Assembly: GCA_945868725.1 (NCBI GenBank)
Contig: CAMBMU010000008.1
Span: forward strand, 1-55,101
From: Spirosoma fluviale
GTDB lineage: Bacteria; Bacteroidota; Bacteroidia; Cytophagales; Cyclobacteriaceae
DNA length: 55,101 nucleotides
Direction: 5' to 3'
Position 1 is the first letter of the stretch; every line of letters starts with the position of its first letter. The translations under genes were made by a program, and so were the position numbers. Below the pieces are notes generated by a model. It searched no databases. It was not told the origin of the DNA and saw only the letters and a program-made list of their open reading frames with translations. Below are positions 1 to 55,101 of this stretch, piece after piece.

Positions 1-211
1 ATCGAAGGGGCCTTCGAACAAGGGTAATTTGATTTCGAAACTCACGGGATATTTAATTATTTGGATTAATTTTGGGTACTCTTAGCCAAAGATATTCAAT
101 TCAGCGAAATCTTGAGGCTAGAAATTGGAAAGACTCATTTTGAATGCGATGTATTTTTCAAACAAACAGACCAGTTAAAAGTTAATCTTTCTTGACAATA
201 ACACCCTGCCG

Positions 212-2125
212 ATGCAAATTCAACCCGGTCCTTTATTAGCTCAAATCAATAGCCCTGATGATTTGAAGAATTTTTCCAAAGATTCTTTAGTTCAAGTTTG
301 TCAGGAGTTACGCCAATTTATCATCGACAATGTATCGGTGTATGGTGGGCATTTTGGAGCAAGTTTGGGGGTGGTTGAGCTTACGGTAGCACTACATTAC
401 GTGCTCAATACTCCAAAAGACCAGCTGGTTTGGGATGTAGGACATCAGGCTTACGGGCACAAAATTCTGACGGGCAGAAGGGATGATTTCCATACCAATC
501 GCGTGTATGGCGGCCTTTCTGGATTTCCAAAGCGAACAGAAAGCGAGTACGATACCTTTGGTGTGGGACATTCCAGCACTTCCATCTCCGCTGCCTTGGG
601 CATGGCGATGGCATCCAAATATACAGGAGCTCCCTTGCAGCATGTAGCGGTCATCGGCGATGGATCGCTGACTGGTGGAATGGCTTTTGAAGCCTTAAAT
701 CATGCAGGGGTGAGCGGAACCAATTTGCTAATTATCCTGAACGACAATTGCATGTCCATCGACCCCAATGTAGGGGCCTTGAAGGATTACTTGACCGATA
801 TCACTACCTCACACACCTACAACAAGGTGAAAGATGAAGTATGGAATGTGCTGGGCAAACTCAGCAAATTTGGCAGTAGTGCACAAGAAATCATATCCAA
901 AGTAGAAGGAGCAATCAAATCTGCAGTACTCAAGCAGAGCAACCTCTTTGAATCCCTCAACCTCCGCTATTTTGGTCCTGTAGATGGGCATGACGTGGAC
1001 CACTTGGTCGAAATCCTCAGAGACCTCAAAGATATTCCAGGACCCAAAATCCTCCATTGCATCACCGTAAAAGGGAAGGGCTATGGTCCAGCAGAAAGTG
1101 GCAACAAAACCACCTGGCATGCCCCTGGAACTTTTGATAAGTTGACGGGTGAGATTTACAAAAAAACGCCAACTACACCGCAAGCGCCCAAATACCAAGA
1201 TGTATTTGGACATACAATGATCGAGCTTGCTGAAAAAGATTCGCGCATCATGGGTGTGACTCCAGCAATGCCTTCGGGTTCGTCCATGAATTTGATGATG
1301 GCAGCCATGCCTGATCGGGCATTTGATGTGGGCATCGCTGAGCAGCATGCCGTAACCTTCTCTGCGGGGATGGCTACCCAAGGATTGGTACCATTCTGCA
1401 ATATCTATTCTACTTTTATGCAGCGTGCTTACGACCAAGTAGTGCACGATGTATGCCTTCAAAATCTGCCTGTAGTATTCTGTCTGGACCGAGCTGGATT
1501 TGCTGGTGCCGATGGTCCTACACACCATGGCGCTTACGATATTGCATACTTCCGTTGTGTCCCCAACTTGGTAGTTTCGGCTCCCATGAATGAGGAGGAA
1601 CTTAGAAATCTGATGTACACAGGATCTCTGCATGGGGGACCTTTCTCCATTCGCTATCCGAGAGGAAATGGAGTGATGCCCAACTGGAAAACTCCTTTTC
1701 AACGGATTCCAGTAGGTCAAGGAAGATGCATCAAAACAGGGGAAGGGGTGGCAATCTTGACCCTAGGACATATTGGCAACTATGCTGTGGAGGCTTGCGG
1801 ATCCTTGGAGAAAGAAGGCCTAAATCCTGCACATTACGACATGCGATTTGTGAAGCCTCTGGATGAAAAACTTTTGCATGAAATTTTTGCCAACTTCAAG
1901 AAAGTAATCACGGTAGAAGATGGCTGCTTGATGGGAGGATTTGGCTCTGCAGTCCTAGAATGGATGGTAGATCAGGGCTACCAAGCTCAGGTAAAGCGTC
2001 TCGGAATTCCAGATGGCATAATCGAGCATGGAGAGCAACTGGAACTGCACCGCGACTGTGGCTTTGACCCGGAAGGGATCGCCAAGGCAGTAAAGGCCTT
2101 CGCTGAGCAGGAACAAACTGCTTAA
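212..2125 (+). CDS. dxs: 1-deoxy-D-xylulose-5-phosphate synthase
   Basis: 637-aa ORF; transketolase-like motifs (GDGSLTGGMAFEALNHAG, DRAGFAGADGPTHHGAYD, GIAEQHAVTFSAGMA). Confidence 0.97.
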   Translation: MQIQPGPLLAQINSPDDLKNFSKDSLVQVCQELRQFIIDNVSVYGGHFGASLGVVELTVALHYVLNTPKDQLVWDVGHQAYGHKILTGRRDDFHTNRVYGGLSGFPKRTESEYDTFGVGHSSTSISAALGMAMASKYTGAPLQHVAVIGDGSLTGGMAFEALNHAGVSGTNLLIILNDNCMSIDPNVGALKDYLTDITTSHTYNKVKDEVWNVLGKLSKFGSSAQEIISKVEGAIKSAVLKQSNLFESLNLRYFGPVDGHDVDHLVEILRDLKDIPGPKILHCITVKGKGYGPAESGNKTTWHAPGTFDKLTGEIYKKTPTTPQAPKYQDVFGHTMIELAEKDSRIMGVTPAMPSGSSMNLMMAAMPDRAFDVGIAEQHAVTFSAGMATQGLVPFCNIYSTFMQRAYDQVVHDVCLQNLPVVFCLDRAGFAGADGPTHHGAYDIAYFRCVPNLVVSAPMNEEELRNLMYTGSLHGGPFSIRYPRGNGVMPNWKTPFQRIPVGQGRCIKTGEGVAILTLGHIGNYAVEACGSLEKEGLNPAHYDMRFVKPLDEKLLHEIFANFKKVITVEDGCLMGGFGSAVLEWMVDQGYQAQVKRLGIPDGIIEHGEQLELHRDCGFDPEGIAKAVKAFAEQEQTA

Positions 2126-2138
2126 ATTCAGCCCAATC

Positions 2139-2903
2139 ATGTTGCATTTTTTTGAAAAAGGACAAGGCCCAGTGCTCCTGTTCCTTCATGGTTTTTGCGA
2201 ATCCGGAGAGATGTGGCGACACTTTGCCGACTCCTTGTCTACTCAGTACCGTGTACTCTGTCCGGACTTACCTGGATTTGGGTCTTCCCAAATTACCAAA
2301 CCAATCACTTGCCTCGAAGATATCGCCGAGCAGGTGGAGGAATGGATGGATGCCCTTCAGATTCAAAACCCCATCGTAATGGGACATTCTTTAGGCGGAT
2401 ATGTGGCCTTGGCCTTACTCGAGCGCATGGGCAACCGCATTCAAGCCATTGGACTGCTTCATTCCACCGCCTATGCAGATGACTTGGAAAAAAAGCAGAT
2501 GCGTAACCGTACCCTTACCTTTTTGAAAAAACACGGGCCTGCCAAATTTGTCACCTCCTTTGTTCCTCAATTATTTCTTGAGCATCGCCGGATCGAGCTG
2601 GCTGAAGAGTTGGCACGCGCCATTGAAGATGGAAAGCGCTCTAGCTTGGAAGGCTTACTTGCCTACACCATTGCCATGCGGGATCGTGTAGACCGATTGG
2701 CAGTACTCCAACAGTTTGCAGGCCCGAAGCTGCTCCTAGCGGGTACCCTAGATACGGCAGTCAAAATTGAATCGAGCCGTGCTCAGCAAAGTGCCTTTAC
2801 ACACTACATCGAACTCGAAGGTGTAGGACACCTGGGAATGGTGGAGGAAAAAGAAAAGGCCTTGGAAGTAGTCCAGAACTTTGTTCGCGAAGTGATTAAG
2901 TAG
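2139..2903 (+). CDS. alpha/beta hydrolase
   Basis: 254-aa ORF; LLFLHGFCESGEMW oxyanion motif, GHSLGGYVAL nucleophile elbow, C-terminal GVGHLGMVE. Confidence 0.9.
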   Translation: MLHFFEKGQGPVLLFLHGFCESGEMWRHFADSLSTQYRVLCPDLPGFGSSQITKPITCLEDIAEQVEEWMDALQIQNPIVMGHSLGGYVALALLERMGNRIQAIGLLHSTAYADDLEKKQMRNRTLTFLKKHGPAKFVTSFVPQLFLEHRRIELAEELARAIEDGKRSSLEGLLAYTIAMRDRVDRLAVLQQFAGPKLLLAGTLDTAVKIESSRAQQSAFTHYIELEGVGHLGMVEEKEKALEVVQNFVREVIK

Positions 2904-3384
2904 TCCTGGTTTTTTCGAGCATGCCCACCAAGGCCTCCAAGTAGCGCTGGTCTACGTCATCAAAATCATCCAACCGATCACTATCCACATCCAAGACAAG
3001 GAAAACCTCACCGTCCTGGAATGCTGGCACGACAATCTCTGATTTGGAAGCGGAGCTGCAGGCAATGTGTCCAGGAAAAGTCTCCACATCGGGCACCAAC
3101 TGCGTTTTCTTTTCTTTCCAAGCTGTCCCACAGACGCCCCGCCCGTAGGCAATACGCGTGCAGGCAATGGGGCCTTGAAAGGGGCCGAGCACCAACTCCT
3201 GTCCTTGAACCACATAAAATCCCACCCAAAAAAAGCCAAAGGCTTCCCGAAGGGCAGCAGCGATATTGGCCAGGTTGGCTACCAAATCTTGCTCACCAGA
3301 GATCAATGCCTCCACTTGAGGGAGGAGTGCCTGGTAAATTTCTTCTTTGCTTCCCGCTTGAGGAAGGAATAAGGTTTCAGCCAT
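2896..3384 (-). CDS. GAF domain protein, free-methionine-R-sulfoxide reductase-like
   Basis: 162-aa ORF; FFWVGFYVVQGQELVLGPFQGPIACTRIAYGRGVCGTAW and HIACSSASKSEIVVP are fRMsr-type motifs with conserved Cys. Confidence 0.88.
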   Translation of the reverse strand: MAETLFLPQAGSKEEIYQALLPQVEALISGEQDLVANLANIAAALREAFGFFWVGFYVVQGQELVLGPFQGPIACTRIAYGRGVCGTAWKEKKTQLVPDVETFPGHIACSSASKSEIVVPAFQDGEVFLVLDVDSDRLDDFDDVDQRYLEALVGMLEKTRTT

Positions 3385-4399
3385 GGTAATAGAGGTCTAG
3401 TTGATCTTCGCCTACCGCATAGGACTCGGCAGGGACTTGAGTGAATGTGGGCGCAGCAATTCCATGCTCAAAAGTAATGGGGGAAGTAAATACACGGGCT
3501 TCGTCCCATAGTCCTGCTGCTAAAAACTGCTGTAAAACATGGCCGCCTCCTTCAATCAGTACGCTTTGAATGTTTCGGGCCTGCAAGTCGGCCAGTAGGG
3601 CTTCAAGGAAATTTTCTTCTGATAGTTTGATCCTTTCCAAGTTGGGAAGGGTTTCGTTTTTTACGGTATTGTAACAAAGCGTGGGGATCTGCTGGTCAAA
3701 TAGGTTCAGGTCAGCAGGAAGTTCCAACCGAGAATCCAGCACCACCCGAATCGGGTCGCTTCCGCTCCAGTCACGCACATTGAGGCGAGGGTTGTCATGG
3801 AGAGCGGTATTTTTTCCAACGAGAATTGCCTGCTCCTCTGCCCGCCATTGGTGCACCAATTGCCTGCTTTGGGTACCGCTGATCCATTTGGAGTCAAAAT
3901 TCTCTCGCGCCAAAAAGCCATCCTGAGTTTGAGCCCACTTGAGGATGAGGTAGGGTCGGTGTTTTTCCTGCTGACAAAAAAAACGCCTGTTTTGCCATCT
4001 TGCTTCTTGCTCTAGCAGGCCGACGGTAACCTCGATCCCAGCATCTTGCAAGAGTTGTACGCCCTTTCCAGCCACGAGCGGGTTGGGATCTAAGGTGGCT
4101 ACCTGAACCGACTTTATTCCTTTTTCAATTAATAAATTGGCACAGGGGGGAGTTTTTCCCCAATGGGAACAAGGCTCCAAGCTGATATAGGCCGTCGCAT
4201 CTGGGAGTAACTTGGGGTCTGTGACAGAGGCGATTGCATTGACTTCTGCATGTGGCCCTCCATACTGTTGATGGTATCCTTCCCCAATGATTTTTCCATC
4301 ATGCACGAGTACACATCCGACCAAGGGATTGGGACCTACGGTTCCTTTTCCTCGTTCGGCGAGCTCCAATGCACGTTGCATGAAAATTCTGGGATTCAT
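3377..4399 (-). CDS. ribD: bifunctional diaminohydroxyphosphoribosylaminopyrimidine deaminase/reductase
   Basis: 340-aa ORF; deaminase motif GGPHAEVNAI...LEPCSHWGKTPPCA and C-terminal RibD reductase domain. Confidence 0.95.
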   Translation of the reverse strand: MNPRIFMQRALELAERGKGTVGPNPLVGCVLVHDGKIIGEGYHQQYGGPHAEVNAIASVTDPKLLPDATAYISLEPCSHWGKTPPCANLLIEKGIKSVQVATLDPNPLVAGKGVQLLQDAGIEVTVGLLEQEARWQNRRFFCQQEKHRPYLILKWAQTQDGFLARENFDSKWISGTQSRQLVHQWRAEEQAILVGKNTALHDNPRLNVRDWSGSDPIRVVLDSRLELPADLNLFDQQIPTLCYNTVKNETLPNLERIKLSEENFLEALLADLQARNIQSVLIEGGGHVLQQFLAAGLWDEARVFTSPITFEHGIAAPTFTQVPAESYAVGEDQLDLYYHG

Positions 4400-4483
4400 G
4401 GTTCCAAATTTAGATCAATTCTTGTCATTCCTCGCAATTACCGGTTCAGCTTGCCCAATTAGGAAAGTAAAACCAAAATATTC

Positions 4484-4889
4484 TGATTATCCGCTTTTTC
4501 ACCACTAACCAAAGAAAATTAGGTTTGAAGTTCAATTCAATGAGCTGTGGATTGAGGTCTATCGTGCGTTGGCCTTTTTCTCACGCAGATCTAACCAGAA
4601 AAAACCCGCTGATTTTTTTCAGATTGAATAGGTTGGTGATCTAACAAGTAGATGTTTGAAGTTCAATTCAATAAGCCGTGGACCGTGGTCTGTTGACAGT
4701 CGACCGTCTACGGTCCACAGCCCATTGAATCGAACTTCAAGCCTTATTATCTTTAGTTAGCACTAAAGCAATTTTATTCAGTAACCACCCACTTTATCCC
4801 TAAAACCAACTGGCTGTCGACCGTGGACTGTTAGCCGTTGACAAATTTAAATAGGCATGTTGAGCCACTGGCATCATTGCGGATAATCA
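4484..4889 (+). repeat. Interspersed MITE-like element, copy 1 (long/composite, about 406 bp)
   Basis: Starts TGATTATCCGC (4484-4494) and ends GCGGATAATCA (4879-4889), exact inverted repeats; flanked by AAAATATT at 4475-4482 and 4893-4900; no ORF; shares arms with copies at 4902, 9489 and 32390. Confidence 0.8.
4656..4740. repeat. Large imperfect inverted repeat (31-nt arms, 23-nt loop) nested in element copy 1
   Basis: Left arm 4656-4686 TTGAAGTTCAATTCAATAAGCCGTGGACCGT; reverse complement of right arm 4710-4740 is TTGAAGTTCGATTCAATGGGCTGTGGACCGT (27/31 identical). Confidence 0.9.
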
Positions 4890-4901
4890 AATAAAATATT
4901 C

Positions 4902-5038
4902 TGATTATCTGCTTTTTCACCACTAACGGGAGAAAAAAAGGTTTGAGGTTCAATAAGATGAGCTGTCGACCGTGGACTGTTAGCCGTTGACAAATTTAAA
5001 TAGGCATGTTGAGCCACTGGCATCATTGCGGATAATCA
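4902..5038 (+). repeat. Interspersed MITE-like element, copy 2 (137 bp), tandem with copy 1
   Basis: Starts TGATTATCTGC, ends GCGGATAATCA (5028-5038); followed by AAAATATT (5042-5049); 88-bp perfect direct repeat with copy 1 (4813-4900 = 4962-5049). Confidence 0.85.
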
Positions 5039-5105
5039 AATAAAATATTTACGCCTTGCTGGAGGATTCTTTGTGGCAAGGGCATGAAATTTCTAACGCT
5101 AACTG

Positions 5106-5113
5106 TACTTTTG
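5106..5113 (+). promoter_or_regulatory. Bacteroidota -7 type promoter element for dgt
   Basis: TACTTTTG matches TAnnTTTG, immediately before ATGATG at 5117/5120; no clear -33 box found. Confidence 0.5.
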
Positions 5114-5116
5114 TGT

Positions 5117-6463
5117 ATGATGAATTGGGAGAACTTACTCGCCTTTGGGCGTTTTGGAGAACAAGGGAAAACGACTGGATCTGACTCGGCACGATCTGAG
5201 TTTGAAGTGGACTACGACCGGATTATTTTTTCAGCTCCCTTTCGAAATTTACAGGATAAAACCCAGGTTTTTCCCCTTCCAGAACAAGCTTTTGTACATA
5301 CTCGATTGACACATAGTCTGGAAGTGTCTTCTGTGGGCCGCTCCTTAGGCAAGGCAGCAGGAGAAATTTTACTTGAGAAATACCCCAAACTTGCTTCCAA
5401 AGGAGTCACAGCGGCAGGGATTGGATCTATTGTGGCAGCGGCGGCGCTGACGCATGATATTGGGAATCCACCTTTTGGGCATGCGGGCGAGGAGGCAATC
5501 TCTGATTTCTTCAGACTGCACCCTGCCGGAAAGGCTTGGATGCAGCATGTACGCGGGGATCAGTGGGCGGACCTTACCAATTTTGAAGGCAACGCACAAG
5601 GGTTCCGCATGCTGGTATCGAAGCAATACGGGTTAAAGTTGACCTATGCCACCTTGGCTGCATTCACGAAATATCCTCGTCCTAGCCTCATTGCACAGCG
5701 GGATATCGCCCGAAAGAGTCAAAAAAAGTATGGCTTTTTTATCAACCAGCTCCAAGATTTTGAGCAGATGGCTCAGGAATTGGGGCTTGAAAAAGTGGGA
5801 GCTGATTGCTGGGCTCGTCATCCCCTTGCCTTCTTGGTGGAGGCAGCAGATGACATCTGTTACAGCATCATTGACCTGGAGGACGGCTGTACGCTTGGTC
5901 TAATTTCTTTTGAGGATACTTTAGCCCTCCTAAAGCCCATTTTGGGAACTATATTTGATCGAGAAAAACTAAAAAATCGGACCCAAACTCAAAATCTTGG
6001 AGCGCTCCGAGCCTTGGTCATTGGTCAGCTGATTCGAGAAAGTGTGGAGGCCTTTGCTACCTACGAAGAAGGCATGCGCAAAGGAAATTTTGATAAAGCA
6101 TTGACGGATATGATTCCCTCTGCCAAGGCATTGGCAGAAATTTCCCAGCGCTCGGTTCGTCAAATCTACCGTTCCCAGGTGGTGTTAGAAAAAGAGGCAA
6201 TCGGCTTTCAGGTGTTGGATGGCTTGTTATCGGCATTTAGCCAAGCGCTTTACCACCATTGCTATGCAGCCGAACTTTCCTCAGGGCAGGACAAAAGTTT
6301 GCTTCGTCTCCTTCCAGAGGACTTTCCGCTAAAAGGCTTTGGGACCGAATCGAACGCGTATCCATTGCTTCGCGCGCTGGTAGATTTTATCTCAGGTATG
6401 ACGGACAAGTATGCGCTCAACCTCTACCGAAGGGTAAAGGGGATTTCATTTCCAGGAACCTGA
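5117..6463 (+). CDS. dgt: Deoxyguanosinetriphosphate triphosphohydrolase-like protein
   Basis: HD-domain dGTPase motifs (QVFPLPEQAFVHTRLTHSLEVSSVGRSLG, LTHDIGNPPFGHAGE). ORF opens at 5084, but homologue-like N-terminus (MNWENLL) and promoter position favour 5117/5120. Confidence 0.92.
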   Translation: MMNWENLLAFGRFGEQGKTTGSDSARSEFEVDYDRIIFSAPFRNLQDKTQVFPLPEQAFVHTRLTHSLEVSSVGRSLGKAAGEILLEKYPKLASKGVTAAGIGSIVAAAALTHDIGNPPFGHAGEEAISDFFRLHPAGKAWMQHVRGDQWADLTNFEGNAQGFRMLVSKQYGLKLTYATLAAFTKYPRPSLIAQRDIARKSQKKYGFFINQLQDFEQMAQELGLEKVGADCWARHPLAFLVEAADDICYSIIDLEDGCTLGLISFEDTLALLKPILGTIFDREKLKNRTQTQNLGALRALVIGQLIRESVEAFATYEEGMRKGNFDKALTDMIPSAKALAEISQRSVRQIYRSQVVLEKEAIGFQVLDGLLSAFSQALYHHCYAAELSSGQDKSLLRLLPEDFPLKGFGTESNAYPLLRALVDFISGMTDKYALNLYRRVKGISFPGT

Positions 6464-6485
6464 TTGGGTTTATCCGAAAAGTAAA

Positions 6486-7754
6486 TTACTGCCCTTCTTC
6501 CCAGGAATCACCCCAATCCACCACCTGATCCTCCAAGTAATGGGGATACAATTTGCGGTGTTGTTTTTTCACTTCCTGAACGAGTGTTTCACGAAATCCT
6601 TCCACATTATCTCCCAAGGAGGCAGACATAAATACGGGAGTAATTCCATTTTTCTTTTCGAAGGCTTCTGAGAGTGCCTTGAAATCTAGGTAACGGTTTT
6701 CTTGAAGCTCGTGCTCACTGACCTGCAAGATCTCCTCTTCGGAAGGCATCTGCTGCACTAGATCTACCTTATTGAATACGAGTAAGATTGGCTTATCTCC
6801 TGCTTTAATTTCTTGGAGGGTATGTGTGACTACCTCGATATGATCCTCAAAGGCATGGTGAGATAGATCCACCACATGCACCAAGAGGTCTGCTTCTCGG
6901 ATTTCATCGAGGGTAGATTTGAAAGATTCGATGAGGTGAGTGGGTAGTTTACGGATAAAGCCTACGGTATCGGACAGCAGGAAGGGGATGTTTTCTAGGA
7001 CCACCTTCCGTACTGTAGCATCTACCGTTGCAAAAAGTTTGTTTTCGGCAAGGATATCTGTTTTGGTGATCAGGTTCATCAAGGTGGACTTACCCACATT
7101 CGTGTAGCCGACCAAGGTTACGCGCACAATTCCTTTTCTGCTTTTGCGTTGGGTAAGGCCTTGTTTTTCTATTTCTTCCAACTTATCCTTAAGCAAGGAT
7201 ATTTTAGTGCGAATGTCCCGTTTGTCGGTTTCAATTTCCTTTTCCCCTGATCCCCCACGTGTACCAGTAGCCCCTCGTTGCCGTTCCAAGTGGGTCCACA
7301 TGCGGGTCAATCGGGGCAAGAGGTATTGGAATCGGGCCAGCTCCACCTGCGTTTTGGCTTGTGCAGACTGAGCCCGCTGCAGGAAGATGTCTAGAATAAG
7401 TAAGGAGCGGTCGTAGATTTTGACTTTTATTTCGTCCTCCAAATTGCGCATTTGGGAGGGGCTCAAGTCATCGTCAAAGATGACCATGTCCACTCCAAAG
7501 TGCTCTACATAAGTTTGGATTTCCTCCAGCTTCCCTTTCCCCACAAAGGTGCGGATGTCCGGCTTTTCCATTTTTTGTTTGAAGCGGTACACGGCCTTGG
7601 CTCCAAGGGTCTCGGTCAAGAAGGCCAGTTCATCCAAATGCTCCTCTACCTCTAGGTCGGGTTGGTGTTGCCGCACCAAAGAAACCAGCACGGCAGTTTC
7701 CTGACGGGGAGCAGTATCGTGTAGTTTTTGGAGTTTGCGTGAAAATTTACTCAT
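6486..7754 (-). CDS. hflX: GTPase HflX
   Basis: 422-aa ORF; VTLVGYTNVGKSTLMN, DTVGFIRKLPTHLIESFKSTLDE, GGSGEKEIETDKR. Confidence 0.96.
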   Translation of the reverse strand: MSKFSRKLQKLHDTAPRQETAVLVSLVRQHQPDLEVEEHLDELAFLTETLGAKAVYRFKQKMEKPDIRTFVGKGKLEEIQTYVEHFGVDMVIFDDDLSPSQMRNLEDEIKVKIYDRSLLILDIFLQRAQSAQAKTQVELARFQYLLPRLTRMWTHLERQRGATGTRGGSGEKEIETDKRDIRTKISLLKDKLEEIEKQGLTQRKSRKGIVRVTLVGYTNVGKSTLMNLITKTDILAENKLFATVDATVRKVVLENIPFLLSDTVGFIRKLPTHLIESFKSTLDEIREADLLVHVVDLSHHAFEDHIEVVTHTLQEIKAGDKPILLVFNKVDLVQQMPSEEEILQVSEHELQENRYLDFKALSEAFEKKNGITPVFMSASLGDNVEGFRETLVQEVKKQHRKLYPHYLEDQVVDWGDSWEEGQ

Positions 7755-7925
7755 GGACTAGAAATCAGCTAAAAGATGGGAGGGGGCTTTGCCTAAAGGA
7801 ACAAGCTTTAAAAGCTTGCTTGAGGGATTACCTCCCCAAATTTGAGCATAATTCCTTAGATTAGATTAGGATACTCTCTTGTGGAGTGGTTATTTTGCTG
7901 TTGAAAGCAAAAATTAACCGCCCCA

Positions 7926-8480
7926 ATGGCAGAAATAAAGCAAACTTCCCTACCGGGTGTACTCGAGATTTTTCCACGCGTTTTCCCAGATAGTAGGGGT
8001 TATTTTTTTGAATCCTTTCGCCAAGATTGGTTGGACAAAATGGGCGTTCATGAATCCTGGGTTCAAGACAACCAGTCTTTTTCTCAAAAAGGGACTGTCA
8101 GAGGGATCCATTTCCAGCGTGGTGCACATGCGCAGGGCAAGTTGGTGCGGGTCATTGCTGGAAAAGTGCTGGACGTAGCTGTGGATTTGAGAAAGGGATC
8201 GCCCACTTTTGGACAGGTCTATTCGACAATTTTGGATACCGAGAAAAACAATCTCCTCTATATTCCTGCAGGTTTTGGGCATGGATTTTCGGTCTTGGAA
8301 GATGCTGTATTTGTGTACAAGTGCTCCAATTATTACCACAAGGATTCCGAAGGAGGAGTACTTTGGTCTGATCCTACCCTGGGCATTGATTGGCAGGTGT
8401 CCGAACCAATTGTATCCGAAAAAGACCAGATCCTACCTCCACTGGCAGCATTTGTTGAAGCGTTTCAAGGAGGGTTATAA
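7926..8480 (+). CDS. rfbC: dTDP-4-dehydrorhamnose 3,5-epimerase
   Basis: 184-aa ORF; DSRGYFFESFRQD, VRGIHFQ, YIPAGFGHGFSVL. Confidence 0.94.
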   Translation: MAEIKQTSLPGVLEIFPRVFPDSRGYFFESFRQDWLDKMGVHESWVQDNQSFSQKGTVRGIHFQRGAHAQGKLVRVIAGKVLDVAVDLRKGSPTFGQVYSTILDTEKNNLLYIPAGFGHGFSVLEDAVFVYKCSNYYHKDSEGGVLWSDPTLGIDWQVSEPIVSEKDQILPPLAAFVEAFQGGL

Positions 8481-8516
8481 ATTCGTAAGACTTAACTAGG
8501 TCTAGAGAAACTGACA

Positions 8517-9479
8517 ATGAACATTCTGATCACGGGAGTAACTGGGCTATTTGGCAGTGAGTTGGCACGAGAATTCAGCGCGCTGGGAAGTATTCATGGC
8601 TTGAGGCGTGCGAGCTCTGATCTCGGAGCGGTGGATCTTGAAGGACTGGATATCCACTGGCATGAAGGGGACGTATTGGATTTTAATGCGGTATTGGAAG
8701 CCGTGGAGGAGATGGATGTGGTGATTCATGCTGCAGGAAAAGTTTCCTTTTTGCCCAAAGACGAGCGGGCACTTTTTCAAGTAAATCATCAAGGTACGAT
8801 CAATGTGGTGAATGCGCTCCTAGCAGCAGGTGTTCCCAAGTTGGTATACATCAGTTCAGTAGCCGCCTTGGGGCAGGTTCCTGACCAAGAAGACTACGAT
8901 GAAAAATCTGTATGGGTAGATGCCCCAGGCCATACTCCCTACGCCTTGTCTAAATACATGGCAGAGTTGGAAGTTTGGCGCGGAGAGCAAGAGGGCTTGG
9001 AGGTTTTGGTCCTCAACCCCTCCGTGATTTTGGGCAAGGTTGCCTACGAGCGAAGTAGTGGGGGCTTGTATCAGGTGGTAGTGAAAGGAGCTGCTTTCTT
9101 CCCTGCTGGCAATCTCAATTACATTGATGTACGGGATGCTGCGGAGATTACGCGTGCCTTGGTTGAAAAAAATGCTTGGGGAGAACGATTTGTGTTGTCC
9201 AAGGAGAGTATGTCCTATGAAGTGTTTTTTCAGCAGGCCGCCCAGATTCTGGGAGGAACTCCACCAAAAAATAGGCTACCCGACTGGGTTATTTCTTGGG
9301 GATTCCCAATGCTGAAGGGGATGTCTTGGCTGCTTGGGAAGAAGCTGCCTCTGACGGCTCAAGTGGCTAAAAATGCGCAGCGCAAAACCCAGTTCAGCAA
9401 TCAAAAGGTGCAGCGCTACCTTAACTTTCACTACCGCGAATTGCAGGATACCTTGGAATGGGCAAAAACAGGCCGATAA
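8517..9479 (+). CDS. NAD-dependent epimerase/dehydratase family protein
   Basis: 320-aa ORF; MNILITGVTGLFGSELAREF Rossmann motif, VYISSVAALG, YALSKYMAE. Confidence 0.92.
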   Translation: MNILITGVTGLFGSELAREFSALGSIHGLRRASSDLGAVDLEGLDIHWHEGDVLDFNAVLEAVEEMDVVIHAAGKVSFLPKDERALFQVNHQGTINVVNALLAAGVPKLVYISSVAALGQVPDQEDYDEKSVWVDAPGHTPYALSKYMAELEVWRGEQEGLEVLVLNPSVILGKVAYERSSGGLYQVVVKGAAFFPAGNLNYIDVRDAAEITRALVEKNAWGERFVLSKESMSYEVFFQQAAQILGGTPPKNRLPDWVISWGFPMLKGMSWLLGKKLPLTAQVAKNAQRKTQFSNQKVQRYLNFHYRELQDTLEWAKTGR

Positions 9480-9488
9480 AACTTATAC

Positions 9489-9634
9489 TGATAATCCACT
9501 TTTTCAACACTAACCAGAGAAAAAAAGGTTTGAGGTTCAATAAGGTGAGCTGTGGACCGTTGACTGTCGTCTGTCAACGATTATCCGCAGTTTTAAATAG
9601 GCGAGCTGAGCTACTGGCATGATTGCGGATAATC
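9489..9634 (+). repeat. Interspersed MITE-like element, copy 3 (146 bp)
   Basis: Starts TGATAATCCAC, ends GCGGATAATCA (9624-9634); near-flanking 11-bp direct repeat ATAAAACTTAT at 9476-9486 and 9635-9645; arms shared with other copies (CACTAACC(A/G)GAGAAAAAAAGGTTTGAGGTTCAATAAG.TGAGCTGT). Confidence 0.88.
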
Positions 9635-9783
9635 ATAAAACTTATTTTCTATCTCCAGCGTTGAGGAGCATAAGGGTTTAAAAAAAATTCATCTACAGAT
9701 GATTTTAAAATCACAAAAAAATCACATTTGAATTTTCAAAAAACCAAAAATTTGGTAACTTAAATGAATCTTAGCACTACCGA

Positions 9784-11205
9784 ATGACCGGAGATCACGA
9801 CCACGACTGGGAAGAAGACAAAAAGCTCGTTGAGCGATTTGAAGATTCACTGAAGTCCAACATGGACCTGTATTTCGAAGAAGAGGAATTGGAGGATATC
9901 ATCCGATTTTACTTTGATCAACAAAAATTCTTAAAGGCGCTTCGTGCCTCCGAATACGCTTTGGAGAAATTCCCATTCTCTGTAGAAATCCGTCTTCAGA
10001 AAGCGCAATGCCTTATTTTTAACGATGAACTGGATGAGGGCTTGGATATTTTGGAGCAGCTCAACAATCTTTCTCCAAACAACGAGGATATCGTTTTGGC
10101 CTTGGCCAATGCTCAGATTCTGGCAGGCAACTTTCAAGAAGGCATAGACTTACTGGAAAATTACTTGCCCATGGCAGAGGATAAGGCAGAGGTGTTTTAC
10201 TCTTTGGGCAATCTTTTTCGAGCTAAAGGAGACAACACCAAAGCAAGTTTTTACTTCAAGGAGGCCGTCAAAAAACGAATAAATCACGAGGATGCCCTTT
10301 TTCAGCTAGCAATGATCACCGAAGAGGAGGGGTCCTTTGATGAGATTTTGGACTTTTACCAAGAATTTATCGATCAAGACCCCTATTCTGCTGGTGCTTG
10401 GTACAATCTGGGGGTAGTTTACAATCGCTTGGGGAGATTTGAGGACGCAATTAAGGCTTATGAATATGCCTTATTGATAGACGATGCCTTTGCTTCGGCA
10501 CATTTCAATATGGGAAATTCGATGATGAATACCCTCAATTTTGAAGGGGCTTTGGAGGCTTACCAAAATACCATCAATTGTGAAGGGGCCAATGCGGAGA
10601 ATTGCTGCTACATGGGAGCCGCTTACGAAAAGTTGGGCAAGATTGATGATGCATTTACCTACTTTAAAAAGTCGACCAAGCTGGATGAAGAATACGACGA
10701 TGCCTGGTTTGGGCTCGGAATGTGCATGCTGAAAAAGGAAAAATTCTTCGAGGCCATCCACTATTTCAAGAAAGCCATCCATCTCAACAAAGACAATGCA
10801 AACTATTGGGTAGGATTGGCAGATGCGGAGTTCAATTTGGGCAACATGCAGGCTAGTTCTGACGCCTACGAGGAGGCCATCAACTTGGAGCCTGGAATCA
10901 TGGAAGCCTATGTCAACTTATCCATTATTTATTTTGAGCAAAATAGATTTGAGGAGTCCATCGATGTGGTCCGTGAAGGAATTGAAGAATTGCCAGAGGA
11001 GGCCGAGCTTTACTACCGTCTGGTAGTCTACCTCATCAAAACTGGGAAATACAAGGAAGCTTTCACTTATTTAGAAAATGCATTAACTTTGGACTTTGAT
11101 AGGCATGCTTTACTGTATGAGTTGATGCCAGAATTGAAAAAGCAAAAGGCTGTCTTCAAAATCATTGCCCAGTTTCGGGACCAAAATCCCCGCTCAACAC
11201 CTTAA
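9784..11205 (+). CDS. Tetratricopeptide repeat protein
   Basis: 473-aa ORF with multiple TPRs (AGAWYNLGVVYNRLGRFEDAIKAYEYALLID). Confidence 0.92.
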   Translation: MTGDHDHDWEEDKKLVERFEDSLKSNMDLYFEEEELEDIIRFYFDQQKFLKALRASEYALEKFPFSVEIRLQKAQCLIFNDELDEGLDILEQLNNLSPNNEDIVLALANAQILAGNFQEGIDLLENYLPMAEDKAEVFYSLGNLFRAKGDNTKASFYFKEAVKKRINHEDALFQLAMITEEEGSFDEILDFYQEFIDQDPYSAGAWYNLGVVYNRLGRFEDAIKAYEYALLIDDAFASAHFNMGNSMMNTLNFEGALEAYQNTINCEGANAENCCYMGAAYEKLGKIDDAFTYFKKSTKLDEEYDDAWFGLGMCMLKKEKFFEAIHYFKKAIHLNKDNANYWVGLADAEFNLGNMQASSDAYEEAINLEPGIMEAYVNLSIIYFEQNRFEESIDVVREGIEELPEEAELYYRLVVYLIKTGKYKEAFTYLENALTLDFDRHALLYELMPELKKQKAVFKIIAQFRDQNPRSTP

Positions 11206-11215
11206 AACCTAGCAA

Positions 11216-11986
11216 ATGAATTACGTGCTGAAGAATCTCCCTGTACGGACTGAAAAGCCTCGTAACACGGGATTTACCATGGCTATGGACAAGGGCCTTA
11301 GCTTACGCGAAACAGAAGATTTTGTAGACAGCTGTGCGGATTATGTAGACATTGTAAAGTTTGGATGGGCTACCTCCTATGTCACCAAGCATTTAAAAGA
11401 AAAAATTGCGGTGTATCAGTCCGCAGGAATCCCCGTGTACTTTGGAGGCACCCTCTTTGAAGCCTTTATCGTTCGGGGTCAGTTTGACGATTACCGTAAA
11501 GTACTCGACACCTTTGGCCTCCGTTATGCGGAAGTGTCCGACGGTTCCATCTCCCTCAATCACGACAAAAAGTGTGAATACATCCAGACTCTTTCCAAAC
11601 AGGTAACGGTGCTTTCTGAAGTGGGATCCAAGGATGCTGCTAAGATCATTCCTCCCTACAAGTGGATCGAGCAAATGCAAACAGAACTAAGTGCAGGAGC
11701 ATGGAAAGTAATTGGCGAAGCGCGTGAAGGAGGAAATGTGGGCCTCTTCCGAGATTCTGGAGAAGTACGTCAAGGTCTCGTGGAAGAAATTTTAACCCAG
11801 GTTCCTGAAGAAAAAATCATCTGGGAAGCCCCTCAAAAGTCCCAACAAGTATGGTTTATCAAGTTGCTCGGAGCCAATGTGAACTTGGGCAATATCAGCC
11901 CTGCTGAAATAATTCCATTGGAAACCATTCGATTGGGCCTTCGTGGAGACACTTTTGATCATTTTCTCGGAGAAATCAAATTATAA
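11216..11986 (+). CDS. Phosphosulfolactate synthase (ComA family)
   Basis: 256-aa ORF; ComA-like sequence (DYVDIVKFGWATSYV, GIPVYFGGTLFEAF, VIGEAREGGNVGLFRDSGEVR, LGANVNLGNI). Confidence 0.88.
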   Translation: MNYVLKNLPVRTEKPRNTGFTMAMDKGLSLRETEDFVDSCADYVDIVKFGWATSYVTKHLKEKIAVYQSAGIPVYFGGTLFEAFIVRGQFDDYRKVLDTFGLRYAEVSDGSISLNHDKKCEYIQTLSKQVTVLSEVGSKDAAKIIPPYKWIEQMQTELSAGAWKVIGEAREGGNVGLFRDSGEVRQGLVEEILTQVPEEKIIWEAPQKSQQVWFIKLLGANVNLGNISPAEIIPLETIRLGLRGDTFDHFLGEIKL

Positions 11987-12030
11987 TTAATTTGGCTGAA
12001 AGAGGTTTCTTTCAGCCTTTCTTTTTCAAT

Positions 12031-12966
12031 ATGGATACAGTTAAAAAATACGGCTTAACCTATCTCAAAGGATTGGCTATGGGAGCTGCAGATATCGTTC
12101 CTGGCGTTTCTGGAGGATCAATTGCACTTATTGCGGGTATCTATCAGGAGCTTTTGGATAGCATCAATGCCTTTAATTTCAACAACTTGGTACTGTTGAA
12201 ATCCTTCCGAATCAAGGAATTCTATTTCCGTGTCAATGGCAACTTTCTGCTGAGCCTTTTGACAGGGATCATGACCAGTATCTTTACACTTTCCGGCCTG
12301 ATTACCTACTTGATGGAGGAGCACCCCATTCCACTGTGGTCCTTTTTCTCTGGCTTAATATTGATCTCTGCCTTTCTGATTTTAAAAGAGATAAAGAAAT
12401 GGAATTTAGGTGTTGTTTTGGCAATTTCAGCTGGGACAGCTTTTGCTTGGTGGGTGACCAATTTGCCACCAACCACCACCCCTGACGACTATTGGTTTAC
12501 TTTTGTGGCAGGAGCGATTGCCATTTGTGCCATGATTTTGCCCGGGATCAGTGGGAGCTTTATCCTGTTGATTTTAGGACAATACGAGCGGATTCTTCAG
12601 GCGGTATTGGATCGGGATTTTTTGACACTTGCCCTTTTTGCCTCAGGATGTCTCGTCGGCATTCTCTCGTTCAGCAGAGTAGTGTCCTACTTGCTTCGAA
12701 AATTCCATACGGCCACCATCGGCCTACTCTCTGGTTTTATGCTGGGTTCTGTCAACGAACTATGGCCTTGGAAGCTGGTGACTTCTTGGCGAACTTCCTC
12801 AAGCGGCAAAGAAGTCCCTTTTCTTTCAGAAAATATTCTTCCTAGTACCTTTGCGGAGCAAGTGGGGGAGTTGCCTCAAGTAGAATGGGCAATCGGGGCA
12901 TTCCTTTTTGGGATTGGCCTCGTTATTTTTATCGAATGGCTCGCAAGTAAATTGCAGCAAGGATGA
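12031..12966 (+). CDS. DUF368 family membrane protein (putative polyprenyl-phosphate transporter)
   Basis: Multi-TM; KGLAMGAADIVPGVSGGSIALIAGIY and AICAMILPGISGSFILLILGQYE motifs. ORF extends to 11992 (TTG); ATG at 12031 looks like the real start. Confidence 0.9.
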   Translation: MDTVKKYGLTYLKGLAMGAADIVPGVSGGSIALIAGIYQELLDSINAFNFNNLVLLKSFRIKEFYFRVNGNFLLSLLTGIMTSIFTLSGLITYLMEEHPIPLWSFFSGLILISAFLILKEIKKWNLGVVLAISAGTAFAWWVTNLPPTTTPDDYWFTFVAGAIAICAMILPGISGSFILLILGQYERILQAVLDRDFLTLALFASGCLVGILSFSRVVSYLLRKFHTATIGLLSGFMLGSVNELWPWKLVTSWRTSSSGKEVPFLSENILPSTFAEQVGELPQVEWAIGAFLFGIGLVIFIEWLASKLQQG

Positions 12967-13706
12967 GAAAATTTGGCTTGATCGGTTTTCCTTTAGGGCA
13001 CTCCTTTTCCAAGAAGTATTTTACGGAAAAGTTTAGTCGCGAAGGAATTCAGGGATGCCAATTTGAGCTTTATCCGATAGCGCTTATTCAAGAATTTCCC
13101 CAGCTCTTTGATCGAGAGTCCGGCTTGGAAGGACTTGCGGTAACGATACCTTACAAGGAACAAGTAATTCCCTACCTAGATGGCTTAGACCCCGCTTGTG
13201 CCCAAATTGGTGCAGTCAATTGCATCCGTATCCGCAATGGAAAAAAGATCGGCTTTAACACGGATTACTTGGGATTTAAACAATCCCTGAAATCTTGGCT
13301 TGGCAACGAGATTCCCAATGCCCTTGTTTTGGGGACTGGCGGAGCCTCCAAGGCAGTGCAGCAAGCCCTTCGAGACTTAGGTGTCCCCTTTCGGATTGTC
13401 TCTAGAAGTCAACAGGAGGGGCAGCTAACCTATGCGGAACTCAAGGAACAGCCTCAGTGGCTTGCCTCCCATCCCTTGATCATCAACACTAGCCCAGTAG
13501 GTACTTATCCTCAGGTGGAGGACATGCCAAGCATCCCCCTTGAGCAGCTCCATGTGGGACATCGGATCTTTGATTTGGTGTACAATCCTCCAATCACCCG
13601 GCTGATGCAAGAATGTATCGCTAGAGGGGGAGCATCCAAAAATGGCCAAGACATGCTTGAGCTGCAGGCTGAAGCGGCTTGGAGCATCTGGAATAGTCCA
13701 TCTTAA
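12963..13706 (+). CDS. aroE: Shikimate dehydrogenase
   Basis: 247-aa ORF; FGLIGFPLGHSFSKKYF, VTIPYKE, GAVNCIRI, VLGTGGASKAV; 4-bp ATGA overlap with upstream gene. Confidence 0.95.
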   Translation: MRKFGLIGFPLGHSFSKKYFTEKFSREGIQGCQFELYPIALIQEFPQLFDRESGLEGLAVTIPYKEQVIPYLDGLDPACAQIGAVNCIRIRNGKKIGFNTDYLGFKQSLKSWLGNEIPNALVLGTGGASKAVQQALRDLGVPFRIVSRSQQEGQLTYAELKEQPQWLASHPLIINTSPVGTYPQVEDMPSIPLEQLHVGHRIFDLVYNPPITRLMQECIARGGASKNGQDMLELQAEAAWSIWNSPS

Positions 13707-13792
13707 CTTCCTTTTTTTTTACGAGCACTTAAATAAGGAATCGAGTACCGGTTCAACTTGCTTGTTCTGTCTAAATTATAGAGGTTTGGTCC

Positions 13793-14374
13793 ATGGATGT
13801 TTTGCAAAAATCACGTTGCCCCTGGTGCTTGGGCTTTCCGGAATACATTGTGTATCACGATCAGGAGTGGGGAGTACCGGTCTATGAGGATCGAACACAC
13901 TTTGAATTTTTGGTATTGGAAAGCGCGCAAGCAGGCTTGAGCTGGGCGACTATTCTCAAAAAACGGGAAGGATATCGAAAAGCCTTTGCTGACTTTGACT
14001 ACCTGCAGGTAGCCCAATTCCCAGAATCTTATGTAGAAGAGTTACTTCAAGAGAAAGGCATCGTACGGAATGCCTTGAAGATTCGCGCTGCGATCAACAA
14101 TGCGCAACGCTTTCAGGAGATTCAAGCGGAGTTTGGCACCTTCACTGCCTACATCTTGGGCTTTGTTGGAGGGAAGCCGATTCAAAATAAGATTTCTCCA
14201 GGGGACCCCTATCCGGCGACTTCTCCCGAGTCGGATCACCTAGCCAAAGACATGAAGCGACGGGGATTCAAATTTTTGGGAAGTACCATTCTTTACGCAC
14301 ACCTACAGGCCACGGGATTAGTGAATGACCACTTGGTTACTTGTTTTCGCCACCAAGAAGTAGCGGTAGGGTAA
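13793..14374 (+). CDS. tag: DNA-3-methyladenine glycosylase I
   Basis: 193-aa ORF; RCPWCLGFPEYIVYHDQEWGVPVYED, FLVLESAQAGLSWATILKKREGYR. Confidence 0.95.
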   Translation: MDVLQKSRCPWCLGFPEYIVYHDQEWGVPVYEDRTHFEFLVLESAQAGLSWATILKKREGYRKAFADFDYLQVAQFPESYVEELLQEKGIVRNALKIRAAINNAQRFQEIQAEFGTFTAYILGFVGGKPIQNKISPGDPYPATSPESDHLAKDMKRRGFKFLGSTILYAHLQATGLVNDHLVTCFRHQEVAVG

Positions 14375-14375
14375 A

Positions 14376-14403
14376 AAAAATAGGGAGGCCAACCTCCCTA
14401 TTT
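14376..14403. terminator. Bidirectional intrinsic terminator between convergent tag and nhaD
   Basis: AAAATAGGGAGG-CCAA-CCTCCCTATTTT, 12-bp perfect stem. Confidence 0.85.
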
Positions 14404-14424
14404 TGAATGAATTGTCCGCGAACC

Positions 14425-15780
14425 TTACAGCTGAGACATCAGCAAGTAGACGCCAGCTCCAGCGAAGTAACCCAGTGCTGCAAGGAAAGAGATACGCTTC
14501 AAGTACCAGCCAAATTCGATTTTTTCCATACCCATGGCAGCTACACCTGCAGCAGAGCCAATGATCAAGATACTTCCTCCTGTACCGGCACAATAGGCAA
14601 GGTAAATCCAAATGAAGTCATCCATTGGATAGGCTTCCAAGCTGTACATACCCATGCTGGCAGCCACCAAAGGCACGTTATCTACGACAGCAGACAAGAG
14701 ACCGATGAGGGTGATGATGATTCGATTGTCGCCAAAGGTCGTATTGAGGTATCCGGCAAAGTTGGCCAAGGTACCCATAGACTGAAGTGCGCCCACCGCA
14801 AGCAAAATGCCTAAGAAGAACAGGACGCTTGGCATGTCGATTTTAGCAAGGGCATGACTTGCAGTATAATTCTTTCGTTCCGCCTCATCCAAGTCTGGAT
14901 TGATCAATTCGGAGATCACCCATAGGACACCTAGTCCTAGTAGCATACCCATGTATGGAGGCAGGTGGGTTACGGTCTTAAAGATGGGTACAGAAATTAA
15001 TGCGGCTATACCAAGAGCCAACATTAAGTTGCCGCTTGTAATGCTAGAAGCAGTTGCGTTGGTATCTTCCTTGAATTCCCCTAAAGTCCCTTTCATTGTA
15101 AATGTTAGGAACAACAAAGGAACTACCGCACAGACAATACTTGGAATAAAAAGGCTTTGCATGATTGAGCCCGCTGAGATCTGTCCGCCAATCCAAAGCA
15201 TGGTCGTCGTCACGTCACCAATTGGAGACCAGGCTCCACCTGCATTGGCAGCAATCACGATCATTCCTGCAAAGAAAAGACGCATTTCCTTATCTGGAAT
15301 CAATTTCCGGATCAAGGAGACCATCACAATGGTGGTGGTCAAGTTGTCTAAAACGGAAGAGAGGAAAAAGGCCACAAAACAAACTACCCATAGTAAAACG
15401 ATTGGATTTTTGGTTTTGATGCGGTCCGTGATGAATTTGAATCCGTGGTGCGCATCTACCAATTCCACAATTGTCATGGCTCCCATCAAGAAGAAGAGGA
15501 TCTGCGCAATCTCGTTGAGGTGGTGACCCAATTGCTCTACCACAAATTCCAAGTGAAGTTCGCCAGCACTTAGTAAAGCTGCTTTTTCACCCAGTTCATG
15601 GATAAAATCCAAATATTTTTGGCTGCTTAATTGCGTTTCAGTAGCACCTGAAACTGTAAAAATCGTCCAACAAATTACTGCAGTCAGTAAGGCGGATGCT
15701 GTTTTGTTGATCTTGATGGGGTGCTCTAGCGCGATGGCAAAGTAGCCGACCACAAAGATGATAATGATTAATAACTCCAT
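14425..15780 (-). CDS. nhaD: Na+/H+ antiporter NhaD-type
   Basis: 451-aa polytopic ORF; SVLDNLTTTIVMVSLIRKL, NAGGAWSPIGDVTTTMLWIGGQI, AVVDNVPLVAASMGMY. Confidence 0.93.
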   Translation of the reverse strand: MELLIIIIFVVGYFAIALEHPIKINKTASALLTAVICWTIFTVSGATETQLSSQKYLDFIHELGEKAALLSAGELHLEFVVEQLGHHLNEIAQILFFLMGAMTIVELVDAHHGFKFITDRIKTKNPIVLLWVVCFVAFFLSSVLDNLTTTIVMVSLIRKLIPDKEMRLFFAGMIVIAANAGGAWSPIGDVTTTMLWIGGQISAGSIMQSLFIPSIVCAVVPLLFLTFTMKGTLGEFKEDTNATASSITSGNLMLALGIAALISVPIFKTVTHLPPYMGMLLGLGVLWVISELINPDLDEAERKNYTASHALAKIDMPSVLFFLGILLAVGALQSMGTLANFAGYLNTTFGDNRIIITLIGLLSAVVDNVPLVAASMGMYSLEAYPMDDFIWIYLAYCAGTGGSILIIGSAAGVAAMGMEKIEFGWYLKRISFLAALGYFAGAGVYLLMSQL

Positions 15781-16001
15781 TTTTCTGGGTTTTCTGGTGA
15801 CGAATTGGTTTAATCTTTGGTTTGATTCATTCTAATAAGCGATTCTAGTCCCTTTATCCTAAAATTCCTAACCTGAGGAGAAGAAATTGACTCAAAAATC
15901 TTTATAACATCAATTTTTTGAGCGGATGGGTGGGCTTCAAATCGTCGCTAGAATTGAACTTGAGCTAAACTATTCCTTCCGATTGCTAGTCCACCTATTT
16001 T

Positions 16002-17228
16002 TTACATGAGCTGCGCTAAAGCTATTTCATAGGAAGTTTGGGATAGTTTTGTTCTCCCTTGATTTTGGGCATGCGACCGCTGAAGAGCTTTCAAGATGGT
16101 ATGACTCACGTCCGTAAAAATCGCTTGGTCGGTGACTTCAGCTCCATCACTCATTAAGTAAGCAAATACGCGAGCCATGCCACAATTGGCGATGAAGTCA
16201 GGAATAAGCGCCACATGCTCATCTGCCCACAGGCCTGTAGGACCGACAAAAATTTCTGGATCTGCAAAAGGAACATTTGCGCCGCAAGAGATGACCTCCA
16301 GGCCAGCCGCTACCATGCGCTCCACCTGATCTTGGGTAAGGAGGCGTGAGGCCGCTGCTGGGATGAAAATTTCACTTTTCAAATCCCAAATTTTCCCATT
16401 AACTTCTTCAAAGGGAAGCAAGTTGGCTGCAATCAGTTGGTTTCCCTCGCGCTTCAAAAAGAGCTCGCGAATTTCATCTAGGCTAAATCCTTCCTCCCGA
16501 ATAAGTCCTCCTGCTCGATCAATGATGCCGACGATACGCACGCCTTCCACTGCCAAAAAGCAAGCTGCAGCGGCGCCTACATTTCCCCAGCCTTGAATCA
16601 CCGCTCGCTTTCCTTTTAGGGCACCTCCCCATAAGGAGTAGTAGTGCTTCACCGCCTCTGCGACACCATAGCCTGTAATCATGTCGGCTACTGTATATTT
16701 TTTGGACCCATTTGGAGTAAAGTTTGGGTCTTCCAATACCTTGGAAACACCCTGCCTCAATTGGCCAATTTTCCTGATTTTTTGTGGCTCATTCGCTTGA
16801 AAATGGCCATTCACAATTCCTTCTTGGGGATGCCATAGGCCATAAGATTCGGTAATGGGGATCACTTCGTGAATTTCATCCACATTCAGATCCCCTCCAG
16901 TTCCATAGTAGTTTTTGAGAAGTGGCATGACTGCCTTGTACCAGCGTTCGAGCACCCCTTCTTTGCGAGGATCTGCTGGATCAAAATTGATTCCCGATTT
17001 GGCGCCTCCAATGGCAGGGCCAGAGACGGTAAACTTCACTTCCATCGTTTTGGCTAGGGACTCCACTTCGCGTTTGTCCAAGCCTTTGCGCATGCGGGTT
17101 CCCCCTCCAGCAGCTCCCCCACGTAGGGAGTTGATCACTACCCATCCCTCAGCCTCTGTTTCAGAATCTCTCCATTCAAAAACGATTTCAGGGGATTTAT
17201 TCTCAAATTTTTTGAGTAAGTCAAGCAT
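16002..17228 (-). CDS. Glu/Leu/Phe/Val dehydrogenase
   Basis: 408-aa ORF; GGAAGGGTRMRKGL, GPAIGGAKSGINFDP, VIQGWGNVGAAAACFLA. Confidence 0.94.
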   Translation of the reverse strand: MLDLLKKFENKSPEIVFEWRDSETEAEGWVVINSLRGGAAGGGTRMRKGLDKREVESLAKTMEVKFTVSGPAIGGAKSGINFDPADPRKEGVLERWYKAVMPLLKNYYGTGGDLNVDEIHEVIPITESYGLWHPQEGIVNGHFQANEPQKIRKIGQLRQGVSKVLEDPNFTPNGSKKYTVADMITGYGVAEAVKHYYSLWGGALKGKRAVIQGWGNVGAAAACFLAVEGVRIVGIIDRAGGLIREEGFSLDEIRELFLKREGNQLIAANLLPFEEVNGKIWDLKSEIFIPAAASRLLTQDQVERMVAAGLEVISCGANVPFADPEIFVGPTGLWADEHVALIPDFIANCGMARVFAYLMSDGAEVTDQAIFTDVSHTILKALQRSHAQNQGRTKLSQTSYEIALAQLM

Positions 17229-17310
17229 TGTTCTTTGGGTTTATAATTCAGTCCAAAAATAGAAAAATATTTCCCAGTCTCTCTTGACTTTTATGGCCTA
17301 GATTTAATTT

Positions 17311-18387
17311 CTATCCATAAATGATGCCTCCAGAAGAATCACGGCTTGCTCCGGTCACCGAAGCCAGCGCATTCGTCTCTCCGCGTAGTTTCAGCACCCC
17401 AAGAAATGCAAAAATCAGGGCCTCCTTAAATTCAATCAGTTCTGTAGTGGCTTCTACTTGAATCCATTGTTGATTCAACTGATGGTCCAATCGTTCCACA
17501 AAGTAGCGGTTGTAGGCTCCGCCTCCGGTAAGTAACACGCTTGGGGTAGCCTTTGTGGCATGGGTTTGGATCAATGCAGCGATTTGGATTGCAAAATGCT
17601 CCACCAAGGTGCATAAAAGATCTTTGGGCGATAGCTCGATTTGATCCAACAGGGGAATAAACACCTGATCGATCGATTCACGGCCTAGCGATTTTGCCCC
17701 CGATACCGCATAAAAAGGGAGGGCATTTAATTGTGCGAGGAGGGCCTGGTTTAGATTTCCGGCTCTTGCCCAGACTCCATCTTGGTCAAACGAGCTCCCA
17801 AGCTTCACTGCCTCTCGATTGAGCAAAAGGTTAAAAGGACTGCAATCAAAGGCAATTCGCTGCCCATTTTTTTCGAGGGAAAGGTTGGAGATTCCGCCCA
17901 AGTTGATGCAAAAATCAATCTGTGGGAAAAGAAGCTGGTCTCCAATGGGCACTAGGGGAGCGCCCTGACCTCCTAGCTGCACGTCAAGCATCCGAAAGTC
18001 AGCAATTACCTTTTCGCCCGAAGCCTGATGCAAAGCCCAGCCATTCCCAATCTGTAGGCTCAGCCCTTTTTCAGGTTGGTGGAAAACGGTATGTCCATGG
18101 GAGGCCACCGCCATGGGCTTGACCTGCTGTTCGAGACAGAAATTTTTCACTTGCTCTCCCATCCATCTCCCAAAGTTCACATCTAGTAAGGCCAGGTCTA
18201 AACCTGAAAGGAGGTGACTAGTAGCCAGTTCTTGGCCCAGTTCCACCGGAAAAGGACGAGTTTCTGCTTGGATAATTTCATAGTTCCACATCCCCTTATG
18301 GTACTCAAAATGGCAATGGGCCAGGTCCAATCCGTCTCCGGAGGTGCCCGACATGAGTCCAATCAAGGTATAGCGTTCTGCGTACAT
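17311..18387 (-). CDS. anmK: Anhydro-N-acetylmuramic acid kinase
   Basis: 358-aa ORF; IGLMSGTSGDGLDLAHC, SHGHTVFHQPEKGLSLQIGNG, LLTGGGAYNRYFVE. Confidence 0.94.
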   Translation of the reverse strand: MYAERYTLIGLMSGTSGDGLDLAHCHFEYHKGMWNYEIIQAETRPFPVELGQELATSHLLSGLDLALLDVNFGRWMGEQVKNFCLEQQVKPMAVASHGHTVFHQPEKGLSLQIGNGWALHQASGEKVIADFRMLDVQLGGQGAPLVPIGDQLLFPQIDFCINLGGISNLSLEKNGQRIAFDCSPFNLLLNREAVKLGSSFDQDGVWARAGNLNQALLAQLNALPFYAVSGAKSLGRESIDQVFIPLLDQIELSPKDLLCTLVEHFAIQIAALIQTHATKATPSVLLTGGGAYNRYFVERLDHQLNQQWIQVEATTELIEFKEALIFAFLGVLKLRGETNALASVTGASRDSSGGIIYG

Positions 18388-18755
18388 GGATTAAAGTAGG
18401 TTAGATCTGAATCGAATCGAGAAATTTGATGAGCACCCTAAATGTCGGGTTTTTATTCATTCCTTATTTACCTCCTAAATGAAAAATCCAATCTTGGGTT
18501 TGACGGTTCGGCAAGTCTTCCAGATTGCCAATTTCAGCCAACCCTCAGCCCTTCAACGGATACTTGCCTGATTGCTCTGGCCAGGAGTAAACTTTGTTTG
18601 GCGGGATAATTTGATGCCTACCGCGTTAATTTTCCTGAAATATCTAGTTATCTATGTGGTGGAGACGCAGATTCTTTTGAAACATTGGTAAAAGGCCACA
18701 TATTTGTAGTCCAAAATTTAGTTCTTATTGAGCTAAGTTGTATTCTAAACCATCC

Positions 18756-20030
18756 ATGTTGCGTAAACTAGCGTTGGGTGTGCTCTGCACCCTTTTACTA
18801 ATTTCAGAAGGCTTCGGTCAAAATAGTTCCTCTGCCTATAGTGCTTTGGGGATTGGAGAATTTAACTATGGAGGTCAGGTTCAAAACCAAGGCATGGGAG
18901 GCCTCGGCATCAGTTTTGGTACAGGCTGGGGTGCCAATGCTGTCAACCCTGCTCTTTCTACGCGAAATACCATTTTTAATTTTCAAGCTTCCCTCAACTA
19001 CAAACGAATAGCGGTATCCAATGCTACCGAAAAATCATTGGTGGATGGGGGAGGGCTTTCCTATATCGCAATCTCCCTTCCTGTAAAGACTGGAAAACTC
19101 ACTGCTGGAATGGGACTTGGACAAATTTCCAGTATCAATTACCGATTGAAAGTGGATAGCCCAGTGAATAATTCGGATTTAAAAGCGAACAATAACTTGG
19201 AAGGTGACGGGGGTATTTCTGAAGCCTATGTGAATTTTGGCTACTTGCTTGCCAAAAACCTGAGTATAGGGGTGCATGGATCCTATCTTTTTGGATCCTC
19301 TATCCGTTCCAACCAACTTATAATTTTTGATAAAAGCGATGTGGAAGTGGGGAGAGCTTCAGAATACTACGAACGAATTTCGGTCTCCGATGTAGCCTTA
19401 AAGTTGGGAGCCCACTACTTTTTTAAGACTTCTGAAAAAAGTAACCTCCATCTAGGAGCCATTTATCAGACATTTGGGGACGTTAATGGAACAGCGTTTG
19501 CAAAATTGGCTCCGATTGGCCAAGCTAGCAGTCCGAAGGCAGATGGTGATCTGATTGCCAACAATGAGAGGGGAGCTATTTACCTTCCAAGTCGCTATGG
19601 GTTTGGACTGAGCTTTGAAAAAAATAATAAATTTGTGATTGGCTTAGAGGGGCAGTACCAAGATTTTTCGAAGTATAGAAACTTTTTTGGTGAACCATTA
19701 AGCCTGCAAGCGGCCCAAAAAGTGGGGCTTGGATTTCAGATAGTGCCCGATTTCACGGATTTTGACAAGCTATTGAATCGCGCTACCTACCGAATGGGTT
19801 TGGAATTGATGCGCACACCTTATTTAATCAATGAAACCACTATCAATGATTTTGGCATCAACTTTGGTACTTCTATTCCTGTAAACAACCTTTCATTGGT
19901 CAACATGGCGATGAAAGTTGGAAGAAGAGGGACATCAGACAATGGATTGATTCGTGAAGCCTATTTTAATTTCACCCTAGGCCTTTCACTCAATGACAAT
20001 AGCTGGTTCTACAAACGAGTTTTCGAATAA
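18756..20030 (+). CDS. Predicted outer-membrane beta-barrel protein
   Basis: Signal peptide (MLRKLALGVLCTLLLISEGFGQ), NAVNPAL, alternating barrel-like strands; ORF extends to 18738 (TTG), ATG at 18756 preferred. Confidence 0.75.
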   Translation: MLRKLALGVLCTLLLISEGFGQNSSSAYSALGIGEFNYGGQVQNQGMGGLGISFGTGWGANAVNPALSTRNTIFNFQASLNYKRIAVSNATEKSLVDGGGLSYIAISLPVKTGKLTAGMGLGQISSINYRLKVDSPVNNSDLKANNNLEGDGGISEAYVNFGYLLAKNLSIGVHGSYLFGSSIRSNQLIIFDKSDVEVGRASEYYERISVSDVALKLGAHYFFKTSEKSNLHLGAIYQTFGDVNGTAFAKLAPIGQASSPKADGDLIANNERGAIYLPSRYGFGLSFEKNNKFVIGLEGQYQDFSKYRNFFGEPLSLQAAQKVGLGFQIVPDFTDFDKLLNRATYRMGLELMRTPYLINETTINDFGINFGTSIPVNNLSLVNMAMKVGRRGTSDNGLIREAYFNFTLGLSLNDNSWFYKRVFE

Positions 20031-20100
20031 TTAAATTTTAAACAATTAGCCCTGAAAAGGGATTCACCTGAAGTCAACAACTGATTAATTCTGGACGATT

Positions 20101-21402
20101 ATGAAAATTAAATCAACCTTTCTTGTCCTCGGAGCCATGCTCCTTGCTGGAATATCCCACGCGCAAGATGGCTGGAAATGGCCTGCAGATCCTGCTCAGG
20201 AAGCAAAGGCTAGAGAGTTCAATGCCGCCTATTTTGACTACATGAAGGCAGAGCAATTTGTGGAGGCTACCAAGCCTTTGAGCTGGCTTTTGGTGAATGC
20301 TCCAAATTTGAATGAGTCCATCTATATCCAAGGGGTGACCGTTTACAAAGGTGCAGCAGATAAAACTACCGATGCAGCACAAAAGCGGGTTTATCAGGAT
20401 AGTGTGATGGCTCTCTACGATAAGAGAGGGGAATTGTACAACAATCCTGCGAAGTGGATCGAGACCAAAGCCTACTATGGCTACTTGTTTTTCAAATCTG
20501 ACAAAGCTAAAATTCCAGCAGTAGTTGCAGATTTTGAGAAAGCAGTAGCCTTGAAAGGAACCATCAATTTCCAGTTTGTACCCATGTATTTTGACTTGGT
20601 GGAGAAAAATTACACGCTGAATCAGGCATACGCTCCGGAGCAAGTATTGTCCATTTTCGATAAGTCAAACAAGATATTGGATGCCGCGGCTGCAACAGGT
20701 AAGGATGTCACCGATTCCAAATCAACGCTTGAGACTCTTTTGGTAAAAATGAAGTTGATCGATTGTGAATTTATCGAAACCAAATTGGGACCAAAGCTCG
20801 CTGCTGATCCAACTAACGAAGAATTAGCTGAGCAGATTTTCTCCTATTCCTTGCAATACAAATGTATTTCTACCAAAGCCTTCTTGGCAGCCCTAGAATT
20901 TAAAGATTCTAAGGCGCCAACTTTCAAGACTTCACAGGTAAGAGGAATGTTATACATGTCGACTGGTGACTTTGATAAGGCAGGTACTGTTTTTGAGAAG
21001 GCCTTGACTTTGGCTTCAACCAACAAAGAAAAAGGCGAAACTCAAATGGAATTGGCCAAAATCTATGCAAGAGCAGGCAAAAAAGCTGCAGCAAGAACAG
21101 CAGCTCGTGATGCAGCAGGCCTTGATTCAGAATTGTCTTCTTCTGCCTATGGCTTGATTGGAGATCTATACATGTCAGCATACAACGATTGTAGAGCTGG
21201 TGAAAGTAGAGTTAAAGATTACGCGATATTCATTGCTGCTTACAATGCTTTTCAAAGAGCAGGAGACTCCAAAGGAATGGGTAGTGCTAGAGCACGCTTC
21301 CCATCCAAGGAAGAACTCTTCACTGAAGGCTTTCAAATGGGTTCCTCTGTAAGTACAGGATGCTGGGTTGGGGAAACTGTTGCCCTTTCTACTAGAGACT
21401 AA
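20101..21402 (+). CDS. Secreted tetratricopeptide repeat protein
   Basis: 433-aa ORF, signal peptide MKIKSTFLVLGAMLLAGISHAQ, TPR-like helices (STGDFDKAGTVFEKALTLA). Confidence 0.8.
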   Translation: MKIKSTFLVLGAMLLAGISHAQDGWKWPADPAQEAKAREFNAAYFDYMKAEQFVEATKPLSWLLVNAPNLNESIYIQGVTVYKGAADKTTDAAQKRVYQDSVMALYDKRGELYNNPAKWIETKAYYGYLFFKSDKAKIPAVVADFEKAVALKGTINFQFVPMYFDLVEKNYTLNQAYAPEQVLSIFDKSNKILDAAAATGKDVTDSKSTLETLLVKMKLIDCEFIETKLGPKLAADPTNEELAEQIFSYSLQYKCISTKAFLAALEFKDSKAPTFKTSQVRGMLYMSTGDFDKAGTVFEKALTLASTNKEKGETQMELAKIYARAGKKAAARTAARDAAGLDSELSSSAYGLIGDLYMSAYNDCRAGESRVKDYAIFIAAYNAFQRAGDSKGMGSARARFPSKEELFTEGFQMGSSVSTGCWVGETVALSTRD

Positions 21403-21424
21403 TTTTTCTTAAATAGCTTATAAA

Positions 21425-21450
21425 TAAAGGCAGCCCTGGGGCTGCCTTTA
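21425..21450. terminator. Intrinsic terminator
   Basis: TAAAGGCAGCCC-TG-GGGCTGCCTTTA, 12-bp perfect arms followed by T-rich tract. Confidence 0.9.
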
Positions 21451-21478
21451 TTCTTTTTATTCCCTCCAACTTTCCTAC

Positions 21479-21486
21479 TATCTTTG
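21479..21486 (+). promoter_or_regulatory. -7 type promoter element for lptC
   Basis: TATCTTTG matches TAnnTTTG and ends 6 nt before ATG at 21493; lies just after a terminator. Confidence 0.55.
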
Positions 21487-21492
21487 TAGGCA

Positions 21493-22038
21493 ATGAACCG
21501 AGGTCTTTCCTATTATTTTTCTTTTTTAGCCCTGATCGTACTGCTTTCTTGTCGTGAGGAGGCAGACCCCAACGCCTTATCGGCTTACGATGGCCCAGTA
21601 AACTCAGCCCAAAACATTCATATTTTCCACAGTGACTCCGCAGTACTTCGGTCTGAGATTATGGCACCAAAGCAGCTGGAGTTTGCCAATGGAAATTTAG
21701 AATTCCCAGAAGGCATCACGATTCAGTTTTTTAATTTGCAGGGACAGCTAGAGACCACCATGCGTGCGGACAAAGGATACTTCCTCAGAGACCAAAATCT
21801 CTACAAGGGTCAGGGCAATGTGCAAGTAAAAAATCTACCAAAAGATCAGCGGTTACAGACAGAAGAATTGTTCTGGAATCAAGCAGAACGGAAAATATAC
21901 ACTGAAAAATTTGTGACCATACAAGAGCGGCAGACCTTATTCAATGGAACGGGTATGGAAGCAGACGATGGTTTTTCGACCTACAGATTAAAGCAAGTAC
22001 GAGACAGTAGAACACTTTTACCAGGAGAAGGGCTATGA
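21493..22038 (+). CDS. lptC: LPS export ABC transporter periplasmic protein LptC
   Basis: 181-aa ORF; lipoprotein-like N-terminus (LLSCREEA); GNLEFPEGITIQFFNLQGQLETTMRADKGYF typical of LptC. Confidence 0.88.
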   Translation: MNRGLSYYFSFLALIVLLSCREEADPNALSAYDGPVNSAQNIHIFHSDSAVLRSEIMAPKQLEFANGNLEFPEGITIQFFNLQGQLETTMRADKGYFLRDQNLYKGQGNVQVKNLPKDQRLQTEELFWNQAERKIYTEKFVTIQERQTLFNGTGMEADDGFSTYRLKQVRDSRTLLPGEGL

Positions 22039-22256
22039 AGTTACTGGACGCAATTATCTTTTCCGTTGCTCTTGCGCTCATCGTAGTGGGCATCCACCAA
22101 ACGATGGTCAATGGCATTGGATTTTCCTACTCCCTATTCATGTTCGCTGTGGGCCTTTTGTTTTGGTTTCAACTGCGTCGAAACCAGGCGCGGGAAATCA
22201 GCGAATCCCAGGCAAAAAAGCCAGTGAAAAGCAATAAACCCAACCGAAAACGGTAA
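22035..22256 (+). CDS. Small two-TM protein, hypothetical
   Basis: 73-aa ORF, two hydrophobic segments and basic tail; 4-bp ATGA overlap with lptC. Confidence 0.75.
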   Translation: MKLLDAIIFSVALALIVVGIHQTMVNGIGFSYSLFMFAVGLLFWFQLRRNQAREISESQAKKPVKSNKPNRKR

Positions 22257-22258
22257 TC

Positions 22259-23536
22259 ATGGACAACTACGTCGTATATGTCGTGATTTGCTTGATTTTT
22301 TCTGCATTTTTTTCAGGAATTGAAATCGCCTACATCTCAGCCAATAAGCTTCAGATAGAGCTTCAAAAAAAGCAAGGGATGTGGAGCGGGAAGGTTCTCA
22401 GTAAATTTCTGGCTAGGCCAGGCCAATTCATCGGGACTACGCTGATTGGAAATACAATTATGCTGGTGTTGTATGGTACCTTTATGGCCTATTTGTTGGA
22501 TGATCCGCTGCGAAATTTGTTTCCCGAATCCTTCAACAACGAAGCGGTAATTTTGATTTCTCAAACCATCTTGTCCACCCTTTTGGTATTGATTACTGGG
22601 GAGTTTTTGCCAAAAAGTCTGTTCATGTTGGATCCCAACCGCATGCTTAACTTTTTTGCGCTGCCCATCTTGATCATTTATTCGGTGATGTATCCCATCG
22701 TTTGGCTGATTGTATCCTTATCCAAGGGATTTATTACCCAAGTGCTTCGATTGGAATACAATGAGGAAAAGCCTGTTTTCACCATTACAGACCTTAATTC
22801 TTTTATCAAGGATCAAATGGGACAAAGAAGGACCGCTGGCAATGTAGAGGTAGATTCCAAGATTTTTGATAATGCGATTGAATTTAAAACAGTACGGATA
22901 CGAGAGTGCATGATCCCCAGAACAGATATTGTGGCAGTAGAAGTATCCGACTCGATTGAGGAGCTAAAAAAGGTATTCCAAGAAAGTGGACACTCCAAAG
23001 TAGTGATCTACCGAGAATCAATAGATGAGGTGATTGGCTATTGCCATCAGCTGGAGCTGTTTAAAAAGCCAAAAACAATTGAGGACATTCTCACGCCTAT
23101 CATCATTGCACCCGAATCAGCACTCGCGAACGAACTGCTTATCCAATTTATCCAAGAGCGGAAAAGCCTTGCCTTGGTGGTCGATGAATTTGGGGGTACT
23201 AGTGGAATTGTCTCCATGGAAGACATCATTGAAGAGATTTTTGGAGAGATCGACGATGAGTATGATAACGAAGCACTTACTGAACAATTGATCGGGGAGC
23301 TGGAATTTTTGCTAAGCGCCCGACTAGAAATAGATTATCTCAAGGAGAAATATGGATGGGAATTGCCGGATGGAGATTTTGAAACGCTCTCTGGATTCAT
23401 CCTTTCACGAACCGAAAATCTACCCAATATAGGCGAAACAATCACCTATGGAAGGTTTACCTTTACCATCGTATCTAAGCAAGCACATCGAATTGAAACT
23501 GTTCGGCTGAAAATCAGCGACTCAGATATTTTCTAA
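22259..23536 (+). CDS. CNNM/CBS domain hemolysin-family protein (CorC-like)
   Basis: 425-aa ORF; FSAFFSGIEIAYISANKLQIEL, MIPRTDIVAVE, LALVVDEFGGTSGIVSMEDIIEEIFGEIDDEYD. Confidence 0.94.
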   Translation: MDNYVVYVVICLIFSAFFSGIEIAYISANKLQIELQKKQGMWSGKVLSKFLARPGQFIGTTLIGNTIMLVLYGTFMAYLLDDPLRNLFPESFNNEAVILISQTILSTLLVLITGEFLPKSLFMLDPNRMLNFFALPILIIYSVMYPIVWLIVSLSKGFITQVLRLEYNEEKPVFTITDLNSFIKDQMGQRRTAGNVEVDSKIFDNAIEFKTVRIRECMIPRTDIVAVEVSDSIEELKKVFQESGHSKVVIYRESIDEVIGYCHQLELFKKPKTIEDILTPIIIAPESALANELLIQFIQERKSLALVVDEFGGTSGIVSMEDIIEEIFGEIDDEYDNEALTEQLIGELEFLLSARLEIDYLKEKYGWELPDGDFETLSGFILSRTENLPNIGETITYGRFTFTIVSKQAHRIETVRLKISDSDIF

Positions 23537-23622
23537 GGCTAGACATTGTTGGGGCTGAAATTTTGAATTTCGCCCTGAAACATCTTATTTTGCGACACTT
23601 TAAAATAAGCGAAGTCACAACC

Positions 23623-25731
23623 ATGGCGTTAATTAAGCAAATTAGACAACGAACAGGTCTCGCAATCGGCGTAATTGCTGGCGGGTTAATATTATTTCTT
23701 TTGGGGGGTGATTTGTTAAGCCCAAATTCTTCCCTATTCAATGCTAACCAAAATATCATTGGGGAGATTGCAGGTGAAGAAATTACCTTAGAAGAATTTT
23801 CACTCAAGGTGGAAGAATACAAGGCTTCCTTCCAACAGCGAACAGGCAGAATCCCCGCAGAAGCGGAGCTGGTTTCTGTTCGTGAACAAGCCTGGCAGGC
23901 TTTGATTGTAGAGCGCGTATTCGAAGAGGAATATGACAAGCTGGGCTTGACGATATCTAGCCAAGAACTGATTGACATGGTTCAAGGAAAAAACATTGTT
24001 CCTGAACTTCGGGCACAGTTGGTCAATCCACAGACAGGGCAATTTGACAAGACCCAGTTGATTACCTTTTTGCAATCCCTAGAAACTGCAGATCCAGCAC
24101 AGCAAGCGGCTTGGGCCCAGCAAGAAAAATTATTTGCGCAGGCTAGAAGTCGTGTGAAGTACGACAACTTGCTAGCAACTACCGAGTATGCGACTACTGC
24201 AGAAGCCAAGTTGGAGCACAATTCTTCCAACACCATAGCGGATGCTTCCGTTTTATTTTTGCCGTACTATGTGATTCCTGATGGCGACATTAAGATCCAA
24301 GATGCTGAACTTGCAGACTACCTTTCCAAAAACCAAGAAAAGTTTAAAGTAGGCAATGCTGCCAACCTAGAATATGTTTCCTTCAGCATTCAGCCTAGTG
24401 GGGAAGACTCTGCTGAGGTGATTTCTAAAATCACAGCCTTGACCGGGGAATTGAAAGCAACTGCTGAAGATTCCGCTTTTGTAAGCAAGAATTCAGAAGT
24501 GCAGCAGCCCTTTCAGGTGTATGCTCCTGGGGATCAGTTACCAGTAGCCCTGACCACCAATGTGGCTCAATTTGTCAAAGGAGAAACTTACGGTCCTTTT
24601 ATCACGGCAAACTCTTCGTATGTATCCTACAAGGTTACAGACCAGTACGAGGGCACTCCGAAAATGCGTGCTTCCCACATCCTCTTCGGAACGGAAGGTA
24701 TGGATGAGGTTGGTAAGGCAGCAGTGAAAACTCAGGCTGAGACTGTTCTTGCAGAAGTCAAAACTACCGGCAATTTTGTGGATGCCGCAAAACAATATGG
24801 TCAGGATGGTTCTGCTCAAAATGGTGGAGACCTAGGCTGGTTTGCAAAGGCTGACTTCGTAGAGGCATTTGCCAATGCAACCTATGCAGTTAATTCCAAG
24901 GGCTTACTTCAAAACTTGGTAGAAACAGAATATGGATTTCACATCATTGAGGTGACTGAAATGCCCACTACGTCTTACACTAAATTGGCTGTATTGGAGT
25001 TGGAACTTGTTGCATCTGACCTAACACGAAATGAAGCCTTCAGAAATGCGGATGCTTTTGTGTCAGAGAGCGGAAACCGTGATGAGTTTACTGAAAATGC
25101 TACCGAAAAAGGGTTTAGAATTATCCAAGCAAATAATGTGGATGCTACCTCTAGAAATCTCAACAACATCACTGACGCAAGACAGGTGGTAATCTGGGCC
25201 TTCAGTGAGGCATCTGAAGGAGAAGTTTCTACGGTGTTTGAACTAAACAATTCCTACCTGGTGGCTTCGTTAGTAAGCAAGAAGGAAGAGGGTGAAGCGA
25301 AATTGGAAGATGTGAAGGACCAAGTAAAGCAGTTGGTAATGAACGACAAGAAGTCAGCCCTAATCCAAGAGAAACTAAAAGGTAAAACTACCTTGGAGCA
25401 GATGAAGTCTGTCTTCCCTGAGGCTTCGATCAATGAGGTTCCAGGATTGCGATTGAGTGATTCGGTACTTCCTGGTATTGGATTCGCTCCAAAAGCGATC
25501 GGTACCATCTTTGGAACAAAAACAAAAGGGCAGTTGACTAAGCCTGTACAGGAAGATATTGGATTGCTTGTAGCCAAAGTAAATAACTTGACCCCAGCAG
25601 CTGCAATTGGAGATTATACCTCCTACCAAGCGCAATTGGCACAAGGGGCTTCGCAGCGAATGACCTATCAAATCATGATGGCCCTTCAGGAGCTTGCGAA
25701 AGTGAAGGATTACCGATACAAATACTTCTAA
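23623..25731 (+). CDS. SurA/PpiD-type peptidylprolyl isomerase
   Basis: N-terminal TM, SurA_N-like region, parvulin motif MRASHILFGTE...GDLGWFAKADFVEAFANATYAV...ETEYGFHIIEV. ORF extends to 23563; ATG at 23623 preferred. Confidence 0.92.
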   Translation: MALIKQIRQRTGLAIGVIAGGLILFLLGGDLLSPNSSLFNANQNIIGEIAGEEITLEEFSLKVEEYKASFQQRTGRIPAEAELVSVREQAWQALIVERVFEEEYDKLGLTISSQELIDMVQGKNIVPELRAQLVNPQTGQFDKTQLITFLQSLETADPAQQAAWAQQEKLFAQARSRVKYDNLLATTEYATTAEAKLEHNSSNTIADASVLFLPYYVIPDGDIKIQDAELADYLSKNQEKFKVGNAANLEYVSFSIQPSGEDSAEVISKITALTGELKATAEDSAFVSKNSEVQQPFQVYAPGDQLPVALTTNVAQFVKGETYGPFITANSSYVSYKVTDQYEGTPKMRASHILFGTEGMDEVGKAAVKTQAETVLAEVKTTGNFVDAAKQYGQDGSAQNGGDLGWFAKADFVEAFANATYAVNSKGLLQNLVETEYGFHIIEVTEMPTTSYTKLAVLELELVASDLTRNEAFRNADAFVSESGNRDEFTENATEKGFRIIQANNVDATSRNLNNITDARQVVIWAFSEASEGEVSTVFELNNSYLVASLVSKKEEGEAKLEDVKDQVKQLVMNDKKSALIQEKLKGKTTLEQMKSVFPEASINEVPGLRLSDSVLPGIGFAPKAIGTIFGTKTKGQLTKPVQEDIGLLVAKVNNLTPAAAIGDYTSYQAQLAQGASQRMTYQIMMALQELAKVKDYRYKYF

Positions 25732-25745
25732 ACGAGAAGAAAGCT

Positions 25746-25779
25746 AAAAAAACCCATGTCTTCAAACATGGGTTTTTTT
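25746..25779. terminator. Intrinsic terminator
   Basis: AAAAAAACCCATG-TCTTCAAA-CATGGGTTTTTTT. Confidence 0.9.
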
Positions 25780-25809
25780 GTGTCGCAATCTTCCTAGAAA
25801 GGTTTAATT

Positions 25810-26082
25810 TTGAGAATGAAATCGACCTTTGATACCATCGCCTTCAAAGAAAAGTTGGAATCGTTCGGCACTTTTCCCATGCCCTACCTATTTAAATTTA
25901 TTGTTCCTTTTGGAAAGGAATCCGAAATAGCAGCTATTTTTCCAGAGGAGGAGGTGATCCTCAAACCCAGCAGTGGAGGCAAGTACATCAGTACCACGAT
26001 CCACAAACAGGTGGATAGTGCGGATCAGGTCATTGCGTTGTATGAAATGGCAGCACAAATAGATGGAGTTATTTCTTTTTAA
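25810..26082 (+). CDS. DUF493 family protein
   Basis: 90-aa ORF; PYLFKFIVPF, SSGGKYISTTIHKQVDSADQVIALYE. Confidence 0.85.
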   Translation: MRMKSTFDTIAFKEKLESFGTFPMPYLFKFIVPFGKESEIAAIFPEEEVILKPSSGGKYISTTIHKQVDSADQVIALYEMAAQIDGVISF

Positions 26083-26094
26083 CGAGCTAATACT

Positions 26095-26328
26095 ATGTGG
26101 ATAGAAGAATCAAACCAATTGAAAAAGAGCTTTACTTTTTCTGATTTTACAGAAGCCTTCGCCTTCATGACGCGTGTGGCGTTCTTGGCGGAATCCCATC
26201 AGCATCATCCGAATTGGTTCAATGTCTACAATCGAGTAGACATCGCACTTACCACGCATGATGCGGGAAATGTGGTGACCGAAAAAGATCAGAAATTGGC
26301 GAAGGCCATAGATAAGCTGCTAGCATGA
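26095..26328 (+). CDS. 4a-hydroxytetrahydrobiopterin dehydratase
   Basis: 77-aa [18 protein letters not shown]-like region, [29 protein letters not shown]. Confidence 0.9.
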
Positions 26329-27092
26329 GTCAGGCTGTGGTTTCCTTGTATTTGGTACCAACGCCGATTGGCAATCTTCGAGACATCACTTTGCGGGCCA
26401 TTGACACGCTTCAAGCCGTAGATGTGATCCTTGCAGAGGATACGAGGACGAGTGGCATCTTGCTGAAGCATTTGCAGATCTCTAAAAACCTGCAGAGCTA
26501 CCATAGCTTTAACGAGCACAAGGCAGTGGAAAAGTTGGTGGAGCGGATGAAAAAGGGGGAAACTTTTGCCCTTATCAGTGATGCAGGTACCCCTGCGATT
26601 TCAGATCCAGGATTTTTGCTAGTTCGAGCAGTACTTGCTGCAGGGCTGGAAGTACAGTGTCTGCCTGGTCCGACGGCCTTTGTGCCGGCCTTGGTATCCA
26701 GTGGCTTACCCAATGATCGATTTGTATTTGAGGGTTTTTTGCCCCATAAAAAGGGAAGAAAAACGCGGATCGATGCATTGGTAAATGAAACGCGAACATT
26801 GATTTTTTACGAATCACCCCATCGCTTGCTCAAAACCTTGGAGCAACTCGCAGAAGCATTTGGTGCAGATCGACAGGCAGCTGTAGCGCGTGAGCTAAGC
26901 AAGCTGCATGAGGAAACCGCCCGCGGTACCCTGGTCGAACTAATCGACTACTACCAAGTCAATCCCCTCAAAGGAGAAATAGTGCTCGTAGTGGCTGGCT
27001 GTGCCGAACAGCGGGAGAGCCGTGCCGAAAAGCAGGAAAAGAAGCAGGCGGAATGGAAAAAAGAAAAGAAATCCCGCAAGGAAATAGACTAA
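26325..27092 (+). CDS. rsmI: 16S rRNA (cytidine(1402)-2'-O)-methyltransferase
   Basis: 255-aa [46 protein letters not shown]. Confidence 0.95.
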
Positions 27093-27102
27093 ACGTAACC
27101 CT

Positions 27103-27906
27103 ATGCTGACCTCAGCCCAACTCTCCCAACTCCTGGTCCAAACTCGAAAAATTGCCGAGGAGGTGGGAACCTTTATTGAACAGGAGCGACTTCATTTTTC
27201 CATGGATCGAGTGGAGCACAAGGGCTTTAATGACCTAGTTTCCTATGTGGACAAAGAAGCGGAGCAGCAGTGCGTGTCCCGATTGCAGGAGATTTTTCCG
27301 GAAGCAGGATTCATTACCGAAGAGGGAACCAATACCACTCGGGGGGAAACCTACAACTGGGTGATTGATCCCTTGGACGGAACCACCAACTTTATTCATG
27401 GCTTGCCGGTCTTTGCGGTCAGCATTGGCTTTATGGAGGGGGATGAGGTAGTGCTGGGCGTGGTGTATGAAGTCAACCGGAAAGAGAGTTTCTATGCCTA
27501 CAAAGGAGGAGGCGCATTTTGCAATGGAGTAGCGCTTCAGGTAAGCAAAGCTCCGAATCTTGCGGCTTCTTTGATTTCTACAGGATTCCCCTACTACCAG
27601 TTTGACTTAATCGATCGGTACATGGATATCATGAAATCCTTGATGCAAAAGACCCATGGATTGAGGCGACTCGGCTCGGCGGCAGTGGACCTTTGCTATG
27701 TGGCTGCGGGCAGGTCAGAGGGGTATTTTGAATACAACCTCAACTCATACGATGTAGCAGCCGGCATAATTTTGGTGCAAGAGGCAGGGGGAAAGGTAAC
27801 CGATTTTGAAGGGGGCAGCGATTACATTTTTGGAAGGCATGTGGTAGCCACCAACCGTTCCATACACGAGGAGCTTATGGGGGTAATTGCAGCGCACTGG
27901 AGCTAA
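27103..27906 (+). CDS. Inositol monophosphatase family protein
   Basis: 267-aa ORF; FITEEGTN, WVIDPLDGTTNFIHGLPVFAVSIG, SYDVAAGIILVQEAGG. Confidence 0.94.
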   Translation: MLTSAQLSQLLVQTRKIAEEVGTFIEQERLHFSMDRVEHKGFNDLVSYVDKEAEQQCVSRLQEIFPEAGFITEEGTNTTRGETYNWVIDPLDGTTNFIHGLPVFAVSIGFMEGDEVVLGVVYEVNRKESFYAYKGGGAFCNGVALQVSKAPNLAASLISTGFPYYQFDLIDRYMDIMKSLMQKTHGLRRLGSAAVDLCYVAAGRSEGYFEYNLNSYDVAAGIILVQEAGGKVTDFEGGSDYIFGRHVVATNRSIHEELMGVIAAHWS

Positions 27907-28878
27907 TTAGCCCAATAAAAACTGCCAAAGAAGTAAGCTAATCCCACATAACGGAATGCCCAGTCCAGCTAGCAATGTGGCTAGGCGAGGTTGAAGCCCG
28001 AATTCCATCGCGAGGAGCGCCCCCGAAATCATGGGAGCCATTCCGCTTTCTAAAACGAATACCTTAAGTGTAAGGCTGTCTGATGGCAGGAAAAGTCCAT
28101 AGAGTAACCAAACGCATGCAGGGGCAAGCAGTAGGCGATACCCCAAGCCATACCAGAGGTACTTGTTTTGGGTCCATTTGCGATCCAAAGATAGGGTCAA
28201 TCCAATGACTGCCATGGCCACTGGGGCCATGCTCGTTCCAATGCCTTGAAGCCAGGGTAGGAACATACTTGGTAAAGCAAGTCGGAAATAGCTCATCACC
28301 AAGGTTGCTAGTAACAAGAGGAACGGAGGGAATAAAATCATTTTTTTAAAGACTTGGAGGACAGAGCGGCCTCCATCCCCATACCTGGATCCGATGTAGA
28401 CTCCTAGCGTGCTGACTAATAAAAATGAGCCACCTTGGTCAATCAAGAAGGCAGTGGGCAAGGCTTCCTTCCCATAAAGTAGCTCCAAAATTGGAAATCC
28501 CAGAAAGGATGTATTTCCAAGCCCAGCAACCAAGATCAAGCAGCCTGTGGTCCGCTTATCCCATCCCAATTTAGTGCCAAGAAAAGCAAAAAAGACCCAA
28601 GAAAGCAGGAAGGTAAACCAGGCTGAAGAGGGAGCCAGAAGCAAATCCCATTTAAGCTGTAGTGGGGGGATGTGCAACAGGGCAAGTGCAGGAATCGCGA
28701 GGTAGATTAGGTAGTTCTTCCCTAAAAGCGCCACTTTTTCCTTAGGAAATCCAGGAAAAAATTGAAGTACTACACCACAAAAAAGGCTGAAAATAGCGAT
28801 CCAAAGGCCCATAGGAACGGGGTAATGAAGAAGTAATTTTTGAGTAACCGAAAGATAATGTAAACTACTTGTAACCAA
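27907..28878 (-). CDS. AEC family transporter (auxin-efflux-carrier-like permease)
   Basis: 323-aa polytopic ORF; GLGNTSFLGFPILELLYG, ESGMAPMISGALLAMEFGL. Confidence 0.85.
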   Translation of the reverse strand: MVTSSLHYLSVTQKLLLHYPVPMGLWIAIFSLFCGVVLQFFPGFPKEKVALLGKNYLIYLAIPALALLHIPPLQLKWDLLLAPSSAWFTFLLSWVFFAFLGTKLGWDKRTTGCLILVAGLGNTSFLGFPILELLYGKEALPTAFLIDQGGSFLLVSTLGVYIGSRYGDGGRSVLQVFKKMILFPPFLLLLATLVMSYFRLALPSMFLPWLQGIGTSMAPVAMAVIGLTLSLDRKWTQNKYLWYGLGYRLLLAPACVWLLYGLFLPSDSLTLKVFVLESGMAPMISGALLAMEFGLQPRLATLLAGLGIPLCGISLLLWQFLLG

Positions 28879-28918
28879 CTTATTGTTGGGGTAGTTTTAA
28901 GAAAACACCGAGGCAATC

Positions 28919-29146
28919 ATGACAAACCACCTCCCAATTTACATTGAAGGCGAAAAATGGATTCCACTCACCTATTTTTCCGATCAAGAAAAAAAGTCAT
29001 TTAAAGAATGGCTTCCAAGCTACCGACTCAAAAAAGTAAAATTACCTGGTCTGGTACTTACCGAATGTTTGGATTTTAAAACCTATGCCTGCTGGTTGCG
29101 ATTAAAGGAGCTAAGCTATACCAAGGTTCCCATTTTTGATTTTTAA
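28919..29146 (+). CDS. Hypothetical protein (75 aa)
   Basis: Complete ORF filling the gap; no family recognised. Confidence 0.55.
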   Translation: MTNHLPIYIEGEKWIPLTYFSDQEKKSFKEWLPSYRLKKVKLPGLVLTECLDFKTYACWLRLKELSYTKVPIFDF

Positions 29147-29514
29147 TCTAAGCCTACTTGCTTTCGCTTGGCTTCAAAGTAACTTTTTAGCTGAGGGTAC
29201 CAGTCGCTTTCGGTCTCTGGAAAGCCATCCAGCACCAATTCCATATTGCCTTCTATCCCATCTTGGTTGAGCTGCATCCCTTCAATCAGGTAGATTACTT
29301 CCTCCAAGCTTAAGGGCTCTTCGCTTGAATTCGGGTACAGGAGGTAGTCGTTGCCATAAAAGTCCACCGCTTCGTACTGAATTTTTTGATCTATCGCATG
29401 CCCATAGATGCTGATCTGCTCCCCCCAAGTACTTTCAGGGTAATGCAATCGTAGTAGGAGCACAGAAGTGATGCCTTCAGAAAAATAAGTGGGCGGTCTA
29501 AATAAAAAATCCAT
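29143..29514 (-). CDS. Hypothetical protein (123 aa)
   Basis: Complete ORF; acidic, no family recognised; convergent with previous ORF, sharing TTAA. Confidence 0.6.
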   Translation of the reverse strand: MDFLFRPPTYFSEGITSVLLLRLHYPESTWGEQISIYGHAIDQKIQYEAVDFYGNDYLLYPNSSEEPLSLEEVIYLIEGMQLNQDGIEGNMELVLDGFPETESDWYPQLKSYFEAKRKQVGLD

Positions 29515-29569
29515 AACTCCTTGAATTGGCCTTTAAAGTACTGCATTTCTCTTCAAGAATGGAAAAGGG

Positions 29570-29643
29570 GATTAGTTTTTTAGTTACCAAAGAGAAATTT
29601 CAATTTAAGTAAGTTACAAGTGGACCATTGGATTGGATAATCA
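29570..29643 (+). repeat. Possible decayed copy of the interspersed element
   Basis: GATTA...CCAAAGAGAAA...GTGGACC...GGATAATCA in the same order as intact copies but with poor left terminus and no flanking direct repeat. Confidence 0.3.
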
Positions 29644-29730
29644 GGACTTTAAGGCTATTTTTGAATTTCCAAATTCACGCGCGGTTTTACATTTCCCGAC
29701 TGATTTTATTTCGTTTAGCTATCCTCGTTT

Positions 29731-30999
29731 ATGAAAAGAGATTCACTAGTTTTTGACCTAATTTCCAAAGAAGAAGACAGACAAAAGAGAGGCATCGAAC
29801 TGATTGCTTCAGAGAACTTTACTTCCAAGCAAGTGATGGAAGCAGCGGGCAGCGTACTGACCAACAAGTATGCAGAAGGCCTTCCGGGCAAGCGTTATTA
29901 TGGCGGTTGTGAAGTGGTGGATGAGATTGAGCAGCTGGCGATTGATCGAGCCAAGAAATTATTTGGGGCTGGTTGGGCCAACGTACAGCCACACTCTGGT
30001 GCACAGGCAAATGCTGCAGTAATGCTGGCTTGCTTGAATCCTGGAGATGCAATTTTGGGTTTTGACCTTGCCCATGGAGGCCACCTAACGCATGGTTCTC
30101 CTGTTAATTTCTCAGGGAAGCTGTATCAGGCAAATTTTTACGGAGTGGAAGAAGCTACAGGCGTAATCGATTACGATAAAGTGGCTGAGAAGGCAATTGC
30201 TGTGCAGCCAAAAATGATTATTTGTGGAGCTTCTGCGTATTCGAGGGACTGGGATTATGCCCGCCTTCGTGAGATTGCTGACGAGGTGGATGCCTTATTG
30301 CTTGCAGATATTTCCCACCCATCAGGCTTGATTGCAAGAGGACTTCTCAACGATCCTTTGGAGCATTGCCATATTGTGACTACTACTACGCACAAGACGC
30401 TTCGTGGCCCTAGAGGTGGCTTGATCATGATGCGGGAAGATTTTGATAATCCTTGGGGATTGACTACGCCTAAGGGGGAAATCAGAAAAATGTCCGCTCT
30501 TTTGGATATGGGGGTTTTTCCAGGCACACAAGGAGGACCTTTGGAACACATCATTGCTGCCAAGGCTATAGCCTTTGAGGAGGCCCTTTCGGATGAGTAC
30601 ATGCAGTATGTAATTCAGGTCAAATTGAATGCATCTGTGATGGCTGAAGAATTTGTTTCTCGTGGATACAAGCTTATTTCAGGAGGAACAGACAACCACT
30701 TGATGCTAATTGACCTCAGAAACAAGGACTTAACTGGAAAGCTTGCTGAGGAAACGCTCGGAAAAGTGGACATCACCATCAATAAAAATATGGTACCTTT
30801 CGATACCAAGTCTCCATTTGTGACCTCTGGGATGCGCGTAGGAACTGCTGCAGTGACTACCCGCGGACTGAAGGAAGCAGATATGAGAAAAATCGTAGAC
30901 CTCATTGATAGGACCCTGCAGCATCATGCTGACGAAGCCGCGCTTGCACAAATCAAGACGGAAGTCAATGCATGGATGTTTAAATTTCCGTTATACTAA
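29731..30999 (+). CDS. glyA: Serine hydroxymethyltransferase
   Basis: 422-aa [59 protein letters not shown]. Confidence 0.98.
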
Positions 31000-31014
31000 T
31001 TTTCCCCAACCCAC

Positions 31015-31869
31015 GTGGCATTAGACCAATATAAAGACGAAGAAGAAGAGGGTGGAATGTCCTTTTTGGACCATCTAGAAGCCTTACGCTGGCATTTACT
31101 GCGCGCAGTCTCTGCGGTACTAATTTTTTCAGTAGTGGCATTTATTGCAAAGGATTTCGTTTTTGGAGTCTTGATTTTAGGTCCTTCTAAAGTTGATTTT
31201 TGGACCTATCGAGTGCTTTGTGACCTTGGAAATTTTCTAGGCATTGAAGCATTGTGTATTGATCAATTGCCTTTTACGATTCAAAGCCGTCAGATGACTG
31301 GACAGTTTTCCATGCACATGACTTCTAGTATCGTTGTGGGATTGATTGCAGCCTTTCCCTATTTGTTTTGGGAGGTTTGGCGCTTTATTAGTCCTGGATT
31401 ATACGACAAAGAGAAGGGTGCAGCGCGAGGGGCAGTGGCCTTTGTTAGCTTTCTTTTTCTTTCTGGAGCAGTATTCGGGTACTATGTGCTTACCCCAATG
31501 TCGATCAACTTCCTCGCCAACTACCAGCTGGACCCCAGCATTGCAAACGAGTTTGACATTACCTCCTATGTCTCAACGCTGACCATGTTGGTTTTGGCCT
31601 CCGCCCTCATGTTCCAGTTGCCTGTGGTGGTTTACTTTTTGTCCATGTCTGGCTTGGTGACCTCCAAGATGTTGAAATCCTACAGAAGACATTCTATCGT
31701 GGTGATTTTGATTGTATCGGCGATCATTACTCCTCCTGATGTGGTCAGCCAGTTGTTGATTGCCATGCCGATACTGGTATTGTACGAGGTAGGGATACTC
31801 ATCGCCAAGCGTTTGGAGAAAAAAAGAGCGCTTAAAGAAGCTGAATTTGAACGAAATAAAGACGCTTAA
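31015..31869 (+). CDS. tatC: Sec-independent protein translocase subunit TatC
   Basis: 284-aa polytopic ORF (GTG start); MSFLDHLEALRWHLLRAV, FPYLFWEVWRFISPGLYDKEK, ITPPDVVSQLLIAMPILVLYEVGI. Confidence 0.95.
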   Translation: MALDQYKDEEEEGGMSFLDHLEALRWHLLRAVSAVLIFSVVAFIAKDFVFGVLILGPSKVDFWTYRVLCDLGNFLGIEALCIDQLPFTIQSRQMTGQFSMHMTSSIVVGLIAAFPYLFWEVWRFISPGLYDKEKGAARGAVAFVSFLFLSGAVFGYYVLTPMSINFLANYQLDPSIANEFDITSYVSTLTMLVLASALMFQLPVVVYFLSMSGLVTSKMLKSYRRHSIVVILIVSAIITPPDVVSQLLIAMPILVLYEVGILIAKRLEKKRALKEAEFERNKDA

Positions 31870-31876
31870 TACGTAG

Positions 31877-32314
31877 ATGGCAAAGCGAATTGCAATCGGA
31901 GGCGACCATGCAGGTGTAGGGTATAAGGAGCAGCTAAAGCAGCACTTGGCAACACTTGGTTATACTGTGCAAGACTTTGGACCTTTTTCTACTGCTTCTG
32001 TGGATTATCCAGATTACGTACATCCGCTTTCACTAGGCATAGAAGCTGGAGAGTTTGATTTTGGAATTGTGATTTGTGGAAGTGGAAATGGAGTAGCCAT
32101 CACTGCCAATAAGCACCAAGGCATCCGTGCGGCACTTTGCTGGAATGAGGAGTTGGCCGCCTTGTCACGACAGCATAACGATGCGAATGTGCTAGCCATC
32201 CCTGCTCGATTTATTTCCTATGAGTTGGCAGAAAAGATGGCTGAAATTTTTTTAACAACCCCATTTGAAGGGGGTAGGCACCAAAGCCGTGTCACAAAAA
32301 TTGCCTGTTCCTAG
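31877..32314 (+). CDS. rpiB: Ribose 5-phosphate isomerase B
   Basis: 145-aa ORF; IAIGGDHAGVGYKEQLK, ICGSGNGVAITANKHQGIRAALC. Confidence 0.96.
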   Translation: MAKRIAIGGDHAGVGYKEQLKQHLATLGYTVQDFGPFSTASVDYPDYVHPLSLGIEAGEFDFGIVICGSGNGVAITANKHQGIRAALCWNEELAALSRQHNDANVLAIPARFISYELAEKMAEIFLTTPFEGGRHQSRVTKIACS

Positions 32315-32320
32315 GATACC

Positions 32321-32359
32321 AAAAAGGGTCTTGATTTTTACAATCAAGACCCTTTTTTT
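32321..32359. terminator. Intrinsic terminator
   Basis: AAAAAGGGTCTTGATT-TTTAC-AATCAAGACCCTTTTTTT. Confidence 0.92.
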
Positions 32360-32389
32360 CTAGGGCAGCCTTTGGGCACTTATTTTTTG

Positions 32390-32504
32390 TGATTATTCGC
32401 GTTAGCACCAATAATAACCAAAGAAAAAAAGATTTGAAGTTCAAGAAAATGAGCTGTGGACGGTGGTCCGTAAGCCGTGGACGATTTGACCATGCGGATA
32501 ATCC
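32390..32504 (+). repeat. Interspersed MITE-like element, copy 4 (about 115 bp)
   Basis: Starts TGATTATTCGC, ends GCGGATAATCC; arms AACCAAAGAAAAAAAGATTTGAAGTTCAAG.AAATGAGCTGTGGAC match other copies; imperfect flanking repeat CTTATTTTTT (32379-32388) / CTTACTTTTT (32504-32513). Confidence 0.75.
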
Positions 32505-34115
32505 TTACTTTTTACCTGCTATTTGGTCTGCAAGGAGCAGGGCGGTGTAGAGATTGGCAATTTTCCCAGAAGTACATAGGTCTTCCATTGCGCGTTCCTG
32601 ATCTCCTATCCGAACTTGGAGGGGGATGCTGAGACCGGAATCTAATATCACGCGCTTCACTTGCACAGCGGTCAATTGAGGATAGAGTGACCGTAACACT
32701 GCTGCCATGCCTGCCACTGCAGGAGCTGCCATGGAGGTGCCGCCTTCTACGCCGTAATTCGAATTGGGAACTGAGGAATAAATCTCATCTCCAGGAGCAA
32801 AAATATCCACACGCTCTTTCCCATAATTGGAAAATGAAGCAACCATGTTAGGGCCATAGTTTGGCGTCAAAGCGCCCACGGTCACGTAATTGTCATTCAT
32901 CCGTGAGGGCATCAAGCTGTACTGATCGTTCGGATAATTGCTGTTCTCTGGAGCATCCAAGTCTACCCCATCGTTGCCTGCAGCATGGACGAATAGTACA
33001 TCCTTCGAAGCCGCATACTGCAATGCTTCTTGCACCCAAGAGGCATTGGGAGAGAATTTTTTTCCAAAGCTTGCATTGATCACTTTGGCACCCTGGTCTA
33101 CTGCATAGCGGATGGCAAGGGCAATGTCCTTGTCGTATTCGTCGCCATCGGGAACGGCACGCAATGCCATCAATTTCACATTTTCAGCTAGCCCATTTAC
33201 CCCTTTTTTATTAGTGCGATTGGCAGCGAGGATCCCTGCCACGTGGGTACCGTGACTCTCCTCTGCGAGCTGATTGCCTGGATTCCCGTTGCCATACCCA
33301 AGGTCCTTGAGGTCGTACGGATTGTCTCCCACAGGTTTCCTTCCATCAAATTCTAAATTAAGGTTGTATTCCATCTGGGATTGGTAATAGCTAATTCCTT
33401 CCTGTAAATCGGCCAAGGCAGAAGGAATATCCTGTCCCATTTCCATTACCTGATTCAGCAGTCCGAGTACTTGTTCTTCCTCTTCGCTTTGGGGCTCGTA
33501 GTTTTCAAGATCCTCTTTCGTATAGTTTTTCTTCCGCAGTTTTTTTTGAATGTTCTGGTGAGCGGTACTGACGAGTTGCTCGATTTGCTGGAACTGTAGT
33601 ACTGAAGTCCTAGCCTCTTCCATCAGAGGTTCTAAGTGGGCGCTGGCCTTTTTCTGAAGTTCGGTATTCCCCAATTTTTTGGACACAATCCGCACAAACT
33701 CCATCTGTTCGAAGTAAGATGATCCAAGAAAGTTGTACCCATGCACATCATCTACATAGCCATTTTGATCGTTGTCGATGCCATCGCCAGCAATCTCCTT
33801 AGGGTTTTTCCAAAGTACCTCTTTGAGATCTTCATGGGCAAGGTCGATGCCAGAGTCAATAATGGCTACTAGCACGGGTTGTCCTTTTCTCTTTTTGATT
33901 AGTTCTGCATAAGCACGATCTATACTCATCCCAGGTACAGTATCTTGGAAAGGATCCAAATGCGCCCAACGCAGGGCTTCCTTCTCAGTCAATGGCCTAG
34001 TTCTAGAAACGGAACTCAAGGAAGCCGAATTTGGTAGCTGCGCCATTGCAGCGCCACTAATTCCCATTAGACTAAGGATTCCAATCAAGAGGAAGAGTAT
34101 CTGGTATTTTTTCAT
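32505..34115 (-). CDS. S8 family serine peptidase (subtilase)
   Basis: 536-aa ORF; signal peptide; VAIIDSGIDLAHEDL (Asp), ESHGTHVAGILAA (His), GTSMAAPAVAGMAAVL (Ser). Confidence 0.95.
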   Translation of the reverse strand: MKKYQILFLLIGILSLMGISGAAMAQLPNSASLSSVSRTRPLTEKEALRWAHLDPFQDTVPGMSIDRAYAELIKKRKGQPVLVAIIDSGIDLAHEDLKEVLWKNPKEIAGDGIDNDQNGYVDDVHGYNFLGSSYFEQMEFVRIVSKKLGNTELQKKASAHLEPLMEEARTSVLQFQQIEQLVSTAHQNIQKKLRKKNYTKEDLENYEPQSEEEEQVLGLLNQVMEMGQDIPSALADLQEGISYYQSQMEYNLNLEFDGRKPVGDNPYDLKDLGYGNGNPGNQLAEESHGTHVAGILAANRTNKKGVNGLAENVKLMALRAVPDGDEYDKDIALAIRYAVDQGAKVINASFGKKFSPNASWVQEALQYAASKDVLFVHAAGNDGVDLDAPENSNYPNDQYSLMPSRMNDNYVTVGALTPNYGPNMVASFSNYGKERVDIFAPGDEIYSSVPNSNYGVEGGTSMAAPAVAGMAAVLRSLYPQLTAVQVKRVILDSGLSIPLQVRIGDQERAMEDLCTSGKIANLYTALLLADQIAGKK

Positions 34116-34151
34116 AACGAGTGAAAAGAGGTGAGGATTGCTAGGGTAGGA

Positions 34152-35558
34152 TCACTTTCGTGGTTCGTATTTTAGGGAATAGATTCCCGGATTAGCTTCT
34201 GAATAAAACTCCTTTAGTGCGGGCAATTCTTCTAGCAAATCCTTAAAATGACCTTCCTTATCTAGAACCTGTTTGGGCAGTTGGCGTCGAATCATTTGGA
34301 AGACCTGTGCTTTTTGGGGTAAGGTTTTTTCTTGCTGGAGGTAGCTTACGGACATGTGGTAATTCAAAAACGGCCCTTCTAAAGAATGAGTAAGGTATGG
34401 AGAAGGGTCGTCTTCCAAAACCATCAGGCCTGTTTTTTTGGGAAGGTTTGTTTCGTCTGTGGCAGCTACAAAATAACTGGTGTCGACAGTCGTTCGAGCA
34501 GTCCAATAGTAAGATGTCAAAATTGGCACAACCAATACTAAGCTAAAAAATGCAGGTCTAATTAGAAGTTTCCAGCTGAACTGTAGAAAAAACTGGCTGA
34601 TAAAGTAGCTCAGCGCAGGTAAAAATACGACGAGCTGGTAGGAGGCATTATTTTTTACAAGGAAAAACAGACCGGCAGAAAAAAGAAGCCAGATCACAAT
34701 AAGCTGTCTTTGCTTTTGTTGATTGATGGTCGCTCCACGAAAAAAGGAGCTGATTGTGAAGCCGATCAAGGCGAGTAGCAAGGGGAATGCGGCAGGCGCA
34801 AGCCAACTTAGGTAGGGCTGGTACCCATAAATGGGGTAATTGAATACAATCGGCCAAACTTGTAAGGCTTGTTCCAGCCCATCTTTCCAAAAATAAAAAA
34901 CAAAAATGAGCAAGAGGGGCAGTAAAAAGCCCATAATGGATAGAAATAGTTGGCGTATTGTAAAGCTAGATATAGCCAAACCTGTAAATGCTATAAAGGG
35001 AAGGAAAAAAATAAAATTCCAGTAGAAGCCAGTAGCTAGCCCCCCATAAATTCCGATAAGAAGTGTGGATTCACTACTTTCCTTTTGAAGGACTGTATGT
35101 GAGAATAGCTGTCCAAAAGCTAGCAGCAAAAAAGTACTCCCCAGTAGTGTTGGGGATAAGTACATGAGATCGAAGGAAAAATGAAACAAGGCCGCTAGTA
35201 CGATGGCCGGCAAATAGGTGTTTTCATCAAATACTCGATACTTGATTAAGGTGCTATTCCAATAGTAAATCTGAAACAAAACAAAAATTTTTCCGAGAAG
35301 GATATAGGCAATCGGGCTTCTTCCAAAGAGGAGATGGAGTCCAGTGAATACCCCAGCGGATAGCGGGCCCGTATCATCGATTACATCCACATAAAGTAGA
35401 TACCCTTCGCTCAATCGCTCTCCTAAAACCAACCACATCAATGCAGGAGTCGTGCTTGGAAATGAGAAAAAAACCCAAGAGATTACACTAAACAAGATCA
35501 CATAGAGTAGAATACCAACTAGGCGAATGGGGTCGTTTACTCTAAAAAAATTGAACAA
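34152..35558 (-). CDS. Polytopic membrane protein of unknown function
   Basis: 468-aa ORF with many hydrophobic segments; resembles Bacteroidota glycosyltransferase-like/DUF6427-type membrane proteins (tentative). Confidence 0.7.
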   Translation of the reverse strand: MFNFFRVNDPIRLVGILLYVILFSVISWVFFSFPSTTPALMWLVLGERLSEGYLLYVDVIDDTGPLSAGVFTGLHLLFGRSPIAYILLGKIFVLFQIYYWNSTLIKYRVFDENTYLPAIVLAALFHFSFDLMYLSPTLLGSTFLLLAFGQLFSHTVLQKESSESTLLIGIYGGLATGFYWNFIFFLPFIAFTGLAISSFTIRQLFLSIMGFLLPLLLIFVFYFWKDGLEQALQVWPIVFNYPIYGYQPYLSWLAPAAFPLLLALIGFTISSFFRGATINQQKQRQLIVIWLLFSAGLFFLVKNNASYQLVVFLPALSYFISQFFLQFSWKLLIRPAFFSLVLVVPILTSYYWTARTTVDTSYFVAATDETNLPKKTGLMVLEDDPSPYLTHSLEGPFLNYHMSVSYLQQEKTLPQKAQVFQMIRRQLPKQVLDKEGHFKDLLEELPALKEFYSEANPGIYSLKYEPRK

Positions 35559-35616
35559 GGTGGGTAGTGGGGGATTTGGTTTTGACTCGAAATTAAAGCA
35601 TGCCCAAGTATTTCGC

Positions 35617-35624
35617 TAAATTTG
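35617..35624 (+). promoter_or_regulatory. -7 type promoter element for rbfA
   Basis: TAAATTTG matches TAnnTTTG, 17 nt before ATG at 35642. Confidence 0.5.
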
Positions 35625-35641
35625 CATCATAAATACTTCAG

Positions 35642-36019
35642 ATGGAAAGCAAAAGACAATTAAAATACGCAAAATTAATTCAAAAAGAGTTGGGCGACAT
35701 TTTCCAAAAAGAGGCCAAGCACTTGGTAGGCTCCACCTTGGTGACCATTACTCGGGTAATGATGAGCCCTGATTTGGGACTTGCCAAAGCCTACCTCAGT
35801 TTTTTGTTGCCAAGCCCAAAGGCACAATTTGATGCGATCAATGAACATAAAAAGGAAATTCGACATGCTTTGGCGAAGCGCATCGGTAAGTCGGTCCGCG
35901 TGATTCCTGAATTGGCGTTTTTCTCGGATGAGTCCGCTACCTATGCGCAGCACATGGATAAAGTGATTTCAGATTTACACATTCCACCTGCTCCCGAAGA
36001 GGAGGAGGAAGAGGATTAA
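35642..36019 (+). CDS. rbfA: 30S ribosome-binding factor RbfA
   Basis: 125-aa ORF; SKRQLKYAKLIQKELGDIFQKEA, RIGKSVRVIPELAFFSDES. Confidence 0.93.
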   Translation: MESKRQLKYAKLIQKELGDIFQKEAKHLVGSTLVTITRVMMSPDLGLAKAYLSFLLPSPKAQFDAINEHKKEIRHALAKRIGKSVRVIPELAFFSDESATYAQHMDKVISDLHIPPAPEEEEEED

Positions 36020-36034
36020 CTATCGATTTAGCTC

Positions 36035-37261
36035 GTGAACATAAGTTCTTTCATTGCAGGCAGGTATTTCCGAAGCAAGAAGAAGCAAAACTTCATCACT
36101 ATCCTATCCTTGATCTCGATGGTAGGCGTAGCCATCAGTACCATGGCTTTGGTGGCAGTGATGTCCGTGTTCAATGGGTTGGAGGATCTTATTCGTGGAC
36201 TTTTTTCAAGTTTTGACTCCGAGCTCCAAGTGACGCCAGTTGCTGGAAAAAGTTTTGTGGTAACTGAAGATTGGTTAAATGCTATCCGAGAAGTGGAAGG
36301 AGTGGAGGTCATTACCGAAGTGATTGAAGACAATGCCCTCCTAGAATACCGAGGCAACCAACATATCGCCCGAGTCAAGGGAGTTTCCGACAATTACTTT
36401 GACCACGAGCGCTTCTCAAAAGGATATTTTTGGGGAGATACCACCTTGGGAACATCCTTGCGACCTGGCGCCATCCTTGGACGAGGAGTAGCCTTTGCGC
36501 TTTCGGTCAACTTAGACGATATCAATTCCGTCCTCAACATCTACTATCCGAAATCTCCCAAATCCGCAGCTTCCCTAGATCCAAACCAACTCTATGCTGC
36601 AGGACAGGTAGAGCCACGAGGATTTTTCAGTATAGAGCAGGGAGTGGACAACGAATACATCCTTGTCCGGCTTGATTTTTTTAAGGACTTGCTCGGCTAC
36701 GGTCAAAAGCGTACCGCACTTGAATTAAAGGTGGCCCCAGAATACTCCATTTCCACAGTACAGAAAGCAGTTCAGGCACACTTGGGAGCTGAGTTTGCCG
36801 TAAAAAATGCCGATGAACAACATGCTACGCTGATTCGCACCGTGAAGCTGGAGAAGCTTTTTGTGTTTTTGACGCTCACCTTCATTCTGGCTTTGGCCTC
36901 CTTTAATATTTTCTTTTCCTTAAGTATGCTGGCGATTGAAAAGAAAAAGGACCTAGCAGTTTTGAAATCTATGGGGGCAAAAAATTCCTTGATCCGAGGG
37001 ATTTTTCTAAAGCAAGGGGCCTTGATTGCTTTCTCTGGAGCTATTTTGGGCTTGATCTTGGGTCTACTTCTTGTAGGGGCTCAAGAAAAATTTGGACTGA
37101 TCTCCTTGGGGATTGCTTCTGGAGTGGTGGACGCCTATCCTGTACGAATCCACTGGCCTGACTTGGGATGGATTAGTTTGGCAGTAGTGACAATTACTCT
37201 CCTAGCTTCTTGGCGGCCGGCATGGATTGCGGCTCAGGTGGATCCCCTAGAGGAACTTTAG
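36035..37261 (+). CDS. ABC transporter permease, LolC/LolE (FtsX) type
   Basis: 408-aa ORF (GTG start); FIAGRYFRSKKKQNFITILSLISMVGVAISTMALVAVMSVFNGLE, DLAVLKSMGAKNSLIRGIFLKQGALIAFSGAILG. Confidence 0.92.
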   Translation: MNISSFIAGRYFRSKKKQNFITILSLISMVGVAISTMALVAVMSVFNGLEDLIRGLFSSFDSELQVTPVAGKSFVVTEDWLNAIREVEGVEVITEVIEDNALLEYRGNQHIARVKGVSDNYFDHERFSKGYFWGDTTLGTSLRPGAILGRGVAFALSVNLDDINSVLNIYYPKSPKSAASLDPNQLYAAGQVEPRGFFSIEQGVDNEYILVRLDFFKDLLGYGQKRTALELKVAPEYSISTVQKAVQAHLGAEFAVKNADEQHATLIRTVKLEKLFVFLTLTFILALASFNIFFSLSMLAIEKKKDLAVLKSMGAKNSLIRGIFLKQGALIAFSGAILGLILGLLLVGAQEKFGLISLGIASGVVDAYPVRIHWPDLGWISLAVVTITLLASWRPAWIAAQVDPLEEL

Positions 37262-37339
37262 CCTAGGAATCAGATTCGCTGACGCTACCACCCACGCCAG
37301 TCCTTTTCTTTCGTTTATTTTTTGTAGTAATATGGCATT

Positions 37340-38458
37340 ATGAATGAATCTAGTTTCGATGTCGTAGTCGTAGGCTTGGGTGCAGTAGGTAGTGCAACCT
37401 TGTACCAGCTGAGCAAGCGAGGAATAAATTCCTTGGGCATAGATCAGTTTGAACCGCCTCATACCTTCGGTTCGAGCCATGGAGAAACTCGCATTACTCG
37501 TCTGGCAGTGGGCGAAGGTGAGGAGTATGTTGCCCTAGCCAAGCGTTCGCATGAGATTTGGGCTGAATTGGAAGCGGTATCTGGGCATAAGATCCGAACA
37601 AAAACGGGCGGCATCCTTTTAGATTCTGGGGTAGACCCCTGGGCCAAACATGGAGTCGAAGGCTTTTGGGAGCGTACACTTCGCTATGCTCAAAATCAGG
37701 AGATTTCGCACCGAGTTCTGGAGTACCAAGAGTTTAAAGAAAGCTATCCACCCTTTCTACTACCCCCCTCAGGTAAGGTTTATTGGGAAGAAGAGGCAGG
37801 CTACCTCTTCCCTGAAGTAGCGATACAGACCCAGCTGGACCTTGCCCAAAAACAAGGGGCTACCGTTTGGACCTCATCCAAAGTAACAGCTATTCAAGCT
37901 CAGGGGGAGTATTTTCAAATTCAAGTGGAGGGAAAAGAAATTCTAGCCAAACAGGTAGTGCTCAGTGCGGGTGGATGGGTGAAGGATTTTTTACCGCTAC
38001 CCACCCAAAAGAAACTTAAGATTTGCCGCCAAGTATTGTATTGGATAGCCTTAGCTGAGGGGTCCCCCGATTGGCATCAGTACCCGGTGTGGATGTGGGG
38101 TTATGGTCCTGCTCCAGAGGATTTTATTTATGGTTTTCCGTCTTTGGATGGGAAGAGCATCAAAATGGCCTCCGAATCCTTTGTGGAAGTAGCACATCCA
38201 GATGAGTTGAACCGGGAAGTGACGGAGGAGGAACAGGAAATTTTTTGGAATACCAAGGTGGAGGGAAAATTGGTTGGATTGAAAAAACAGTTCCTCAAGA
38301 CTTCGGTCTGTTTTTACACAGTTACTGAAGATTCTCAATTTCTCATTGAAGCCATGGCTGGGAATAAGAATTTTCTCTGGGTGTCTGCCTGTTCGGGTCA
38401 TGGATTCAAACATTCCGCAGCTTTGGGCGAGGATTTGGTCAAACGGCTGGGACATTGA
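37340..38458 (+). CDS. N-methyl-L-tryptophan oxidase / monomeric sarcosine oxidase-like FAD oxidoreductase
   Basis: 372-aa ORF; VVVGLGAVGSATLYQLSKRGINSLGIDQFEPPHTFGSSHGETRITRLA, ACSGHGFKHSAALGE. Confidence 0.92.
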   Translation: MNESSFDVVVVGLGAVGSATLYQLSKRGINSLGIDQFEPPHTFGSSHGETRITRLAVGEGEEYVALAKRSHEIWAELEAVSGHKIRTKTGGILLDSGVDPWAKHGVEGFWERTLRYAQNQEISHRVLEYQEFKESYPPFLLPPSGKVYWEEEAGYLFPEVAIQTQLDLAQKQGATVWTSSKVTAIQAQGEYFQIQVEGKEILAKQVVLSAGGWVKDFLPLPTQKKLKICRQVLYWIALAEGSPDWHQYPVWMWGYGPAPEDFIYGFPSLDGKSIKMASESFVEVAHPDELNREVTEEEQEIFWNTKVEGKLVGLKKQFLKTSVCFYTVTEDSQFLIEAMAGNKNFLWVSACSGHGFKHSAALGEDLVKRLGH

Positions 38459-38513
38459 TTGGCTTGCTTGGCATTCCTCCCAAGTTTTCTAGTCAAATCC
38501 GCCTCGAAAACCG

Positions 38514-38521
38514 TACTTTTG
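38514..38521 (+). promoter_or_regulatory. -7 type promoter element for ABC exporter gene
   Basis: TACTTTTG matches TAnnTTTG, 22 nt before ATG at 38544. Confidence 0.45.
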
Positions 38522-38543
38522 CAATCCAATAGCTACCTAAATT

Positions 38544-40331
38544 ATGGCAAAGCAAAGAGGGACTGTGCTAGAGCCCGAAGAAAAAAGAAGGATCAACAAG
38601 CAGAATCTAAGCAAGTTGAACCAGATTTTCCAATTTCTGATTCCCTACAAAGGGACGTTTTTTGCAGGGCTAGTATTTCTTTTATTTTCCTCACTTACCC
38701 TGTTGAGTTTCCCGTATGTTGCCGGAAAATTGATTGATACTGCCCAAGGATCCGTTTGGATTTTTTCAGATATCAACCACATTGCCTTGCTACTGCTAGG
38801 CATCTTGGCCTTGCAAAGTGTGTTCTCCTTTTTTCGAGTTTGGCTGTTTGCCCTGGTCTCTGAAAAGGCCATGCGCGATATTCGTCTTGCGGTGTATGGT
38901 CGACTGGTGCGTCTGCCGATCCCGTTTTTTGATAAGCGCCGAACGGGTGAGCTTATCAGCCGCATCACTTCAGATGTAGGCTTACTTCAGGATACCTTTT
39001 CCACGACACTAGCCGAACTTTTTCGTCAGGTAGTGACTTTGGTCGCGGGGGTTGCCTTTCTATTGTTCAACACCCCTAAGCTGACTGTTTTTATGTTGGC
39101 GACCTTTCCGCTGCTCGTGCTGTTTGCCTTGATTTTTGGGAAGTTCATCCGAAGGCTGTCTAAGAAAACTCAGGATGAGCTCGCCGCGGCCAATGTCATC
39201 GTTGAGGAGACCTTGCAGTCCATCAGCACAGTCAAATCTTTTGTTGGGGAAGCCTACGAGGTAAATCGCTATGGCAAAGGATTGGGAAAAGTAGTTCGTG
39301 TGGCCCTTGCGGCAGCTAAATACCGAGGCGCATTCATTTCCTTTATCATTTTTGCCCTTTTTGGAGGGATCGTTGGGGTGATGTGGTATGGCGCAAGTCT
39401 TGTTGCTTCCGGGGAAATGAGTGTTGGAGAGCTGGTCTCTTTTGTGCTGTACACCACCTTTATCGGCGGCTCCATTGCTGGTTTGGGCGATATTTACAGC
39501 CAACTGCAAAAGGCAATCGGGAGTTCCGAGCGAGTAGTGGAGTTATTGGCTGAGGAGGAAGAGGCAGGAATTGGAGTGCAGATTGCGGCGATTAAAGGAA
39601 CGATCGAATTTGATGAGGTAGGCTTTTATTACCCTACGCGTCCCGAGGTGGAGGTATTAAAGGGAGTAACTTTTAAGATTCAATCTGGAGAGAAAGTTGC
39701 TTTGGTAGGGCCTTCAGGGGCTGGAAAATCAACGATTATTCATCTATTGCTTCGGTTTTACGAAGTCGCTAAAGGCCAAATCCAGATTGATGGGGAACCA
39801 ATAAGCCATTGGAACTTGGCTTCTCTGCGGAGTAAAATAGGGATTGTTCCCCAAGAAGTACTCTTGTTTGGAGGCAGTATCCGAGAAAACATCGCCTACG
39901 CTAAGCCTACTGCTACCGAAGAAGAGATCATCCTTGCTGCAAAAAAAGCAAATGCCTGGCAGTTTATCTCCCAGTTTCCAGAGGGTTTGGAAACCTTGGT
40001 TGGAGAGCGAGGGGTTAAACTTTCTGGAGGGCAGCGGCAGCGGGTTGCAATCGCAAGGGCTATACTAAAAGATCCTGCAATTTTGATTTTGGATGAGGCC
40101 ACGTCCTCCTTGGATGCAGAATCAGAGGCTTTGGTTCAAGAGGCCCTAAATGAGTTGATGAAGGGCAGAACCACACTCATCATTGCACATCGACTAGCCA
40201 CCATCCGGAAAGTGGATCGAATCTACGTGTTGACGGATGGGAATATTGTGGAGCAGGGTAGCCATCAAGAGCTAGTACAAGACGCTTCCGGCATTTATGC
40301 GAATCTTGTTCGCTTGCAATTCGCGGATTAA
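38544..40331 (+). CDS. ABC transporter ATP-binding/permease protein (MsbA/LmrA-like)
   Basis: 595-aa ORF; GPSGAGKSTIIHLLLRFY Walker A, LSGGQRQRVAIARAILKDPAILILDEATSSLD signature/Walker B, N-terminal TM domain. Confidence 0.96.
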   Translation: MAKQRGTVLEPEEKRRINKQNLSKLNQIFQFLIPYKGTFFAGLVFLLFSSLTLLSFPYVAGKLIDTAQGSVWIFSDINHIALLLLGILALQSVFSFFRVWLFALVSEKAMRDIRLAVYGRLVRLPIPFFDKRRTGELISRITSDVGLLQDTFSTTLAELFRQVVTLVAGVAFLLFNTPKLTVFMLATFPLLVLFALIFGKFIRRLSKKTQDELAAANVIVEETLQSISTVKSFVGEAYEVNRYGKGLGKVVRVALAAAKYRGAFISFIIFALFGGIVGVMWYGASLVASGEMSVGELVSFVLYTTFIGGSIAGLGDIYSQLQKAIGSSERVVELLAEEEEAGIGVQIAAIKGTIEFDEVGFYYPTRPEVEVLKGVTFKIQSGEKVALVGPSGAGKSTIIHLLLRFYEVAKGQIQIDGEPISHWNLASLRSKIGIVPQEVLLFGGSIRENIAYAKPTATEEEIILAAKKANAWQFISQFPEGLETLVGERGVKLSGGQRQRVAIARAILKDPAILILDEATSSLDAESEALVQEALNELMKGRTTLIIAHRLATIRKVDRIYVLTDGNIVEQGSHQELVQDASGIYANLVRLQFAD

Positions 40332-40999
40332 ACTAGATTGTGTGCCGTGATGGATTTGGTAAGTCCAAGTATTTTTTCCTTCAGGAGGGATGCTCCGGGA
40401 AATAATGCTTTCATTTCTTGGGCATTGAGAAGCCGAATTTCATCTTGGTATTGGCTTGCGTCTGCCGAGCTCCATTTTTTCAATCGGCTGAGCTTCGTTT
40501 GGGTCAGAATAAAGTGAAGGAAAGCCTTGGAATAATACTGAGCAAAGGGCAAGGCATAATGTGCTTCTATAGGAAAATAAACATTGGGGGTTTGAATAAA
40601 ATAACTTTTCCCCACACGGAGAATCTCTGAAGCCATCTTTTGTTGCAGCTCTAGGGTATACAAGTGCTCAATTACCGAGTTTGAAAAAACTAAATCAAAG
40701 CTCCCCTTTTCAAATTCGCGCATGTCCGTGGCATCGCCTAGGACAGCATGGATAGCTGGATGGCTAGTTTCCACAGGGTAGAGATTGAGTAAAGTAATGC
40801 GAAGGCCAGGATGGGAAAGTAGGGCACTGTTTTTCCAAAAATAACCCGTGCCTTCGACATCTAAAATTTCAATTTTTTCAAGCCCCGAAAAGCGAGAAAA
40901 AAACATTTTTTCGAATTCTTGAAGCCTTTTTGTGCGAAACTTATACCCTAAAGAGTTGGGATTATCAGAGGATGCTAAAAAATTAAACAGAGAGGACAT
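40328..40999 (-). CDS. Class I SAM-dependent methyltransferase
   Basis: 223-aa ORF; IEILDVEGTGYFW, VLGDATDMREFEKGSFDLVFSNSVIEHL. Confidence 0.85.
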   Translation of the reverse strand: MSSLFNFLASSDNPNSLGYKFRTKRLQEFEKMFFSRFSGLEKIEILDVEGTGYFWKNSALLSHPGLRITLLNLYPVETSHPAIHAVLGDATDMREFEKGSFDLVFSNSVIEHLYTLELQQKMASEILRVGKSYFIQTPNVYFPIEAHYALPFAQYYSKAFLHFILTQTKLSRLKKWSSADASQYQDEIRLLNAQEMKALFPGASLLKEKILGLTKSITAHNLV

Positions 41000-41147
41000 G
41001 TACTTTTTGTTCCTTAGAAGGTTAGAAATTTATCCAAAAGTAATAAGCCTTGAGAATTTCTTTCTTAATTTTACAAAGTTTCCTTCCTCAACTCCAATTT
41101 TTGTCAATTTTTTTGACAGAAGGAGGATGTACAAGTTTTATATTTTT

Positions 41148-42518
41148 ATGAAGAGAAGATTTGATACGTATTTTCCTTGGCTGTTTACCGCCAGCGATTT
41201 TTTTGCATGCCTACTATCTTTAGCGGTAGCTAACTTTTTTTTACAACGCTTTCATGTTTTGGGAGAAACTGAATTTTCTGCGTACCTGCCCTTGGCCCTT
41301 CTGTGGATTTTGATTTCTATACTACGAAAAGATTACAGGATTGGGAGAACCGAGGAGTATGAAGATACCTTAAGCAAGTTTTCAGTTACGCTCCTATGGT
41401 TTTTAGGTGCTACAGCTATTCTTTGGACGCCTCTTCAAGTTGGAAATTACCGCTGGATTCAAATTGGGTCCTTGGGAGTTACACTTGGCTTCCTGATGGG
41501 ATTTTTCAGGGTTGGCGTACAACTGATTCTTAAAAGATACCGGGCATTGGGGAATAACTTCCAAAATGCAATCATTGTAGGCAAGGGCGCAACCAGTCCA
41601 AAACTCGTGGATGTGCTTCGAATCCGTAAGGATTTTGGCATCAATTTTTTGGGATACTTTGACGATCAATCTGATTGTGAACAAACTCGCGGGGAAATTG
41701 GAGACTTATTTGAGGTAGCACCAAAGATGAATCTTGATTTAATTTACATCCATGAAAAGTTGGATGCTAGTCTAGTAAAGCGCGTAATTGATTTTGCTGA
41801 CGAACATTACATCAAGGTTAAAATGATTCCTGGGAAGAGTCTTCAACTGGAAAAAAATCTATCCTTCTCGCGCTATGGAGATTTCTTTGTCATCAATGTC
41901 AATGAAACTCCCCTGGATCATCCTTTGAATAGCTTTGCAAAACGGATTTTTGACCTTGCATTTGCCAGCTTTGTAACCGTATTTATCCTTTCTTGGCTTA
42001 TTCCTTTGGTAGGAATATTAATCAAGTTGGAATCCAGAGGCCCTATATTTTTTATACAGGATCGAAATGGACTAAACAATAAGGTATTTAGTTGCCTGAA
42101 GTTTCGTTCCATGACACCAAATGATTATGCTGACTCGCATCAGGCTATCAAGAATGATCCAAGGGTTACAGCTATAGGGGCATTTCTTCGAAAGACTTCT
42201 TTGGATGAGATGCCACAGTTTTTGAATGTGCTGATGGGAAGTATGTCGATTGTGGGTCCTAGACCACATACCTTGCCGATGAATGACACCTTTAGACCCC
42301 AAATAGAACGCTACAATTCCCGGCATAAAATTAAGCCAGGAATTACCGGCTTGGCTCAGGTAAGGGGTTACCGAGGAGAAATCGAAAACTCATTCCAAAT
42401 CCGGTCTAGAGTGCGATTGGATTACTTCTACATCAACAATTGGTCTTTTCTTCTAGACATGGAGATCATGGTCAAAACCGTTTACGAGTTGCTATTCAAT
42501 CGTGAAAATGCCTATTGA
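41148..42518 (+). CDS. Undecaprenyl-phosphate sugar phosphotransferase (WcaJ/WbaP-like)
   Basis: C-terminal bacterial sugar transferase motif ([58 protein letters not shown]..., [15 protein letters not shown]). ORF opens at 40932 but overlaps the divergent methyltransferase; ATG at 41127 or 41148 more plausible. Confidence 0.9.
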
Positions 42519-43455
42519 GTTGACAAGCACTTGTCGCTACTGTCATTCAACTCAGGAAACAAATTTTTTAGCTACAGAGCGAATGCTCGGACTTGGAGGG
42601 GAATTTAACTATGCCTCTTGCCCTTCTTGTGGTTCCATCCAACTTTTGACCATCCCCGAAGACCTCAGTTCTTATTATCCCTCCAATTACTATTCCTTTA
42701 GCTCCCTTCAGCCTTCTGGACTACTTCGAAATCTTCTTAAAAAAATTCGAATTCGAGCATATTTCGCTACTGGATTGAAATTCTTTTCACCTCCCTTTGG
42801 GGGATTTTGGCTCAAAAAACTACATCTCAAGTTTACCGATCGTATCGCAGATGTAGGCTGTGGCAATGGGCAGCTATTGTATGAACTGCATGTTTCTGGA
42901 TTCAAGGACTTGCATGGTTTTGACCCCTTTTTGGAGAGCGAAAGCCAGCTAGGCACTGGCCTAAAGTTGTGGAATAAAGAATTTGGCCAAACCGATCTCT
43001 ACTTTGATGTAGTCATGTTGCATCATTCATTCGAACACATGGCAGATCCTGAACAGGTATTAAAGACCTGTTATGAACGATTAAATCCTGGGGGGATGCT
43101 CTTGGTGCGCTGTCCCGTTACGGATTCAGCAGTTTGGAAAGAAAAGGGTTCCCTATGGGTTCAGTTGGATCCTCCTAGGCATTTGACAATTCCAAGTACC
43201 AAAGGATTCGTAGCTGTAGCAGAACGCTGTGGCTTTGAGAATCAGGAAATTATTTTTGATTCTACCTCCTTCCAGTTTTGGGGTACAGCACTATATGAGC
43301 AGGGAGAGAAGCTGGATAGCAGAAAAATTAAGACCTATTTTTCTGAAAAACAGCTCGAAGAATGGGAGCAAAAGGCGATTCAATACAATCAGGAAGGTGT
43401 TGGTGACCAGGCTTGTTTCTTTTGTATCAAGCCTGGAAAAAAAGTTGAGGCATGA
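42502..43455 (+). CDS. Class I SAM-dependent methyltransferase with N-terminal Cys4 zinc-binding segment
   Basis: 317-aa ORF; CRYC...CPSCGS, IADVGCGNGQLLYEL, VMLHHSFEHMADPEQVL. Confidence 0.9.
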   Translation: MKMPIELTSTCRYCHSTQETNFLATERMLGLGGEFNYASCPSCGSIQLLTIPEDLSSYYPSNYYSFSSLQPSGLLRNLLKKIRIRAYFATGLKFFSPPFGGFWLKKLHLKFTDRIADVGCGNGQLLYELHVSGFKDLHGFDPFLESESQLGTGLKLWNKEFGQTDLYFDVVMLHHSFEHMADPEQVLKTCYERLNPGGMLLVRCPVTDSAVWKEKGSLWVQLDPPRHLTIPSTKGFVAVAERCGFENQEIIFDSTSFQFWGTALYEQGEKLDSRKIKTYFSEKQLEEWEQKAIQYNQEGVGDQACFFCIKPGKKVEA

Positions 43456-44042
43456 AAGGAATGGGCAAGTACTTTGTAGGACTGCTTCCTCCTCCTGCAC
43501 TCGAGTCCCAATTCAAAATGCTTAAACAGGGAATTGCGGAGCAGTTTCAAGTAAAATACGCCCTTCAAGCTCCTGCCCACCTAACCCTAAAGATGCCTTT
43601 TCGGTACAAAGAGGCTAAAGAAAGAGAATTGGTGGTACGGCTCACTACTTTATTGGAGATACAGGCGCCATTTCAACTTCAGCTAACCCGCATTGGACAT
43701 TTTGGTAGGAGAAATATCCATCAGCAAGTTGCCCCCAATGAATCCCTGTTGCAGCTCCAAACGACCCTTCGTAGCTTTTGCAAAAGATCTTTACACTTGG
43801 TCGAAGAACTAAGTGACCGGAACTTTCAGCCGCATATTACCCTGGCCTATAAAGATTTGAAGCCAACTCATTTTGAGGAGGTTCTGGCATTTGCACAAAA
43901 AAATGCAGTAAGTGCCGAATTTTTAGCGGAGAAGGCCTATTTAATGAAAAAAGTGGAGGGCCGATGGAAGGTAATTGCTCCCCTAATTTTTGGAAGTAGT
44001 TCGGAGAATCCAGTGCCAATACCTAAGGAAGAAATTTCCTAA
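43452..44042 (+). CDS. 2'-5' RNA ligase family protein (2H phosphoesterase)
   Basis: 196-aa ORF; two HxT/HxTL motifs (PAHLTLKMPF, FQPHITLAYK); ATGA overlap with upstream gene. Confidence 0.88.
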   Translation: MKGMGKYFVGLLPPPALESQFKMLKQGIAEQFQVKYALQAPAHLTLKMPFRYKEAKERELVVRLTTLLEIQAPFQLQLTRIGHFGRRNIHQQVAPNESLLQLQTTLRSFCKRSLHLVEELSDRNFQPHITLAYKDLKPTHFEEVLAFAQKNAVSAEFLAEKAYLMKKVEGRWKVIAPLIFGSSSENPVPIPKEEIS

Positions 44043-44112
44043 ACCTATATTTTTCTGGCCTGTCTAAACAATTTATATTGAAAAACTGATTTAACTACAC
44101 ATTCTTTACTCC

Positions 44113-45585
44113 ATGAAAAAAGCGCTAGTAGTTGGTTCGGGCATTGCCGGCATTGCGGCCTCCATCCGTTTGGCGGTGAAAGGATATCAAGTAGAAGTAT
44201 TTGAAGCCAATGCCTATCCTGGAGGAAAGCTGACTGCAATTAAAGGGAATGGGTATCGCTTTGATGCTGGCCCCTCCTTATTTACGTTACCAGAGCAAGT
44301 CGAAGAATTATTTCTTCTGGCAGGAAAGAATCCAGCCGACCACTTTGAATATGATCGCCTGGAAGTGGTGTGCCATTATTTTTGGGAGGACGGTAAGAAA
44401 GTCAAAGCTTGGGCCGACCCAGAACGATTTGCGACTGAAGTAGCCTCACAACTTGGGGTTTCTGAACAAGGAATCAAAGCGGTTTTGACGCGTTCTGCTT
44501 TTATTTATGAGCGGCTTTCTCCTTTGTTTATGCATCGCTCCTTACACAAGCTGAGTACTTGGATAGGACCACATGCAATGAAGGCCTACTTAAATTTAGG
44601 GAAACTGGGGCTTTTCTCCACGATGCATGCCTTCAATAAGCGACTTTTGAAGGACCCCAAGTTGGTGCAGCTTTTCAATAGATATGCCACCTACAACGGT
44701 TCGGACCCCTACCAGACACCGGCAACCTTGACCATTATTCCCCACCTGGAGTTTAATCTAGGGGCCTATTTCCCGAAGCATGGCATGCACGACATCAGCA
44801 TGAGCTTGTACAAGTTGGCCTTGTCCTTGGGCGTTCGCTACCATTTCAATGCACCGGTAGAAGAAATTCTCGTAGAAAATCAACGTGCCTGCGGACTTCG
44901 AGTTCAGGGTAAGGTAGTAAGCGGAGATCTTGTGGTGAATAACATGGATATGGTCAATGCCTACAAGACCATTCTCAAAAAGCAAGCGCAGCCCAAAAAA
45001 CTGTTGGAGCAGCCAAAGTCAAGCTCTGCGCTGATCTTCTACTGGGGGATTACCCAGGTATTTGAGGAAGTGGGCATGCACAATATCTTTTTTTCGGAGG
45101 ATTACGAGCAGGAGTTTGAACACCTATTTCGGAAAGGGACCATTTATGAGGATCCGACGGTGTACATCAACTGCACTTCAGTATGTAAGCCAGACGATGC
45201 ACCGGTTGGCGCCATGAATTGGTTTACGATGATCAATGTTCCCAATAACCAAGGTCAAGATTGGGATCAGCTGATTGCAAAGGCCAGGAAGGATATTCTT
45301 GCGAAGCTGAGTCGTCTCTTACATGCCGATATTGAACAATTGATCGACTTCGAGGAAATTTTAGACCCCAGGAGTATTGAATTCAAAACCTCATCTGCGC
45401 AGGGAGCCCTGTACGGGAATAGTTCGAACACCCGATTTGCTGCGTTTTTGCGACATCCCAACTTTTCTAGCCAACTGAAGAGTTTATACTTCTGTGGAGG
45501 ATCCGTGCATCCGGGGGGAGGGATTCCATTGGCATTGCTTTCTGCAAAAATTATGTCCGAGGACATTCCTGACCTAAAAAAATAA
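44113..45585 (+). CDS. Phytoene desaturase family protein (CrtI/CrtD-like)
   Basis: 490-aa ORF; VVGSGIAGIAASIRLAVKGYQVEVFEANAYPGGKL, FDAGPSLFTLP, LYFCGGSVHPGGGIPLALLSAKI. Confidence 0.93.
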   Translation: MKKALVVGSGIAGIAASIRLAVKGYQVEVFEANAYPGGKLTAIKGNGYRFDAGPSLFTLPEQVEELFLLAGKNPADHFEYDRLEVVCHYFWEDGKKVKAWADPERFATEVASQLGVSEQGIKAVLTRSAFIYERLSPLFMHRSLHKLSTWIGPHAMKAYLNLGKLGLFSTMHAFNKRLLKDPKLVQLFNRYATYNGSDPYQTPATLTIIPHLEFNLGAYFPKHGMHDISMSLYKLALSLGVRYHFNAPVEEILVENQRACGLRVQGKVVSGDLVVNNMDMVNAYKTILKKQAQPKKLLEQPKSSSALIFYWGITQVFEEVGMHNIFFSEDYEQEFEHLFRKGTIYEDPTVYINCTSVCKPDDAPVGAMNWFTMINVPNNQGQDWDQLIAKARKDILAKLSRLLHADIEQLIDFEEILDPRSIEFKTSSAQGALYGNSSNTRFAAFLRHPNFSSQLKSLYFCGGSVHPGGGIPLALLSAKIMSEDIPDLKK

Positions 45586-45600
45586 CCCTTGATCAAAAGC

Positions 45601-45636
45601 AAAAAAAAGCGGCCCATTCTAACAGGCCGCTTTTTT
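45601..45636. terminator. Bidirectional terminator between convergent crtI-like gene and ndk
   Basis: AAAAAAAAGCGGCC-CATTCTAACA-GGCCGCTTTTTT. Confidence 0.9.
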
Positions 45637-45654
45637 AATTTTTAGGAGGGAGAA

Positions 45655-46077
45655 TTAAAGCACTCGCTCGTATTGGTTGAAGAAGAAGCTTCCTTCAATG
45701 GCGGCATTTTCATCAGAGTCAGAACCGTGAACGGCATTGGCTTCAATGGATTTAGCGAAGATTTTACGGATGGTTCCCTCTGCTGCGTTGGCAGGGTCGG
45801 TAGCTCCAATTAGGGCACGGAAATCTTCTACTGCGTTATTTTTTTCTAGAATAGCAGCGATAATTGCTCCAGAAGACATGTAGTTGCAAAGGTCCTTGTA
45901 GAAAGGTCTTTCGCTATGTACCTCATAAAATTTTCCAGCCAATGCTGGGCTGAGTCGGGTAGCTTTTAGAGCAACGATTTTAAAACCTGCTGCTTCAATC
46001 ATTTTTAAGATTGCACCTGCATTGCCCGCTTCGAAAGCATCGGGCTTAATCATGGTGAATGTTCTGTTTCCTGACAT
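45655..46077 (-). CDS. ndk: Nucleoside-diphosphate kinase
   Basis: 140-aa [61 protein letters not shown]. Confidence 0.96.
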
Positions 46078-46177
46078 GGGATTTGGAGTTTCATTGGTTT
46101 ATTTCGGCTGCAAAATTAGCGCTTTTTGATTCATAATTAAATAGGTGGTATGGAATTCTCCGGTAGTTGCTTCAGTA

Positions 46178-46219
46178 TCAGTAAATTTCATGCTTTGGGA
46201 ATTGTCTAAAATTTACTGA
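46178..46219. promoter_or_regulatory. 11-bp inverted repeat between divergent ndk and nrnA
   Basis: TCAGTAAATTT (46178-46188) and AAATTTACTGA (46209-46219), perfect arms, 20-nt spacer. Confidence 0.45.
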
Positions 46220-46262
46220 CATTTGCTGGCTCCGGAGCCAAAAGTGCAGCTTAATCAAATTA

Positions 46263-47297
46263 ATGGAAGCTTTAGGTACGCTTATTCAAAAACTTTCCTC
46301 CCCGAGGAAAATCGTCATTACTACCCATGTGAAGCCTGATGCAGATGCATTGGGTTCCTCCTTGGGACTTTCAAACTACCTAATCAAGAAAGGGCACGAG
46401 GTAACGGTCATCACTCCCTCAGACTACCCCTACTTTTTGACTTGGATGAAAGGCAATGATCAAGTCTTGGATTTTTCCAAGGAACGAGATCACAAGAAAG
46501 CTTTAGGAAAGTTGGAAAAGGCTGAATTGATCTTCTGCCTTGATTTTTCTGTCTTAAGTCGGGTGAACGAATTGGGGGAATTGATTCGTCATTCCCAGGC
46601 CTTTACTGTAAATATCGACCATCATCAAGATCCAGAGGATTTTGCACAGTTTAGATTATGGAGTACGGAAGCAGCCGCTACCTGTGAGCTAGTCTACGAA
46701 TTGATTGTGGAGTTGGGGGACAAAAAGCTACTAGACAAAAATATTGCATCTTGTTTGTACGCAGGCATTTTGACGGATACTGGAGGTTTTCGTCACCCCA
46801 ATACTACCAAGAATGTTCATTTAGTGGTTGCGGAATTGTTGGAGGCTGGAGCAAATGCGACAGAGATTGCCAACCTGATTTACGATTCAAATTCCTTAAA
46901 TAGGCTCAAATTCATTGGCTTTGCCATCACAAAGCGTTTGGTGGTGCGGGAAGATTTGTATTTGGCCTATTTTGTAATTAGTAAAAAAGATCTTAAAAAA
47001 TATCAAAGTCAGACTGGAGACACAGAAGGTTTGGTGAATTATGCCTTATCTTTGGATGGAGTGAAGTTTGCAGCTTTATTTTCTGAACGAGAAGATGGCG
47101 TAAAAATATCCTTTCGTTCCAGTGTAGATGTAGCGGTAAATAAGTTTGCTGCTGCCCATTTTGGTGGGGGAGGGCATAAAAACGCAGCCGGAGGCAAATC
47201 TTCGGCTAGCTTGAAAAAAACAGTTGCACGATTTGAGTCCCTTGTTCAAGAGTACCAAGAAGACCTTTTTGATTCCAAAGAAGTACCTACGCTATAA
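46263..47297 (+). CDS. nrnA: DHH-family bifunctional oligoribonuclease/PAP phosphatase NrnA
   Basis: 344-aa ORF; THVKPDADALGSSLGLSNYL, NIDHHQDPEDF, GILTDTGGFRHPNT, HFGGGGHKNAAGG. Confidence 0.94.
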   Translation: MEALGTLIQKLSSPRKIVITTHVKPDADALGSSLGLSNYLIKKGHEVTVITPSDYPYFLTWMKGNDQVLDFSKERDHKKALGKLEKAELIFCLDFSVLSRVNELGELIRHSQAFTVNIDHHQDPEDFAQFRLWSTEAAATCELVYELIVELGDKKLLDKNIASCLYAGILTDTGGFRHPNTTKNVHLVVAELLEAGANATEIANLIYDSNSLNRLKFIGFAITKRLVVREDLYLAYFVISKKDLKKYQSQTGDTEGLVNYALSLDGVKFAALFSEREDGVKISFRSSVDVAVNKFAAAHFGGGGHKNAAGGKSSASLKKTVARFESLVQEYQEDLFDSKEVPTL

Positions 47298-47336
47298 CCC
47301 CCAAACTTAAAAAATTTGAAATTCACCTATCCTTTT

Positions 47337-48263
47337 ATGAAAAATTATAAATCCCTTGTTCTCATTTTTGCCCTAATCGTTGGGTTAGGCACCCTTTCTT
47401 CTTGTAAAAAAACTAAAGTAACAGAGAAGGATGCCATCGAATTTACCTACATCGAAGAAGGCAAGGAGAAGCCTGCCAATGGTGAATTTCTATTGTATAA
47501 TTTAGAGATTTTGACCCAGGCTGACTCGGTAATCTACAGTACCTTGACCCAGCCATTTCCAGGCTATTTAATGGCAAATGACACCATTAAGGCTCAGAAT
47601 GGCATGGACGAAATCTTTTTGGCGCTTAGAAAAGGAGACTCAATCACCTTTCAGGCTGCAGCCAAAATTATTTTCAGTGGCAACCAACCTGCTCCAATTA
47701 AAGAGGATGACCTAATTAAAGTGCGATTGGGTGCGTATGATGTAAAGACGGAAGCAGACATGCAGGCTTTTTATGAAGAGGCAATGCAAAAAGAACAAGA
47801 AAAGTCAGCGGAACGCGCCAAGACTCTTTTGGTAGAAGAAGCAAAAACCATCGAAGCCTATATTTCAAAGAATAATTTGAAGGCTCAAAAAACAGAAAGT
47901 GGACTTTACTATGTGATTGAAAAGGAAGGAACTGGCGAAGCCACCACTCAAGGAACTACCTTGTATGTGAACTATGCGGGTTACCTAATTAACGGTACCT
48001 TATTCGATACTTCATGGCCAGAGATTGCAAAAGCCAATAACATGTTTAGCGAGGAGCGCCCTTACGAGCCTCTTCCAGTAAATGTAGGAATGCGTCAAGT
48101 AATCGATGGATGGGACGAGGGCTTGATGCTTTTGAAAAAAGGCTCCAAAGCAAAATTAATTATTCCTTCTCCACTTGGTTATGGAGAAAGTGGAGCTGGA
48201 GCAATGATCCCGGCCAACTCTATCCTCGTGTTTGACGTAGAAGTAACCGACGCTAAGAAATAA
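47337..48263 (+). CDS. FKBP-type peptidylprolyl isomerase lipoprotein (two-domain)
   Basis: Lipobox TLSSCKK; C-terminal FKBP domain (LYVNYAGYLINGTLFDTSWP...QVIDGWDEGLMLLKKGSKAKLIIPSPLGYG). ORF extends to 47316 (TTG), ATG at 47337 preferred. Confidence 0.92.
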   Translation: MKNYKSLVLIFALIVGLGTLSSCKKTKVTEKDAIEFTYIEEGKEKPANGEFLLYNLEILTQADSVIYSTLTQPFPGYLMANDTIKAQNGMDEIFLALRKGDSITFQAAAKIIFSGNQPAPIKEDDLIKVRLGAYDVKTEADMQAFYEEAMQKEQEKSAERAKTLLVEEAKTIEAYISKNNLKAQKTESGLYYVIEKEGTGEATTQGTTLYVNYAGYLINGTLFDTSWPEIAKANNMFSEERPYEPLPVNVGMRQVIDGWDEGLMLLKKGSKAKLIIPSPLGYGESGAGAMIPANSILVFDVEVTDAKK

Positions 48264-48295
48264 GGCGTACCCCTTATATAAAAGACTCAGAACCT

Positions 48296-48856
48296 ATGAA
48301 ATCCAGACTATTTTCCGCATTGGCTTTGTTTATCGGAGCGCTTTCTTTGCTTTCTTGTGTGGATTCTGATCAAACTCAAGAAGTCATCATTCAGCGGGAT
48401 AAGGAAGCCATCGAAAAGTTTCTTAAAGAGAATCCCATTTCGAGTGTGAAGGAATACAGTGAACCGATTGAAGGATTCTATATGTTCTGGGAAGTTTCAG
48501 CCAAACCTGAGCGAAATAGCATCTTGCGAGGAGATACAGTCACGGTCAACTATACTGGTAAGACTCTTTCCAAAAAAATATTTGACACTTCTATCGAGCA
48601 GATTGCAAAAGATAACGGCATTTTCAATGCTGGAAGAAAGTACCAGCCCCTTCGCTATGCAGTAGGATATGGATATACCATAAGTGGATTTGAATTTGCG
48701 ATTTCTATGATGCACGCTGGCGAAAAGGCAACGGTAATTTTTCCTTCTCGTCTTGGGTATGGAACTCAGGCAAGTGGAGGCATTCCGGCAAACTCTCCCC
48801 TGATTTTTGAACTTGATCTTGTACAGATCAAAAAAGGCCCGAATCTAAATCCATGA
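48296..48856 (+). CDS. FKBP-type peptidylprolyl isomerase lipoprotein
   Basis: 186-aa ORF; lipobox LLSCVD; VTVNYTGKTLSKKIFDTS...ATVIFPSRLGYGTQ. Confidence 0.9.
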   Translation: MKSRLFSALALFIGALSLLSCVDSDQTQEVIIQRDKEAIEKFLKENPISSVKEYSEPIEGFYMFWEVSAKPERNSILRGDTVTVNYTGKTLSKKIFDTSIEQIAKDNGIFNAGRKYQPLRYAVGYGYTISGFEFAISMMHAGEKATVIFPSRLGYGTQASGGIPANSPLIFELDLVQIKKGPNLNP

Positions 48857-49404
48857 TGCGTAATCTTTTAGTACTCTTCCTTTTTGCCCTAGTTGGCCTC
48901 AGTGCTTGTGAGACCACCAATCCATACAATCAGGGGCCAGCATATGATTTTGAAGGCAATCTTGCCACGGACCGCAAAAAAATTGCTGCCTACCTAGATA
49001 CTGCTAAAATTGATAGCATCTACCGCATCCATGATCCTAGTGGGGTAGTGGTGATTGTGCAGCAGGAAGGCAAGGGTTCTCGCCCAACTAATAATACCGT
49101 AGTTTATACGGATTACATTGGAAAGGTAATGGCAACTGGAACGGTGTTTGACACCTCCTATGAGGCTGTAGCTCGGGTCAAAAACACATTTGTGGAGGGT
49201 AGAGTCTATTCCCCACTTAGTTTTGTGGTAGGATCTGCCACCGTAATTACAGGTTGGGATATTGCATTCAAACGACTCCGGCCTACCTCAAAGGCGACAA
49301 TCATTATTCCTTCGCCATATGGCTATAGCAGTCAGAAAAACAACGACAAAATCCCAGAGAATTCGATCTTGATTTTCCAAGTAGATTTCTTAGGAATCGA
49401 TTGA
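48853..49404 (+). CDS. FKBP-type peptidylprolyl isomerase lipoprotein
   Basis: 183-aa ORF; lipobox LSACET; VVYTDYIGKVMATGTVFDTS...VITGWDIAFKRLRPTSKATIIIPSPYGYS; overlaps previous gene. Confidence 0.9.
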   Translation: MMRNLLVLFLFALVGLSACETTNPYNQGPAYDFEGNLATDRKKIAAYLDTAKIDSIYRIHDPSGVVVIVQQEGKGSRPTNNTVVYTDYIGKVMATGTVFDTSYEAVARVKNTFVEGRVYSPLSFVVGSATVITGWDIAFKRLRPTSKATIIIPSPYGYSSQKNNDKIPENSILIFQVDFLGID

Positions 49405-49405
49405 T

Positions 49406-49426
49406 AAAGGGGCGCTGAGCCCCTTT
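49406..49426. terminator. Intrinsic terminator after FKBP cluster
   Basis: AAAGGGGC-GCTGA-GCCCCTTT followed by T-tract. Confidence 0.88.
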
Positions 49427-49591
49427 TTTTGTTTGGGTATAGCCCAGCCTTTTTTCGAGAGGTAGGCGGCCTTTGGCTTCAAAATTCTTTCTAACTTGTC
49501 CCTGCAATGCCCCCTAGTGAAGGAAGTGCTTTTTGGAGGAATGAATCCGGGCGAGCTTGTCAGAACCAACCAACCCAAATACTTACTTTTT

Positions 49592-50800
49592 ATGAAAATT
49601 GGAATCATCCGAGAAGGGAAAATCCCTGTGGACCAACGTACACCTTTTACCCCAGAGATTCTTCATGAAATTCAAAAAAGGGGTGGAGATAGTCTGTCCT
49701 TTTGTGTAGAAACAAGCGCGTTCCGTTGCTACACAGATGAGGAGTACCAGGAGCAAGGGATTGAGGTGGTCAGCGACCTATCCAAAGCAGACATTTTATT
49801 TGGTGTGAAGGAAGTTCCAATTGCCCAATTGATTCCTGAAAAGACCTATTTTTTCTTTTCGCATACGATCAAGAAGCAACCTCGGAATAAAGCCATGCTG
49901 CAAGCCATCTTGGCCAAGTCAATTGGGATGATAGACTATGAGCTATTGAAAAATCCAGCTGGAGAACGAGTGGTTGCCTTTGGGAGATGGGCAGGTGTGG
50001 TGGGGGCTTACAATGCTTTTTGGACCTATGGAAAGAAGACGGGTCTTTATGAATTACGGAGAGCCTTGGCCTGTAAGGATTTGGACGATTTAAAAGTAGA
50101 ATTGAAGAAGGTGGTGCTGCCTCCGATCAAAATTGTGGTGACTGGTAGAGGAAGAGTAGGAAAAGGGGTTTTAGAAATTTTAGAAATTTTGGGAATTCTG
50201 GAAGTGGAACCTCAGGACTTTCTTCGAAATGACTTCGAAGAACCAGTTTTTACTTGCCTTTCCACTGCCGATTATTTGCGGAGGATCTCCGATAGGGGGT
50301 ATGAACAAGCCCATTTTTATGCCAATCCAGAAGCCTATGAAAGTCAATTTATGCCATTTGCGGAAGCTGCGGAAATTTTAATTGCTGCAGCGTATTGGGA
50401 TCCCAATGCTCCACGGTTATTTGAGCTGGAGGCTATGCGATCTCCTAATTTTTCAATTTCTGTAATTGCTGATATTACCTGTGATATCGATGGATCGGTT
50501 CCTACTACTCATCGGGCTTCTACCCTACTTGATCCCGTGTATGATATGGACCGGAATACCATGCAAGAGCTCCCTCCTTTTGCAAATCAGCACAGTATTT
50601 CCGTGATGGCAATTGATAATTTGCCATGCGAACTTCCACGAGAATCTTCAGCAGAATTTGCCAGACAGCTTCGAGAATGGGTAATACCCACATTAATCCA
50701 AATAAATTCCCCAATTTTAGAGAAGGCCACCATTGCCAGAGATGGGAATTTGACTTTGAATTTTATGTATTTGAGCGATTATGTAAGCAAGACCCCTTGA
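49592..50800 (+). CDS. Saccharopine dehydrogenase-like (alanine dehydrogenase/PNT N-terminal domain) protein
   Basis: MKIGIIREGKIPVDQRTPFTPE, VVAFGRWAGVVGAYNAFWTYG, ADITCDIDGSVPTTHRAST. ORF extends to 49496; ATG at 49592 matches the family N-terminus. Confidence 0.85.
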   Translation: MKIGIIREGKIPVDQRTPFTPEILHEIQKRGGDSLSFCVETSAFRCYTDEEYQEQGIEVVSDLSKADILFGVKEVPIAQLIPEKTYFFFSHTIKKQPRNKAMLQAILAKSIGMIDYELLKNPAGERVVAFGRWAGVVGAYNAFWTYGKKTGLYELRRALACKDLDDLKVELKKVVLPPIKIVVTGRGRVGKGVLEILEILGILEVEPQDFLRNDFEEPVFTCLSTADYLRRISDRGYEQAHFYANPEAYESQFMPFAEAAEILIAAAYWDPNAPRLFELEAMRSPNFSISVIADITCDIDGSVPTTHRASTLLDPVYDMDRNTMQELPPFANQHSISVMAIDNLPCELPRESSAEFARQLREWVIPTLIQINSPILEKATIARDGNLTLNFMYLSDYVSKTP

Positions 50801-50809
50801 TCTATTGGA

Positions 50810-51472
50810 ATGAAACTAAATCGGTACCTTGAATCCACCTTACTTAAGCCAACCGTTACGGAAAGGGAAATTGATCTTTTGATTGCTGAGGCGATTGCAG
50901 CTCAATTTATTGGCGTATGCGTGCCTCCTTTCTGGGTAAAAAAAGTAAAAAGAGAACTTCGAGATGAGGACATTCAAGTGGTCACCGTTATTGGATTTCC
51001 ATTTGGGTATGAGGCCACAGAAACTAAGGTAGCAGAAGCTAAAATAGCGATTCAAGCCGGTGCAGACGAGTTGGATGTGGTATGGTCTCAAACTGCTTTT
51101 CATTCGGGGATGTCCTGGCCCAAAATAGAATTAGCGCAATTAGCCAAGGTTTGTCATGAATCGGAACGAATCCTGAAAGTGATTATTGAAACGGCCTATT
51201 TGAGTACCACACAAATCCGAGAAGCCTGTTTGATATGCCAAGATGCAGGAGCAGATTTTGTCAAAACTTCTACTGGGTATGCGCCTTATGGAGCAAGGGT
51301 AGAGGATGTACTGTTGATGCGAGAGGTCTTGCCTTCCACCATTGGGATTAAAGCAAGTGGGGGAATAAAAACGCTCGAACAAGCTTTGGCCCTGATTCAG
51401 GCAGGGGCTGATCGCTTAGGTACAAGCTCTGCCAAATCTTTGATGGATGAATGGAGAACCAAAAATCCTTAA
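50810..51472 (+). CDS. deoC: Deoxyribose-phosphate aldolase
   Basis: 220-aa ORF; STLLKPTVTEREID, GVCVPPFWVKKVKREL, ADFVKTSTGYAPYGARVEDV, IKASGGIKT. Confidence 0.95.
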   Translation: MKLNRYLESTLLKPTVTEREIDLLIAEAIAAQFIGVCVPPFWVKKVKRELRDEDIQVVTVIGFPFGYEATETKVAEAKIAIQAGADELDVVWSQTAFHSGMSWPKIELAQLAKVCHESERILKVIIETAYLSTTQIREACLICQDAGADFVKTSTGYAPYGARVEDVLLMREVLPSTIGIKASGGIKTLEQALALIQAGADRLGTSSAKSLMDEWRTKNP

Positions 51473-52581
51473 TCTTGCGTAAAGTAGATCAGCAGAAAGG
51501 GAATGATAAAGAAGGTCAGCAGGATATAGGCAAACACAACCACTCGATATTTCACCGACATTTTTGCCATGTAATTGGAAAGCCATATTGGAATTTTCCG
51601 GATGCTCGCAAAGGGCAAAAATATCAGCGCCCCGAAACTATTGAAGAGCACATGTACCAAGGCCAAGGCAATTGCCGCTTCAGGCTTGTAGATAGAAGCG
51701 ATCACTGCAGTCATGGTCGTGCCAATATTCGCCCCGATGATAAAGGGGAAAGCCTTGCTTATCGTCACTTTTTTACTGGCCACCAAAGGCACGACCAAAG
51801 AAGTAGTAACCGTACTTGACTGTACTGCAGCAGTGAAAAAAGTACCATAAAAAAACGCTAGGCCAGTTTTTTGGAAAATAACTTTATTGACTTCTTCAAA
51901 AGAATCTTTAACAAAGGTTTTGTACATGGCCGTAGACAAGACTTTAATTGCTAAAAATACCAGTGCTATGGAGAAAATTACGGTAACAAGCGTGGAGTCT
52001 ATTTGGATGTCTACCCACTCGGAGAGCGATCTAGTGAATATCCTATTGTAGACGATAGGTCCTTCAAAGGAATTGTCAGCAGCAAACCAACCGGCAATGT
52101 GTGCCGCCATTTTGGAGAGAAATCCAAAATAAATCTCCAATGGGAAAAGTAAGATTACGGTAAGGATGTTAAAAAAATCATGAGAAATACCTGCAGAAAA
52201 CGCCCTTCGAAATTCTTTTTTATCCATAAGGTAGGACAAGGACACCAAGGTAGAAGTTAGTGTGGTGCCGATATTGGCGCCGAGGACGATAGGCACCGCT
52301 TGCTGGAGCGTAAGATTGCCAGAAGCTACGATGGCCACCAAACTGGCAGTAACGGTGGAGCTACTCTGAATAAGCGCGGTGACTAGCAGGCCAATAAATA
52401 AGCTGATAAATGGATTTTTTGTTGCCTGTAAAATTTCCAATGCCAATCCACTGTTGATTTTTCCTACAGCTACCGTGAGCAGATCAATAGCAAAAATGAA
52501 GAGTAAAAGGGACAGAAAAACCCAGAGATAGTTTAAAAACGTACGTTTGGAGGGTTGATTTTGCTTTTCCAAGCTTTCCAT
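51469..52581 (-). CDS. Na/Pi cotransporter family protein
   Basis: 370-aa polytopic ORF; duplicated QSSSTVTASLVAIVASGNLTLQQAVPIVLGANIGTTLT / QSSTVTTSLVVPLVASKKVTISKAFPFIIGANIGTTMT. Confidence 0.93.
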   Translation of the reverse strand: MESLEKQNQPSKRTFLNYLWVFLSLLLFIFAIDLLTVAVGKINSGLALEILQATKNPFISLFIGLLVTALIQSSSTVTASLVAIVASGNLTLQQAVPIVLGANIGTTLTSTLVSLSYLMDKKEFRRAFSAGISHDFFNILTVILLFPLEIYFGFLSKMAAHIAGWFAADNSFEGPIVYNRIFTRSLSEWVDIQIDSTLVTVIFSIALVFLAIKVLSTAMYKTFVKDSFEEVNKVIFQKTGLAFFYGTFFTAAVQSSTVTTSLVVPLVASKKVTISKAFPFIIGANIGTTMTAVIASIYKPEAAIALALVHVLFNSFGALIFLPFASIRKIPIWLSNYMAKMSVKYRVVVFAYILLTFFIIPFLLIYFTQD

Positions 52582-52771
52582 TTTAGTAGCGATAAGGACC
52601 CGAAAAGAAAAAAGTTTGGGGATATCTGTTCCCTTTCAACCTTAAAATTTCAAAGAATACTCGGTACAAAAATTGACTTTTTTTTGTTAAAATCAATTCA
52701 ATAGCTCCGGCCAGAAGGTGTTTTTTTTCTTCTTTAACAATTTAATAATACAGGTTGCTGAATATCTTATC

Positions 52772-52779
52772 TATTTTTG
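52772..52779 (+). promoter_or_regulatory. -7 type promoter element for PiT-like gene
   Basis: TATTTTTG matches TAnnTTTG; 24 nt before ATG at 52804. Confidence 0.45.
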
Positions 52780-52803
52780 TTTCTAAGACCTACTCCCTCC
52801 AGC

Positions 52804-53940
52804 ATGGCCAAGCAAAAGCCGATTGATCAAAACATAAATCAAGAATCCATTTCAAAGAAAGTTTCATGGATTTTTGATTTAGCGAAGGCTGAACGTCCTT
52901 ATTTAATTCTCATTGCAATCCTGGTTTCTATTGCAGGATTTATTACAGAATATACCTACGCTGCCATGTGGTTTGGATTTGCACTCGCTGCCTATTCTGC
53001 GATTGCGAATGATAGCATTCAGACCATTGGGACATTTATCGTTTCCAACCAAAAGACGAAATGGTACTGGTTGTGGATTTTTATTGGATTGATTTGGGTG
53101 GTCACGATTACCTACAGTTGGGTTGTTTTCAAGGGTGATGTTTCCTTCCAGTTACTCAGTACCCCAGGATTAGAAAAAGCACCCGAAAGTTTTGTCTTTC
53201 TACAGTTGGCAGCCCCAATTGTCTTGCTGATCATGACCCGAATGAGGTGGCCAGTATCTACCACGTTTTTGTTGCTCAACGTGTTTACGTACAAGGCAGG
53301 AACAATTGTATCGGTGATGAGCAAAAGTTTTTATGGCTACGTTTTGGCCTTTTTCTTAGCGATCCTTGTTTGGTATATTTTAGAGCGTTTTGTAAAAAAT
53401 TACCTCAAAGGGCAGGCAAAACCCTACTGGATGGTCTTGCAATGGATTACTTCAGGAACACTATGGGCAATTTGGATTATGCAGGATGCGGCCAATATTG
53501 CTGTGTTTTTACCTCGTCAGTTAAATGTTTTTGAATTTGTTGTTTATACAGGAGTTGTATTTTTTGGATTAGGGATCATTTTTTTCCTTAAAGGCGACAA
53601 AATCCAAGACATCATCAATGAAAAAACAAACGTTGCTGACGTCCGTGCCGCTACCATGGTGGATTTGGTGTATGCCGTTATTTTGTTCTATTTCAAGATG
53701 TACAACAATGTTCCAATGAGTACCACCTGGGTATTTATTGGACTCTTGGCAGGACGAGAGTTTGCGATAGCATGGGGCAAGCATGGTAAAGCAAAAAGTA
53801 AAGGTGCTTGGCTTGAACGTGCCTTCCGATTGGCCAAAAAAGACATGTGGAAAGCTCTAGCCGGTTTGGTGGTGTCCTTAATCTTGGCGATGGTGATCAA
53901 CAAAGGGGTAAGAGAGGAAATTTTCGCTGTATTTAATTGA
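52804..53940 (+). CDS. PiT-like inorganic phosphate transporter family membrane protein
   Basis: Polytopic; AIANDSIQTIGTFIVSN and VPMSTTWVFIGLLAGREFAI resemble the two PiT signature repeats. ORF extends to 52777 (TTG) inside the predicted promoter. Confidence 0.7.
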   Translation: MAKQKPIDQNINQESISKKVSWIFDLAKAERPYLILIAILVSIAGFITEYTYAAMWFGFALAAYSAIANDSIQTIGTFIVSNQKTKWYWLWIFIGLIWVVTITYSWVVFKGDVSFQLLSTPGLEKAPESFVFLQLAAPIVLLIMTRMRWPVSTTFLLLNVFTYKAGTIVSVMSKSFYGYVLAFFLAILVWYILERFVKNYLKGQAKPYWMVLQWITSGTLWAIWIMQDAANIAVFLPRQLNVFEFVVYTGVVFFGLGIIFFLKGDKIQDIINEKTNVADVRAATMVDLVYAVILFYFKMYNNVPMSTTWVFIGLLAGREFAIAWGKHGKAKSKGAWLERAFRLAKKDMWKALAGLVVSLILAMVINKGVREEIFAVFN

Positions 53941-53950
53941 ACCAGTAATC

Positions 53951-54403
53951 TTGGAGCTCTATAGCCACGAATACTTCATGAACGAAGCCTTCAAGCAAGC
54001 TAAACTAGCTTTTGAAGAAGGGGAAGTGCCTGTAGGTGCAGTAGTCGTTTCAAAAAATAAAGTGATTGCACGAGCCTACAACCAGACTGAAAAGTTGACT
54101 GATGTGACGGCTCATGCAGAAATCTTGGCAATCACTGCGGCCGCCAACTACCTTGGTGCAAAATATCTCAACGAATGCCGGTTGTACGTCACCCTGGAAC
54201 CATGCCCCATGTGTGCAGGGGCACTCTACTGGGCGCAACTAGGGGAACTTTACCTTGGAGCCACAGACCCCAAGCGAGGATACCTCCAATGTAATGCCCA
54301 AATGCTCCATCCCAAAACCAAGGTGTTTACTGGAATGATGGCGAAGGAGTCAGAGCAGCTTATGATTGAATTTTTCAAAATCTTACGAAAAAAGACTTTT
54401 TGA
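53951..54403 (+). CDS. tadA: tRNA-specific adenosine deaminase / nucleoside deaminase
   Basis: 150-aa ORF (TTG start or ATG at 53978); VTAHAEILAI, LYVTLEPCPMCAGALYWAQLGELYLGATDPKRGY. Confidence 0.9.
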   Translation: MELYSHEYFMNEAFKQAKLAFEEGEVPVGAVVVSKNKVIARAYNQTEKLTDVTAHAEILAITAAANYLGAKYLNECRLYVTLEPCPMCAGALYWAQLGELYLGATDPKRGYLQCNAQMLHPKTKVFTGMMAKESEQLMIEFFKILRKKTF

Positions 54404-54495
54404 TTGATTAGAACTTTTTGGTTAAAAGGCTGGTTTAGAAGGAATATAAAAGCGCAGAAAATTTTTAACTTTACCGCACATAAAACCCTATACAC

Positions 54496-55101
54496 ATGGC
54501 TTTTGAACTACCCTCACTTCCATATGCACTGAATGCATTGGAGCCCCATATCGATGCACGAACCATGGAAATTCACCATGGAAAGCACCACAATGCTTAC
54601 GTGACTAACTTAAATGCTGCTATCGCAGGAACAGACCTAGAAGGCAAATCCTTGGAGGAGCTGATGAAAGTGGCAGGATCAAATACTGCTGTGAGAAATA
54701 ACGGCGGCGGACATTGGAACCACAGCCTTTTTTGGCAAATTCTATCTCCAACTGGAGGAGGCCTTCCTACTGGAGCACTTGCTGCTGCAATTGATGCAAA
54801 ATTCGGCTCCTTTGATGCGTTTAAAGAGACCTTCAACAAAGCAGGGGCTACACGATTTGGCTCAGGCTGGGCCTGGCTCTGTGTAGACACCAAAAAAGAA
54901 CTTTGCGTATGTTCTTCTCCCAACCAGGACAATCCCCTCATGGACGTGTCAGAAAACCCAGGCACGCCTATCCTAGGCCTGGATGTATGGGAACATGCCT
55001 ACTACCTACACTACCAAAACAGACGTCCAGATTACATCGCGGCGTTCTGGAACCTTGTAAACTGGGAGGAAGTAAGCAAGCGTTACGCTGCAGCGAAGTA
55101 A
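54496..55101 (+). CDS. sod: Superoxide dismutase (Mn/Fe)
   Basis: 201-aa ORF ending at the window edge; [57 protein letters not shown]. Confidence 0.97.

Follow-up and report, generated by a model that had tools for sequence, protein, structure and literature searches.

Heptad arrays of a fixed tetramer and a free triplet in interspersed elements of a Cyclobacteriaceae genome

The window, the whole 55,101-nucleotide stretch of DNA analysed here (contig CAMBMU010000008.1), carries four repeat copies whose cores are composed of words such as GTGGAC, GTTGAC, GTCGAC and GTCCAC, raising the question of how these cores vary and what maintains their pattern. The initial annotation described a spaced hexamer array, shuffled word by word between conserved flanks while self-complementarity is kept. 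All core strings that it quoted are present and exact. Copies 3 and 4 fall beyond the range assigned to the cores (4684–4992). The core of copy 1 spans 4678–4720, one identical core occurs twice (4814–4842 and 4963–4991), and the cores of copies 3 and 4 lie at 9550–9579 and 32454–32483, respectively.

Heptad arrays in the window and the genome

Exactly one base separates successive hexamers in the cores, which makes the true repeat unit a heptad. In the register YGTNNNC, each heptad is composed of a fixed CYGT tetramer and a free triplet, usually in four consecutive repeats. Core self-match reaches 0.69 (lag 7) and 0.66 (lag 14), compared with 0.12–0.28 at lags 4–6 and 8–13; the counts at lags 7, 14 and 21 are 192, 131 and 73, against at most 13 at every other lag up to 25. 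Across the whole genome, the three-word pattern GTNGACNGTNGACNGTNGAC, allowing up to one mismatch, gives 113 + 109 = 222 matches versus 1 + 1 = 2 for the reversed control. The lag-7 self-match and these pattern counts bear out the spaced word array first proposed. Four-heptad arrays number 168 in 229 kb of DNA, taken from stretches chosen for holding arrays or MITE copies; a single mononucleotide shuffle of these stretches contains none. Copies from this genome were drawn from targeted stretches, short of a full inventory; each species is represented by a single genome, in several cases an incomplete MAG, and tandem clusters are non-independent. The tandem 7-bp period is well above chance, and the arrays are not uniform repeats of one 7-mer, since three of the seven positions vary freely.

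The arrays and the elements carrying them are positioned in the window as follows.

4483–4891, forward strand: MITE copy 1, composite, with the left end CTGATTATCCGC at 4483, the right end GCGGATAATC at 4879–4888 and nested heptad-ended units inside
4656–4740, unstranded: palindrome formed by the head-to-head fusion of two A-class ends, with arms 4656–4697 and 4699–4740 that are 81% complementary and a core of six heptads
4677–4704, forward strand: heptad array CGTGGAC CGTGGTC TGTTGAC AGTCGAC
4692–4719, reverse strand: heptad array TGTGGAC CGTAGAC GGTCGAC TGTCAAC, overlapping the array at 4677–4704
4692–4842, unstranded: heptad-ended interspersed unit of 151 bp, from an A-class end to a B/D-class end, resembling L010:1039-1188 and L014:900-1045
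4815–4842, forward strand: heptad array TGTCGAC CGTGGAC TGTTAGC CGTTGAC, within an 88-nt exact repeat shared with 4962–5049
4892–4900, forward strand: left copy of the target duplication TAAAATATT, doubling as the junction of two tandem MITE copies
4901–5040, forward strand: MITE copy 2, CTGATTATCTGC...GCGGATAATC plus 3 bp, with one orthologous MITE with an identical 28-bp core in G311
4964–4991, forward strand: heptad array TGTCGAC CGTGGAC TGTTAGC CGTTGAC, within MITE copy 2
5041–5049, forward strand: right copy of the target duplication TAAAATATT
9479–9487, forward strand: left copy of the target duplication AAACTTATA, with the empty site reading ...AAACTTATT... in G310 and G311 and AAACTTATG in G303
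9488–9637, forward strand: complete MITE (copy 3 of the initial annotation), missing at the orthologous site in G310, G311 and G303
9551–9578, forward strand: heptad array TGTGGAC CGTTGAC TGTCGTC TGTCAAC
9638–9646, forward strand: right copy of the target duplication AAACTTATT
32391–32503, forward strand: short, degenerate MITE relative of 113 bp (copy 4 of the initial annotation)
32455–32482, forward strand: heptad array TGTGGAC GGTGGTC CGTAAGC CGTGGAC

Elsewhere in the window, positions 48143–49326 hold three 40-nt direct repeats, spaced by ~570 bp within coding sequence and 73–75% alike to the reference copy, which probably represent repeated protein domains.

The MITE and the heptad-ended units

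The MITE is a short, non-coding element of ~145 bp (mostly 135–180 bp) with terminal inverted repeats (GATTATCCGC...GCGGATAATC), present in ~40 copies in the genome; 41 copies were analysed. A single heptad array is positioned between TTGARGTTCA... and an internal GATTATCCGC. The 9-bp target duplication matches at seven or more of nine positions in 28 of the 41 copies, with a mean of 7.0 matches versus 4.26 ± 0.20 on shuffling. The CTGA start and the 9-bp duplication are reminiscent of IS10/IS50-type elements. The MITE at 9488–9637 is absent from three relatives (G310, G311 and G303), each of which retains an uninterrupted site with a single target copy. At the locus of copies 1 and 2, the window holds two tandem MITE copies, the first with nested units; G311 has one plain MITE with the identical 28-bp core beside an adjacent gene of 91% identity, and G305, G301 and G306 have the same position without a MITE. 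A whole-MITE search of the genome (82% complete) returned, among the matches listed, only sequences of MITE size or shorter. In its length, its ends (CTGATTATCCGC/GCGGATAATC), its 9-bp target duplication and its empty sites in relatives, the element is like other MITEs; unlike them, it holds a heptad array and a third GATTATCCGC copy internally. Recent MITE activity is thereby on record for Algoriphagus-like bacteria. Its core lengths are 42, 49, 60, 67 and 85 bp, in steps of one heptad or 18 bp with one 60-bp exception. In genome G315 (L178, L181–L184), a MITE-like relative has a core of this kind with GATTAGCCGC after it, and its two forms differ by an 18-bp insert, as in the genome studied here.

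Outside the MITE, outward-facing array pairs bound non-coding units of 88–248 bp (39 units). ORFs of at least 80 aa contain none of the 83 array clusters. The non-MITE units favour gene 3' ends, with 43 flanks 3'-facing versus 20 5'-facing, as counted on ORFs called automatically by a simple script; 15 of the 43 sit no more than 20 bp from the end of the ORF. Where a non-MITE cluster is close to a gene 3' end, its outermost array is directed toward that gene in 23 of 27 instances. One 127-bp subclass has two different ends, aligns across 19 copies at a mean column identity of 82%, and builds tandem clusters with a period of ~135 bp. No target duplication was found at the heptad-ended units in the 14 clusters searched (best z, 1.3), and no Rfam covariance model matched the window above its gathering score. 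Between the ends of some longer units lies a strong terminator-like inverted repeat (AAAAAGAGGCTGTCCCGAAA...GGGACAGCCTCTTTTT-like), adjoining gene 3' ends, as seen in L017 (about 870–910), L015 (about 1655–1690) and L007 (about 970–1000).

Variation, pairing and constraint of the cores

The cores fall into classes defined by the preceding sequence, each class with its own cores. Class C reads GTGGTC-GTCGAC-GTCAAC, followed mostly by GTTGAC or GTGGAC, with words 1–3 kept in 17–18 of 19 copies. The contrast between conserved flanks and differing cores holds within one class, the MITE, but the accompanying claim of rearranged word order does not: the four copies seem shuffled because cores of different classes were set side by side. 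Within each class, divergence is essentially by point mutation from one ancestral core, the outcome that the initial annotation had opposed to shuffling, plus heptad indels.

Whole-word shuffling through template switching or recombination among cores is accordingly largely refuted, and we regard it as highly improbable. It would account for the word order that differs between classes, for the insert hairpins of long MITE copies, which resemble quasi-palindrome corrections, and for the nested composite of MITE copy 1, which is missing from the G311 site. Inside classes, however, homology runs column by column. Among arrays with similar prefixes, 58 of 74 single-word differences (from array pairs that are not independent) involve one nucleotide, versus 40% expected under random word replacement, and no permuted words were seen at the orthologous loci inspected. 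These loci, with flanks about 82–91% identical, differ by substitutions and by exact 7-bp lengths (L006/L216, L013/L244 and L218/L234). Replication slippage, also put forward at the outset, is supported by this gain and loss of whole heptads between orthologues and by the 42-bp and 49-bp core lengths of the MITE. A wider caution follows, in that paralogous repeats differing word by word can mimic shuffling.

Conserved self-complementarity, the other half of the original description, fails in the units and the cores, with the 18-bp insert as the exception, and this bears on two further explanations. In one, the cores would be kept self-complementary because they act as folded single-stranded DNA or RNA, in the manner of a REP or attC-like site, a terminator or an mRNA stabiliser. 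The units are indeed inverted-repeat shaped, extragenic and often placed shortly after stop codons, and none of 200 shuffles folds as well as the window MITE. Long MITE copies carry an 18-bp insert that folds into a stem of 5 bp capped by a CGTG loop, in which both sides have changed in three of five pairs; the six distinct sequences of this insert are 96.7% paired versus 85.8% when shuffled, a covariation that could reflect either selection on the hairpin or quasi-palindrome template switching. Against this explanation, arms belonging to one unit pair less well with each other than do arms taken from different units (19.87 versus 20.63 ± 0.26 matches, 39 units), junction arms pair at 19.88 versus 20.76 ± 0.39 for shuffled partners, and pairing between words within cores is at chance (101 dyads versus 92 ± 5.5). 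The 19-copy alignment of the 127-bp element revealed no covariation (term, −0.13), and the fold z-scores of five 125–127 bp copies spread from +0.2 to −2.9. The low arm pairing is likely accounted for by the units being heterodimers of two classes. We consider the folded element improbable.

The other explanation, a REPIN/BIME family mobilised by a RAYT (Y1 transposase), appears more improbable still. The units share with REP/BIME/REPIN sequences (PMC3733652; PMC3116915) their short length, extragenic location, inverted pairing with two different ends, frequent placement past stop codons near gene 3' ends, and tandem clustering; REP-type repeats are described as preferential extragenic heterodimers (PMC3733652), and Y1_Tnp genes occur in most congeners. 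REP-type ends, however, are compact tagged hairpins, whereas the ends here are heptad lattices, lacking RAYT association and selection on arm complementarity; the units likewise lack a conserved, covarying hairpin, with the covariation term negative and arm pairing under that of shuffled partners. None of the three Y1_Tnp genes in the genome has an array nearby, and among the scanned Y1 neighbourhoods of relatives (L149–L177 and most of L178–L197) one has arrays, which belong to a MITE-like element. RAYT linkage was therefore rejected, the one case being this MITE-like copy beside a G315 Y1 gene with an internal stop.

In 25 non-redundant MITE copies, picked by prefix and terminal motif and hence independently of the array, conservation is 0.983 at the fixed G/T/C positions, 0.783 in the free triplet, 0.780 in the spacers and 0.800 in the flanks (fixed versus flank, p = 3e-6). 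The 127-bp element gives 0.99 versus 0.78, values inflated by picking copies through the array pattern. In eight long arrays chosen from other heptad families, change is concentrated away from a run of roughly four positions (ACTG, CAGT, ACTT/TACT), with p between <0.0005 and 0.018 relative to placing the same changes at random; in two of the eight (L261 and L262), the clearly free positions number two instead of three.

With fixed positions far better conserved than free ones, a protein-binding array, also among the options first listed, is a live one. We assign a probability of roughly 0.48 to the reading that the cores are arrays of about four heptads, forming the outward ends of units and also lying inside the MITE, that constitute a periodic recognition lattice, putatively protein-bound, and change by mutation and by heptad gain and loss. 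The 7-bp lattice would be kept by recognition of the tetramer at every seventh base, with a putative DNA- or RNA-binding protein as the most likely recogniser, and the free triplets would drift. Slippage and unequal exchange would alter the number of heptads and copy units into tandem clusters; candidate roles are unit mobility, or 3'-end or structural effects beside genes. Several points weigh against a recognition lattice: a few orthologue pairs, compared by eye, do show changes at fixed positions, so that constraint is not absolute; biased mutation or conversion sparing the tetramer would look alike; two of the eight other arrays lack a clean three-position free block; and the heptad-ended units lack a target duplication.

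An account in terms of ordinary simple repeats, made by slippage as tandem 7-mers and decaying without function, some of them captured and copied in the MITE, is possible if doubtful. Heptanucleotides are reported as an over-represented and abundant class of simple repeat in bacteria, for which slippage has been proposed (PMC4679880, PMC4692102). Another genus contains near-perfect (TGTGGAC)n (L249), and orthologues differ by one-heptad indels. Passive decay, however, predicts equal change at all seven positions, and the change sits in about three; the fixed positions of the MITE are far better conserved than its flanks, and class C cores are stable. The recognition lattice and slippage junk are made experimentally distinguishable by a 4 + 3 pattern with measurable constraint, which also offers one possible reason for a period of seven.

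Known heptanucleotide repeats and distribution of the heptad families

Bacterial heptanucleotide repeats have been noted before, without an agreed function. Direct repeats of TAACTGA occur in Beggiatoaceae, Cyanobacteria and some Bacteroidetes (PMC4679880), GGGAATC repeats occur in Xanthomonas (PMC4692102), and three tandem heptanucleotides are cited for Calothrix in the latter paper. The arrays described here are like these in their 7-bp unit, mostly intergenic location, direct orientation and presence in some Bacteroidetes, and TAACTGA read as a circle is ACTG plus three. Unlike the published repeats, described as a single fixed or nearly fixed 7-mer, they combine a tetramer with a free triplet and form the ends or inserts of interspersed elements. 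A literature search by core strings and for Cyclobacteriaceae MITEs, with most subscription papers outside its reach, returned no description of these sequences.

The pattern is present in 23 of 24 congeneric genomes and, in a phylum sample, in 16 of 299 genomes (12 of 141 genera). Most named public records in which a B-class core occurs exactly are Algoriphagus, Cyclobacteriaceae, Cytophagales and 'Spirosoma fluviale' MAGs; the cultured Algoriphagus sp. A40 carries the pattern. The window probably derives from an Algoriphagus-like bacterium. Heptads of the form AAGTANN occur in most congeners and ACTGCNN heptads in some; the latter are most frequent in G324, outside the family. That fixed-tetramer, free-triplet heptads (CYGT, ACTG/CAGT, ACTT/TACT) form a general intergenic class in bacteria, at least in Bacteroidota, is a tentative extension that we hold to be rather unlikely; a putative recognition system would then read one tetramer per seven bases and ignore the triplet, and small dispersed elements would use or mobilise such arrays.

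In G324 (L252, G324:C3), which belongs to another family of the same order, the 634 ACTGC-heptad matches include a long array of alternating CAGTCGG and CAGTCCG. The Y1 (IS200/RAYT-like) transposase genes common to most congeners are not associated with arrays (L094, L095). Exact core matches also occur on MAG contigs labelled Uhrbacteria and Deltaproteobacteria (L124 and L143).

Integron-like cassettes were suggested by the same-direction intergenic arrays of G315 and were rejected, as GTTGACN does not fit the attC R-box, GTTRRRY. In L097 (G315:C52) and L100 (G322:C6), such same-direction arrays, mixed with ACTGCNN and AAGTANN heptads, lie between genes for AAA_14/DUF4143 ATPases, an ABC-2 transporter, a RecG-C-like protein and a DegT aminotransferase, possibly a polysaccharide or accessory region. 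The G322 genome has 47 forward versus 7 reverse matches.
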